Origin: Halorubrum salipaludis
GTDB lineage: Archaea; Halobacteriota; Halobacteria; Halobacteriales; Haloferacaceae
DNA length: 46,348 bases
NCBI RefSeq assembly: GCF_002286985.1
Contig: NZ_NSKC01000013.1
Span: forward strand, 1-46,348
Direction of reading: 5' to 3'
The notes under the pieces: generated by a model
What the model saw: the letters and a program-made list of their open reading frames with translations, nothing else
Database searches by the model: none
Told to the model about the DNA's origin: nothing
Position numbers and translations under genes: made by a program
Shown: piece after piece, positions 1 through 46,348 of the stretch
Layout of the letters: every line of letters starts with the position of its first letter
How positions within the stretch are numbered: the first letter of the stretch is position 1

Positions 1-339
1 TCCCGGCTTGCCGACGTACTCCGATTTCATTGTCCCATTCTCACGATAGTAGCGGTAGAGATACGGGCCGTGCATATCCGTGGGATTCCCGCTTGCGCAT
101 TTACAGCTGTCGTCGCCACAGGTGACTTTCTCTTTGACAACGGTCCCGCTTCCTGCGCTATCGGACTCGTCGACGGGCTCGGCAGTCTCCGGAAGCTCGT
201 CGGTGTCAACCGACTGGTTGCGATACTCAATGAGCACCTCGACGTAGTTCTGTATCTCATGGAGTGTCTCCGTATCCTGTTTCGGGAGCCCTTCTGCGAG
301 ATACTTCGGGAGCGAGGTGGGTGGTGACGGCTGCTTCAT
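1..339 (-). CDS. DUF6788-like small protein, C-terminus cut by window edge
   Basis: An open frame reads leftward from an ATG at 337-339 and runs off the window after 113 codons. The N-terminal half is low-complexity and acidic. The C-terminal part has a Cys cluster (VTCGDDSCKCASG) followed by HGPYLYRYYRENG and SEYVGKPG. This Cys plus YxYYRxxGKxKSxYVGK pattern is what I recall from the DUF6788 family, which is common in haloarchaeal accessory DNA and has no known function. The start codon lies directly against a 12-bp inverted repeat (338-391), so expression is probably controlled there. Coding in this frame is well supported; the family name is from memory. Confidence 0.7.
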   Translation of the reverse strand, partial: MKQPSPPTSLPKYLAEGLPKQDTETLHEIQNYVEVLIEYRNQSVDTDELPETAEPVDESDSAGSGTVVKEKVTCGDDSCKCASGNPTDMHGPYLYRYYRENGTMKSEYVGKPG

Positions 340-391
340 ACCTTATGTAACAATCGGAGCCATATCAGCGTTCGTGTGCTACATAAGGTAT
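338..391. repeat. 12-bp perfect inverted repeat at the start of the DUF6788-like gene
   Basis: ATACCTTATGTA at 338-349 is matched by TACATAAGGTAT at 380-391, with 30 nt between. The left arm overlaps the start codon of the leftward gene, so it could be an operator or an RNA hairpin. A related pair (TTATGTAAC/GTTACATAA) is at 40674-40716 with no DUF6788-like gene beside it, so it could instead be the end structure of a mobile element. Confidence 0.6.
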
Positions 392-426
392 TGAAGTTTC
401 TCTACCACCCGTGAGCACTTCAGCAA

Positions 427-582
427 TTACTCGAGATCGTAGGCCGCAATCTCGTCAGAGCCACACTGTGGACATTCATCGACGTCCTTCTCCACACTGT
501 ATCCACAGTGGCGGCACTCGTAGTGCGGTGTCGATGGCAGCTCGAGCCTCACAATCTGCTGGATGAATTGTTTACTGAGCAT
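427..582 (-). CDS. Small zinc-ribbon protein (51 aa)
   Basis: A 51-aa reading frame starts at an ATG that overlaps the stop of the upstream miniprotein gene. The C-terminal half has two CxxC knuckles (YECRHCGYS and DECPQCGSDE), a rubredoxin-like zinc ribbon widespread in haloarchaeal small proteins. The N-terminal 20 residues are likely helical. It probably binds zinc; its partner is unknown. Translational coupling to the 572-739 gene makes both more credible as real genes. Confidence 0.7.
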   Translation of the reverse strand: MLSKQFIQQIVRLELPSTPHYECRHCGYSVEKDVDECPQCGSDEIAAYDLE

Positions 583-739
583 GGGTGGGGTCAACGATCT
601 CGCCACAGCTTGGACATTCGGCCCACACGCCAGGATCACCGCCAGCGGTCTCATAGTGGATGATTGCCTGCCGACCCGTGACTGTCTCGCCACAGAACGA
701 GCAGCTGCCACGGACTGTCTCTGGGTCATCAGGAGTCAT
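572..739 (-). CDS. Small putative zinc-binding protein (55 aa)
   Basis: This 55-aa protein has two CxxC pairs (CSFCGETVTGRQA and AECPSCGEIVDP) about 30 residues apart, forming one zinc site. It is read from an ATG at 737-739, and its stop codon overlaps the start of the next zinc-ribbon gene (582), so the two form a bicistron. Haloarchaea encode many such one-zinc miniproteins of under 60 residues, several of which affect motility, biofilm or stress; which group this belongs to cannot be told. An alternative frame through the same DNA lacks the paired Cys and is a shadow. Confidence 0.7.
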   Translation of the reverse strand: MTPDDPETVRGSCSFCGETVTGRQAIIHYETAGGDPGVWAECPSCGEIVDPTHAQ

Positions 740-966
740 TCTCACGAGTTCACAGGCTACTTCGAGGGGGAGAGGGAGCGTGTGACACTGTATTGGAGCT
801 GATCCTTGTTGAAACCGGCCCAGCGGTGCTCCCTCTCTTCAAAATTTGAGGCTCTGTGACTTATAGTTCGGGCGAGCGGGGCGAAAGTACTGTTCCGGGA
901 CAGCAGCGTGATTGTGAATCGTGAGTAACCATCACACGAGGACACTCCGAGAGCGGTGCGTGGTGA
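740..966. other. Intergenic, no feature recognised
   Basis: No reading frame with family features or conserved RNA is visible. The upstream control region of the zinc-ribbon pair must lie here; only weak AT-rich stretches such as TTATAG near 863 stand out. Confidence 0.4.
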
Positions 967-1383
967 CTACGCGCTCACGGGAGTCCCATCGGCGTCGCCG
1001 CTATCGATGAGCGGGTAGTCAATGTGGACCTCGATGCGGTCGAACGGAACGACGGGTTGAATCGCACCGCTGGGCCCGCCCTCTTCGAGCGTGAGGATGC
1101 CCAGTACTTCTAGCTGCTTCAGGTCCGAGTGGACGTCGGACACGTCACGCTCGACGAGACGCGCTGCCTCGCGCATGCTCTTGGGCGCCTCCTCTGCGAT
1201 CGCCCGGATGAGCTCAAGGCGCAGCGGCGTGAGACTGTCGACGAAGTCGTCGTAGGTGCCGAACTGGAGCGTTGCCTTTCCATCCTGTTCGTCGATATCG
1301 TCGGCCTCAACATCTTGGACGAACTGGAGCGCGTCCTCACGGAGCTGTTCTCGGTCACCGACGGTGATGTGGAGTGTGGTCAT
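967..1383 (-). CDS. HVO_A0114-type winged-helix antitoxin
   Basis: This 138-aa protein has an N-terminal beta segment (MTTLHITVGDREQL) and a C-terminal winged helix, with LELIRAIAEEAPKSMREAAR as helices 1-2, VSDVHSDLKQLEVLGIL as the recognition region and a wing at LTLEEGG. This is the layout of the haloarchaeal HVO_A0114 family of putative DNA-binding proteins, which occur beside TumE-type toxins. It is the second gene of the pair, 32 nt after the toxin stop. As an antitoxin it would bind TumE and repress the shared promoter at 1743-1787. A longer reading frame extends upstream to 1740 but overlaps the toxin gene entirely, so I start at the ATG that gives the canonical N-terminus. Confidence 0.85.
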   Translation of the reverse strand: MTTLHITVGDREQLREDALQFVQDVEADDIDEQDGKATLQFGTYDDFVDSLTPLRLELIRAIAEEAPKSMREAARLVERDVSDVHSDLKQLEVLGILTLEEGGPSGAIQPVVPFDRIEVHIDYPLIDSGDADGTPVSA

Positions 1384-1415
1384 AGTCGGGATGTTGTATG
1401 TCGGGTGGTATTCGA

Positions 1416-1733
1416 TCAGTGCGGCCGGGGCGGGTCGCCGCCGACAGCGTCCCAGTACTCGTCCCCACTCGCCCAGAACTCGACAAGCCGGTCCTCCATT
1501 CCGGGGAACTCGACGTCGTCGAGGTCGCCGGCTGCGGTGTGGTGTTCGTGGCCTTTCGTGTCCTCGTGGGAGTTGTCGTATCGAACGAGCGTGAGGTCGT
1601 CGAGAGTGCCCAGGTGGAGCGTGTACTTCCAGCCCGAGGGGTACGTCTCGGTGTCGTCGGTCGGTCGAAGCACGACGTTCTCGACGAGACCGGCCTCGAC
1701 GTGTGTGTACTGGAAGAGCGGTTCCCGGACCAT
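1416..1733 (-). CDS. TumE-family toxin
   Basis: This 105-aa protein reads MVREPLFQYTHVEAG, then a hydrophobic strand, a GWKYTLHLGTL segment, and an acidic and histidine-rich C-terminal half (NSHEDTKGHEHH). Size, the HxH...H-rich region and the immediately downstream HVO_A0114-type gene match the TumE/DUF6516 toxins, an RNA-targeting family in bacterial and haloarchaeal toxin-antitoxin pairs. The ATG at 1731-1733 lies about 30 nt from a TATA-like element at 1762-1768, as expected for a leaderless transcript. Assignment rests on gene order and motif pattern; toxicity is inferred. Confidence 0.8.
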   Translation of the reverse strand: MVREPLFQYTHVEAGLVENVVLRPTDDTETYPSGWKYTLHLGTLDDLTLVRYDNSHEDTKGHEHHTAAGDLDDVEFPGMEDRLVEFWASGDEYWDAVGGDPPRPH

Positions 1734-1742
1734 CTCTCATCT

Positions 1743-1787
1743 GTTGGGATACAGGCCAACGCTATAAGCGTTGGGTAGAAGTCCAAC
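1743..1787 (-). promoter_or_regulatory. TumE-antitoxin promoter with twin operators around the TATA box
   Basis: Two copies of GTTGG-N8-CCAAC lie at 1743-1760 and 1770-1787. Between them sits CTTATAG (minus strand), placed about 30 nt upstream of the toxin start. The inner arms also pair as CCAACGCT/AGCGTTGG around the TATA. Repeated dyads enclosing the TATA box are the arrangement expected for autorepression by the antitoxin winged helix. Confidence 0.7.
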
Positions 1788-2322
1788 ACCGAACACAGAC
1801 CTGCCGGACGCTCACCACAGCGGGCCGAGCGACGCTACGGGCCATCTCATTACTGGGTAGGGAGCGGCGACTCCTAACCGCTCCTGAAACCTAACCTTCT
1901 CAGAGAGACTTCCACAGTACCGATCGGTGCCAAGACACAGAAGTGCTACTTTGACTGCGTGAAATCAGCTGCTCGGGCGTAAGCCAGACTCGGGTTGCTC
2001 TCTTTGAGTTTCCGACTCATTAACAAAGTCGGAAACTCGAAGCAGAGACAGATCGATGTCTACCGGCCTTGAAGTGAAGACCCCTCTATCGAAATGAAAT
2101 GGGTCCCACTGACTGACGTCGTCGACCCTGAAGAACAAGAAGCACGTGAGATAGAGTACCCGTATTTGCTTGCTGGTCTATTGGTTCGTTTAGCACAACT
2201 GGAGGAGATCTCGGATGACTGCTATCGAGACCACCGACTGGTAACCGGTCGGTACATCGATGGTCCACAAATTCAGATTTTCTCTAGTCTACCCCAACGG
2301 TACTACCGGATTGGTATGAGAC
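1788..2322. other. Long intergenic stretch with one hairpin and a doubtful ORF
   Basis: No recognisable gene. An open frame begins with ATG at 2094 (plus) and reads protein-like for about 75 residues (PEEQEAREIEYPYLL, then LAQLEEISDD), but it continues antisense into the STAND gene, so only the first 230 nt could be meaningful. It may be a gene remnant. The notable structure is the inverted repeat at 2006-2038. Confidence 0.35.
2006..2038. repeat. Perfect 12-bp inverted repeat
   Basis: GAGTTTCCGACT (2006-2017) and AGTCGGAAACTC (2027-2038) are separated by 9 nt. No T-tract follows, so it is not an obvious terminator. It could be an operator, a processed RNA hairpin or the paired ends of a lost insertion. 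Confidence 0.6.
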
Positions 2323-5300
2323 CTACAGCGTCTCGTCTAAGAATCCACGGTCCATCTCGCACCGTTCGGCCGCGAAATGATTCGCTATACTACGAGCATA
2401 TTGTAATGCCTCTTCGTTGGTTGCGATCGCATTTTCATAGATTTGTTCTCGGTGGGATACCTGGCTTGTTCGCACCGTGGAGGACCAGTCGCCCTGAACT
2501 GCCGCTTCAACCAGAACTCCGTACAATTCTACAGCGATCATCGGATACCTGTCTGACTGGTTCGCGATCCACTGTTCAATCTGACGCCAGTGCAGATTCC
2601 ATGTGGCAATATAAAAAAGAGATCGGCGTACACGGTCTTGTTCCTGCGCTATATCGGTTACGGAGGATTCACGAACACAGTCCAGAAATTGGCGTACCTC
2701 GTTTGCATTATCCTGGTGTACGGCCTCCTTTTCGTCTGCTAACTGGTCTAACCGCCAGTCCCACAGTGTCCTAATAGAGTCCCACTGCTTCTCCACCTCT
2801 GGCTTTCCAATCCCGTTCGCAAGCCTTCTAGCAACCTCTGCCGCTTCCTCGGAAGATGCAAAACGGTAATATTGTGAGATAAGGCTCTCGTCATCGGAAA
2901 TTGATTCTGTCCCGAATAAGTAGGATGACATGACGTGGACGGCAGTGGATCGGGTATTGATTTGATACGCATCGTCTTTATTGCAGTCCAGCAGGCCTAT
3001 CGCATGGATATAGTAGGGTCGGAAGGTGTCGTATCCCCACATGACGTTATGGCTGGTAAATGAGTTCCACGCGGCGACGAATCGGCGCTGTTCTGTGGTC
3101 GTATCTCCACGAGGAAAGATCGTATCTAGGTGTCGTTCTACCATGTCCTGGTCAAGATTCCAGAGAGTCCCGAATCGCCGCCCGATTACTGTGCGGACGG
3201 CAAGCGACTGATCCTCTGTGATGCGCTCCTCAATCGCGTCACAGAGTACTCGATCTGGCTCGGTATCTCCCTCTTCTGATACCCACCACATGTAGGTGAT
3301 GAGCGCGTTGACCGCCATTGGACGTACTGAGTTGATTGCGACTTGGACCGGGTCACCGTAGCCGGCCATTCCCTCCGCAGGCTGGTCTCGTTCTTGATCT
3401 GGATCCGGGTCACTGACTAACACCAACAAGATATCACGGACACTATTCGCGTGGCCATCAGGAAACGGTGTTTCCTCAATAGCCATGCCCTTATTGAGCA
3501 GCATAGCAAGGCAAGTACGACTGCCGGCACTCCACGCATCTGGGTCGTCGGCAATGGCTTCTCCAAGTGCGATGATCGAACTCCAAGAAAAGGTCTGTCC
3601 CTCGTCGAGCAGGTCCCGGAATGCCCGAAATGCCGCCTCGGTGTACCGAGGATTGGCATCCTCTAGAATTGAGATTTCGCGGGCATATCGTTTTGGCTGT
3701 TCTTCGATCAAATCCCGAACCTGCCGCGAAAACCCGATATCGCTCCACTCCTCAACTTTTCCGTCTTCATCGGGGTCCTGTCGTTCTGTTTCCGGAGATT
3801 CCCATTCGACGGCGGTGGTGAGTACTTCTTCGGCTGGTTGGTCTCGTAACTCCTCTGTCTGCTTCGCCCCCCGTTGATTCACGGCTCCCCATCTGCCAGT
3901 TATATCGGATTGGGATGATTCAGACGGAAGCCGATCTGGTTCACCATGCTTCTCCAGCAGTTCATCAAGCTGCGTTGTATAGGAATCAGGCAACGAATCC
4001 TGAATGAGGTAGAGCCGGTCTCGACGCCATGTTTCCCGTAGTCGTTGTTCAAGGTATCCTACAGATTCTTCTCGCCATTCAGCGAGCTGTTCAGCTCTGT
4101 TCGCCATATCTGTATACGGGCCATTAGTGATAATGCCGCAGACCTGTGTCTCGACATCTCCCTCCAGATACTCAAATGCGGTTGCCAACAGTCGGTAAAA
4201 TTCGAATGTGGCGGGGCGACTCCGGTAGTTCTGGTTATCCAGTAACTCGGTCTCAATGATATCGATGTAGTATTCGAGGTGCGCTGCGAGCAGTGTGAAG
4301 CCGACACGCTGGAACATTACAGGACCGTCAAGCAACTCCTTGACGAACTCGCGCCTGTCAGAAGCAACTGGATCCTCACGAACCCATGCTGTGACGGCAC
4401 GAATAAAGTACTGTAGAAGGATGTGTTTCAGCTTTCCGCGGTTCTCGTCGATGTAGTCCAGTTCTGTAACTGGTATCTGCTTGACTATTACGTCATACTT
4501 GATACTGTTCTCCGATTCGATGCGGAGTTCGTCTTTGAGATTCGTGTAAAACACCTCGATGAGGCCCTCGGGCCGTTCCTCACGGAGGTCGGTAAATGTC
4601 TCTTCAAGCGCTTGGATAAGACGATATCTCGTCATACCCTGATTCCCCTCTAATTGGTCGTTACCGTTGACCTGTCGTGGAGTGAGAATCACATCCAAGA
4701 TCTCGAGGGCGGTATCATACTCGTTGTGGCTACAAAGGTGCTCAAGTAGATCCAGTCCATGGTAGGCGAGGCCGTGGTACATATCGGTCTCCCGGATCCA
4801 TGGTATTGCTCTCTCGCCAACTGTTCTCGCGCCGGTTGCTGGGAGATCGGTGCCGAGTGAGATGAGGTATCGTTTTGACCGTTCATCGTCTGGCTGGGCT
4901 GCGTCAATCGCCCGTTGTACGAAGGATGGCCGGGTATCCGTTATCCGTGCGAGATAGGTGAGCAAAATGTTTGACGGATTTTCGAATGCGCCCTGTTTGA
5001 GGTGTCGTTCTCCCCAAGAGCGGTGGAGTTGTGTATCATAGAAGTCGTTTGTAATATCGGTTCTAGAGTCGATGGCTGCGAAGATCGCTTCGACGATTGG
5101 TTCCGGGAGTTGTTCCGTGTCGCGGATTTTGAATTCGGTGACGAGTAGCGAGGTCGGATAGAAACTAAACCCATCGTCCTCCACAACGTGTGTAATAAGG
5201 TCGGATACAGCTTCGGTCTGCTCCCGGATGACGGCGTCAGAAAGGAACTCCAGGCAGGAGGAGATGTACTGGGCCTCCGTTTCGAGATCCATGTCTTCGT

Positions 5301-6378
5301 CAGTCAGCTTGATCGTGGTTTCTGCGTAGTATTGGAACGCTCGTTGTTCGGTTTCCTCGGTCCGGTCCCACCGACCCGCAAGGAACTCTCGGAAGACATC
5401 ATGGACCTTGAATGTGGAGAGGCCTGTATGGGTTCGTCCAATCGGTTGAACAACAGTGCGGGTGCTGAGGGATTCAAGAATTTCTGCAACAGCAACCCGG
5501 TCTAGCCCGTAGGAATCGGGCAGGACGTATGTACAGACAGCCTCATTGAGTTCAGGCAGCGGGGCGGTTGCTCGGAGGACACGGCGCTCGTCGGGAGAAA
5601 GAAACTTGAGATATCGTTCTTCGATAGCCGTATAGACTTCGTCATCTGGGAGTTCGAGGGTTGTAGCATCCTCGTTCGATTCGATGAGTAAACCGAGATA
5701 GAGTGGATGGCCGTCAACGTCCCTGTGAATGTGTTGTATCTGGCTGTCATCGATCTCGGGAAATGCCTGATTGAGAAGTGTCGCTGTTTGTTCCTTCGTG
5801 AAGGTGTTGAGTGAAACGGCGGTTTCCAGATCACGGAACGCAAGCCGGCCCGTGGTGGTGAGCGTGACGTTTGATGGGAGGCTGTTAGCTACTTCTTTGA
5901 TCACACCCCTGATCGCTCTGTCGTTGTCATCCAGTTCGTGGACATCGTCGATACAAATCAGGAGTGGTTGTTCTTCGGGGAACAGTTTGGACAACTCAAC
6001 GAGGGCATCCCTGTAGCCGAAATGGGCTTTAGTTGCCTCTGCTGTATCATCGTCCCAAGACAGACCCCCTATTGGGCCAATACTGATGCCGGAGAGTCTC
6101 TTTCCTTCCTCTTTTTGCTCGTCTGGAAGGTGGTTGAACAAGGTATGACAGATCTCACGGACAAAATCCTCGTGGCTGTGGTTTGGTCGTATTTTTCGGA
6201 TGTCTATCTCATAGCCCTCACAGAGGTCTGTTGTAAGTTGTTGGAGTGTGGTTGTCTTTCCGATCCCTGGCTCTCCAGCGATATGGATGTGTTCTGATCC
6301 ATCTTCGATATATCTCGCTATCACCTCCAACTCAGGTCGGCGTATTGAGTGGGTAGTAGGAGTGCTATTCTCGGCCAT
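2323..6378 (-). CDS. STAND-type P-loop ATPase with long C-terminal helical region
   Basis: This 1351-aa protein begins almost directly with its NTPase domain: Walker A GEPGIGKT at residues 35-42, Walker B LLICIDD at 139-145, a sensor strand VTLTTTGR near 171-178 and the STAND-type GHPLYLGLL motif at about 223-231. A winged-helix region follows (about 265-345). The remaining 1000 residues are helical with no recognised domain, like the ligand-sensing repeat arm of MalT/Avs-type STAND proteins. STAND ATPases oligomerise on ligand binding and act as regulators or antiviral sensors. No effector nuclease or TIR domain precedes the ATPase, unlike typical Avs proteins, so any effector must lie in the C-terminal arm or elsewhere. 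A TTAAAAATTT box at 6402-6411 lies about 28 nt before the start. It is transcribed alone. ATPase call strong, antiviral role inferred. Confidence 0.8.
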   Translation of the reverse strand: MAENSTPTTHSIRRPELEVIARYIEDGSEHIHIAGEPGIGKTTTLQQLTTDLCEGYEIDIRKIRPNHSHEDFVREICHTLFNHLPDEQKEEGKRLSGISIGPIGGLSWDDDTAEATKAHFGYRDALVELSKLFPEEQPLLICIDDVHELDDNDRAIRGVIKEVANSLPSNVTLTTTGRLAFRDLETAVSLNTFTKEQTATLLNQAFPEIDDSQIQHIHRDVDGHPLYLGLLIESNEDATTLELPDDEVYTAIEERYLKFLSPDERRVLRATAPLPELNEAVCTYVLPDSYGLDRVAVAEILESLSTRTVVQPIGRTHTGLSTFKVHDVFREFLAGRWDRTEETEQRAFQYYAETTIKLTDEDMDLETEAQYISSCLEFLSDAVIREQTEAVSDLITHVVEDDGFSFYPTSLLVTEFKIRDTEQLPEPIVEAIFAAIDSRTDITNDFYDTQLHRSWGERHLKQGAFENPSNILLTYLARITDTRPSFVQRAIDAAQPDDERSKRYLISLGTDLPATGARTVGERAIPWIRETDMYHGLAYHGLDLLEHLCSHNEYDTALEILDVILTPRQVNGNDQLEGNQGMTRYRLIQALEETFTDLREERPEGLIEVFYTNLKDELRIESENSIKYDVIVKQIPVTELDYIDENRGKLKHILLQYFIRAVTAWVREDPVASDRREFVKELLDGPVMFQRVGFTLLAAHLEYYIDIIETELLDNQNYRSRPATFEFYRLLATAFEYLEGDVETQVCGIITNGPYTDMANRAEQLAEWREESVGYLEQRLRETWRRDRLYLIQDSLPDSYTTQLDELLEKHGEPDRLPSESSQSDITGRWGAVNQRGAKQTEELRDQPAEEVLTTAVEWESPETERQDPDEDGKVEEWSDIGFSRQVRDLIEEQPKRYAREISILEDANPRYTEAAFRAFRDLLDEGQTFSWSSIIALGEAIADDPDAWSAGSRTCLAMLLNKGMAIEETPFPDGHANSVRDILLVLVSDPDPDQERDQPAEGMAGYGDPVQVAINSVRPMAVNALITYMWWVSEEGDTEPDRVLCDAIEERITEDQSLAVRTVIGRRFGTLWNLDQDMVERHLDTIFPRGDTTTEQRRFVAAWNSFTSHNVMWGYDTFRPYYIHAIGLLDCNKDDAYQINTRSTAVHVMSSYLFGTESISDDESLISQYYRFASSEEAAEVARRLANGIGKPEVEKQWDSIRTLWDWRLDQLADEKEAVHQDNANEVRQFLDCVRESSVTDIAQEQDRVRRSLFYIATWNLHWRQIEQWIANQSDRYPMIAVELYGVLVEAAVQGDWSSTVRTSQVSHREQIYENAIATNEEALQYARSIANHFAAERCEMDRGFLDETL

Positions 6379-6503
6379 TATATTGTGGATGTATTTCCAG
6401 CGGGAAATTTTTAACCTTCATGAGAGTAATATGGAACCAATATATCTCTTGTTGATCGACCGGTGAATTGCTCTGTACAGGTTCTGTACGAGTTCGCTGT
6501 TTC

Positions 6504-6782
6504 TCACTCTAGAACTGCGAGACTGACTGCCTTTAGATGGTTGTCACCACGTTCTGATACTCTAGCACGAACGTGGGTACCGGGGTAGAGATCAAGGCCG
6601 TTAGGATAAACGAAGACAGAAACATCATTATGGCGAGCGTAGGCTTCCCGGCCGTTGTTATCTTGGGGGCTTTCGTGTATGATCAGGTCGAGCTGCTCAC
6701 CTACCGTGTACTGCTCCTCAAGGTTTCCTGTTAGGGCCTCTTCGTGTGCTTCTTGCTTCGTTTGGGGCTTGTGGACGTTCAT
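6504..6782 (-). CDS. Small TRAM-like beta-barrel protein
   Basis: This 92-aa protein has a short charged N-terminus and then a pattern of about 65 residues: YTVGEQLDLII, GREAYARHNDVSVFVYPNG, LYPGTHVRARVSERGDNHLKA. That is the strand order and the GxxVxVRI...DNHxxAV ending of a TRAM domain, a nucleic-acid-binding OB-like barrel that is very common as stand-alone 60-90-aa proteins in archaea, where some act as RNA chaperones. It lies 125 nt upstream of the STAND gene in the same orientation but is probably a separate unit. Fold inferred by pattern only. Confidence 0.6.
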   Translation of the reverse strand: MNVHKPQTKQEAHEEALTGNLEEQYTVGEQLDLIIHESPQDNNGREAYARHNDVSVFVYPNGLDLYPGTHVRARVSERGDNHLKAVSLAVLE

Positions 6783-6936
6783 TTTGAGTTGTTGTTTTGG
6801 TTGCTGATCTCGGGCGCGTGGGGTACGGGTCCTGAGACAGTCGTAATCCCGTAATAACCTGTTTTTGGGATTTCTCAGGCCCCAGCATTCAAAAGATGAG
6901 TAAAATACTTGAATGAATTACGTATAGTAACTACTA

Positions 6937-7455
6937 ATGGCTGGTGAAGAGAGACCGAAGTGGATTCCTTACTCTTCGAAAAAAGAAGATGATAGGCCGG
7001 AGGCAAGTGATATCAGCTATGCTGATGCTTCTAACTACCAGAAAACGGAGTTCGGACCGATTCCCAGTCAAAACAGTTCCTCTGCCCGGACACAGCGGTT
7101 GAATAGCCGAGAAGGGTATAGTCCAACTGAAGCTGATAAACCACGGTTTGCTGGTGCTCTTGCATCGTCCCTCAGCCTCAGCAAAGCCCATACGAGCGAA
7201 GTTTACTCGATAATGTCCAGTCTTAACCTCGCCGCCTTCGGTAATCAGCGAGACATTGAGACGGTTGCTCTTGGAGTTATTGTCGTAGTAGTGAATTACG
7301 ACCGATTCTATCGACAACAAAACCCAGAGGCCGATCGCATCTCTGAGAGCCGAGAGTTTAGGAAACTAATGAAAGACCTCAATATCGATTATTCGGACAT
7401 TGGAACAGCTAAGCGAATCGTGAAGCAGGAGCTAAAGGAGCAGGATTACTTTTAA
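6937..7455 (+). CDS. Hypothetical protein with C-terminal helical domain
   Basis: This 172-aa protein has a polar, disordered first half (residues 1-75) and a helical second half: KPRFAGALASSLSLSKAHTSEVYSIMS, then DIETVALGVIVVVVNYDRF and SREFRKLMKDLNIDYSDIGTAKRIVKQELKEQD. The arrangement of helices with a central hydrophobic one resembles a single cyclin/TFB-type repeat or an RNA-polymerase-associated helical domain, but no motif settles it. The ATG at 6937 follows a TATA-like GTATAG near 6923. It converges with the HxlR gene; the two stop codons overlap. Confidence 0.55.
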   Translation: MAGEERPKWIPYSSKKEDDRPEASDISYADASNYQKTEFGPIPSQNSSSARTQRLNSREGYSPTEADKPRFAGALASSLSLSKAHTSEVYSIMSSLNLAAFGNQRDIETVALGVIVVVVNYDRFYRQQNPEADRISESREFRKLMKDLNIDYSDIGTAKRIVKQELKEQDYF

Positions 7456-7805
7456 TTCGCCTCGGATGGTTCGAGATGCTCATTTCCCCAGTCGTACATC
7501 TCCGTTATGACTGGATCAAGTGATTGACCGAACTCAGTTAACGAGTAATCCACGCGCACCGGCTTTTTGCTGATTTCCTCACGAACGACGATACCGCACT
7601 CTTCAAGATCACCAAGAGAGTCAGTCAAAACTTTCGCAGAGATGCCGTCAACTCTCCGTTTTAATTCGTTGAAGCCAACTGGACCATTCTCAAGCAGACG
7701 GTGTACGATGACTGGATGCCACTTTTTACAGATTAGTGACGACGTCGCGGTAATTGGGCACCACTCTTCACCTGTGTACTCTACTTCTTTTGATCCTTCA
7801 CTCAT
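7452..7805 (-). CDS. HxlR-family transcriptional regulator
   Basis: This 117-aa protein starts with WCPITATSSLICKKWHPVIVHRLLENG, the HxlR opening with its conserved Cys and KW. It continues with FNELKRRVDGISAKVLTDSLGDLEECGIV (helix-turn-helix) and the wing VDYSLTEFGQSLDPVI. HxlR proteins are winged-helix dimers that sense redox or small electrophiles. The target is unknown; no oxidoreductase gene is adjacent. Length is normal for the family and no residues appear to be missing. Confidence 0.9.
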   Translation of the reverse strand: MSEGSKEVEYTGEEWCPITATSSLICKKWHPVIVHRLLENGPVGFNELKRRVDGISAKVLTDSLGDLEECGIVVREEISKKPVRVDYSLTEFGQSLDPVITEMYDWGNEHLEPSEAN

Positions 7806-7844
7806 ACCTGGCTCAGTTGAGTCGTAATATCCAAATCTATTCTT

Positions 7845-8279
7845 TTACTCTTTGAGTTCGAGCCTGTCTGCGAGCTCATCTTCGTGGTCAATCGCAAACT
7901 CCACGAGAGCCTCCATAAAGTCAGCATGCTTTTCGATGCCGCCATCACCGGCTACTTTGGACTGCCCATCCAGCCGATCGTAGAGGCTGTTGAGTTGGTC
8001 TGCCTTCGCTTCTGGAAGGTACATCGGAACTTGCCGGCGATTTCGTGTTGAATCTGGGTTTGGATCTGGACCCGGCTTACCTGTGCCATCTGTATTACCC
8101 GAATCACTCGTATTATACGAGTTATCTGTAGTACCTGTACTATCCGGGTTATCCGTCGTATCTGACTGACTCATACTGTCACTCCCCTCGTCTTCGCTGC
8201 TCTTCTCTGATTCCTCATCGCCTGAATCGGCTCGACGGTCCTCGAATCGTTGGCCGAGTTCCTCCTTTGGATCAGTCAT
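7845..8279 (-). CDS. ParA-linked partner protein (probable partition adaptor)
   Basis: This 144-aa protein follows parA with an 8-nt ATGACTGA overlap, so it is translationally coupled. Residues 1-85 are an acidic, Ser/Thr/Asp-rich disordered tail with repeats (TTDNPDSTGTTDN, SGNTDGTGKPG). The C-terminal 55 residues (RRQVPMYLPEAKADQLNSLY ... HADFMEALVEFAIDHED) have the strand-helix-helix look of a ribbon-helix-helix domain. Plasmid ParA operons usually encode a small centromere-binding protein next, and this fits that role. Possible binding sites are the 17-bp repeats at 8109-8152, 8362-8378 and 9100-9134. Function is inferred from position. Confidence 0.6.
   Translation of the reverse strand: MTDPKEELGQRFEDRRADSGDEESEKSSEDEGSDSMSQSDTTDNPDSTGTTDNSYNTSDSGNTDGTGKPGPDPNPDSTRNRRQVPMYLPEAKADQLNSLYDRLDGQSKVAGDGGIEKHADFMEALVEFAIDHEDELADRLELKE
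8109..8152. repeat. Two copies of a 17-bp repeat inside the ParA-partner gene
   Basis: CGTATTATACGAGTTAT (8109-8125) and TGTACTATCCGGGTTAT (8136-8152) resemble CGCATCATCCGGGTTAT within parA (8362-8378) and two copies upstream of parA. The first sits in a 15-bp near-perfect palindrome, CTCGTATTATACGAG (8107-8121). These may be centromere-like sites, or may only reflect the repetitive Asp/Asn/Ser/Thr coding sequence. Confidence 0.45.
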
Positions 8280-9078
8280 TGTTGAGAGATTCAACCTGTG
8301 CCGCGATGGCGTTGTACTTGGTTCGTAGCTGGTCTGTCTTGTCTGCGTCCCACGGGTAACCCGCATCATCCGGGTTATACGCGAAGACCGACGTCCGGTA
8401 TTCGATTGCGTGCTCGACAGCTGCCCAATCCGGGATCTCGAATACGTACTCCTCGCCAAACGTCTCAACGAACCATGTCCGCATCTCGTTGCTGACACCG
8501 TCCTGCCCCACCTCATTCAGCACAGCGGCTACTGTCGAAATCTGTACGTCGTCGAACTTGTCCTCGAGAGTGTCGATCTCGTCAAAGAGGATCTCTAGTG
8601 AATCCTTCGCGATCGTGTTTGCATTGCTGGGGAAGAGTACGTTTTCAGCAGCTAGCAGAGCCCCATCAGCGAGTGGTCCAAGGTTTGGTGGAGAGTCAAT
8701 CACCACGTAATCGTACTCCGCTGTAAGCCGGTCGAGGGCGATCTTCAATGCTTCTACCCCACGTGCTTCTGAATACAGATGCTTCTCCAGTCGGAAATTC
8801 CGTATATGGGATGGCACTATATCGAACTCGTCACCGGAGACGATCAGCTCGTCAAGATCGTCAAGTGAGAGGCGACCCATTTCGGACAGCACGTCATAGA
8901 GTGCATACTCTCCCTCGCGGTACTGTTCTCGGTATCCGAGTTTGAGCGTGAGTCCACCTTGTGGGTCCGCGTCGACAGCCAGTACATCATGGCCTCTGTC
9001 AGCGAGCGCGCCAGCTAGGTTGATACTCGTCGTTGTCTTGCCGACGCCGCCCTTCTGCATCCCGACGTCGATTCGCAT
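8272..9078 (-). CDS. parA: ParA-family partition ATPase
   Basis: This 268-aa protein has the deviant Walker A KGGVGKTT at residues 9-16, DADPQG (switch I region) near 38-43 and YDYVVIDSPPNLG (Walker B/switch II) near 122-134. The C-terminal helical part is normal for short ParA/Soj proteins without an N-terminal DNA-binding domain. It segregates plasmids together with the coupled downstream protein by forming dynamic ATP-dependent patterns on the nucleoid. The start at 9078 gives the usual few residues before the P-loop. Its upstream region carries two 17-bp direct repeats (9100-9134), likely operator or centromere sites. Confidence 0.92.
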   Translation of the reverse strand: MRIDVGMQKGGVGKTTTSINLAGALADRGHDVLAVDADPQGGLTLKLGYREQYREGEYALYDVLSEMGRLSLDDLDELIVSGDEFDIVPSHIRNFRLEKHLYSEARGVEALKIALDRLTAEYDYVVIDSPPNLGPLADGALLAAENVLFPSNANTIAKDSLEILFDEIDTLEDKFDDVQISTVAAVLNEVGQDGVSNEMRTWFVETFGEEYVFEIPDWAAVEHAIEYRTSVFAYNPDDAGYPWDADKTDQLRTKYNAIAAQVESLNND

Positions 9079-9099
9079 TACTGTCTCACCTGTATATCT

Positions 9100-9134
9100 C
9101 GCATAATACGGGTTCTACACATCATACACGTTAT
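9100..9134. repeat. Tandem 17-bp sites upstream of parA
   Basis: CGCATAATACGGGTTCT (9100-9116) and CACATCATACACGTTAT (9118-9134) start 18 bp apart and match the family CRYATNATNCGGGTTAT, also found inside parA and its partner gene. They lie 22-56 bp before the parA start, where a partition operator or parS-like site would be expected. Confidence 0.5.
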
Positions 9135-9233
9135 CTGAGAAACCTATCTCACATAAATCTACGTCAGACAGGTGATCGACGAGCCTCTACTCACATCGAT
9201 AGCGTGTCTGTTCTTCTTCTGGCGATCTCTTAA

Positions 9234-9389
9234 TCAGTCGATCACTTGGGAGACGAAAAGCAGGATGCCCAGTATTAGCGAAGTGAGGACCGCTACTGGG
9301 TTTGATCGAACAACCTCGATCAGCGACGAGCCGACGAGCTCGATGAACGCTGATGATGCGACGAGTCCAGTTGTAGTCGAGATGACCAT
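9234..9389 (-). CDS. 51-aa small membrane protein
   Basis: The frame encodes an N-terminal moderately hydrophobic half (MVISTTTGLVASSAFIELVG) and a clear C-terminal membrane helix (PVAVLTSLILGILLFVSQVI). It has no charge cluster except at the centre. Nothing identifies its role. It lies between parA and the 9619 gene with its own direction, and its start was chosen as the only ATG before the hydrophobic segment. Small single-helix proteins like this are often missed, and this one could be spurious. Confidence 0.45.
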   Translation of the reverse strand: MVISTTTGLVASSAFIELVGSSLIEVVRSNPVAVLTSLILGILLFVSQVID

Positions 9390-9618
9390 ACTCTGAATCA
9401 GCCGAATTGAAACTTAATCACCCACGTGCCGAGGTACGCTCAGAAATGAGGTTCCGCATCTGAATCCTCTACTGATACAGTATTTGACCCGAACAGGCTC
9501 ACAATATCTGAGCCATGTATCTAGCCACTGTCTTCCAGCGAGTACCGTCCAGATGTCGCATCGGCGTCGAGGGCGAAAGCGAAAGCAACACCGTACCGGG
9601 TAACGATGGACCGGACGA
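9390..9618. other. Intergenic, nothing recognised
   Basis: The stretch probably holds the upstream region of the 9619 gene. Long open frames antisense to that gene start near here but have no protein-like features. Confidence 0.3.
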
Positions 9619-10248
9619 ATGAGTGCCCCGTCGCTCCCGACCGGCTACGACGTCTCCAAACACGTCCCAGCTGGCCGCCGCGACTGCCTGCTCACGGTCG
9701 GGTTCGACCAGCACCAGCAACACATCCCGCGCTTCCTCGTTCAGCTTCACTATCGCCTCGCGCCCGACCCGATCGAGTGGACGGCAATCGCCCGGATGGA
9801 CCACAACGAGACGTCGACACTCGGGCATGACGTGTACCACGAGGGGCTCCACGTCGACGTCGCCCGCCGCTCGCAGCCGACTGTCCACCTCCAACTTACG
9901 CATGCGCCGCTGCCGAGAAGTCGAGGATCGGTCATCCGCGGCTGTGCCAACTACCTCAAACGCGAGGCTGAGTACTTCGTCGATGTCTTTGAAGAGCGTC
10001 GGTCGCCGGGTCGACCGCCGTCGTGGTCGGATGGTGGTGAACCGACACCTACGTTTATCCCTTCGCGCCAGGTAGAAGGAGACATGAGCCGTGAAGCTCC
10101 GGCCGACGCCGACATGATCTCGGACGAGGAGCTTACCGAGCTGCTCGCCGATGCTGAGGGGACAACGCCTGAAGAGATCGAGCGCGGCGCTGCCGAACTC
10201 GATATCGCACCGCCTGAAGAGGCGACCGTCGTCGACGTCGACGAGTAG
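9619..10248 (+). CDS. Haloarchaeal hypothetical with acidic C-terminal tail
   Basis: This 209-aa protein has a first domain (residues 1-130) that alternates strands, with FLVQLHYRLAPDPIEWTAIARMDHNE and LGHDVYHEGLHVDV, then a conserved-looking RGCANYLKREAEYFVDVFEE helix. A polar linker leads to a C-terminal segment from about residue 156 (MSREAPADADMISDEELTEL, then TPEEIERGAAELDIAPPEEA), which looks like a short antitoxin-like acidic protein. Because an in-frame ATG opens that segment, it could also be made separately. The first domain resembles a haloarchaeal family of uncharacterised, possibly toxin-like plasmid proteins, but I cannot name it with confidence. Confidence 0.6.
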   Translation: MSAPSLPTGYDVSKHVPAGRRDCLLTVGFDQHQQHIPRFLVQLHYRLAPDPIEWTAIARMDHNETSTLGHDVYHEGLHVDVARRSQPTVHLQLTHAPLPRSRGSVIRGCANYLKREAEYFVDVFEERRSPGRPPSWSDGGEPTPTFIPSRQVEGDMSREAPADADMISDEELTELLADAEGTTPEEIERGAAELDIAPPEEATVVDVDE

Positions 10249-10393
10249 TCTTTCTGCTTCGACGTGGCTTCAGTGCCGCTGAGCAAAGGCTACTCCTGGA
10301 TCTACTGACTGACGGTCTTGTTTTCGGTAACAACTCAATTCGAGGCTAACGGCTGTCGTACCACGAGGGCGCACCGAACTCTTCTCTAGAAAA

Positions 10394-10951
10394 TCAGCGG
10401 TAACGCTCTGGCGGATAGAAGATGACCTGCACGGTGGAACCGAGGTTATACCACGACTTTGGGAGAATTGAAACCTCAAGACCCCACTCGGCAGCGAACT
10501 CGAAGATGTCGAACCAGAGGTTGTGTGGTGGCTCTTGTGAATCTAACCGCTCGACGTTGCCGGGATAGAGATGCATCGAGTAAACTGCTGGCTCGCCGCT
10601 CTCGTCGTCGAGCCAAAGTGTCGAATGGTCATCTGCTGGCGGGCTGTGAGGCGGCCCAGTTGGGTCGCTGTCGGCTTCGAGGGGAGAGTGCGGACACTCG
10701 TCGTCGCCAGTGATGAGACGGCGTATACACGCCTGCTCGGCTGGTTCACCGAGATCGAACGCTTGGGCGAAGGCATCACGCTGGTATTCGCCCATAATCG
10801 CGCCGAGCGCTCGCCAGATGTCGTTCCACGCTGGGTCGTCTGGCTGGTGATCGAGATAATCTTTGACGGCATCACGCAGTTGCTTGTACTCGGGCCATGC
10901 TGGGACCGGCTCGTTCGGGCCGGGAGTTGGCCAGTCACCATCTGGTGTCAT
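10394..10951 (-). CDS. Hypothetical protein encoded with the recombinase
   Basis: This 185-aa protein reads MTPDGDWPTPGPNEPVPAW, then a helical part (YKQLRDAVKDYLDHQPDDPA ... WRALGAIMGEYQRDAF) and a beta-rich C-terminal half (AVYSMHLYPGNVE, LEVSILPKSWYN, STVQVIFYPPERYR). The family is not recognised. The ATG overlaps the recombinase stop by 4 nt (ATGA), so it is coupled and probably acts with the recombinase or is carried as element cargo. I start here rather than three codons upstream because of this overlap. Confidence 0.6.
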   Translation of the reverse strand: MTPDGDWPTPGPNEPVPAWPEYKQLRDAVKDYLDHQPDDPAWNDIWRALGAIMGEYQRDAFAQAFDLGEPAEQACIRRLITGDDECPHSPLEADSDPTGPPHSPPADDHSTLWLDDESGEPAVYSMHLYPGNVERLDSQEPPHNLWFDIFEFAAEWGLEVSILPKSWYNLGSTVQVIFYPPERYR

Positions 10952-12378
10952 GCGTCCCAACCCTCTCCCACAGCGGGAATGACCGTGTTGTAGATATCGA
11001 ACTTATAGATGCCGTTCAGATACGGCTCGCGGATATCATCGTTGTACTGCTCATAGGATGCGTCACTATAGGTCACATCCTCGGTGTCTCCATCTTGATC
11101 AGAGTCTCCACGAATACGCTTTTTTCTGATTTTGTCGGGTATTGCTCCATCGTGTAACCCCGTCTTGCCCGGTTCGTGAGCGTTCGTGAAGTAGTGGCGC
11201 GCCTGGTGGAATGTCACTTTTTGGCTAGTCTTTAGTCCATTATCCCAATAGATTGACCGCCAGAAGTCGACTTTACACCGCTGGCACCTGAAGCGACGTC
11301 CTGTTTTATTCCCTGATGTGAGGTTTTCTTCAACCAGATTGCTACCACAAGTAGGACATTCTTCTAGCTTCTCTTCGGCAGCGAACTGCTGGATGCTGTC
11401 TTCGTATTTTTTTGTCGACCATAGCCACTCATTAACCGAACTCATACCTGGCCGACGGGTCTTCTCTGATCCGCTGTATACGAATAGCGGATTGACGGTG
11501 GTGGTATAGGTCGGTGGTCGAACCAGTAGATATTCGATGAGTGCTGTTTTGAGTTCAGAATCCACTGGAAGAATACTGCCCCCTTTTTCTTTTCGTTTGT
11601 TTCCGCTTGCCGAGTCTCGGATTTCTCCCTGTGTTTCTGGTCCTGGTGTGTCCTCGTTCGGGATCTCATCGCCTTCGTTGAAAGCCTCGTATATCAACAT
11701 AGTATCTGGTTTGTCACGGATACGTGGGTCTAATGCGACATCATGATCTTCGACAAGATGCCAAAAGACAGGATGATCAAGATGTAGACAGCGAAGATCA
11801 GTATTTATCGCTTCAGAAATGCGCGTACCGTGTTTAAGTCCACACAGCCAAAACGCTCGGCAAAATGGATATGTTAGCCAATTTAGAAACCGCTGCATAC
11901 GGCTGAACGGAATATGCGGTCGTTCAGAGCTGAGGTCATGATTGTCTCGAAATTTTTTTAGAGGGACTGTAACTGGATTACCTATAAACGCGTTGTGCCT
12001 ATTTAGAACCCGGTAGAAATGGCTTAGAGAACTCAATTTGTCGGCAATAGTGCTGTCATTAAGATTAGGATCTGGTTTCAGGTTCTCATCGCGAAACGAC
12101 ACAATATCATCCATTACCGCATCGCGGACACCGTGAATATCTGTATTGACGTCTGGTGCAATCTCTTCAAGAAGGTAATGTTCAAATCGGCGGATATCGT
12201 GCTCTTTTGTGCGCAAATCGCTGGACGTGATTTCATCACGCCTTGCCTCAAGAAATCGTTCGATTGGCTGTTCTCGCCAGAGTTTATCAGCCTGATTTCG
12301 GCGCTGGTCACGAACTCGCGTATTGACTCGTGAGAGGTCTCGATCTCCTGACTGATCAGAACCGTCTGGGTCAGTCAT
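10948..12378 (-). CDS. Tyrosine recombinase/integrase with zinc-ribbon insertion
   Basis: This 476-aa protein has an N-terminal SAM-like core-binding domain (RTKEHDIRRFEHYLLEEI ... STIADKLSSLSHFYRVLN) and a catalytic domain with the first Arg in GLKHGTRISEA, the HxxR box in FHQARHYFTN and a C-terminal nucleophile region SDASYEQYNDD. Unusually, a four-Cys ribbon (ECPTCGSN ... FRCQRCKVD) is inserted between the Arg I and HxxR motifs. I chose the start at 12378 because it overlaps the upstream gene by 8 nt (ATGACTGA). An upstream extension of 37 residues is possible but would run through that gene. It is the middle gene of a three-gene operon and is a likely element integrase. No att repeats or tRNA were seen nearby. 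Confidence 0.85.
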   Translation of the reverse strand: MTDPDGSDQSGDRDLSRVNTRVRDQRRNQADKLWREQPIERFLEARRDEITSSDLRTKEHDIRRFEHYLLEEIAPDVNTDIHGVRDAVMDDIVSFRDENLKPDPNLNDSTIADKLSSLSHFYRVLNRHNAFIGNPVTVPLKKFRDNHDLSSERPHIPFSRMQRFLNWLTYPFCRAFWLCGLKHGTRISEAINTDLRCLHLDHPVFWHLVEDHDVALDPRIRDKPDTMLIYEAFNEGDEIPNEDTPGPETQGEIRDSASGNKRKEKGGSILPVDSELKTALIEYLLVRPPTYTTTVNPLFVYSGSEKTRRPGMSSVNEWLWSTKKYEDSIQQFAAEEKLEECPTCGSNLVEENLTSGNKTGRRFRCQRCKVDFWRSIYWDNGLKTSQKVTFHQARHYFTNAHEPGKTGLHDGAIPDKIRKKRIRGDSDQDGDTEDVTYSDASYEQYNDDIREPYLNGIYKFDIYNTVIPAVGEGWDA

Positions 12379-12790
12379 TGCTCTTAATATATCCGTCCTC
12401 CACAAGTGCTTCGATTGCTCCCTGCTGACGAAGTTCCTGAAGTGTACTCTTGATCTGCTTCTTTTGTTCGTCTTCTGTGCCGAAGACAATTTCCTGAATT
12501 TCTTCTATAGACAGGGCGCGCTCCTCTTCTGTTGGAAGGTTTTTTAAGATCGTTTCAGTGATGTTACTATCGGCGGTTGCGAGGTCATTACTGGTGTTTG
12601 TTACTTGGCTGTCCTCTGTGATCTCTCGGAGTCGCTCTATATCGACTTGACCAGAACTCTGAAAAACTGTTCGGCCAGCCTCGATACACTGGCGAATATA
12701 CTGAGTCCGATTTAGCCCAAGCTGCTCGGCCTCGGTACCATATTTATCTACTATCTCTTCTGGTATAGTCCCAAGTGTTTTTACACCCAT
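12371..12790 (-). CDS. Small DNA-binding accessory protein of the recombinase operon
   Basis: This 139-aa protein begins MGVKTLGTIPEEIVDKYGTE with EQLGLNRTQYIRQCIEAG, typical of a ribbon-helix-helix segment. It ends with a winged-helix-like part (LSIEEIQEIVFGTEDEQKKQ, then STLQELRQQGAIEALVEDGY). The two DNA-binding-type regions, the position directly before the integrase and the coupled overlap suggest a directionality factor or operon repressor. The upstream DNA is AT-rich with TATTA motifs near 12795. Fold is read from pattern only. Confidence 0.65.
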   Translation of the reverse strand: MGVKTLGTIPEEIVDKYGTEAEQLGLNRTQYIRQCIEAGRTVFQSSGQVDIERLREITEDSQVTNTSNDLATADSNITETILKNLPTEEERALSIEEIQEIVFGTEDEQKKQIKSTLQELRQQGAIEALVEDGYIKSND

Positions 12791-12997
12791 ATTATGACCA
12801 TATTACCCCGAAAGCATATTTCTTTTGTCTAATACTATTAGCTAGCTGGATTCAAATTGCTATCATTTATATATTTTATATATCCATAAAGTAGTCTTTG
12901 AAATGGTTTACATCCAATGAACTTGGTCAACTACTACTGAAATCCGCGATGTGGGGCAGGGGTAGACTTTTCACCCATGGTCTCCCACTTACTCGGT
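12791..12997. other. AT-rich divergent intergenic region
   Basis: The segment around 12820-12900 is far more AT-rich than its surroundings (TTTATATATTTTATATATCC around 12867). It separates the leftward recombinase operon from the rightward AbrB gene. It may simply hold two promoters, or may be the unwinding region of an origin serving the large protein downstream. Confidence 0.4.
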
Positions 12998-13189
12998 ATG
13001 AGTATGGCTGAGAAAATCGAGATTGGTCGCCAGCAGCCCCTCGAAATGGACTCTCGAGGGCGGGTGACGATCCCAGCTAACATCCGGGAGAAACACAAGA
13101 TCCAGCCAGAGGAAGGAAAAGAGATCTGGGTCGAAGTGGAGCTCAAATGGGCGGAGATTGAAGACGAAGACGACGGGGGTGACGCCTAG
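12998..13189 (+). CDS. AbrB/MazE-like SpoVT-family DNA-binding protein
   Basis: This 63-aa protein has the swapped-hairpin signature PLEMDSRGRVTIPANIREKH followed by IQPEEGKEIWVEVEL and an acidic tail. AbrB/MazE domains of this size are antitoxins or transition-state regulators that bind DNA as dimers. No toxin gene follows, so it is an orphan regulator here. Start codons at 12977, 12998 and 13004 are all in frame; 12998 or 13004 fit the domain best. Confidence 0.8.
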   Translation: MSMAEKIEIGRQQPLEMDSRGRVTIPANIREKHKIQPEEGKEIWVEVELKWAEIEDEDDGGDA

Positions 13190-13218
13190 AGCTGACGCTG
13201 GTTGCGGCAAGTGGATTA

Positions 13219-13415
13219 GGGCAGAGAAATTGGATCTGCCCTACTCCGGGTGGACTTCCTTGGCCGGGATATGTCCACCTGTTCCTTGTCGTCCCGGGTA
13301 TTAGGGTCTTACTGTTACTGGACCTGACTCCACGGGCTGACACCAATATAACCCAAGGTGATAACCCGTGAGTGTTGATAGCACTGCCACGGCGACGTCA
13401 GACCTGCTTATCACC
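13219..13415. repeat. Cluster of three inverted repeats before the RepH-like gene
   Basis: GGGCAGA/TCTGCCC (13219-13225 and 13235-13241), GGTGGAC/GTCCACC (13249-13255 and 13273-13279) and GGTGATAA/TTATCACC (13357-13364 and 13408-13415) are perfect pairs within 200 bp. The first may terminate the AbrB transcript. The last straddles the presumed promoter of the 903-aa protein and could be its operator or origin site. Confidence 0.5.
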
Positions 13416-13449
13416 CTGGTAGCTTCGAATCTATCGTTGGGGGGCTACT

Positions 13450-16161
13450 GTGAGTAAACCCGCCGATAGCTCTCCGATGGAGACCGGATCGTCCAGTACG
13501 ACCCCTGGGGTTGACGCCGGGATCACGTACTCGCAGACACCGAGTCTTGACGGAATCGTTGTTCGCGAGCCGGAGCCGACTGCAACCGGACTTTGGACGC
13601 AACTCACGGATCCGTGGAACGGTGCCGGCCTCGCTGGGGCAATCACTACGGCTGTGCGCGAACTCGTTACAGATGAGAGTCCTGTTGAGGTTCACGCACT
13701 GCTCGATGACCTCGTCGGCGACGTGCTCGACGGAGCACTGGCCAATGTCCTGCGCTCTTTGACGGCGAGTCAGTCTCGTCGTCGATTTTGGAAGGCTCTC
13801 GTGGTGTTGCCCCAACTGGGAAGTGGCCGACCGATGGGCTGTCGCTCTGACCTCGATGACATCCACGCAGCGATTGCGCCGCTCGTCGAGAGCACACACA
13901 CGCCGACTATCTCGATCCGGTTGCCCGAGGGATTCCGTGAGGTCGACACAGAGACGCGCCGGTCGTGGTGTCGCCTCGTTGCTGCGCTCGGCCAAGCAGC
14001 TGATGTTCGACTGGTTTGCTCAGGCGTTGATCGGGCGTGGCTTGCCCATCACCATCGCGACGATCTCCCCGGTGTTAGCAAACGGTCGGATGTACGTCTA
14101 AATGAAGACACGCTCACGGCTGCGCTAGACGTCGTCGACGTTGGCAGTCGCCACGCCGGGACGCTTTCCCTGCTTGCCGACGAGGACACGGAGACGCTCG
14201 CTTACAGCCGGCTGTACAGCGCGTTCAGCGTGGGGCGCTCGCGTGTCCGGCAGGTTATCGGTGACCTCGCCGACGTCGACTTGGTCGCGACGTACGGCTC
14301 ATCACGGAATCGGCGTGTCGAGTTAACAACGGCTGGACGCCAGTTCTACGAGACAGAAATCGCAGTACAGCGGCGACTTGGGGAACGCGTTAGCGAATCC
14401 AGAAAACTCTGCAATGATAGCCGTGTAACCCCGCGTACACACGGGGAGGGGACAGACAGCCCTCAGACCGCAGCATCCAGCACCGCTGACCGCCACCGCT
14501 TGCCCTCGCACCACGAAACCCGCTACATGAGTCACCGAGCAGCGAGTACAGCCCTTGGAACCACGACTGAAAGGGGGATCTCGGTGGTCAACTACCCGAT
14601 TACCCCACAAGATGACCGAGCCGAAGGCCGCTGGCACTCTAAAGACGATCATCTTATCGTTACTGCTGAGGCCGACAACCCTCTTCAGGTGTGGACGACG
14701 TTGGCGTTAGCGCTGTCCGATTACCGGACCTTCGACCAGGTCCTCACCAAACAGCGGCTTGAGGAGTATGGTGTACTTAATATGCTCAAGGACGGGAAAA
14801 CGGTTCTTCGCGGGATGCGAAACATCGGCTGGCTTCCTGATAAGATCAACTCCTATGACGACCTCCGTGAAGCGTTCCTCGGCGCTGCGAACGAACTGGG
14901 CGAACTCACGAAAAAATACGCCGAGGCTGAAGACGACGACCTCCGTGGCCCAATAACACGGAACGCCCTTGGACTGGCCGGTTCGTTGACCCACCTGCTC
15001 GACCTCGTCGACGTGGAGCTCACCCGTGTTCTGAAGCTTCCCGAGTTCTCCCGGCGGTTCGAGGATGACCGTCGCGACGCTTTGTTCAGGTCACTTGCTA
15101 TCGGCTCAGCGATCGGGAGCCGCTACGGTCACCACGTTGCCTACCGACAGCTCTTCGAGGACCGCTCTGACAAGCGACGGCAGGCGTTCGACCCGACCGT
15201 CGACGCTGCCGACCCGTGGGCTCGACTGATCGGTTCCTGGACACTGGTCGGGGACTTTGCCGGGCAGACTGAGGTTGTTGCCGACGCTCTTCGCGAGCAC
15301 TTCGGCGGCCTCGACACCCATGATGATGCCCCGGAGATCGCCATCCGCAGTGAAGTTCGGACCGAACCGACGCGCCGACAGGTTGCTGAAACCGCCCGGC
15401 GGATGCTCGCGACCAAAGACCTCCGGCTTACTCCAGAGGCGACGTCCGTGCTCCACGGCCTCGCTCGAACTCCATTCGATGTCGCCGATGCGCTTCAGTA
15501 CCTTGCTGACGACAACGAGGGCCGTCGTGTCGATGCTGCTGAGGTGCGCTACGCTCTTGCCCAACTGGAGCCGGGGCGACTCCTCCGTGGGTTTGACAGC
15601 CGGCGGACCACGCCTCGAAAAATCGTCTCAGCCCTCCTCGAGGCTGAGCGCCCAGTCACTGATGCCGAACTCGACGAGCGGGCCGATGTCTCCAGCCGGT
15701 CGCGACGAGACCACCTTGCCGATCTCAACGAGGTCGGCCTCGTCGAGGAGACAGACCGGGGTTACCGGCTCTGCCTCTCGTTCTCTGATGTCGACGGGGA
15801 TGACCCCGAACGCTACACCGACGTGTGGCCAGCACTTGTCGCTGACCCAAAAATGCCCTCAGTCCACGTTGCGGCGAAGGCTCTCCGGATTGGTCGCGAG
15901 CATCACGGGCCGGGCGACCCTGTCGAGACGGTGGGGTGGCCGTATACTGGCGTCAGTGATCCACCAGACCTTCGGGAACTCTCGACACCCCGGCCATATC
16001 TTGACGATGTCCTTCCAGCGCTGTGGAGTGTCCGCGTTCGCTCCGAGTACGTTGACGATCTGGGCGTCGCTCCTTCGATAAGTACTGCTCCTCTTCGCGC
16101 TGGACCGCCTATCGACCAGACGGCGCTCCAGAATGTTACTGATGGAGACCCTACTGGATGA
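13450..16161 (+). CDS. Large winged-helix protein, possibly plasmid replication protein (RepH-like)
   Basis: This 903-aa protein has a GTG start. The N-terminal section (1-330) ends in a winged helix (LAYSRLYSAFSVGRSRVRQ, then DVDLVATYGSSRNRRVELT). A low-complexity linker follows (330-370), then a second section from about 371 (MSHRAASTALGTTTERGISV) with helical body, RPLFRSLAIGS-like and FDVADALQYLADDN segments, and a C-terminal winged helix (PRKIVSALLEAERPVTDAEL, then RGYRLCLSF). Large two-part proteins with winged helices beside an AT-rich stretch and a ParA operon are typical of haloarchaeal RepH-type replicons. I infer this from size and context, not from a diagnostic motif; a transcriptional regulator is the alternative. 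Confidence 0.45.
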   Translation: MSKPADSSPMETGSSSTTPGVDAGITYSQTPSLDGIVVREPEPTATGLWTQLTDPWNGAGLAGAITTAVRELVTDESPVEVHALLDDLVGDVLDGALANVLRSLTASQSRRRFWKALVVLPQLGSGRPMGCRSDLDDIHAAIAPLVESTHTPTISIRLPEGFREVDTETRRSWCRLVAALGQAADVRLVCSGVDRAWLAHHHRDDLPGVSKRSDVRLNEDTLTAALDVVDVGSRHAGTLSLLADEDTETLAYSRLYSAFSVGRSRVRQVIGDLADVDLVATYGSSRNRRVELTTAGRQFYETEIAVQRRLGERVSESRKLCNDSRVTPRTHGEGTDSPQTAASSTADRHRLPSHHETRYMSHRAASTALGTTTERGISVVNYPITPQDDRAEGRWHSKDDHLIVTAEADNPLQVWTTLALALSDYRTFDQVLTKQRLEEYGVLNMLKDGKTVLRGMRNIGWLPDKINSYDDLREAFLGAANELGELTKKYAEAEDDDLRGPITRNALGLAGSLTHLLDLVDVELTRVLKLPEFSRRFEDDRRDALFRSLAIGSAIGSRYGHHVAYRQLFEDRSDKRRQAFDPTVDAADPWARLIGSWTLVGDFAGQTEVVADALREHFGGLDTHDDAPEIAIRSEVRTEPTRRQVAETARRMLATKDLRLTPEATSVLHGLARTPFDVADALQYLADDNEGRRVDAAEVRYALAQLEPGRLLRGFDSRRTTPRKIVSALLEAERPVTDAELDERADVSSRSRRDHLADLNEVGLVEETDRGYRLCLSFSDVDGDDPERYTDVWPALVADPKMPSVHVAAKALRIGREHHGPGDPVETVGWPYTGVSDPPDLRELSTPRPYLDDVLPALWSVRVRSEYVDDLGVAPSISTAPLRAGPPIDQTALQNVTDGDPTG

Positions 16162-16242
16162 CAATCTCTCAGTTTGTTTTTCGGATAGTGGCTAACCCAG
16201 CGTTGAGGGTGTTAGCTCTACGTTTGGTCTATCGGCGGCGGA

Positions 16243-16494
16243 TTAGAAGTCGTCAGGATCGAGATCTCCGTCAAGATACTGCTCACCAACCTCTGTGATC
16301 GCGTAGTATCCTCGCTTGACGCGCTTGACAAAACCATGATCCACAAGTTCTGAGAGCCGACGGTTGACTTCACTCCGCGATTTGTCGATATTGAACGCGA
16401 TTACTGAGGGTGACAGGACCAGCCCAGATGTTGCTAGTGCCTCAAGAATGCGGTCGTCAATTGGCATTTGCATCCACGGGGCTGGCTCTCTCAC
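16243..16494 (-). CDS. PhiH1-repressor-like winged-helix protein
   Basis: This 83-aa protein opens MREPAPWMQMPIDDRILEAL and continues with LSPSVIAFNIDKSRSEVNRR LSELVDHGFVKRV and GYYAITEVGEQYLDGDLDPDDF. The PAPWM start, DRILE, INRRLxxLVxxG and GYYxITxxGxxYLxGxLDxxDL motifs match the halophage PhiH1 repressor family, which haloviruses and plasmids use to silence lytic or element genes. It starts at GTG (16492-16494), which preserves the canonical N-terminus. Divergent from the operon at 16622, it most likely represses that operon through the dyad at 16565-16586. Confidence 0.85.
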   Translation of the reverse strand: MREPAPWMQMPIDDRILEALATSGLVLSPSVIAFNIDKSRSEVNRRLSELVDHGFVKRVKRGYYAITEVGEQYLDGDLDPDDF

Positions 16495-16564
16495 GTAAGT
16501 TCTCCTCTATTTCACATCACTCTTTCAACCGATATATCAAGTGTGATAACTATTTGGTGAAAAT

Positions 16565-16593
16565 AACCTCATTAATAGATGAGGTTTTTATAC
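16565..16593 (+). promoter_or_regulatory. Operator dyad and TATA box of the nuclease operon
   Basis: AACCTCAT-TAATAG-ATGAGGTT is a perfect 8-bp dyad (16565-16586) that abuts TTTTTATACC (16585-16594). The TATA lies about 30 nt upstream of the ATG at 16622, the normal spacing for a leaderless haloarchaeal transcript. A repressor on the dyad would block TFB/TBP binding. Confidence 0.6.
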
Positions 16594-16621
16594 CTATTCT
16601 ACATATACTAGCTCGTGAGCC

Positions 16622-16765
16622 ATGGCATCACATAGTGAGCCTCTGATCCGAGAAGTAGCCTGGAATGGACTCATTCAACAGATGGGTTCAGCAGCTGTTG
16701 AACTATCTGATGAACAACCCCTTATCGGGGCTAGCTCCAGGTCGATAGCGAGGTGTGAGCGATGA
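16622..16765 (+). CDS. 47-aa first protein of the nuclease operon
   Basis: A 47-codon frame reads MASHSEPLIREVAWNGLIQQ and continues to a Cys/Arg end. Its TGA overlaps the ATG of the nuclease gene (16762), and its ATG is at the right distance from the TATA box. It has no known domain, is mostly helical and could be a small regulator or inhibitor of the following nuclease. Operon geometry is the main support. Confidence 0.55.
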   Translation: MASHSEPLIREVAWNGLIQQMGSAAVELSDEQPLIGASSRSIARCER

Positions 16766-17367
16766 CAGAGAACTGCTCTCCAAATCCCGATGTAATCAAT
16801 CCCGAGATGAAATTAGAAGATATTCGCTACAGGGTAAATGCCAATACCTGTGACGGACATGGACGGTCAACTGCATCTGGACGAGGATACAACGCTGAAC
16901 GCCTCTTTAATGCCATATTTGACGAGTCTGGCACCGCTTTCCGCGGGACAATTGATTCACATATTGATAGTTATGTCCCTGGTGAGATAGCCTACGACGT
17001 TGAGGTCAAATCCTGTGTCGCTCGCTATCAGAGTAGTACTAGCAAGCCTGGCCGATATGGACAGTTCCGAATCTGGAAGCATCATCACGACCAGTTGATA
17101 GCTGAAACCTCACAGTTCGATTCACGCGCACCGATTTACTTTTTTGTCGTATATTCAGTCAGATATGGAATCGAAGAAGAGGTAGGGAAATTACTCGCAC
17201 CTGCTGAGGTAGTTGACGATGTGCTTGATAACTGGTCTCTTGAAGAGCACGTGACGATGGGCGAACAGAAGACCCGTCAGATCTCGTGGCACCTCCTACT
17301 GAAGCGATTAGGTGTCTCGGCAGATCGATTCAAATCCGAGGACCTTATCGACCTCACAGATGAGTGA
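16762..17367 (+). CDS. PD-(D/E)XK-type nuclease candidate
   Basis: In this 201-aa protein, residues 40-55 (GRGYNAERLFNAIFDESG) give the helix with a conserved Glu. YDVEVKSCVARY near 74-85 gives the D...EVK catalytic strand, and SKPGRYGQFRIWKHHHDQLI follows as the basic helix. APIYFFVVYSVRYG is a further core strand. This is the order of a PD-(D/E)XK endonuclease of the Holliday-junction-resolvase or restriction type. It is translated from an ATG overlapping the 47-aa gene and couples to the exonuclease gene. Specificity is unknown. Confidence 0.65.
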   Translation: MTENCSPNPDVINPEMKLEDIRYRVNANTCDGHGRSTASGRGYNAERLFNAIFDESGTAFRGTIDSHIDSYVPGEIAYDVEVKSCVARYQSSTSKPGRYGQFRIWKHHHDQLIAETSQFDSRAPIYFFVVYSVRYGIEEEVGKLLAPAEVVDDVLDNWSLEEHVTMGEQKTRQISWHLLLKRLGVSADRFKSEDLIDLTDE

Positions 17368-18016
17368 TTCACAACTCACTCCAGTTGCGTTCGACATCGA
17401 GACCTCTGGATTCGATGCGGACGCTGTCATCACCGTCGCTGGGTTCGCGCACGGTCTCGGTGAATCGCTTATTCTCAATACTGGCGGCCACAGCGAGGTT
17501 GATCGCAACACACTGGTGAGGGCGCTTGATGAGGAGTCAACTGGGACAGCCCAACTCGACATCGTTGCTGACGAGGGCGAACTCCTCGAGGAGGTCGCGT
17601 CGTTTGTCACGAACCAACTCGATGGTGACACTCACTACCTGACCGCATTCAATGGTGAGACGTGGAATGGTGGGTTCGATCTCCCCTTCTGTCGAACGCG
17701 ATTTCTCCAACATGGACTACGATGGCCCTTCGGCGACATTGCATACGCCGATATGATACAGCTGGTAGACCGGTTCAATACACATGACCACAGCGATCTC
17801 GTTGGTGTGTATGATGTCCTCGTTGGAGAGGAGACGTGTGACCCGTTCGATGATAGCGCTGAGGCTGTTGACGCGTTCGAGACTGGTGAATGGCTCTCAC
17901 TCTGTCAGCACAACTTAGCCGACATCCAGCGGACTCGGAAGTTGGCTGAACTGGCCGAACAGTTTGTCGCGCGGTCGGATTTCAAAATGAAGAACCTACA
18001 GCCACCACGTCGATGA
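17360..18016 (+). CDS. DEDD-family (RNase H-fold) exonuclease-like protein
   Basis: This 218-aa protein has motif I VAFDIETSGFD (residues 8-18), motif II FNGETWNGGFDLPFC and motif III HNLADIQRT, which together give the D-E, D and D residues of 3'-5' exonucleases related to the PolB exonuclease-like predicted family. The start at 17360 overlaps the upstream stop. An upstream extension to 17312 exists but lies inside the preceding gene. As part of a two-nuclease operon under a phage-type repressor it could process element DNA or degrade invader nucleic acid. Confidence 0.75.
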   Translation: MSDSQLTPVAFDIETSGFDADAVITVAGFAHGLGESLILNTGGHSEVDRNTLVRALDEESTGTAQLDIVADEGELLEEVASFVTNQLDGDTHYLTAFNGETWNGGFDLPFCRTRFLQHGLRWPFGDIAYADMIQLVDRFNTHDHSDLVGVYDVLVGEETCDPFDDSAEAVDAFETGEWLSLCQHNLADIQRTRKLAELAEQFVARSDFKMKNLQPPRR

Positions 18017-18164
18017 AGTGTCCTCTCCGGCAAGCGCATTGTGGGAATCGTCTCGAGGGCTCGACCCCACCAGCGGCGAGGTAGACAGCGTCGAGTTCCG
18101 CGAGAGCATCGCCGATCATCGAGACGAGATCGGCGCCGGCCACCGACAGGAAACACTCTCCGCA

Positions 18165-19124
18165 GGCTCTGTTGAAATCCTATTCTTCACACATATTATC
18201 GTCTGAAACAGCTAGTCGCTAAAGCGTACCCACTGACTCAGATCCTGTGGGATTCATGTTATCACACCTATTGGATGCGGAAAATTGTTGGTAATCAGCT
18301 ATCCGAATCAACAACACCGGACTCTGGATGTTGCTCAAGTTTAGAAGATGCATTCGAGGATGTGTTCGTTTCCATTAATCGGAGTAAGAGATTCACCGTA
18401 TGGATCACGTCCCGGGCATAATCCTCGTCGACCTCTTCGATAAATCGATGGCTTGCAGGGTTGCGCAATGACTGCATCGCTCCTCGATAGAGAAACATTA
18501 CTCCTTGTTGTTCACTACCGGTTTCGCCAAAGGAGAGGGGTCCGTCATCCGGCGTGAACGATTCAGTCATCAAGTCAGAACCGTGAATATCTCGCCCGAA
18601 GCCACCTCTGTCTCTCACCCGTTCTTCAAGAATAATGAATGCGGACTGAACTGCGCTTTGGTAGTGACCACTCTCATATTGGGAGACACTTCTCTCGACC
18701 AGTTCGTCATCAAGTACAGAGGAATCGACTTCTGTGAATTCACCAGCCTCATCTGCCCATGGATACGGCTCTCCGCATCCATGACAGAAATCTTTTACAT
18801 CTGGGCCAGAACCGCTGAAACCACCCTTATATCGCCCTTTGATATTTGTTTCGCACTTGGGGCACTGATGAATTGTGTCAGATCCACATTCTTCACAAGC
18901 AGATTGACGGAACTGAGGCTCGCTGTATAAGTCGGTTATTTTGTGTCCTTCCAAACATACCTGCATTATATCATATCCGTGTTGGCTCATTGATTAACAA
19001 GTTACAACGCGGTTAGGTTATCAGTTTTGCTGTCAAGTACTCGAATCAGCCACCGAGTCTACGTTATCCTGTACTGACCAACGCAAGCCAGAATGTGTCT
19101 TCTGTTGAGAATTTCAACAGAGCC
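18165..19124. mobile_element. Non-autonomous IS5-like cargo transposon (960 bp)
   Basis: The left end GGCTCTGTTGAAATCCTATT at 18165 and the right end AGAATTTCAACAGAGCC at 19108-19124 are inverted repeats. They are flanked by exact 8-bp duplications TCTCCGCA (18157-18164 and 19125-19132). The ends match the IS5-type element at 39599-40548 over about 50 bp on the left, and the total length is similar to that IS. Instead of a transposase it carries one gene (18295-18990). It must have moved with a transposase supplied in trans. Confidence 0.9.
18295..18990 (-). CDS. DUF2321 zinc-ribbon plus TIGR02391 (Ymh-like) protein, transposon cargo
   Basis: This 231-aa protein starts with the DUF2321 pattern DIMQVCLEGHKITD and a series of Cys pairs (ACEECGSDTIHQCPKCETNI, FCHGCGEPYPWAD). 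It ends with a helical TIGR02391/Ymh-type domain (YESGHYQSAVQSAFIILEER ... MFLYRGAMQSLRNPASHRF). The C-terminal domain's LxRGAMQxLRNPxxH signature is shared with proteins found beside restriction and abortive-infection genes. It is the only gene in the transposon, has the minus orientation and takes the place normally occupied by the transposase. Role possibly in nucleic-acid-dependent defence; this is inference. Confidence 0.8.
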   Translation of the reverse strand: MSQHGYDIMQVCLEGHKITDLYSEPQFRQSACEECGSDTIHQCPKCETNIKGRYKGGFSGSGPDVKDFCHGCGEPYPWADEAGEFTEVDSSVLDDELVERSVSQYESGHYQSAVQSAFIILEERVRDRGGFGRDIHGSDLMTESFTPDDGPLSFGETGSEQQGVMFLYRGAMQSLRNPASHRFIEEVDEDYARDVIHTVNLLLRLMETNTSSNASSKLEQHPESGVVDSDS

Positions 19125-19390
19125 TCTCCGCATGGGACGGACCGCTCGCAGCGTTCGTCGCCGCTCTGGAAGAGGAGGAACACACTGACCATCGCGAGGC
19201 GGGAACTGGCGGACGTGCCGACGGCCCCCTGTATTTTCAGACGGCAATCCCAACGATAGCTACCGTCCCCGCTGCCTTCTGGCGATATAACCCGCAAAAA
19301 GTCAGGTGGTAGTACAATGTGTCTGTGTGTTGGCACTATACCCATCGCTACGGAGAGGGGGTAGTGGGTGAAAAAGGACTACGTCGCTGG

Positions 19391-19735
19391 TTACAGGTCG
19401 ACGTCGTCGTCGATCTCGTAGAGCCGGTGGAGCGTGAGCCCCTGGAGCTTGTAGAGCATCTCTCCCAGCTCGTCGTCCTCGTTCAGGGTGTAGAAGGTGC
19501 TGGCCCCGTGGTCAACTTCTTCCACGATCCCCAACTCGGTGAGGCGTTCGAGCTGCTCGTACACCGTGCTCCGCGACGTGTCGCTGAGGCGCGCGATGTC
19601 GCTAACGTTGAGTTCTCGGCTCTTGTTGGTGACGAAGGCCTCGATGATCCGCGCTCGTTCCTGCGATTTGAACAGGGTTGGTAGCGCTCCTCTCCCGGCC
19701 AAGCCATGGTTGGGCTCCGTCGTCACGGATGACAT
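19391..19735 (-). CDS. Winged-helix transcriptional regulator
   Basis: This 114-aa protein has a variable N-terminus, then LFKSQERARIIEAFVTNKS, LNVSDIARLSDTSRSTVYEQ LERLTELGIVEEV and a wing ASTFYTLNED, followed by LQGLTLHRLYEIDDDV. This is a widespread haloarchaeal ArsR/TrmB-like winged-helix family in which a short C-terminal helix mediates dimerisation. It lies divergent from the 100-aa gene at 19844, which could be a target. Confidence 0.85.
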   Translation of the reverse strand: MSSVTTEPNHGLAGRGALPTLFKSQERARIIEAFVTNKSRELNVSDIARLSDTSRSTVYEQLERLTELGIVEEVDHGASTFYTLNEDDELGEMLYKLQGLTLHRLYEIDDDVDL

Positions 19736-19843
19736 ATCCTACGGTAGCCCACGTGTGGGTATAAATCTGTGGAATGATTTGAACACTACTATCAACGAAA
19801 CCGACAGTTTTTAGTGCGTGGCTATATAAGTATATACTATAGA

Positions 19844-20146
19844 ATGAGCGAGCAGGACATCAAGAACCGAATTGTTGAAACCCTTCTCAACGACCGAGTG
19901 ACTGGCTCTAACAAAGTATCTATCGATACCCTTCTCAACCACGCGGTGCGGGATAGCGAGCAGGGACAGGCCCGGCGACTGTTAAAAGACGAGATGTTAC
20001 CGAAATCAGAGGGGTCCATCCAGCAGGTGGGTGGAGGGGCTCGGGAGAACGTCCAACTGGCCGACATCGAGGGGGCTACCCGATACGTCCACAGGAACGG
20101 CGGGGACGTACCGTGGAAGCTGAAGCAAAAATACATCGAGGACTGA
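19844..20146 (+). CDS. Hypothetical 100-aa protein
   Basis: The ATG at 19844 follows a TATA-like CTATATAAG (19822-19830) at leaderless spacing, so I prefer it to the upstream in-frame ATG at 19814. The protein reads MSEQDIKNRIVETLLNDRVT, SIDTLLNHAVRDSEQGQARR LLKDEM and VRENVQLADIEGATRYVHR-like C-terminal segments. The helical pattern suggests a small DNA-binding or adaptor fold. The family is not recognised. Confidence 0.6.
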   Translation: MSEQDIKNRIVETLLNDRVTGSNKVSIDTLLNHAVRDSEQGQARRLLKDEMLPKSEGSIQQVGGGARENVQLADIEGATRYVHRNGGDVPWKLKQKYIED

Positions 20147-20319
20147 CGGCCCGAGGGGTAGGGTATCGTCGCTGATCCCGGCCTTCAAATCGGGCGAAAG
20201 AGGAGGGACCGCCTGATTGGCGCATGCGCACGTATCGGAGTGGCCGCAACCTGGGGGGAGATCGCCGTTCTACGCTCGCGTGCGTGTCGGAGTTCAGGCA
20301 ACGGGGGTGGGGAAGTGCG

Positions 20320-21141
20320 TTAGCGATCGTCGACGTCGGCGGCCTGCTCTAATCGTTCGACGCGTTCGCGCAGCTCTTCGAGATCGGGACCTTCGGCCCG
20401 GGCGTCCTCCAGCGGGCGGACGTCGGTGAGTGCTTCGTCGACGCGCTCGTCCTCGGCTTCGCCGCCGAGGTAGAGGTCGCGCCGATCTTGGTGGAGGCTC
20501 CTGAGCGTCGACTCGGCGATGCCGGTGTCGTCGGAGACAGCCGCGAACGACTCGCCGCGGTCGACGCGGGCGACTGCTTCGCGGACGTGTAGGAACTCGG
20601 CCGGATCAACGCGGAGGTACCCATCCTCGACGACGAACCCTGCCGGCGGCCTCCCGGTCCACTTTCCGGCGGACTGTGCGGCGCGGACGCCCGACCGGAT
20701 TCGCTGGAGCTTTTGCTGGTGTTCTATCTGGGCGAGGTCGCCCATCAACCGAGCGACCATGCTGTATATCGTCTGCTGGAGTTCGCCGTCGTCGACATGA
20801 ATCTTCAGTCCGACGTCGAGGGCTTCGACGCCGGTGTCGTGTTCCAAGCAGTGCTGGATGAATTTGTGAATCTCAGTCGGGCCGAGGCGAGAGAGCCGGC
20901 TGATCTCGTGAACGACCACGAGGTCGAACGCTCCACTCTCGACGTCGTCGAGGAGTTGGTTGTAGACCTCGCGCGTGTCGGTGTCGGCGGCGCCGGAGAC
21001 GACCTCCGGATACTCCTCGACGTCTTCCACACCGAGACGTTCCAAGTGTTCGCGTGCCTCGTCGAGCTGCCGGGATACGTCTTGATCCGACGTCGAGACC
21101 CGGGCGTAGATCGCCGCGGTCGTGAGTCCGTTCTCGCTCAT
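20320..21141 (-). CDS. Serine recombinase (resolvase/invertase type)
   Basis: This 273-aa protein has the catalytic Ser16 in AAIYARVSTSDQ, the FDLVVVHEISRLSRLG segment with the conserved Arg residues, long helix E (QQTIYSMVARLMGDLAQIEH), the RIRSGVRAAQSAGKWTGRPP linker and a C-terminal helix-turn-helix (SFAAVSDDTGIAESTLRSLH). A coiled-coil-like acidic tail follows. It is a stand-alone small serine recombinase, common in haloarchaeal plasmids and proviruses. No transposase or crossover site is evident, so whether it is an invertase or a resolvase cannot be told. Confidence 0.9.
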   Translation of the reverse strand: MSENGLTTAAIYARVSTSDQDVSRQLDEAREHLERLGVEDVEEYPEVVSGAADTDTREVYNQLLDDVESGAFDLVVVHEISRLSRLGPTEIHKFIQHCLEHDTGVEALDVGLKIHVDDGELQQTIYSMVARLMGDLAQIEHQQKLQRIRSGVRAAQSAGKWTGRPPAGFVVEDGYLRVDPAEFLHVREAVARVDRGESFAAVSDDTGIAESTLRSLHQDRRDLYLGGEAEDERVDEALTDVRPLEDARAEGPDLEELRERVERLEQAADVDDR

Positions 21142-21269
21142 GTTTTCGAGGACGCGCCACTAACTTAAACAAGTGGGGGTTACTGCGGTTCATCGTATAC
21201 CACTTCCTTCTCGACAAATCCTGAGATCCGCTGTCCAGTACAGAGGGATGGTGAAACAGCAGTATATAT
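21142..21269. other. Intergenic with possible degenerate IS end
   Basis: The stretch holds the serine recombinase upstream region. GGGATGGTGAAACAGC at 21245 stands where an IS-type left end would be expected if the remnant at 21270-21463 belongs to a cargo element, but it matches the terminal repeat poorly and has no duplication pairing with the right end at 22631. Confidence 0.25.
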
Positions 21270-21463
21270 TCAGGACTTGGCAGGTCGATCAGTGTAAGAT
21301 ACGGAGAGTGTAGTCAGCAAGGGAACTGCGTTATTTTCTCCAAATAGATCCTGAATCAGCTGGTAGAACGAGGGTGCGAATTGACCGGACTGAACTCTGG
21401 CGATTCGGATCCCGTTCCGAACAGCGTGAAAGAAACGAGTCGCGCATGTAGCACTACCACGTA
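21270..21463 (-). pseudogene. C-terminal fragment of an unknown gene, also found at 38.94 kb
   Basis: Minus-strand frame ending at 21270 encodes GIRIARVQSGQFAPSFYQLI and then QDLFGENNAVPLLTTLS. It has no start of its own beyond the histidine kinase stop. A second copy of the core (LVQDLCGENNVVPVLTTAS in frame) lies at 38942-39010, just inside the left end of the 1651-bp transposon. The two copies share about 60 bp of close DNA similarity. The parent gene is not in the window. Confidence 0.6.
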
Positions 21464-22483
21464 CTAATCCACCGTCTTGACGCCGGTAATTCCAAATCGT
21501 GCGCCCCCGGAAATACTCTCCGTAACCTGTATTTCCCAATCGTGGCCGGTAACAATCTGCTGGACGATATTCAACCCAAATCCCGTCCCGTCCGGGTTCG
21601 TCGTGAACCCGGTCTCAAAAACTCGATCACGCTCTTCGGGTGGAATTCCAGGTCCATCATCGGCGACTGAGAAGCCGTCTGACTGTGCTTCGACGGTTAC
21701 CTCTACATCTGCCCCGGCGTGTTCGATAGCATTTCGGAATAAGTTCTCGAACAATTCCCGTAATCGGGACTCATCCGCAAGTATCCGCGTATCGGAACCT
21801 GCCAACCGTAGGTCGGCGTCGATCGTTGCGACTGAGTCCCAGGCTTTCGTCACGGTGTCGAACAACGACACTGGGTCTGTCTCCCCGACCGGTGTGTTCG
21901 TCCGTGCGAGCTGTAACAGCTCAGACACCAGTGAATCCATCCGTTCAAGTGCGTTATCAACGAGAGTTAGCTCATCGCGGTCGATATCTGCCTGTAGCAT
22001 ATCGACATAGCCCTGCGCGACGTTGAGTGGATTCCGAAGGTCGTGTGAGACGAGCCCGGCGAAATTCTCCAGACGTTCGTTCTGCTGTTGAATTTCACGC
22101 TCCTGCGCTTTGCGTTCAGTAATGTCTTTGATCGTCCCAAAGTGGTACGGCACCCCGTCAATCGTTCGCTGCGTCGTGACCGTCGCCACGGGCACGCGGT
22201 TCCCACTGTACTCATGGACAGTCTCTGCCTGCCGTGTGTCACCGTCAGCGAATGAGTCCCAGTACGCGTCGAACGTGTCGGGGTCGACCTCGGGTGCGAC
22301 CTCCCAAATCGCTACTCCGACCAGATCGGCCGGCGTGACTGAGAACAGCTCAGCGTAAGAGTCGTTCACGTAGATATACCGACCGTCTTGTCCGTATATC
22401 CCGACGCCGACGCCGACTGCCTCGACCATCTGCTGGAAAAACTCGGAGGAGAGATCATCCGGTTTCGAGTCGCCGTCGCTCAT
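21464..22483 (-). CDS. PAS-domain sensor histidine kinase
   Basis: This 339-aa protein has no transmembrane segment. The PAS domain (residues 15-125) starts MVEAVGVGVGIYGQDGRYIY VND and ends HFGTIKDITERKAQE. The HisKA box SHDLRNPL carries His147. The N box LFENLFRNAIEH, G1 DDGPGIP and G2 GTGFGLNIV are intact, so it should autophosphorylate. It is a cytosolic sensor typical of haloarchaea, with no response regulator next to it. The gene is bracketed by an IS-like right end upstream (22596-22631) and a gene fragment downstream, so it may have arrived as transposon cargo. Confidence 0.92.
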   Translation of the reverse strand: MSDGDSKPDDLSSEFFQQMVEAVGVGVGIYGQDGRYIYVNDSYAELFSVTPADLVGVAIWEVAPEVDPDTFDAYWDSFADGDTRQAETVHEYSGNRVPVATVTTQRTIDGVPYHFGTIKDITERKAQEREIQQQNERLENFAGLVSHDLRNPLNVAQGYVDMLQADIDRDELTLVDNALERMDSLVSELLQLARTNTPVGETDPVSLFDTVTKAWDSVATIDADLRLAGSDTRILADESRLRELFENLFRNAIEHAGADVEVTVEAQSDGFSVADDGPGIPPEERDRVFETGFTTNPDGTGFGLNIVQQIVTGHDWEIQVTESISGGARFGITGVKTVD

Positions 22484-22595
22484 ATGCCGTATTCTCTGTC
22501 GGCTGGTTACTTACTCTTTGGTAGGTCCGCACCGACCGATGAGCGCTTCACCTGTACTGAGGTTCCTGAGTATCTTATACTGGCTGCGACTGGGT

Positions 22596-22631
22596 CAGAA
22601 TACATCACCTGCTGAGAATTTCGACAGAGCC
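22596..22631. mobile_element. Solo right end of the IS5-like cargo element family
   Basis: CAGAATACATCACCTGCTGA and the following AATTTCGACAGAGCC match the right end of the element at 19091-19124 (CAGAATGTGTCTTCTGTTGA then AATTTCAACAGAGCC) in nearly every position. No matching left end or 8-bp duplication of the flanking AGATCTTA was found, so it is a decayed or rearranged copy. Confidence 0.7.
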
Positions 22632-22860
22632 AGATCTTAATGATCCAACGTGTGGATGTGAGTATAACCGCTGGTTTCAGCACGCCGACTGTATGATTGC
22701 TGGGAACATACTACCGATCCACTCCCACCGGACGATCGGTCGCGGTACCACGTTTCGAGCTAGCGTGGTTTCAGTAGCTCGTGATAGTAACAATAGCAAT
22801 TTGTCTGTGAGTCTAGCGCTCAATCACTAGCTTCAAACAGGCCCCGCTGGTACTGATAAT
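22632..22860. other. Intergenic, control region of the signal peptidase cluster
   Basis: No gene is visible. The DNA before 22861 should contain the promoter for the signal peptidase gene; no clear TATA at the usual spacing was found apart from AT-rich TAACAATAGCAA near 22788. Confidence 0.3.
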
Positions 22861-24009
22861 ATGTTGCGACGAGCCGCGGCAGATGTCTTCGCGGTTGTCG
22901 CAGTTCTTGTGGTTATCGCGCTCGTTATCGGACAACTCACCGGCCAGCCAGTCCTACTAGGTTTCGTTACGTCTGAAAGTATGTCGCCAACGCTCGAAGC
23001 TGGCGATGGATTCATTGCCGTCCCGGCCGCGGCAGCAGGTGATATTGAATCCGGCGACGTGATTGTCTTCGATGCAGTTGAATTACAAGGCGGGGGGCTC
23101 ACCACTCACCGGGTTGTTGACATTACCGACAATGGGTATATTACTCAAGGAGACAACAATCCATTTCGGGATCAAGAAGGTGACGAACCAGTGGTGACGG
23201 ACGACAGGGTCGTCGCGACCGCCCTACAGGTGAACGGGCAGGTGGTCCGGATCCCGGGCTTTGGAACAGGGATTGAGTCCGTCAGAGGGGTCGCTGAAAA
23301 CGCCCAGACGGCCGTTGCCGGGGCTTTCGGCGTCGAAACTGTTGACTCGCGTACGCTAAGCGGACTGTTCGTCGCGGTCGGACTGGTGTTGCTGCTTGTC
23401 GTGTTCGCCGACGATCTCCGTGGCAGACACGAGCGGGACCGAAGCCGGAGTCGATCGCGCTTCGACGATGAAAGTATCGACGGTCGGTGGATCGCGCTCA
23501 TATTGGCGTTTCTGATCCTCATACCCGCCAACGCGGCGTTGTTCGCCCCGACTGGCGCTCAGCAGGTGGTTGTTGACGGCAACGACCTCCCCGCGGGCAC
23601 GGCACCCGGAGAGACGGTCGAGACCGACCTCACTGCTGAAAATAATGGGCTTATCACGATGTTAGTGCTACTGGAGACGACCAGCCCGGACGGAGAGTTA
23701 CGCGGCGGCGAACTCGCGGTACCAAGCGATGGATCGGCGACTGCGACGCTCGCAGTGACAGCGCCGCCACCCGGTGAGCAGGCAGTGGTGACCGTCTCAG
23801 AACACCGGTACTTCCTCGTGGTGCCGCCGTCGGTGATTGTACAGCTCCATTCGATCCATCCGCTCGTGGCGGCGGGCGCGTTCAACGCGTTGGTGCTCGG
23901 GAGCGTGCTCACGCTGGTCGGGGCGGCCTTCGGATTCGGGCGAAAACGAGTTCGGCGTCGGGCGCGAGGAATGTCGCTACGGGCGGAGATCAGGCGGCTG
24001 CTTCGGTAA
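22861..24009 (+). CDS. Signal peptidase I (S26B) with extended C-terminus
   Basis: This 382-aa protein has an N-terminal membrane helix (5-25), the catalytic Ser40 in TSESMSPTLEAGDG, His83 in TTHRVVDI (archaeal/ER enzymes use His in place of Lys) and Asp98 in TQGDNNPF. A second membrane helix near residue 165-185, a third near 210-230, a beta-rich exported domain and a terminal helix (about 340-360) make it much longer than a housekeeping SPase. Such enzymes resemble SipW, which processes TasA/camelysin fibre proteins. The DUF1102 genes downstream are likely substrates. Confidence 0.88.
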   Translation: MLRRAAADVFAVVAVLVVIALVIGQLTGQPVLLGFVTSESMSPTLEAGDGFIAVPAAAAGDIESGDVIVFDAVELQGGGLTTHRVVDITDNGYITQGDNNPFRDQEGDEPVVTDDRVVATALQVNGQVVRIPGFGTGIESVRGVAENAQTAVAGAFGVETVDSRTLSGLFVAVGLVLLLVVFADDLRGRHERDRSRSRSRFDDESIDGRWIALILAFLILIPANAALFAPTGAQQVVVDGNDLPAGTAPGETVETDLTAENNGLITMLVLLETTSPDGELRGGELAVPSDGSATATLAVTAPPPGEQAVVTVSEHRYFLVVPPSVIVQLHSIHPLVAAGAFNALVLGSVLTLVGAAFGFGRKRVRRRARGMSLRAEIRRLLR

Positions 24010-24054
24010 TTCACATTATTATCCGCAAATTCACATCCACAACAGATTCGCTTG

Positions 24055-24996
24055 CTAGCAGGTGCTGAATTTAATGAGGTCTATCTCATGATCGCTTGAA
24101 GACTTCGTTTCAAATATCAACCATAAATCGTCCCTATTGTTGCGTATCCTCGCGTTTTCGTTATCACTAAAGCTCAGTAGAGACTCTTCTTTCTTTTCGA
24201 TATTCCTCCTTTCAGTCAGTTCGTCCTCACCTTCATAATCACTATCAACAATAAAAGCATCCAGCTTTGCTGGGCCTTTTCCTCTCTTGATAGTGAGTTT
24301 GTAGCAGTCAGCTTTCTTGATACGCGGTAAACGGAACCCGACCCGTAGGCCGGGATTTCCCCCTGCTCCTTGTAGCTTAGCGGGCTCTCCCTTTCTAGTG
24401 GTAATTCCATTTGGATTGGTGATCGTACCGTTGGCGCCTGGTCCCTGTCTGGGCTGTTTTCCTATCCCATTTTCAGTATCGCTATAATTCATAGGCTGGC
24501 CAAAGAACGGTCTACAATCGATGGAAATAGCTTGTGTCTCCCGGTCTACTGTAACCGACAGTGATCCGCTTCCATCTTCTGCTTCCGCCTCCAAATTCAA
24601 GCGAATTTTATATTCTCCACTGAATTCGCTTCCCGAGCAGCTGAGAGCGATTTCTTCTCCGTTGCCCGATACCGCAATATCGATGTCTGACTGATCAATA
24701 TGATCTCCGCTCGTGTGTTGTAGGCTCAAGATGCCGACATTATTTGTGAAACTCCAGTCGAGATCATTCTCTCCAATTCTGTAGACTACAGCTTCGTCGT
24801 CGGCACCGGAGATCTCCGCATTCCCGGACTCGTCGATCAGCGGTAGCAGTGCCGCAGGGTCATCTTCCGTCCCAAGGACGACATCCCGATCAGAGTATAT
24901 CTGTGTCGCCGCGTTCGTATTGAGCGCGAACAGTCCGGCCCCTGCTCCGATGAATCCAACAGCGGCCCGTCGGGTCCACTTTTTATCACCGCTCAT
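24055..24996 (-). CDS. Exported DUF1102/TasA-like surface protein
   Basis: This 313-aa protein starts MSGDKKWTRRAAVGFIGAGA, a short RR-type signal or membrane anchor, then DRDVVLGTEDDPAALLPLID, as in haloarchaeal DUF1102-like exported proteins. The middle is beta-rich with a pair of Cys (LSCSGSEF, IDCRPF). The C-terminal half is more basic and includes a further pair. It couples by overlap (ATGA) to the DUF7344 regulator. The region is notably AT-rich compared with its neighbours. Function in a cell-surface fibre is inferred from cluster context. Confidence 0.65.
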   Translation of the reverse strand: MSGDKKWTRRAAVGFIGAGAGLFALNTNAATQIYSDRDVVLGTEDDPAALLPLIDESGNAEISGADDEAVVYRIGENDLDWSFTNNVGILSLQHTSGDHIDQSDIDIAVSGNGEEIALSCSGSEFSGEYKIRLNLEAEAEDGSGSLSVTVDRETQAISIDCRPFFGQPMNYSDTENGIGKQPRQGPGANGTITNPNGITTRKGEPAKLQGAGGNPGLRVGFRLPRIKKADCYKLTIKRGKGPAKLDAFIVDSDYEGEDELTERRNIEKKEESLLSFSDNENARIRNNRDDLWLIFETKSSSDHEIDLIKFSTC

Positions 24997-25550
24997 GGTC
25001 GGAGATCCGGTGGCTCCTCACCGCTCCCCAGAAGCATATCGCGACTCTTGTAGACGTGATACGTGGCCGATACAGCGAACAGCACGCCGATCAGCGCCGC
25101 CCACGCAAGCCCTGGGATCCACTCTGGGAAGATGCCAAACCACACGGCTGCGACGAGCGCGAGTGAGAATGCCGACAGGCCCAGGTAGTACTCGCCCCAT
25201 GGAATTGAGTTCTCGGGGACGATGTCCATGTAGATATCGAGGCTTTTGGCCGCGTCCGTCAGCTCAAGTTCACCACGGTCGTGTGTGATGACGCCCGCTC
25301 GTTCCATCTGGGGAATATGGTTTTGTTGGATCGACGAATACACGAGGTGGCGCTCGTCGGAGGTGACCTCGGTGACCGGCTTGTCGTTTTCCCACGCGGC
25401 GACCTCCTCGGCGAGCGTCGAGAGGTCGGTCGTGCCGTCGTCGTGTTTCATGATGTGGATCGCGTGTCGACGTCGCGGGTTACTCAAGAGCTCGTGAACC
25501 TCATCGGTGGAGAGCGATGAGTTTTTTTCTATCTGTTTTGTCGAACTCAT
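24993..25550 (-). CDS. DUF7344-type winged-helix regulator with membrane tail
   Basis: This 185-aa protein has the DUF7344 pattern LSTDEVHELLSNPRRRHAIH, LSTLAEEVAAWEND, then RHLVYSSIQQNHIPQMERAG VITHDRGELELTD. Two C-terminal hydrophobic helices (YYLGLSAFSLALVAAVWFGI and LAWAALIGVLFAVSATY) place it in the membrane. Such proteins are haloarchaeal membrane-tethered transcription regulators. It is the first gene of the leftward pair with the exported protein. The dyads upstream of the DUF1102 genes could be targets. Confidence 0.82.
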   Translation of the reverse strand: MSSTKQIEKNSSLSTDEVHELLSNPRRRHAIHIMKHDDGTTDLSTLAEEVAAWENDKPVTEVTSDERHLVYSSIQQNHIPQMERAGVITHDRGELELTDAAKSLDIYMDIVPENSIPWGEYYLGLSAFSLALVAAVWFGIFPEWIPGLAWAALIGVLFAVSATYHVYKSRDMLLGSGEEPPDLRP

Positions 25551-25743
25551 GAGTTTCGTTCAAAGCGTCTGAGCACCCGAGATACTCGGATATTTTCTTA
25601 TACATATGAAAGTCTATGCGCCGTATAAATGTAGCCATTTATACCTATTAGTTAATAAACAATATCTGACATCCTATCGAAAAGCGTGAACCGGTAACAC
25701 CGAAGCAAAGTACCGGCAGTGTGTGGCCCGAGAGATTATATGC

Positions 25744-26424
25744 TTATGCGTTGTTTTCGATCACGATATTTAGACCTTCGTTCTCCGTTCCGTTACCGGT
25801 TTCAACTACTGCATTTTTTTGAGCGTCGTCCGAGTCGGTGACGTTGGTGAATTCAGCGTCCGAAGAGATAGATTTCCCGCCAATCTGAGTGAGGAAGTCA
25901 CCATCTCCTTGGAAAGTGACGTCGAAGTCACCCGCGGTCTCGAAGGCGAATAGCCCATCGTAGTCAACAGTGGAGTTCGGCGGAAGCGAGTCGCCACTTC
26001 CACTTTCGGTGTCCCCGAAAACAATCCGCACGTCATTGGCGACGAGACTAACATAATTCTGGTCGATATCGGAACGGTAGCTTGTCGGGTTCGATGAGGG
26101 GAATAAGTTCGCGGCGTCTAGTTGGGCGCCATCACCAGCTGTCTGATTGAAAGAGACGGTATTGAAATCAGAGGTATCCACGAGCACATCGACAAAATTG
26201 CTCCTAATTTCGTCGCCGAGAGTATTGGTCTCTGATTGATTTAGACCATTCCCATCATCTCCATTAGCTAATCCATCCGAACCAATATTTTCACCACCAA
26301 ACACGTTCACCTCGACCGCACGCTCTGCGGTCGTGGAGGTAAACGCGCCCGACCCGAACGCAGCACCTGTTCCGACGCCGACCAGACCGATCGCACCCAG
26401 TACGCTTCTGCGGTTGAGTTTCAT
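25744..26424 (-). CDS. DUF1102 exported protein (TasA/camelysin-like)
   Basis: This 226-aa protein starts MKLNRRSVLGAIGLVGVGTG AAFGSGAFTS, the classic haloarchaeal DUF1102 N-terminus with an RR signal and AFGSGAFTS. The mature part begins AERAVEVNVFGGEN and is a beta sandwich (SYRSDIDQNYVSLVANDVRI, STVDYDGLFAFETAGDFDV). An in-frame ATG ten codons upstream is possible but the RR signal fits the chosen start. DUF1102 relates distantly to TasA/camelysin, which form biofilm fibres. It faces another DUF1102 gene across a shared control region. Confidence 0.85.
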   Translation of the reverse strand: MKLNRRSVLGAIGLVGVGTGAAFGSGAFTSTTAERAVEVNVFGGENIGSDGLANGDDGNGLNQSETNTLGDEIRSNFVDVLVDTSDFNTVSFNQTAGDGAQLDAANLFPSSNPTSYRSDIDQNYVSLVANDVRIVFGDTESGSGDSLPPNSTVDYDGLFAFETAGDFDVTFQGDGDFLTQIGGKSISSDAEFTNVTDSDDAQKNAVVETGNGTENEGLNIVIENNA

Positions 26425-26466
26425 CGTAATCTCACTAACGAGTGGGTACCACATATTAACATCCCG

Positions 26467-26556
26467 CGTTAGCGGTCTAAATGCTGTATTTAGTTTCGTA
26501 TGAGTATCTTCAGGGACACCCTGAGCCGCGCCGGGTGCAGGGTTAACGCGCTAACG
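26467..26556. promoter_or_regulatory. Divergent control region with inverted CGTTAGCG sites
   Basis: CGTTAGCG at 26467-26474 and its inverse CGCTAACG at 26549-26556 lie one near each start of the divergent DUF1102 genes. The left copy sits within CCGCGTTAGCGG, itself nearly palindromic. A shared regulator acting on both genes is plausible. An ACGCGTTAGCC copy lies at 29231-29241. Confidence 0.45.
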
Positions 26557-26596
26557 GAGTACAATAATAAACCCCACAAGTGGCAAAGACCCAGCA

Positions 26597-27151
26597 ATGA
26601 AACGTCGTGTACTGCTCGCAGGGATCGGTCTCTCTAGTATCGGTGTCGGGGCCGCGTTCGGATCAGGTGCGTTTACGTCGGTCAGCGCTGACCGGGATGT
26701 CGAACTCAACGTAAAGAGCGACGAAAATGCTCGAATCAGCTTTGAGCCGGGGAATACCAGAATTGTCGAAACAACGGACGGCAGTGGCGATGCCGCCTCC
26801 GTGATCAAGTTTAGCCGGGATGACCTCAACGAGCAATCAAAGACCCTGTTTGAGGAAGCGCTCGATATCACGAACAACGGCAGTACAGATGATCCCGATG
26901 TCAATGTGTACGTTGACGACGACGAAAATGATGACCTCGGTGACGGAGAATCCCTCGACTTTCGTGAACATGACGGTGATTCGATTGTCAGCAGCAGCAA
27001 CTCGGTGAAGCTGGAGACAGATTCGAGCGGGTCGGGCAACACGATCTCCGTTGACATCGTCGTTGATTTGCGAGATAAAAATAACAACGAGACAACTCTT
27101 GAGAGCATCGAACAAGTTACCTTCGTCGTAGAGGCAATCAGTGGAAGCTGA
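26597..27151 (+). CDS. DUF1102 exported protein
   Basis: This 184-aa protein reads MKRRVLLAGIGLSSIGVGAA FGSGAFTSVSADRDVELNV, with the same signal and first strand as the paralogue at 25744. The remainder is a beta-rich, Asp/Ser-rich domain (DALDITNNG-like segment, YVDDDENDDLGDGESLDF, NTISVDIVVDLRDKN). A TATA-like AATAATAAAC lies at 26561-26570. It is probably a secreted fibre subunit or a minor component cleaved by the neighbouring signal peptidase. Confidence 0.85.
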   Translation: MKRRVLLAGIGLSSIGVGAAFGSGAFTSVSADRDVELNVKSDENARISFEPGNTRIVETTDGSGDAASVIKFSRDDLNEQSKTLFEEALDITNNGSTDDPDVNVYVDDDENDDLGDGESLDFREHDGDSIVSSSNSVKLETDSSGSGNTISVDIVVDLRDKNNNETTLESIEQVTFVVEAISGS

Positions 27152-27249
27152 ATACCGCCCACGTGCTCCGTGAGCGTTCCGAGAGCATCGTCTTGTAAGC
27201 GGTCTGGAAGCGACGATCCGTCCGCTACCTCCGATCCACTTCCAAACGA

Positions 27250-28191
27250 ATGAACCGCACTCTCGTCGTCATCCTCGCGCTTACGGTCCTCTGTAGCGGT
27301 GCGGTCGCCACCGCAGCGGCGTTCACGGATGGCGACGAGGTCGTCGACGGCTCCGAGGTGTATCTTGACGCCGCCGACAGCGAAAATGGTGAGCAATACG
27401 TCCGGATAGACGGAAACGACGAGGTCCGCCTCCAGTTCGATATGCTCCCGCCGGGCAGTCAGACACGCGTTGACGACCTCTTCGTGATCGGGTTCGGCGG
27501 CTACGAGGACAGTGACGCTGCGACGACGGTTCAGCTCGAAAGTACCGACGACCGCCTTACGCTAACTCGAATGGACACAGGAGAATCGTTCGGCAGCGGG
27601 ACGGTCGAACTCCAGCCGGGTGAGTCAGTGTTGTTCGGTGCGGTCGTCTCGACAGATGCACAGAGCTTCTCGTCCACCATTGAACTCAATGTCGATGTCC
27701 CCGACACGGACGGTGATACTGGTGGCAGTGGTACTGGCGGAACTGGCGGCGGCACTGGTGGCACTGGTAGTGGCGGCGGAACTGGTGGTGGCAGCGGCAC
27801 TAGCGGAACTGGTGGTGGCAGCGGCACTAGCGGAACTGGTGGTGGCGACAGCGGAACCGGCGGTGGAGGAGGTGTCGGCGACGGGGGAGACACCAATGAC
27901 GACGGGCCTGATAACGGGGAGGAGGACACACCAGACGAACCGACAGGGGACGGCGATGAAGTCGCGCAAGAGTCGGACGACGACGACACCGGAGCGGGTG
28001 ACGACGCTACTGATCCGAGTGTCGACACTGACACTGATCCCGGAGGCAGTCTGATCGAACTTGCCGGCTTCGGTACTCCGGTCTCACTGGTTGTTATGAG
28101 CGTACTCGCGGTAATCCTCTCGCTCAGTTACGCTTTCCGCCTTGGGATAGTCGCTGGCGGACTCACGAACAACACGGGGGGACCTGAGTGA
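27250..28191 (+). CDS. Secreted, Gly-rich, membrane-anchored surface protein
   Basis: This 313-aa protein has a signal peptide (MNRTLVVILALTVLCSGAVA TAAAF) and a camelysin-like beta domain (25-155, ending SFSSTIELNVDVPDTD). A Gly/Ser/Thr-rich region with 9-residue repeats TGGGSGTSG (160-215) and an acidic stalk (about 216-270) follow. A C-terminal membrane helix (GFGTPVSLVVMSVLAVILSL SYAF) anchors it. This layout of head, flexible linker and anchor suits a fibre base or cell-wall attachment protein. The TGA overlaps the start of the rhomboid gene. Confidence 0.75.
   Translation: MNRTLVVILALTVLCSGAVATAAAFTDGDEVVDGSEVYLDAADSENGEQYVRIDGNDEVRLQFDMLPPGSQTRVDDLFVIGFGGYEDSDAATTVQLESTDDRLTLTRMDTGESFGSGTVELQPGESVLFGAVVSTDAQSFSSTIELNVDVPDTDGDTGGSGTGGTGGGTGGTGSGGGTGGGSGTSGTGGGSGTSGTGGGDSGTGGGGGVGDGGDTNDDGPDNGEEDTPDEPTGDGDEVAQESDDDDTGAGDDATDPSVDTDTDPGGSLIELAGFGTPVSLVVMSVLAVILSLSYAFRLGIVAGGLTNNTGGPE
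27781..27834 (+). repeat. 27-bp tandem repeat in the Gly-rich linker
   Basis: Two identical 27-bp units (27781-27807 and 27808-27834) encode TGGGSGTSG twice, and a third partial unit follows. Similar but degenerate copies precede it. Expected to vary in number between strains. Confidence 0.8.
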
Positions 28192-29078
28192 TGGCGGCGA
28201 CGACCGACAACGAGGTCAGCACGGCAAACGGTTCCGAGACGCGGGCTAAGGAATCATTTTCCGACGCAATTCGACGTGTCGTCCGCCCTCGCGATGTCAT
28301 CGCGATCCTGTTTCCTGCGGCACTGTTTCTCGGGGTCGGAGTCCTTCCGCCGGCGATGCGAGAGCAGTTAGCGTTTTCCACCGCCGACCCTGAACTGTTG
28401 ACGGCGCTAACGTCAAACTTCGCGCACGCCGATAGTACGCACCTATTTCGGAACCTCACAGCGTATCTCTTTGTCATCCCGACGGTATATCTCCTTTCAG
28501 TGCTCGCAGACCGTAGACAGCTGTTTTATACTGTTTTTGTCGTCGTTTTCACTGTGTTCCCGGTCGTATTATCGGGGCTCAACCTTGCTGTCCCCCGCAA
28601 CGCCCTCTCGCTCGGGGCGTCTGGGCTAACACTCTCATTCGTCGGCTACCTCCCAGTCGCGCTTGCTGAGTACGTCCGCCGTCGGTTCAATGTTGTCAAC
28701 GTCGTTCGACGTATCCTCGCCGGGGGAGTGTTTTTCCTCGGGCTGGTGATCGTAATTCCGCTTGTGGCGGCTGCCGTCCAGCGGGTCCTCGCGGTCGCGC
28801 TGACCGTTGTCGCGCTCCTCGCAGTCGTCGTGTACGGCGTAGGGTTGCGACGCTCCGGGATCGACCGCTCGACGCTCCGCGGGCCACCACCGGGGTTTCT
28901 CGAACTCGGCATTTGGTCGACTGCAATTCTCGTGGCCGCGCTGATAGCAGCGTTCCCGACGGACCCACTGTCGGAGGCCGGTGTCGTGAACACGTACACG
29001 CACTTTTTGGGATACGCGCTGGGGTTTTTGAGTAGTTATCTCGCAGTTCTCTTGATTCCGAAATTTGAGCAGACATAG
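28191..29078 (+). CDS. Rhomboid-type intramembrane serine protease
   Basis: This 295-aa protein has six or seven hydrophobic helices after a polar N-terminus. FAHADSTHLFRNLTAYLF matches the rhomboid L1/TM2 pattern (H..xHLxxN), LSLGASGLTLSF gives the GxSG catalytic Ser at about 144, and YTHFLGYALGFLSS provides the catalytic His with HxxGxxxG. All the essential residues are present, so an active protease is likely. The start overlaps the stop of the Gly-rich protein gene, suggesting that the protease processes it or other members of the cluster. Confidence 0.8.
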   Translation: MAATTDNEVSTANGSETRAKESFSDAIRRVVRPRDVIAILFPAALFLGVGVLPPAMREQLAFSTADPELLTALTSNFAHADSTHLFRNLTAYLFVIPTVYLLSVLADRRQLFYTVFVVVFTVFPVVLSGLNLAVPRNALSLGASGLTLSFVGYLPVALAEYVRRRFNVVNVVRRILAGGVFFLGLVIVIPLVAAAVQRVLAVALTVVALLAVVVYGVGLRRSGIDRSTLRGPPPGFLELGIWSTAILVAALIAAFPTDPLSEAGVVNTYTHFLGYALGFLSSYLAVLLIPKFEQT

Positions 29079-29489
29079 CCCTGCTCCACACCCCCCCTCG
29101 TAACACATGTACGTCGCATCTCTCTCGTCACAACATCACTAACTTTCGGCACTCGATCAGCTGTGGTGCCATATTTCGGGGTTACGGCCCTAATCCTCAC
29201 ATGTGGTTTGATTGTCTGAGACTAACCAAAACGCGTTAGCCATCGGATTAGGTCTTGAAGACTGGAATACGAACCAGAACGTTCTCTGGACTAACTTACA
29301 GGCCTACAGAAGTTCTTTGCGTTGCCCTACTCTTCGATTTCGGACGGGTCGTCATCACCGGAAGCTCTTTTCAAAATAGCCGGAGACATGTTCCAGCAAA
29401 TCTCTCAGCGCATAACAGAATTACTTCAAACCCACCCTCAAAACATATCCTCCGAAGCGCCCTCCCAACAACTGCCGGAATGCGGTCGT
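29079..29489. other. Gap without recognised gene
   Basis: The 411-bp gap contains a short weak ORF (29322-29528) with no family features. It has one ACGCGTTAGCC copy (29231-29241) like the sites upstream of the DUF1102 genes. It separates the surface cluster from the leftward pair beginning at 31553. Confidence 0.35.
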
Positions 29490-30665
29490 TCAGACCGTCC
29501 AGAACTGTTCGCCGCCGACCTCGAATGACGAAACACTATTTAGATCCTGGAGGAGCTGAACAGACTCCTCACGTTGGGCTCCGTACACCTCCATCACTTC
29601 TGGAGTAGCAACGGGCCCGTACTCCTCGATGAATCTCTGTAGTTCCTGAGGCTCATGTTCATCGACACCTTGGAACGTGAACTGGGTCTTGAAGTCTGAG
29701 TACCGGACACGGCCGTTCTTCGGAGCGGGATTCCCTTGGATCTCCATGAAGGTGAACGGGAGCTCTCCACGCTCCCCGGTCTCCACCTCTACTCTATCCA
29801 GATCCTCCACGAACTGTTCCTGATCCAGGCCAATATCTGACGCCAACTCGATCAGGACATCCTCGTCGTTGATATCCCGGCCAGCTGCAACACCGCGACG
29901 CCACAACGCCCTGATGTAATCCATTCCGCGGTACTGCTCGATGGCTGCCTCGAAGGCCTTGTTGACCAGTTCCGTGGACTCCGGCGGATCCTCGTCCCAG
30001 AACGAGGGATTAACCGGCATACCGAGCTGCTGACCGGCGTTGATCCACTTCTGTTTCTCCTGTTCCGGGTCAACTTCACGGACGGGAGCTGGTTTGTAGA
30101 AGAGATTGATCTCTTCACCGTAGCACTCTTCGACACGTTTCATCACCGGTTGGACGCCCCAAGACATCGCGCTCAACGCATCGATCTCCTGTACCACGAC
30201 CACTGTCTCATCTTCTTCCTCTTCCTCGTCCTCGTCTTCCTCGGCGTCCTCCTCTTCCGGTTCTTTCTCTGACTCGGGGTCGTCGACATCGTCTTCCGGT
30301 TCTATATCCGGTTCCTCGATGTCAGGGAAGTCTGGCTGCTCTCCTTCCTCATCTTCCCTTTCAGCGGATTCACCGTCGTCGGGTTCCTCCGTGTCTCCGG
30401 AATCACCGTCTTCTGCTGGCTCAGTACCTGTACCCGTACCAGCACCAGCCCCTGCGCCGGCTCCTACACCAGCACCACCGGCAGCGCCCGCGGCAGCAGA
30501 ACCTGCTCCACCACCAGATTCCTGCTCAGAATTATCATCTCCGTCGTCACCACCGTAATCATCTAAACCGGGTTGCGAGTGGTCATCCGACGATCCCTCA
30601 TCCTGCGAATCTTCGTCATCCGACGAGTAGTCACCGCCGCTGTATGAACCCATGAAAATAACCAT
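29490..30665 (-). CDS. DsbA-fold protein lacking the CxxC, with long acidic Gly/Ala-rich N-terminus
   Basis: This 391-aa protein has a low-complexity N-terminal half (about 1-150): Ser/Asp-rich, then Gly/Ala-rich, then a strongly acidic block of Glu repeats. The C-terminal half reads VVVVQEIDALSAMSWGVQPV MKRVEECYG, then INLFYKPAPV and a long helical insert, matching DsbA/FrnE-type thioredoxin folds. Where these have CSWCW, this protein has SAMSW, so both catalytic cysteines are Ser and redox activity is unlikely. It follows the 294-aa gene by 3 nt. It may be a scaffold or binding protein in the divergent defence island. Confidence 0.6.
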   Translation of the reverse strand: MVIFMGSYSGGDYSSDDEDSQDEGSSDDHSQPGLDDYGGDDGDDNSEQESGGGAGSAAAGAAGGAGVGAGAGAGAGTGTGTEPAEDGDSGDTEEPDDGESAEREDEEGEQPDFPDIEEPDIEPEDDVDDPESEKEPEEEDAEEDEDEEEEEDETVVVVQEIDALSAMSWGVQPVMKRVEECYGEEINLFYKPAPVREVDPEQEKQKWINAGQQLGMPVNPSFWDEDPPESTELVNKAFEAAIEQYRGMDYIRALWRRGVAAGRDINDEDVLIELASDIGLDQEQFVEDLDRVEVETGERGELPFTFMEIQGNPAPKNGRVRYSDFKTQFTFQGVDEHEPQELQRFIEEYGPVATPEVMEVYGAQREESVQLLQDLNSVSSFEVGGEQFWTV

Positions 30666-30668
30666 CGT

Positions 30669-31553
30669 TCAGTTGTCCTCCTTCCTGCCGCCAAACTCGT
30701 TTATCGGCCTCTGCTCCTGCCCGTCGTTAAACGAAAGCTTGGCCTCACGACCCTCCTGGAACTCTGGCCACAGACTTTGTGAAAGCCCGTCACCCGTAGA
30801 ACAGGCATCCATCCACTGCCGAAGCCCGGTCGCTCCACGGACACGCGGAGCAAAATCAAACAGGTCATCCTCCGCAAGCCGTCCGATCAGGAAAACATCC
30901 TCCATATCCAGGGCGGCTATCGAGTTCCTGACGTGGCTCCGAAGTAGGTTGATTGCGTTCCCGGCATCACCGCCTGTATACTGTACAGCGTAGAACGCAA
31001 ACTCGTCGTAGTCGAACTCATCGAACAGTTTCTGGTACTCCGCGAAGTGTTCGTACTTCCAGCCCTTGTTCGTCGGGATCAACCGGACGTAGAAGTCCTG
31101 CTCGATAATCTCCTTCTGAAGATTCCTGACGTGGCCGATATACGCCTCAATGGCATATTCCTGGATCTCCTCGTCCATCCAGTTGTAGCTGTAGACCACG
31201 TCCGGAACGTAGATCGCTGGCTGCGCCACCTCCAGCAAATCCACTACGTCCTGAAAAGTACGCCTGTTCACGTACTCGTCGTGCTCCGTCCCTAGGATTA
31301 CCGGGATATGCCAAGGCTCCAAAACCTGGCTGAGATCGCCGTCCCGATCGACGACCTCTTCAGCATCCGAGAAGTTGATTATCACGTACTCGACTTCCCG
31401 GTTGCCGTCAAGCCACTCCTCAAACTCCTCGTCAGGAAGTTCGACACGGGGATGAACTCCTCTAACCGGCTTGTATATCCGGTGAGAGTTAACCGCCTCG
31501 TGTAGTGTTTGCTGCCCTCTGCCGAGTTCTCTTGTGTCTACGTGGGAACTCAA
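30669..31553 (-). CDS. Unknown protein, possible TIM-barrel with TGT-like segments
   Basis: This 294-aa protein appears to start at TTG (31551-31553); no ATG is in frame before a stop at 31598. It alternates helices and strands: VEYVIINFSDAEEV, WHIPVILGTEHDEYV, QPAIYVPDVVYSYNWM, FYVRLIPTNKGWKYEHFAEY, EFAFYAVQYTGGDAGN and DVFLIGRLAEDDLFDFAPRV. The strand-helix order with PDVV, KGW and a late xGR loop is reminiscent of tRNA/DNA-guanine transglycosylase barrels, but the zinc site and catalytic Asp are not clear. Coupled to the DsbA-fold gene and divergent from the ATPase-PglZ-methylase genes. Confidence 0.5.
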   Translation of the reverse strand: MSSHVDTRELGRGQQTLHEAVNSHRIYKPVRGVHPRVELPDEEFEEWLDGNREVEYVIINFSDAEEVVDRDGDLSQVLEPWHIPVILGTEHDEYVNRRTFQDVVDLLEVAQPAIYVPDVVYSYNWMDEEIQEYAIEAYIGHVRNLQKEIIEQDFYVRLIPTNKGWKYEHFAEYQKLFDEFDYDEFAFYAVQYTGGDAGNAINLLRSHVRNSIAALDMEDVFLIGRLAEDDLFDFAPRVRGATGLRQWMDACSTGDGLSQSLWPEFQEGREAKLSFNDGQEQRPINEFGGRKEDN

Positions 31554-31721
31554 AGTGTGCTCTCCGTCTCCGTCTTGTTTTTCGTAGTGGGAGACGTGTC
31601 AACATACAGTTTCTACCCCCATATAAGTACCGCCGAAAACAGGAGTATAGATCGACCTAAACCCTTGATCCGGGGCCTGTAACATGCTCAAAATAATTTC
31701 GTAGTAATGATATATTATTGT

Positions 31722-31905
31722 AGATATTCATCTGGCTTGCGGAATATAAGTTACACCAAGACGATCCCGCCGAATCGATCGTCGATGTCGAACCGAATTC
31801 GATCTATCGTTGGGTAAAACGGGTCGCCGAAAGACAGTATTCCGCGACAAGTGATGAAGCACGAGCAGATCGAGACGGAGTTGATCGGCGCACACTGGCT
31901 GGCGA
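31722..31905 (+). pseudogene. Possible transposase remnant in the divergent intergenic region
   Basis: An unstarted plus frame reads IWLAEYKLHQDDPAESIVDV and then EPNSIYRWVKRVAERQ before stopping near 31909. SIYRWVKRV looks like the recognition helix of a transposase N-terminal domain. No inverted ends are evident. The call is weak. The rest of the 31554-32030 gap holds AT-rich stretches that probably contain the two divergent promoters. Confidence 0.3.
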
Positions 31906-32030
31906 CTGAGGCGGCACCACGGGACCAATTCTAATCGATGGCAAGTGATGAGGGAGAAATAATGAGGCAGTGCTGTTGACACTCCTCTGATGGGAAACAC
32001 CAAAGAGGCTATGTTTTAGATTTAGATTAG

Positions 32031-34529
32031 ATGATGACCATCGCGGATTTACTCACTCCTCGGGATGAAGTTATTGACGGTCAGTTCCAAGGAGTCCTAC
32101 AGGCTCACAAGGTAGGTTCCGATCAGGATCGACTGGAGAACGATGCTGATCGGTTGCTCTCCATGACTTATCCCTCGAATGCCCTCCAGACGGCTTTCGA
32201 TCACGTGGACAACAAACTCCAGGGCCGGGATAACCAAGGGGGCCTCACGCTCTCTGGCCCGTATGGTGCTGGGAAGTCTCACGGGCTCCTTGTACTCTAT
32301 CATCTGTTCAATCGACCGACCGTCGCTCAGAAATGGATCGAAGAATGGGATGTCTCGTTAAATCTCCCCGAGAGCTCGAAGGCGACAATTCACTCGACCA
32401 GTGAGACTGACGCGGATCTTATTTGGGAACCAATCTTCGAGGACTTGGGTCGCGAGGATATCTTGGATGACATCAAGCGATATCCGACCACGGAACATCT
32501 CGAACAATTGACCGAGGAGGAACCTGTCGCAATCTTCTTCGACGAGATCGAGACATGGTGGGAATCGTTTGACAAGAGTGAAAACGAGGAACTCCTCGAA
32601 CGGAACGAGTTCTTCCTTCAGCATCTGTTCGAGGTAGCGAACGACCCACAGGAGGATCTATTCGCTTTTGCTACCCTCCTCGACAAGAGTCAAGACATCA
32701 AGCGGATCGTCAACCGAACCAATCCCTACGCCGTCGACATGAACGACACGGGCGACCGTGAACAGATCATCCTTCATCGGCTCTTCGAGACGCGCCAAGA
32801 TGACGTCGACGAGAAGGCAGTTCGGGACATCGTTAGCGAGTACGTCGATCACTACAACTATCCTATCGAGATTGACGAACCCAAGCGATACGAGAACCGC
32901 ATGGTCGAAACGTACCCGTTCCATCCCGAACTTCTCGATCTTCTCGACGATGTCTATGACGCAGGTCGGGAGCGACAGAGTGTCCGCGGTGTCATGAACG
33001 TCCTTGCTGATACAGTCCGCCGTAAGTACAACGAAACTGATCTCCTCATCACGTGTGACATTGAACCGAGCGCCTTCCGAGGGATCAACCAGACGCTATT
33101 CAACCGCTACGTCTCCGACAAGGACGCCGTCGACGACATCGACTTTGGCGAGGACCTACTTCGGACGATCTTCCTCTACACTATCGAGGAACGGGAACAA
33201 CGGGCGTCGGTGACCGAGTGCCTCCTCGGAACGTTTAAACCGCAAAAAACGACGGTTGACAAGCTCCACATGTCGTTGGAGGGACTTTACGGGGTTGCTC
33301 ACTATCTCGATCGTGACTCGCAGAAAGAGAACTACTACCTCACGGAAGATCCGAAACTCACGGCCCTGGTGACCCGTGAGCAGGAGCGAGTACTTGAAGA
33401 CGACCGTGGCAGTATCGAAGAGACGCTCGTTGACGTCGTCCGTAACGATGTCTGGAGTGACGATGTGTATGTCTACCCCGACGAGGATGTCCCCGACAGG
33501 AAAGAACTGACCACGGTGGTGATGCTCGATTATCTCTCTAACGGGGCGCTCCGCGGGAAGCTTGACGACTTCTTCGGGGGACGGACCTACCAGAACACAG
33601 TACTGTTTGTTACTCCCAAGAAAGAGATCCGCGACGATAGTGAGATCATCGGCAAGGCTGCTCGTGTTCTTGGAGCCGAAAACCTCCGCGGGAACGTCGA
33701 CGACGGTGGCGAACTTGCGTCGATCATCCGCGACGAGCGGCGAGAACTTCGGAACGAACTCGAAGACCGATTTGGGAAGTGGGTGAAGTGGAGCGAAGGA
33801 CCAAACGGTGACGGTATTCGGATGCGTCGGATCGACGTCACGGCAGATGTCGACGACGTGAAGGACAAGGTGGGTCGAGACAAGACCTACGTCGGGGAGA
33901 AGATCCGCGAGGAAGTCGCGGATGCTGAGAACGGCATCGCAATTGCGTCGATGCTCAACGACTTCAAGCAGTTCCGTCGGATGCCCATACTCCTCTCCGA
34001 CGAGGTGTTCTACTCGGCAGTCAGCCAGCTATACCGCGACGAAAAGGTCGTACTTGAAGGAGATCGAGCGAACTTCTATGTCCCTCAGAAGAGCGACGCG
34101 CTGCCTGATCTCACCGACGATCTGACGATCCATCATCCCGACAACCTCGATGACTCGATCTTCGAGGAAGAGCCTGAGCCAGAACCTAGTAGCGAAAACG
34201 AAGGTGAGGGTGAGAGCAGTAGTGAGAACAACGATACGACGGCTCTCACACAGAAACCCGAAACGAAAGCTGTCTCTTCTAAGCCCGACAGTACAGACTC
34301 TGTCACGGTCTCCACGGAGGTTATCAAACTCGAAGGAAACAATGCTCGTGTACTGCGGAGCATGGCAGACTCGCGGATAAATGGAGAGAAAGACGAAACG
34401 ACCCATATCGATCTGTCCTACGATGTTGACAACCTCTCGAAGGACGAGTTGGTCGAGTTCCTTGAACAGCTCCCGAGCGGGAAACACATTGACGCAACAT
34501 TGACTGTTGAGCGTGAAGATGAGAACTGA
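32031..34529 (+). CDS. DUF499-type large P-loop ATPase (PglY/BrxC-like role)
   Basis: This 832-aa protein has Walker A SGPYGAGKSH at residues 75-84 and Walker B PVAIFFDEIETWWESF at 165-180. A long helical body follows, then an acidic Ser/Glu-rich linker near 710-770 and a C-terminal domain that ends HIDATLTVEREDEN. The N-terminus (MMTIADLLTPRDEVIDGQFQ) and WEPIF/WW motifs fit the DUF499 family, whose members pair with DUF1156 methylases. By analogy to PglY/BrxC it is the ATPase of a defence complex. The stop lies 11 nt inside the PglZ gene, so translation is coupled. Confidence 0.85.
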   Translation: MMTIADLLTPRDEVIDGQFQGVLQAHKVGSDQDRLENDADRLLSMTYPSNALQTAFDHVDNKLQGRDNQGGLTLSGPYGAGKSHGLLVLYHLFNRPTVAQKWIEEWDVSLNLPESSKATIHSTSETDADLIWEPIFEDLGREDILDDIKRYPTTEHLEQLTEEEPVAIFFDEIETWWESFDKSENEELLERNEFFLQHLFEVANDPQEDLFAFATLLDKSQDIKRIVNRTNPYAVDMNDTGDREQIILHRLFETRQDDVDEKAVRDIVSEYVDHYNYPIEIDEPKRYENRMVETYPFHPELLDLLDDVYDAGRERQSVRGVMNVLADTVRRKYNETDLLITCDIEPSAFRGINQTLFNRYVSDKDAVDDIDFGEDLLRTIFLYTIEEREQRASVTECLLGTFKPQKTTVDKLHMSLEGLYGVAHYLDRDSQKENYYLTEDPKLTALVTREQERVLEDDRGSIEETLVDVVRNDVWSDDVYVYPDEDVPDRKELTTVVMLDYLSNGALRGKLDDFFGGRTYQNTVLFVTPKKEIRDDSEIIGKAARVLGAENLRGNVDDGGELASIIRDERRELRNELEDRFGKWVKWSEGPNGDGIRMRRIDVTADVDDVKDKVGRDKTYVGEKIREEVADAENGIAIASMLNDFKQFRRMPILLSDEVFYSAVSQLYRDEKVVLEGDRANFYVPQKSDALPDLTDDLTIHHPDNLDDSIFEEEPEPEPSSENEGEGESSSENNDTTALTQKPETKAVSSKPDSTDSVTVSTEVIKLEGNNARVLRSMADSRINGEKDETTHIDLSYDVDNLSKDELVEFLEQLPSGKHIDATLTVEREDEN

Positions 34530-35403
34530 ACTACTCACCCAACTGGTCGAGAATGACGATCCCGTGCCAGCAGTATGGGATACCCTCTGGGACATCTGGT
34601 ACCCCACTGGTGACGATGTCAGCGAGCACTACAGACGGGAGACTGAGAGCGTGAGCTACGAGCGTCTCCTGCTGGATGTCTATCAGGAGTTCTTCACCGA
34701 TGTCTTACCTCACAAGTGTGTCAACGAGGCGTCCCTCAACGTTCCCGAAGACGGGACGTTTGTTGTGATGGACGCGATGAGCGTCCGCGAGGCGTCGATG
34801 TTCGTCGACATGCTCCAAGAGGAAGGGTACGAACCTGAGACGGGATTTTCGTTTTCCTCCGTGCCGTCAGAGACGAAGTTCTACCGAGACCGCGTCAACT
34901 ACTCGGAACTCAAGAGGAACCACAAGACTGCGGATGTCAAGAGTCAAGACCCGACTCTCGACGGTGACGAGGAGATCATCTGGTGCCGCTACCCCGATGC
35001 ACTCCTCGAAAACATTCAGGAAGGGAAGACGAAGCTGTCCTCCATCGAGGAGATGTACGAGAAGACCGAGACGGCACTACGAGCGATCCTCGATCAACTC
35101 GATACCGACCGCATAGTCATCGGCTCGGACCACGGCTACGCGCGTCTCGACGCTGGGCACACTTTCCAGATCAGCGACGGCGAGAAGTCCGCTCTCCAAG
35201 AGACGTTCAGCGGACGGTTTGAGAGCGTCGGAGAAGTCGATGCGAGCCATCTTGTCGACGCGGGACTCGTCGTCGAGGCGGACGGCTACTATATGCCTAT
35301 CGGCAGATACACGTGGCCCGCCCGAGGCAAGTACAGTACGTTCCAACACGGGGGACTCAGTCTACTGGAGTGTATCACCCCCCGCATTGAGGTAACCCTC
35401 TAA
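34519..35403 (+). CDS. PglZ-domain protein
   Basis: This 294-aa protein has the alkaline-phosphatase-like PglZ features: VPEDGTFVVMDAMSVREASM (metal-binding Asp strand), DRIVIGSDHGYARLD (SDHG/Y) and a terminal STFQHGGLSLLECITPRI, which is the HGGxSxxExxxP box. It is small for PglZ (BREX PglZ are often 800 aa), so it keeps only the core. The ATG at 34519 is used; an upstream GTG at 34513 is possible. It sits between the ATPase and methylase genes, as pglZ does in BREX/Pgl loci, and shares their transcript. Confidence 0.82.
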   Translation: MRTELLTQLVENDDPVPAVWDTLWDIWYPTGDDVSEHYRRETESVSYERLLLDVYQEFFTDVLPHKCVNEASLNVPEDGTFVVMDAMSVREASMFVDMLQEEGYEPETGFSFSSVPSETKFYRDRVNYSELKRNHKTADVKSQDPTLDGDEEIIWCRYPDALLENIQEGKTKLSSIEEMYEKTETALRAILDQLDTDRIVIGSDHGYARLDAGHTFQISDGEKSALQETFSGRFESVGEVDASHLVDAGLVVEADGYYMPIGRYTWPARGKYSTFQHGGLSLLECITPRIEVTL

Positions 35404-35405
35404 CC

Positions 35406-38084
35406 ATGAGTCAGGATCAGAAACCACGTCGTCGACCTATCGAGATCTCGTTCCCCATCGACCAAGTGAATGAAATCGCGGAAAAAGAGGCTCACGCCAA
35501 ACGATACTACCGCCCTGTATACACCATGCACAAGTGGTGGGCACGACGACTGGGTTCGGTTTTCCGAACGATGTTACTCTACTCGCTCGCCGACGGAGAA
35601 ATGTCGGTCGATACCGATAGACAATCAACCATCGATGGACTCCCGGAAGTCGACTGGGAGAACCCTGACGCTCTCTGGGATTACTACCTCGAAGATATCG
35701 ACTTCGGAGATAAAACCGTGCTCGATCCCTTCATGGGTGGTGGAACGAGCATTGTCGAGTCGCTCCGTATGGGCTGTAACGCTATCGGGAGTGAACTGAA
35801 TCCTGTAGCATGGTTCGTCGTCAAGAAGGAAGTTGAGCCCGTTGATTTGGACGAACTGGATGCCGCATTTGAGGAGATAAAAGAGAGTGTCGGAGAGGAA
35901 ATACAGGAGTATTATCGTACGGAGTGCCCGCATTGCGAGGACCACCACGCTGACGTGATGTACTCGTTCTGGGCAAATGAGTTACCGTGTCGAAACTGCG
36001 GGGAAAGTGTCGCTCTGTTCAAAGACTATCGCCTGTCCAGCGCTCGTTCTTCAAAAGACGACCACAATAATGTTGTCTGCCCCGAGTGCTGGAATGTCTT
36101 TGAAGCCGATGATTATCGTACAGATACGACCTGTCCCGAGTGTTCTCACGGGTATGTTCCAAAGGAAGCGGGGAATGTCTCTCGGGGGAGCTACACTTGC
36201 CCCCATTGCGACGAGCATCCTGAAATGTCGATCATTGAAAGTATAGACCGATTCGGGAAAGCAGAACAGTCGCTCTATGCTGTTGAGTACTATTGCCCCA
36301 AAACAAGTGAGAAGGGCTATAAATCGGCTACTGACTTTGATCGTGAACTGTTTGGAGAGGCAGAAGCAGAGCTTGAGGAGAACCGTGACCGGCTACCTTT
36401 CCCTACCACAGAACGATATAGAGGAAGCTCTGATCGTGTGCGAAACCATGGATTTGAAACCTACGATCAGATGTTCAACGAACGTCAGTTACTCTGTCTC
36501 TCGAAGCTATTGGATGAGATTCGTAGTATCGAAGATCAAAATGTCAAAGAATTCCTCTTGCTTGCTTTTTCCAGTTCACTGGAGTTCAACAACATCCTAT
36601 GTGAGTACAATAGGTCTGCAAACAAGCTTGAGGGGATCTATAAGCGACATACCATAACTGCTCGGCATACCCCCGTTGAGAACAACATTTGGGGGACGGA
36701 ATACGGTCGTGGTACCTTCTCAGGCGAGTTTGATAAGATGCGGGCGGGTAAGGAATTCTGTATAAACCCGTACGAAAAGTACGTCGAAGATGGAGAGACA
36801 AAACAACGGGACGGCGTCGGGAAAATAGAAGGATACGTCACTGACGACCCCGATAAGATCGGGGAGCCCGTTGAGGGGAAGGAAGATGCAACCTACAATG
36901 TCCATCTCCGCTGCGGCACTTCCGAGTATATCCCGATAGACGACAACAGCGTTGACGCTGTCATCACAGATCCGCCGTACTTTGACAACGTGATGTATTC
37001 GGAGACGGCGGACTTCTATTACGTCTGGCTGAAGCAAGTGCTTGAAGACGAGTATGACCACTTTAGTGCTGAACTCACTCCGAAGGCCAGTGAAGTCGTA
37101 AGTGACCCTGCTGGTGAGGATAGTGTCGATACCTACCGCGATGAGGATCACTTCGTTACGGGGCTGACGAACGTCTTCGACCAAGCCAATCAGAAACTCA
37201 AAGACGAAGGCATCATGGCCTTCACCTTCCACCACAAGGAGACCGAAGGGTGGAGTACGGTCTTGAAGTCTGTTCTCGAAGCGGGGTTCTACGTTACTTC
37301 GCTGTACCCTATCCGGGGAGAGATGCGAGGGTCCACACACATCCACGACAAGGCCAACATCGAGTACGACATGATCGTCGTCTGTCGCAGTCGTGAGGAA
37401 GATCCAGAGACCGTCAGTTGGCGATCTCTTGAAGACGAGATTTACTTCCGAGCGCAGGAGGAGATCGACCGGCTTGAAGAGAGCGGCTCCCGGCTCACGC
37501 AGGGAGACATCTTCGCAGTCACGATGGGCAAGTGTCTCGAAGTGTACTCGCGTCACTTCCCGAACGTCACCCACGAAGACGAACAGATGTCCGTCAACGA
37601 CGCCGTGGGGACGATCCGCGACATCGTCGATGAGCAGCTAATGGAGGAACGGGTCCAGACCATGGGTGACGAGATGGACACCCTCAGCGCCATCTACCTT
37701 ACTTACGTGCTCGGACGTGGCGGGACGGTCTCCTACAACGCACTGAACAAAGATCTCCGTCAGCGGGGTGTCGATGTCGCGGAACTCGTCAACGAACGGC
37801 TACTGGAACAGGAGGGTGACAGCCTGAACGTTCGTGGCCCACTTGATCGCGCCGAGGATCTTGAGCACAAAAAGAATCACCTCGCAGTAGACAAGGCACA
37901 CTACCTCCGATATCTCTATGAGACAGATCAGTTAGCTCAGAAGTTCGGGAAGTGGACCGATGAAGGGGCTATTGCCGCTCTCCGCCGGCTCGCGGAGGTC
38001 GAGAACGACGACGAGTATGTCGACATCGCGGAGTACGTTGAGGATCGAACAGACACCCAGCTGGATCTGGAGGACTTCTCATAA
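35406..38084 (+). CDS. DUF1156-type adenine-specific DNA methyltransferase with zinc ribbons
   Basis: This 892-aa protein has the DUF1156 N-terminus (IEISFPIDQVNEIAEKEAHA, then MHKWWARRLGSVFR), SAM-binding LDPFMGGGTSIVES at 106-119, catalytic TDPPYFDNVMYSE at 521-533 and AFTFHHKETEGW. Between 174 and 270 lie four Cys-pair ribbons (CPHC/CRNC, CPECW/CPEC, CPHCDEH). It follows the PglZ stop by 2 nt. In this family, methylation marks host DNA for defence against phage. No nuclease or helicase follows immediately. A change in codon style, with more AT-rich sequence between 35850 and 36900, covers the ribbon region. Confidence 0.92.
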   Translation: MSQDQKPRRRPIEISFPIDQVNEIAEKEAHAKRYYRPVYTMHKWWARRLGSVFRTMLLYSLADGEMSVDTDRQSTIDGLPEVDWENPDALWDYYLEDIDFGDKTVLDPFMGGGTSIVESLRMGCNAIGSELNPVAWFVVKKEVEPVDLDELDAAFEEIKESVGEEIQEYYRTECPHCEDHHADVMYSFWANELPCRNCGESVALFKDYRLSSARSSKDDHNNVVCPECWNVFEADDYRTDTTCPECSHGYVPKEAGNVSRGSYTCPHCDEHPEMSIIESIDRFGKAEQSLYAVEYYCPKTSEKGYKSATDFDRELFGEAEAELEENRDRLPFPTTERYRGSSDRVRNHGFETYDQMFNERQLLCLSKLLDEIRSIEDQNVKEFLLLAFSSSLEFNNILCEYNRSANKLEGIYKRHTITARHTPVENNIWGTEYGRGTFSGEFDKMRAGKEFCINPYEKYVEDGETKQRDGVGKIEGYVTDDPDKIGEPVEGKEDATYNVHLRCGTSEYIPIDDNSVDAVITDPPYFDNVMYSETADFYYVWLKQVLEDEYDHFSAELTPKASEVVSDPAGEDSVDTYRDEDHFVTGLTNVFDQANQKLKDEGIMAFTFHHKETEGWSTVLKSVLEAGFYVTSLYPIRGEMRGSTHIHDKANIEYDMIVVCRSREEDPETVSWRSLEDEIYFRAQEEIDRLEESGSRLTQGDIFAVTMGKCLEVYSRHFPNVTHEDEQMSVNDAVGTIRDIVDEQLMEERVQTMGDEMDTLSAIYLTYVLGRGGTVSYNALNKDLRQRGVDVAELVNERLLEQEGDSLNVRGPLDRAEDLEHKKNHLAVDKAHYLRYLYETDQLAQKFGKWTDEGAIAALRRLAEVENDDEYVDIAEYVEDRTDTQLDLEDFS

Positions 38085-38154
38085 CGATGCGGATGCGGAT
38101 CCCTATGTGTGCTGATGTTTATATAGGAAGGCGTCACCAGTATGACGTAAGCGA

Positions 38155-38550
38155 ATGAGCATGGACCTCGGCTTCCACGTACACTCGGAGGAGGCAGTCG
38201 AACGACATGGAACGTTCGACGATGAGATGAGCGTCATCGAGTTCCTCCGGCGCGTCACCCGGATGAACAGTCTTCCGTATGACGTTACGGTCTATGGTCT
38301 TGAAGACTTCATTTGTGGTGCCAATAGCCCACGTGATGCGTGCGAGTACATCCACAACGTGCTCCGTGACCACGCCAATTTCTTACTGACGGAAAACCCC
38401 CGAGTCCAATTTGTGGTCGATGATCTCGAATACTGGGATGAACCTGTATTTCGCGACGGAAATGACGAAATTCCGTTGCGGGACATCTTCCACGGAATTG
38501 AGCAGGAAGGATCAGGCTGGTACTACAGTAACATCAACGTTCAGTCGTAG
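38155..38550 (+). CDS. Small hypothetical protein following the methylase
   Basis: This 131-aa protein reads MSMDLGFHVHSEEAVERHGT, FLRRVTRMNSLPYDVTVYGL, DFICGANSPRDACEYIHNVL RDHANFLL and ends GSGWYYSNINVQS. TTTATATAG at 38118-38126 is about 30 nt before the ATG, so it has its own promoter although it lies just 70 nt after the methylase. No known domain. It may be a small accessory or regulator of the island. Confidence 0.65.
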   Translation: MSMDLGFHVHSEEAVERHGTFDDEMSVIEFLRRVTRMNSLPYDVTVYGLEDFICGANSPRDACEYIHNVLRDHANFLLTENPRVQFVVDDLEYWDEPVFRDGNDEIPLRDIFHGIEQEGSGWYYSNINVQS

Positions 38551-38938
38551 TCGTATCCGACCACAATTACGTCAGGGAAAGTCCAACAGACCTGATCGAC
38601 AAACGCTAGCTGGCGACTAAGTCTGCGCCGCTGGATCAGTTCTGGCCGTCGGCGAGGCGGGCGGCTTTGCGAACTTCTGCGAGACAGCGACGAAGACGAA
38701 CTCGCTCGTCGACCGGATGAAGAGATCGAGTTGCCCGATGTCAACGACGTGGTCGACGACCTAGGGAACTACCTTCGGACGGTCGAGCGCGCTGAGGAGC
38801 TCGATGAGAAGATCGAGAAAATCGACGACCTGATCGGCGAGATCGTCTACGAGTTGTACGGGCTCACTGACGAGGAGATCGAAATAAAGGAAGAAGCGGC
38901 TCTGTTGAAATCCTTCGACGCTGATATATCCCAAGCCG

Positions 38939-39070
38939 CGTGCTGAATATAGAGGCTGTAGTCAGCACGGGAACTACGTTATTTTCTCCACATAGATCCT
39001 GAACCAACCGAGAGAATGTGCCTGCTTATTGAACTCGGTCATAGAGTATCTGCTCGTTTTGGGATTTTAT
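38939..39070 (-). pseudogene. Gene fragment matching 21270-21463
   Basis: The minus strand encodes SRLVQDLCGENNVVPVLTTA S with no start. It is the second copy of the core seen at 21290-21360; GTAGTCAGC...GGGAACT...CGTTATTTTCTCC is common to both. It lies just inside the left terminal repeat. Confidence 0.5.
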
Positions 39071-39113
39071 TTCACCCCAAAGCACTTGTTCTCAGTCAAG
39101 TCATTCTGAACCA

Positions 39114-39575
39114 ATGAAAAGTGATCCGTCAATATATATGGACTCGCGGTTAGAATCGCTCCTTCTGGGGAAGTCGTCGAACCTATCGCTCCGGTATCTC
39201 GGGTACTCCGTCATTCTCATGGCCTTGTTCTTCGGTCAACTCTATCTTGTTGGAAATTCTGAGATGGGGAACTCATCTGGTTTGCTTATGAGTCCACTTG
39301 GAGTTACAGTGTCAGCGATTATTCTGGCAGGGATACACACATATCGCAACGATGGAATACTGCTGAGTATCGCCATCGCTGTGATCATCATGAGCGGCTC
39401 TACTCTGTATGGTGTCATCTCGCTTAATCACCCCCAACCTGACTATGGACTGTTAACCGGTGTGGGGACAGCAATACTGTATGGTGTACCAATAGGGGTT
39501 ACAACATCTACTATTGCGTATGTGTTACGTCGGTATGTCCCGGGCCGATCTTCAGTAGCATCTACGGAAAAATAG
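39114..39575 (+). CDS. Four-helix membrane protein, transposon passenger
   Basis: This 153-aa protein has four predicted membrane helices: YSVILMALFFGQLYLVGN, LGVTVSAIILAGIHTY, ILLSIAIAVIIMSGSTLYGV and VGTAILYGVPIGVTTSTIAY. The N-terminus (MKSDPSIYMDSRLESLLLGK) is polar and the C-terminus ends in basic residues. No catalytic or transport motif is visible. It resembles small uncharacterised haloarchaeal membrane proteins. It lies between two left-end copies of the element and has travelled with it. Confidence 0.65.
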   Translation: MKSDPSIYMDSRLESLLLGKSSNLSLRYLGYSVILMALFFGQLYLVGNSEMGNSSGLLMSPLGVTVSAIILAGIHTYRNDGILLSIAIAVIIMSGSTLYGVISLNHPQPDYGLLTGVGTAILYGVPIGVTTSTIAYVLRRYVPGRSSVASTEK

Positions 39576-39598
39576 GGCACTGCAGATTTGTCGAAATC

Positions 39599-40548
39599 GG
39601 CTCTGTTGAAGCCCTATTATTCAGACATATTTTCGCCAGAAACAGCCCGTCGGTGAGAACTGTGTATTGACCGCTCAGAGTGATCGGTCTACATTATGAA
39701 TGAGGCAGGCGATCGTGAGTTCACGGAACTGTTTCCACCAGCGTCGTGAGCGAACAAACGCACCGTACTTCCGCTTGAGGGTTGAGTTGACAGTCTCGGA
39801 TTGACTCCGCTGGCCGTAGAAATCAGCGTCTAAGCCCGCGTTCCATGCCTTGTGGAGTGGCGTGAACTCACGATGCTTGATCAATGGACGAACCTCATGT
39901 TGACGGGCAAGTCGTCTGATTTTCTGGTCGTCGTACCCTTTGTCACCGAGTAGAATGTCAATATTCTCGGGGTTGCGCTTGATCAACGACGGAGCAATCT
40001 GACTATCGTGTTTTCAAGTCGTCGTCACGTGTAAATCAAGAATCGCATTTATTTTCTCATCGACCAGCAACGTCACCTTGAGCTGCTGAATCGTGAGTTC
40101 GGTGCGTTTCGTGTAGTGTTTCGAAGCGTGACTGCGGTCAAACCCTGACGCATCAACACCAACGACACCGCTCGTCGGAAGTAGCGTCGCTGAGAGAGTC
40201 AACATCGCACGCCATACAGCCATATCAAGTCGATTGAACGCTTTACAGAGCGTTGATGGCGTGGGAAGTTCGGCTAATCCAAGAACTCGACGAATGCGGG
40301 GCATCTCGATTAATTCATCAAGTAGACCACGATAGGTCGTGTTTTTCCGAACTTTGAGACACAGCAAAACAACGTGTTGCGGAAGTGTATAGCGGTGTTT
40401 AGAGAATTTCGAGGAATACTGGGAGACAGCTCGCCGTGCCAGATGGATCGCCTTCTCAGTAAACCGGAGAATCTGCGACTTCGGGAGGGCCTTCATCTCA
40501 TCGAATTACACGGCGAACATGTAACTCTCTGAGGATTTCAACAGAGCC
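39599..40548. mobile_element. IS5-family insertion sequence (950 bp) nested in the cargo element
   Basis: The inner left end GGCTCTGTTGAAGCCCTATT at 39599 resembles the left end of the Ymh-carrying element for about 50 bp. It shares the right end at 40548 with the larger element. Flanks of this smaller unit are not duplicated (TCGAAATC against GAAGAAGC), so the larger unit is the one that last transposed. Confidence 0.8.
39675..40496 (-). pseudogene. IS5-family transposase with internal stop
   Basis: The frame reads from ATG at 40496 through LPQHVVLLCLKVRKNTTYRG, TPSTLCKAFNRLD and VVGVDASGFDRSHASKHYTK to an in-frame TGA at 40014-40016. It continues unbroken in the same frame: LLGDKGYDDQKIRRLARQHE, RSQSETVNSTLKRKYGAF and a stop at 39675. 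The three acidic residues of the DDE triad are GVDASG, LLGDKG and SETVNS. The one nonsense codon, 160 codons in, probably inactivates this copy; readthrough cannot be excluded. Total 273 codons, normal for haloarchaeal IS5 (ISH1-like) transposases. Confidence 0.88.
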
Positions 40549-40673
40549 GAAGAAGCAGCTATCGAGTAGCATCTGTGGTCCTGATTATTGCGCTAATCCC
40601 CGCCACTCGATATCATATCAGACCCGCAACGGCCATTTTTCGGTTCGTTCACACGACGTCGGTTATCAATACA

Positions 40674-40716
40674 TTATGTAACATACGGATAATACCGGAA
40701 ATCAGGAGTTACATAA
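40674..40716. repeat. 9-bp inverted repeat like that at 338-391
   Basis: TTATGTAAC at 40674-40682 and GTTACATAA at 40708-40716 form a perfect pair. The same core with similar spacing occurs at 343-388. No gene starts in the expected place here. The 40570-41003 gap otherwise contains a weak GGCTATGCTGAATA at 40870 and the upstream region of the glycosyltransferase. Confidence 0.55.
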
Positions 40717-41003
40717 GGAATTACGAGGGTGTTGAGCGGCTACTATAGCCACCCGATCTCGGCGGGTGATCCGCTGTCTTGCTCTCTATCAATACCTCTA
40801 GAGCACTCGTCACAGTCGCCATCGATCATAGAGTCTCTGTTAAAACCTCAGATGCTGATAGTTTGGAGAGGCTATGCTGAATACACAGCGCGAATCGGCC
40901 ATAAACTGGTTAGGTGAACTAGCCCACGGTAGTAGCAGTCCATTGTGGGATAGTAACGGAGTAATTACCACGCGCTTAATAGATTCTGTCGTAATCACGT
41001 AAT

Positions 41004-42239
41004 GTGACCAGCTTGGTATCGCTACAGGGGCTGTTAGCCATATTCTTGTGGGCAGCACTGCTCGTCTACGGTCTCTCGTCGCTGTGGTGGGTCGTTGAGG
41101 TGACTGTGCTTTCACGTGGATGGGAGCAAAATAGTGAGAACGTTTGGGGACTTGATGACATCCAAGTTCGCGTACTGACGATTGATGCTGGGCCTGTTGT
41201 CCAACAGACCGTCAACGCACTCCCCGACGATATCGCAGATGTACGTGTTATCGCCGAAGCAGACATCAATATCGACGGTGCTCAAGTCCATGTTGTTCCC
41301 GATGAATTTGATTGTAACGCGACTAACAAAGGTCGGGCCGTCGAATGGGCACGAAGGAACGTCGATGCTGATAAGGAATATCTCCTCTATCTAGACGAAG
41401 ATACGCTCGTTACGGGGCTCACTGGTCTTCCGGATGCTGATTTCATTCAGTTCACAGAGAAGCCAATCTACACTGGTTCACGACTCACGTATCTCTGTGA
41501 AGTGTTTCGTACGGGGTATCAATTTGAACAGCTCGGATTTCATCGCCTCTCGTATCCGCTATACGCGTGGGGTGGAGGCTTCGCAATCCGCCGTGAGATT
41601 GAACAAGACGTCGGCTGGGATGTAGCCACGATCACCGAAGACACGAATCTGATCTGGCGGGCAGCAAAAAACCGCGATCTGACCTACCAATTAGTCGATG
41701 CTCGATTTCGGAATCAGGCTCCGCCATCGCTTAAGTCGATGATCAAACAACGGCGGCGGTGGATGTCCGGCACAGTCGGTGACGATTACTTACTTCCACC
41801 ACTATACCGGCCACTATATTTCACTCGGGTCATTGCGTGGGCGTTCTCACCCTTTGTGCCGTTGTTGGCTATCGCATCGTACCTGTTACCCGGGACAGCC
41901 CCTGGGCTCGGTCTGTATTCGCTGCTCTCTACAGCTCTTTTGGGGATCCTGTTCGTGTATATGTTGTTTGGCGTGGTTGCCTATCGGAAGCATCCGATTC
42001 TGTGGCCAGTATTCCTGATTCTCACACCGTTGGCAGTTGTCCTCCACTCAGTCGGAGCACTCTGGGGTGTCGTTAGCCCAGTCGAGAATTTCGAAGTAAC
42101 CGAAAAGGTCACTACTGACGTTATTGAGCAAGCTAACGACCTTGATCAGGGGACACTCGCCGAGCATGAGGGAACTGACCGACTTCTCCGCGAGTCCGAT
42201 GATGAATTCGAAAAGGGGATTTTTACTGACGATGATTAA
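41004..42239 (+). CDS. Processive family-2 glycosyltransferase, membrane-bound
   Basis: This 411-aa protein has an N-terminal membrane helix (LLAIFLWAALLVYGLSSLWW) and a GT-A domain with TIDAGPVV, CNATNKGRAVEWARR and YLLYLDEDT (DxD). ATITEDTNLIWR supplies the TED and KSMIKQRRRWMSGT the QxxRW. Three or four C-terminal membrane helices follow. This is the arrangement of processive enzymes (cellulose/hyaluronan synthase, egghead-like), which polymerise a sugar and export it. It starts at GTG 41004, since ATG at 41002 is out of frame. It lies between the right end of the IS at 40548 and an IS-like right end at 42361, so it may have been cargo. Substrate unknown. Confidence 0.88.
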   Translation: MTSLVSLQGLLAIFLWAALLVYGLSSLWWVVEVTVLSRGWEQNSENVWGLDDIQVRVLTIDAGPVVQQTVNALPDDIADVRVIAEADINIDGAQVHVVPDEFDCNATNKGRAVEWARRNVDADKEYLLYLDEDTLVTGLTGLPDADFIQFTEKPIYTGSRLTYLCEVFRTGYQFEQLGFHRLSYPLYAWGGGFAIRREIEQDVGWDVATITEDTNLIWRAAKNRDLTYQLVDARFRNQAPPSLKSMIKQRRRWMSGTVGDDYLLPPLYRPLYFTRVIAWAFSPFVPLLAIASYLLPGTAPGLGLYSLLSTALLGILFVYMLFGVVAYRKHPILWPVFLILTPLAVVLHSVGALWGVVSPVENFEVTEKVTTDVIEQANDLDQGTLAEHEGTDRLLRESDDEFEKGIFTDDD

Positions 42240-42344
42240 TTGGGACACACATATTCCACCTACGGTGTGAAGGTTTTCTAACAATAATAGCGCTCGAAGG
42301 AGTAGGAGCATCTGTATCTCGTACGCCGACCCTATCAGATCTGA

Positions 42345-42361
42345 AGAATCTCAATAGAGCC
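42345..42361. mobile_element. Degenerate solo right end of the same IS5-like family
   Basis: AGAATCTCAATAGAGCC ends at 42361 and matches the right ends AGAATTTCAACAGAGCC and GGATTTCAACAGAGCC with a few changes. The flanking AGTTGTAG is not found at a matching left end; the closest left-end-like sequence is GGCTATGCTGAATA near 40870. It lies 46 bp before the Mrr-type gene. Confidence 0.5.
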
Positions 42362-42407
42362 AGTTGTAGCCAATTATTTGCTTCCCACTAATGATTTCCA
42401 CTCAACC

Positions 42408-43736
42408 ATGACCGGAATCGTGATCCTCCCCGCTGGTCGCGACGACGCGTTTGAGGACTACAAACAGTTCATCCGAGATGGGCACCCAATTGAGGATATT
42501 GAGTCCTACCTCAATGACGAAGACCTCGAACTGTTTCGGAAGACATCTGACGACGATCTCGTCCACGTCTGGGGGACCTCAGTAGACGGGACGTGGCGGA
42601 ATGTCGAGCGTAACGACATCGCACTCGTCTACCACGATGGCGCGTTCGTCGCGAGAGGTCAAGTCCTCCAACTCCGACACGACCCCGACCTTGCGGAGTA
42701 TCTCTGGAAAGAGAACGTTGAACACGGTCGTTGGAACAAAGAAAGCCCCTGGGAGTACATGACTTTCCTCACCGATGTTGAGGAAGTCGACGTCGACATT
42801 GAGGAATTCAACGAGCTTGTTGGCTATGACGAGACCTATCGCCCGCAGGGATTCACCCGGGTCGCTGACAAGCGCCTCAACCAACTCTCTGGCGAGGAAT
42901 CAGTCGAGACCGCCATTGCCGACCTGACCAATGCCGGCGAACGTGTTCACCCGGTCGACGACGAAGACGACGAACCAGCTCCCGACCTCGCCGACCAACT
43001 CCGGGCGGCCAGCACGGACGGGAACGCCCACGAGGAGTTCGAGAAACTCGTTGCGAAGGCCTTCTCTCGGCTGGGCTGTGCCGCGGACTGGATCGAGGGA
43101 GGGGGTGACACCGACGTGGAGATCCGATCCCCCGAACACGTCGTTGTCGAAGTGAAGGCCCGAGGGAACGGGCGAGTCAACTCTCTAGAGGTCACCAACG
43201 TGGACAAACACCGACGCCAGCGTGGAGCCGATCACGCCATCGTGGTCGCCCCAGGCTTCGCCCCGAAAGTGATCGATAACGCCGAGACGACCGAGCTAAC
43301 GACCATCGCCGTTGACGACCTCGTCGAACTCCTCAATCGCCGGGACGAGTATGCCGTCCCACCCGAGGAGATACTGGCCCTCTTGACACGCTCAGGAGCC
43401 TTCCAGGACGACAGGCTCGACCTCCTCGATGAGTACATCCAGGACCGTATCGATGCTGGAGAGACCCTGCTTGCGATCATCCGAGCTCTCGAGCGTGCCG
43501 ACGGAGCCGTAGAGACAGCGGAGGACGTCCGGTGGATCGTCGTGGGCATGGAGGACTCGAACGATATCCCAACCACCGAAGAGGTTCGATCCGCCCTCCA
43601 ACTTCTTGCGCATCCCAGCGTAGGTGCCGTCGAGCAGGATGAAGAAGGGTATCGGGTGACGACTGACTACGAGAACGGGATCCAATTGGTTCGATCCCTC
43701 GGAGATATTGTTCAACCACCGGGAGGAGAGGAGTAG
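42408..43736 (+). CDS. Mrr-type restriction endonuclease with N-terminal EVE-like domain
   Basis: This 442-aa protein has an N-terminal region (1-170) that starts MTGIVILPAGRDDAFEDYKQ and includes VWGTSVDGTWRNVERNDIAL VYHDGAFVARGQV, like the EVE/PUA-type domains that read modified bases. The nuclease core has HEEFEKLVAKAFSRLGCAAD, GGGDTDVEI and HVVVEVKARGNGRV (D...ExK), followed by the DHAIVVAPGFAPK strand. A helical C-terminus (winged-helix-like, VRSALQLLAHPSVGAVEQDE) follows. ATG 42408 preserves the domain start. Modification-dependent cleavage is plausible from the N-terminal domain. It sits 4 kb from the methylase island. Confidence 0.85.
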   Translation: MTGIVILPAGRDDAFEDYKQFIRDGHPIEDIESYLNDEDLELFRKTSDDDLVHVWGTSVDGTWRNVERNDIALVYHDGAFVARGQVLQLRHDPDLAEYLWKENVEHGRWNKESPWEYMTFLTDVEEVDVDIEEFNELVGYDETYRPQGFTRVADKRLNQLSGEESVETAIADLTNAGERVHPVDDEDDEPAPDLADQLRAASTDGNAHEEFEKLVAKAFSRLGCAADWIEGGGDTDVEIRSPEHVVVEVKARGNGRVNSLEVTNVDKHRRQRGADHAIVVAPGFAPKVIDNAETTELTTIAVDDLVELLNRRDEYAVPPEEILALLTRSGAFQDDRLDLLDEYIQDRIDAGETLLAIIRALERADGAVETAEDVRWIVVGMEDSNDIPTTEEVRSALQLLAHPSVGAVEQDEEGYRVTTDYENGIQLVRSLGDIVQPPGGEE

Positions 43737-43780
43737 ATCACCGGCCTCCGCGACGGCACCTCGCTTGTCTCTGTCCTCAC

Positions 43781-44309
43781 CCTCCGGCGCTTCGAGTGTT
43801 TCGAGCTGTACGCCGACAGCGATCGACGCTGAAATCCCAGCCGATCTCACACACACCACGTCTTCAAGTGTCTCCGATGACCAAACAGCCGTTCTAATTG
43901 TCGACCTTACACACCACCCGTTCAAGTGTTCAACTATAACCACCGACGCGATTGCGTACAATCTGCTGTCGGTCCTGTCGAGGCCAGTTCGTCGTCAGGA
44001 CAGTGCGTCGAACAAACGAGACACCAGTCGGGACCACCCACACTCCACTATTTCAAGTGTTCAAGTAGACAGTGACGAGTGCTACGTACGATTTCAGCTG
44101 ATCGAGTCTCTATTACGTCTTCTCTTATTCTACTACACTCACAAAAAATGGTTTGCGGGTATGGTACGCAGACATTTGTGATAAATGTTAGCGTCGTACA
44201 GGGTCTCGAATATCCATCCGAAACTGACCCCCTACTCGTTCCACCTGGAACACTCGAAACGGTGGAGTGTCTGTGTAGGTCAGTCGAAACAGTTGAAGCC
44301 CCGGTTTTA
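43781..44309. other. Probable replication origin with ORB-like repeats beside orc1/cdc6
   Basis: Direct sites are present at 43852-43874 (CACACCACGTCTTCAAGTGT), 43910-43933 (CACACCACCCGTTCAAGTGT) and 44041-44064 (CACTCCACTATTTCAAGTGT), with a weaker one at 43781-43804. An inverted copy lies at 44249-44272 (reverse complement CACTCCACCGTTTCGAGTGT). Between them is an AT-rich stretch (44101-44190, with ACAAAAAATGG), a candidate unwinding element. Inverted initiator boxes around an AT-rich stretch just upstream of orc1/cdc6 is the standard haloarchaeal origin layout. Confidence 0.75.
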
Positions 44310-44334
44310 TATGGTATCTGTGTATGGAACCGAT

Positions 44335-45585
44335 ATGGACAATCTCGGTCACCTCACGCCCGAGGATGAAATCTTCCTCGATGAAGACGTGCTCCGGGAC
44401 GATTACGATCCGTCCCGCATCCTCGAACGCGATGAGGTGTTGAATCGCTACCTCCAGATGTTCTCCGAAGTGATTCGTGGAAAGCGACCGCGTAACGTGT
44501 TCGTCTACGGACCGACCGGTGTCGGCAAGACTGTTGGCACCCATCTCGTGCTCGATCGTGTTCGCGAGGACGCCGATGGCGTCGACGATGTCGACGTGAC
44601 GGCCGTCCAAATGGAATGTCGTGACCTCAATACGAGCTATCAGGTCGCTGTGAATCTCGTGAACGTCCTCCGGGAGTCGACGCCTCGATCGAGTATCTCG
44701 ACGACAGGCTACCCCGAGGGGGACGTGTACGACATGCTGTTCGACGAGTTACGCAAAGCCGATACCACGCACGTTCTGATCGCACTAGACGAAATTGACA
44801 ATATCGGTACGAGTGATAACGTCCTGTACAAGCTCGGGCGGTGTAACAATCGTAATTCTGCGAAATTTGTCGATCCCGACGATACGAAAGTCGGACTCAT
44901 CGGAATCACGAACGACTCGACGTTCCGCGACTCGCTGGATCCACGAGTCAAATCGACGCTCTGTGAACACGAGATTCATTTCCCACCGTATGATGCGAAC
45001 GAACTGCGAACGATCCTCAAAGATCGTGCCGCCGACGCGTTTCATGATGGTGTGCTGACTGACGATGTGGTTCCGATAACGGCCGCGTTCGCCGCGAAGC
45101 GCTCTGGATATGCCCGGACAGCACTCGATCTGTTGTATACGGCCGGCGACCTGGCGCGCACCAGCGACGACGATATCGTTACTGAACAGCACGTCCGGCA
45201 GGCCGAAGAGGAGATCCAGCAGGGCGCGATTGTGAGCGAAATTGCATCATTATCGCCTCAAGGCAAACTCGTTGCGTACACCCTGCTTGCACTCGATAAT
45301 GAAGGCGAACTACCAGCGAAGATGGACGCCTTCTACGCGTGGTACGAGCACGCTGCACGGCTCGCAGAGACTGATACGGTCACCGCACGGACGGTCCGCG
45401 ATCTATTGAATGACCTCGTGATCAACGGCGTCGCGAAGATGGAAGAGATCAACCGCGGCCAGCGCGGTGGTCGCCACTACCGCTACTCGCTCGCAGCACG
45501 CCCTGAAATGATCGTTGACGGTCTCACCGAGGATGATACAATAACCGAATTGGATGAACAGCGCGGTGGCACGCTTTTCGGGTGA
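44335..45585 (+). CDS. Orc1/Cdc6 replication initiator
   Basis: This 416-aa protein has Walker A VFVYGPTGVGKT near 56-67, the VTAVQMECRDLNTSYQ segment, Walker B THVLIALDEIDNI, sensor VGLIGITNDSTF and the Arg-rich KRSGYARTALDLLYTAGDLA. A C-terminal winged helix (LLNDLVINGVAKMEEINRGQ RGGRHYRYSL) binds the origin. The ATG at 44335 lies 26-27 nt after a TTTTATATGG TATA box at 44305-44314, so I use it rather than the upstream in-frame ATG at 44311 or the longer frame to 44185. It is a non-chromosomal paralogue and most likely drives the origin just upstream. Confidence 0.93.
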   Translation: MDNLGHLTPEDEIFLDEDVLRDDYDPSRILERDEVLNRYLQMFSEVIRGKRPRNVFVYGPTGVGKTVGTHLVLDRVREDADGVDDVDVTAVQMECRDLNTSYQVAVNLVNVLRESTPRSSISTTGYPEGDVYDMLFDELRKADTTHVLIALDEIDNIGTSDNVLYKLGRCNNRNSAKFVDPDDTKVGLIGITNDSTFRDSLDPRVKSTLCEHEIHFPPYDANELRTILKDRAADAFHDGVLTDDVVPITAAFAAKRSGYARTALDLLYTAGDLARTSDDDIVTEQHVRQAEEEIQQGAIVSEIASLSPQGKLVAYTLLALDNEGELPAKMDAFYAWYEHAARLAETDTVTARTVRDLLNDLVINGVAKMEEINRGQRGGRHYRYSLAARPEMIVDGLTEDDTITELDEQRGGTLFG

Positions 45586-45635
45586 GACGAGTCAAGGCTG
45601 TCATGACCAGGTTTTGACTCCTGACTCAATCGATG

Positions 45636-45681
45636 AATTAACCAACAAACTGGCGCTGCTGCTGCTGTCTGTTGGTTAATT
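45636..45681. repeat. 12-bp perfect inverted repeat after orc1/cdc6
   Basis: AATTAACCAACA (45636-45647) and TGTTGGTTAATT (45670-45681) are separated by 22 nt that include GCTGCTGCTGCTG. It lies between orc1/cdc6 and the next gene. It could be a terminator, an operator for the 45741 gene or a further replication-related site. Confidence 0.6.
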
Positions 45682-45740
45682 ACTGTGAGCTCCATCACGT
45701 ACGCCCGTATGCTTTTGTCTCGCAGTACTGAATCGCCAGT

Positions 45741-46348
45741 ATGTCGTTTCGAGTGACGTGGGACAATCTCCTCGACAACGTGGAGGAACTTCCAGCAGAC
45801 GCTACACTCCTCACTCCGCTCTCTCAGAAGCCGTTTCAGATCACCGACGTCCAGCAACACCGAGTGCTGATCGAGTATCAGGCCGACAGTGAGACCGTCC
45901 CGCTCCAGCGAGAGCAGTTCGAGACGCTGTTTGAGCGCGTTGACGATGCGACTGGGTCGTTCGATCTCGACCGCCTCCCACCCGGAGCTGAACCGTATGC
46001 CACCGTGATGAGTCTACATCCGCGATTCACGATCGACGACCGGGACGGCACGCTCTCCGAAAGCGAGACGCCAACACCGTCGCTGCTCGTCGATGCGCAC
46101 ACAATCGAACACGACAATGGCCCACGAGAAGAGCCCGATATCCCTGTGTACGCAGACGCCCTCCTGTTGATCGACGCGCTCGAGCAGCACGATGTGACGT
46201 CACTCACCGAACTAGACGTGCCGACACTCGTGAACCTCTACACATTGCTTTCCGACGTCCAGCGCAACGCCAACGATCTTCGGCAAGAGGTCCGTGGCGT
46301 CTTGCTTGATCGTCTCCATCACGACCAACCTGTGAGTGGTCAATACGG
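45741..46348 (+). CDS. Conserved protein beside orc1/cdc6, truncated by window end
   Basis: 202 codons are visible, starting MSFRVTWDNLLDNVEELPAD ATLLTPLSQKPFQI and continuing QHRVLIEYQADSETVPLQRE QFETLFERV, LDRLPPGAEPYATVMSLHP, IPVYADALLLIDALEQHDVT and DVQRNANDLRQEVRGVLLDR. The N-terminal 80 residues look beta-rich. Proteins of this general form occur next to orc1/cdc6 on haloarchaeal replicons, suggesting a role in replication or its control. I do not recognise the family with certainty. The C-terminus is outside the window. Confidence 0.65.
   Translation, partial: MSFRVTWDNLLDNVEELPADATLLTPLSQKPFQITDVQQHRVLIEYQADSETVPLQREQFETLFERVDDATGSFDLDRLPPGAEPYATVMSLHPRFTIDDRDGTLSESETPTPSLLVDAHTIEHDNGPREEPDIPVYADALLLIDALEQHDVTSLTELDVPTLVNLYTLLSDVQRNANDLRQEVRGVLLDRLHHDQPVSGQY

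Follow-up and report, generated by a model that had tools for sequence, protein, structure and literature searches.

A probable mobile insertion cassette carrying a Ymh HEPN gene in Halorubrum salipaludis, among many gene-bearing units with ISHla2-like ends

In Halorubrum salipaludis, a 960-bp unit without a transposase has IS-type ends on both sides, lies between copies of an 8-bp duplication at a site that is empty in relatives, and carries a gene under purifying selection. We consider it very probable that this unit is a mobile insertion cassette (MIC) of an ISHla2-like IS5 element, an explanation of which mobilization in trans and an RNase cargo are the parts that we infer. Throughout Halorubrum, these end modules enclose many different genes; the same passengers recur in other species at other sites, and different tails are found in IS copies whose transposases are near-identical.

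Results

The 960-bp unit is a true insertion

The window analysed here is the whole 46,348-bp stretch of contig NZ_NSKC01000013.1. The unit occupies positions 18165–19124 and has 17-bp inverted ends with an exact 8-bp duplication, TCTCCGCA, on both sides (Table 1), exactly as the first-pass annotation had claimed. Its only long ORF is a DUF2321–Ymh gene, and a transposase is absent. The window holds seven TIR-like sites against 0.15 expected by chance, and the right end of the unit fits the R1 consensus described below only moderately, with three mismatches in the box.

We joined the two flanks with a single copy of the 8-bp target and aligned them to relatives. Two Halorubrum genomes (G363, 80%; G248, 76%; each over about 174 bp) and one further genome of the same family (G423, 79% over 66 bp) matched the joined sequence with no break at the junction. 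Because the joined flanks are unbroken in relatives, both the insertion and its target duplication are true ones. The empty sites that the first-pass annotation had proposed to look for thus exist, and its description of a transposase-free IS5-type element with a DUF2321/TIGR02391 gene stands. The uninterrupted gene of G363 has a ParA-like gene (named from its sequence) upstream of it. The window copy of the interrupted gene diverges further rightward, indicating that the locus has been rearranged as well. In the H. salipaludis genome (G000), a different cassette (C3:78629–79315) adjoins a stretch (C3:79329–79662) that is paralogous, at 87%, to the DNA on the right of the window's unit, so related plasmid loci of one genome have received different cassettes near the same place. 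The window also encodes, at 2323–6378, a protein of 1351 aa whose start, GEPGIGKTT, is P-loop-like and, at 8272–9078, a ParA-like partition protein, which fits a plasmid contig.

One earlier argument did not survive. The length of the unit, close to that of a 950-bp 'cognate IS' (39599–40548), had been taken to mean that the cargo replaced the transposase. That IS has no bracketing duplication of its own; instead, GAAGAAGC brackets a larger, 1651-bp unit (38898–40548) within which it lies. Since cassettes range from 332 to 2779 bp, we rejected equal length as evidence of replacement.

Table 1. Coordinates of the insertion, its parts and other units in the window and in the H. salipaludis genome (window positions unless a contig is named)
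Feature	Position	Strand	Remark
ORF split by the 960-bp unit	18018..19312 (18018-18164 joined to 19133-19312)	+	uninterrupted homologue in relatives, downstream of ParA-like gene
Left copy of 8-bp target duplication, TCTCCGCA	18157..18164	.
Left terminal inverted repeat, 17 bp, GGCTCTGTTGAAATCCT	18165..18181	+
L-end module, common to ISHla2-like IS ends and other cassettes	18165..18229	+	end-model match E 7.7e-18; alignment
Cargo gene, 231 aa: DUF2321 zinc ribbon (aa 6-82) and Ymh HEPN domain (aa 93-205)	18295..18990	-
RNPASH, aa 176-181, R-x4-H HEPN RNase motif	18448..18465	-	conserved in homologues (alignments)
R1-type end module	19065..19124	-	alignment; end typing
Boundary box TTGGTCAGTACAG inside R1 end	19069..19081	-
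Right terminal inverted repeat, 17 bp, AGAATTTCAACAGAGCC	19108..19124	-
Right copy of 8-bp target duplication, TCTCCGCA	19125..19132	.
Solitary R1-type end	22573..22631	-
Second window unit, 1651 bp	38898..40548	.	duplication GAAGAAGC at 38890-38897 and 40549-40556
Passenger of second unit, 153-aa membrane protein	39114..39575	+	two further Halorubrum genomes have this cassette, at other sites
ISHla2-like IS5 transposase, one in-frame stop	39675..40496	-	only near-full copy found in own genome
Duplication-flanked cassette, SBF transporter	C3:4128-5375
Duplication-flanked cassette, 148-aa lipoprotein-like protein	C3:78629-79315
Duplication-flanked cassette, 205-aa protein	C26:158966-160095

The cargo joins a zinc ribbon to a Ymh HEPN domain

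Domain matches bear out the initial reading of the sole gene as a zinc ribbon plus Ymh-like protein: DUF2321 (E 1.9e-21), Hypoth_Ymh (PF09509, E 1.5e-24, 86.6 bits against a curated cut-off of 25) and TIGR02391 (E 4.9e-13). The HEPN motif is intact (RNPASH), and RNPxSH is present in every aligned homologue. The closest homologue is that of Halovenus rubra (81–82% amino acid identity), with those of Halorhabdus salina and Halorientalis pallida at 66%; a dN/dS of 0.073 between the cargo and the Halovenus gene indicates purifying selection. At the DNA level, homology between these two genes begins about 60 bp ahead of the start and ends at the stop codon. None of the three homologues sits inside a duplication-flanked pair of these ends. 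Cargo without the repeats at the same position, which the first-pass annotation had named as the observation that would speak against a transposon, was not found; repeat-less homologues occur at other positions only.

An alignment-based scan of genome contigs recovered three haloarchaeal homologues and one bacterial one, a single-protein scan of genome contigs found nothing, and viral contigs and phage records gave no match. In Halorhabdus salina (L048, 7–738), the DUF2321–Ymh homologue has a 243-aa neighbour with RNRYAH, a possible Rx4H motif, suggesting that two HEPN-like genes may lie close together.

Structure prediction of the cargo was of low confidence overall (mean pLDDT 40 from the single sequence and 56 from five sequences). 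Structural comparison placed HEPN or HEPN-like chains on top (best Z 11.0 over 106 residues, rmsd 3.1), and the next two dozen chains were mostly HEPN toxins, Csm6 or AbiV, although the model is modest and its domain helical. Foldseek against the PDB gave no significant match, the best being a HEPN protein at E 0.21, and PADLOC gave weak matches to PD-Lambda-3_B (E 2e-4) and Aga_HEPN (E 1e-3). Among HEPN families, Ymh is one that conserves an Rx4-6H motif, and it has been described in fusions with pMORC, AbiJ-NTD1 and AbiTii (PMC3710099). The cargo resembles these proteins in its PF09509/TIGR02391 match, Rx4H motif and helical HEPN-like model; it differs in its fusion to an N-terminal DUF2321 zinc ribbon, which is outside that list, and in being carried in a cassette with IS ends. 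The motif and the modelled fold point to a putative RNase effector for which a role in defence is plausible. Such a zinc-ribbon/HEPN protein would act as a metal-independent RNase, in the manner of a single-gene abortive-infection or toxin-type effector.

Asymmetric end modules and their partner IS

Alignment resolved two asymmetric end types, L (about 68 bp) and R1 (about 60 bp); the left end of the window's IS is of the L type, and R1 lies opposite it. Models of these ends match 51 of 52 and 52 of 52 Halorubrum genomes, typically with 10–40 copies of each end. Across the Halobacteria, L ends are present in 214 of 292 genomes, which represent 62 of 77 sampled genera. In the H. salipaludis genome as a whole, end modules beyond the stretches taken were counted by model search alone. 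In plasmid records, the end sites mostly have no annotation beneath them. We dropped a reading of the modules as RNA-type hairpins, having found no compensatory pairs in the L end and no structure in the R end.

The partner is a 273-aa transposase with a DDE_Tnp_1 match (PF01609, E 2.3e-18), as an IS5 assignment calls for; a relative on plasmid pHLAC01 of Hrr. lacusprofundi is named 'IS5-like element ISHla2 family transposase' in RefSeq. The 960-bp unit has its TIR and L end in common with ISHla2-like IS copies and likewise a duplication of 8 bp (as in L137, L151, L160, L231 and others). Relatives of the transposase occur in 47 of 52 Halorubrum genomes, many of them intact at 273 aa. The sole near-full copy in the draft H. 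salipaludis genome is interrupted by an in-frame stop, so that, barring a further copy hidden in an assembly gap, the 960-bp unit may at present be unable to move in this genome.

A survey finds many cassettes with different cargo

The first-pass annotation had suggested searching haloarchaeal genomes both for the whole unit and for its terminal repeats around other cargo. Among the 381 genomes searched, no other one yielded the exact unit; the repeats do enclose many different genes across Halorubrum. Our sample comprised 118 loci: 18 stretches of H. salipaludis DNA and 100 loci from relatives, picked for the best end-model scores, so that its proportions are not unbiased. Among 285 TIR pairs in relatives, 37 have an exact 8-bp duplication (shuffled mean 0.48, maximum 4 in 2000 shuffles) and 47 an exact or one-mismatch duplication (shuffled mean 0.82, maximum 5 in 2000 shuffles). 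Together with the own genome, this gives 52 duplication-flanked end pairs in the 118 loci where chance would give about 1; the 52 include a few nested or duplicated rows, and two cases, L154 and L211, are weaker (untypable end; duplication resembling the TIR). A non-transposase ORF of at least 50 aa is present in 45 of these units, a near-full transposase in four, a fragment in one and neither in two; 38 of the 52 have one L and one R1 end.

The H. salipaludis genome has 39 TIR-like sites, against 0 with a reversed-pattern control. Five of its 178 pairs are flanked by an exact 8-bp duplication (shuffled mean 0.25–0.32, maximum 3), and four of these five are free of a transposase: the window's DUF2321–Ymh unit and the cassettes on C3 and C26 in Table 1. 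Further units there have decayed duplications or TIRs. One 119-bp stretch (G000, C11:815–933) amounts to hardly more than the two ends, L and R, resembling an empty shell, and its 8-bp flanks do not match. The fifth pair is the window's 1651-bp unit, arranged as R-type end, passenger gene, internal L end, transposase and IS right end. Its outer ends are both of the R type, so the L plus R rule is not absolute, and its internal IS end is decayed (two mismatches). This composite is possibly an intermediate of passenger capture.

One passenger can occur in more than one species, each time at another site: L210 and L217 are 92% identical in nucleotide sequence and have duplications AGTGATTT and CGCAGATC, and L147, L191 and the window unit at 38898 represent one cassette at different sites (83–91% identity). 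Defence genes are a visible minority of the cargo. One unit (L118, G224:C21:33945-36327) holds a complete Pycsar pair, cyclase and 2TM effector, at 299–2229 inside ISHla2-like ends (PycC, E 5e-17; PycTM, E 2e-28), with an exact 8-bp duplication, GCTTTGTT, and a transposase remnant of 31 codons; others carry an Mrr endonuclease (L116), a trypsin-like protease (L114) or a RiboL-PSP-HEPN gene (L211). The remaining cargo includes SBF transporters, RidA, an M48 peptidase, DUF998, DUF5518, DUF3592 and a PBP-like lipoprotein. Small uncharacterized membrane proteins or lipoproteins are frequent, and many passengers have no Pfam match. This list rules out a cargo of defence genes only. In Halorubrum lacusprofundi, a model species of the laboratory, a cassette flanked by the duplication GTTTCGTG and without an annotated gene lies immediately next to a restriction endonuclease gene (L139; NC_012030.1, around 354460–354921).

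A probable passenger slot from the transposase stop codon to the L end

In nine duplication-flanked IS copies the transposases are 84–100% identical to the query, yet the tail that separates the transposase stop from the L end is different in every copy and has almost no DNA similarity to the others. In most IS copies the stop codon is followed by GCGGTCAATACAG or a close variant, and this box is at position 44–45 of most R1 ends. The outer part of R1 also resembles the IS right end, with 12 of 17 bases alike after the TIR (consensus to consensus). Taken together, box position and outer likeness make an IS right end that lacks the transposase ORF the best reading of R1. A 105-aa passenger was found twice, in an intact IS (L231, genome G133) and, within H. 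salipaludis, in a unit that lacks the transposase (C4:50516–51040); the two are 94.6% homologous from cassette base 45, just after the transposase stop, through the L end. In a minority of units (11 of 43 at ≤4 mismatches, compared with about 6% in the null), a box similar to the one in R1 ends also lies about 76 bp inside the L end.

Discussion

The 960-bp unit combines the ends of a known IS group, a passenger unrelated to transposition, the lack of a transposase and a duplication of the partner's length, all of them features of an MIC. It differs from a transporter IS, which has transposase and passenger together, as L137, L151 and L231 do, and from the short, non-coding MITEs in its 960 bp and its 231-aa gene under purifying selection. 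We envision a cassette moved in trans, by transposase that comes from an intact ISHla2-like copy and binds both the L and the R end. The stretch from the box right after the transposase stop codon to the L end would serve as a variable passenger slot, and loss of the transposase ORF would leave an R1-type end, turning an IS with a passenger into a cassette. Going by sequence comparison, the better-supported derivation has passengers in this tail and the transposase ORF lost.

We weighed several other explanations. Genes might instead be exchanged at a fixed place, from the post-transposase box to the L end, through recombination of the repeats that they have in common on either side, in a manner reminiscent of an integron without an integrase, with loss of the transposase being secondary. 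The fixed box position in most R1 ends, the nine tails behind near-identical transposases and the one passenger seen in both IS and transposase-less contexts, with homology confined to passenger plus L end, all favour such exchange, and in some units the related box inside the L end would yield directly repeated boxes around the passenger. However, that L-side box is weak, the boxes are short and without an identified recombinase, and repeated one-off captures followed by vertical spread would look alike; we regard exchange as a possibility that we tend to doubt. The broader proposal, that ISHla2-like elements and their transposase-less derivatives form a haloarchaeal gene-exchange platform in which one set of ends and a fixed slot allow genes, Pycsar modules among them, to be swapped and spread in a cassette-like, integrase-free manner, is similarly tentative.

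The interrupted transposase and the decayed duplications or TIRs of several own-genome units would suit a population of relics, once mobile, whose partner transposase is mostly dead and whose fossils were fixed by neutral drift. Exact duplications with perfect TIRs are nevertheless common, as are intact transposases in the genus, and a cargo dN/dS of 0.07 does not suggest drift, which makes this account improbable. Selection for a defence gene could also have driven the assembly of this particular element, and the HEPN cargo here and the Pycsar, Mrr, protease-type and RiboL-PSP-HEPN cargo of other units are in keeping with that; yet most cargo consists of small membrane proteins, lipoproteins, transporters, RidA and others, and we rate a stand-alone defence transposon as quite improbable. 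For chance repeats or an assembly artefact, only the draft state of the genome speaks. Against it stand the 0.15 TIR sites expected in the window, the exact duplication, the empty site in relatives and the same architecture in many independent genomes, so that we give it practically no credence. The reading as an MIC of an ISHla2-like element remains the one we favour.

A close known counterpart is MIC231, the mobile insertion cassette of IS231 in the Bacillus cereus group, which likewise has IS ends, no transposase, a passenger gene and presumed mobilization in trans. The Halorubrum units differ in their archaeal IS5/ISHla2-like partner, their 8-bp duplications and the dozens of end modules per genome, as well as in their many passengers, conserved asymmetric ends and fixed passenger boundary. 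The MIC concept is established (PMC3129680, PMC2266710), as are ISs with additional passenger genes, the transporter ISs (PMC3129680). Intact ISHla2-like copies resemble the latter in having both transposase and passenger; the differences are that the 960-bp unit lacks a transposase and that all nine of the nine duplication-flanked IS copies examined differ in their tails. ISH2-type MITEs of Haloquadratum are mostly non-coding and under about 520 bp, with one ORF-bearing family; mobilization in trans is assumed for them, and they occur also without a functional cognate transposase (PMC3119063). Like our cassettes, they are transposase-free and have TIRs and duplications, whereas the Halorubrum units reach from 332 to 2779 bp and hold diverse genes. 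Pack-TYPE transposons of plants, a non-autonomous kind of DNA transposon, capture coding DNA and shuffle it (PMC8903248). They share with the cassettes the non-autonomous carriage of coding DNA and differ in domain of life and transposase family, and haloarchaeal units take whole genes. Literature searches for the TIR sequence, ISHla2 and such cassettes in haloarchaea found no description, with the 2007 archaeal-IS review outside the search and an earlier notice there possible. The cassettes are ordinary in kind, MICs and transporter ISs being known concepts, while their archaeal form is apparently unreported and unusually abundant. What is unusual is the scale, the archaeal IS5 setting, the passenger slot beside the transposase stop codon and the carriage of defence modules.

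Because Hrr. lacusprofundi has intact transposases as well as cassettes, mobilization and passenger exchange are testable there. The end models allow a direct census of the cassettes in Halobacteria genomes and of the genes that travel in them. With end sites mostly unannotated and many passengers outside any Pfam family, a general route by which single genes move among haloarchaea, defence genes included, may have been overlooked.
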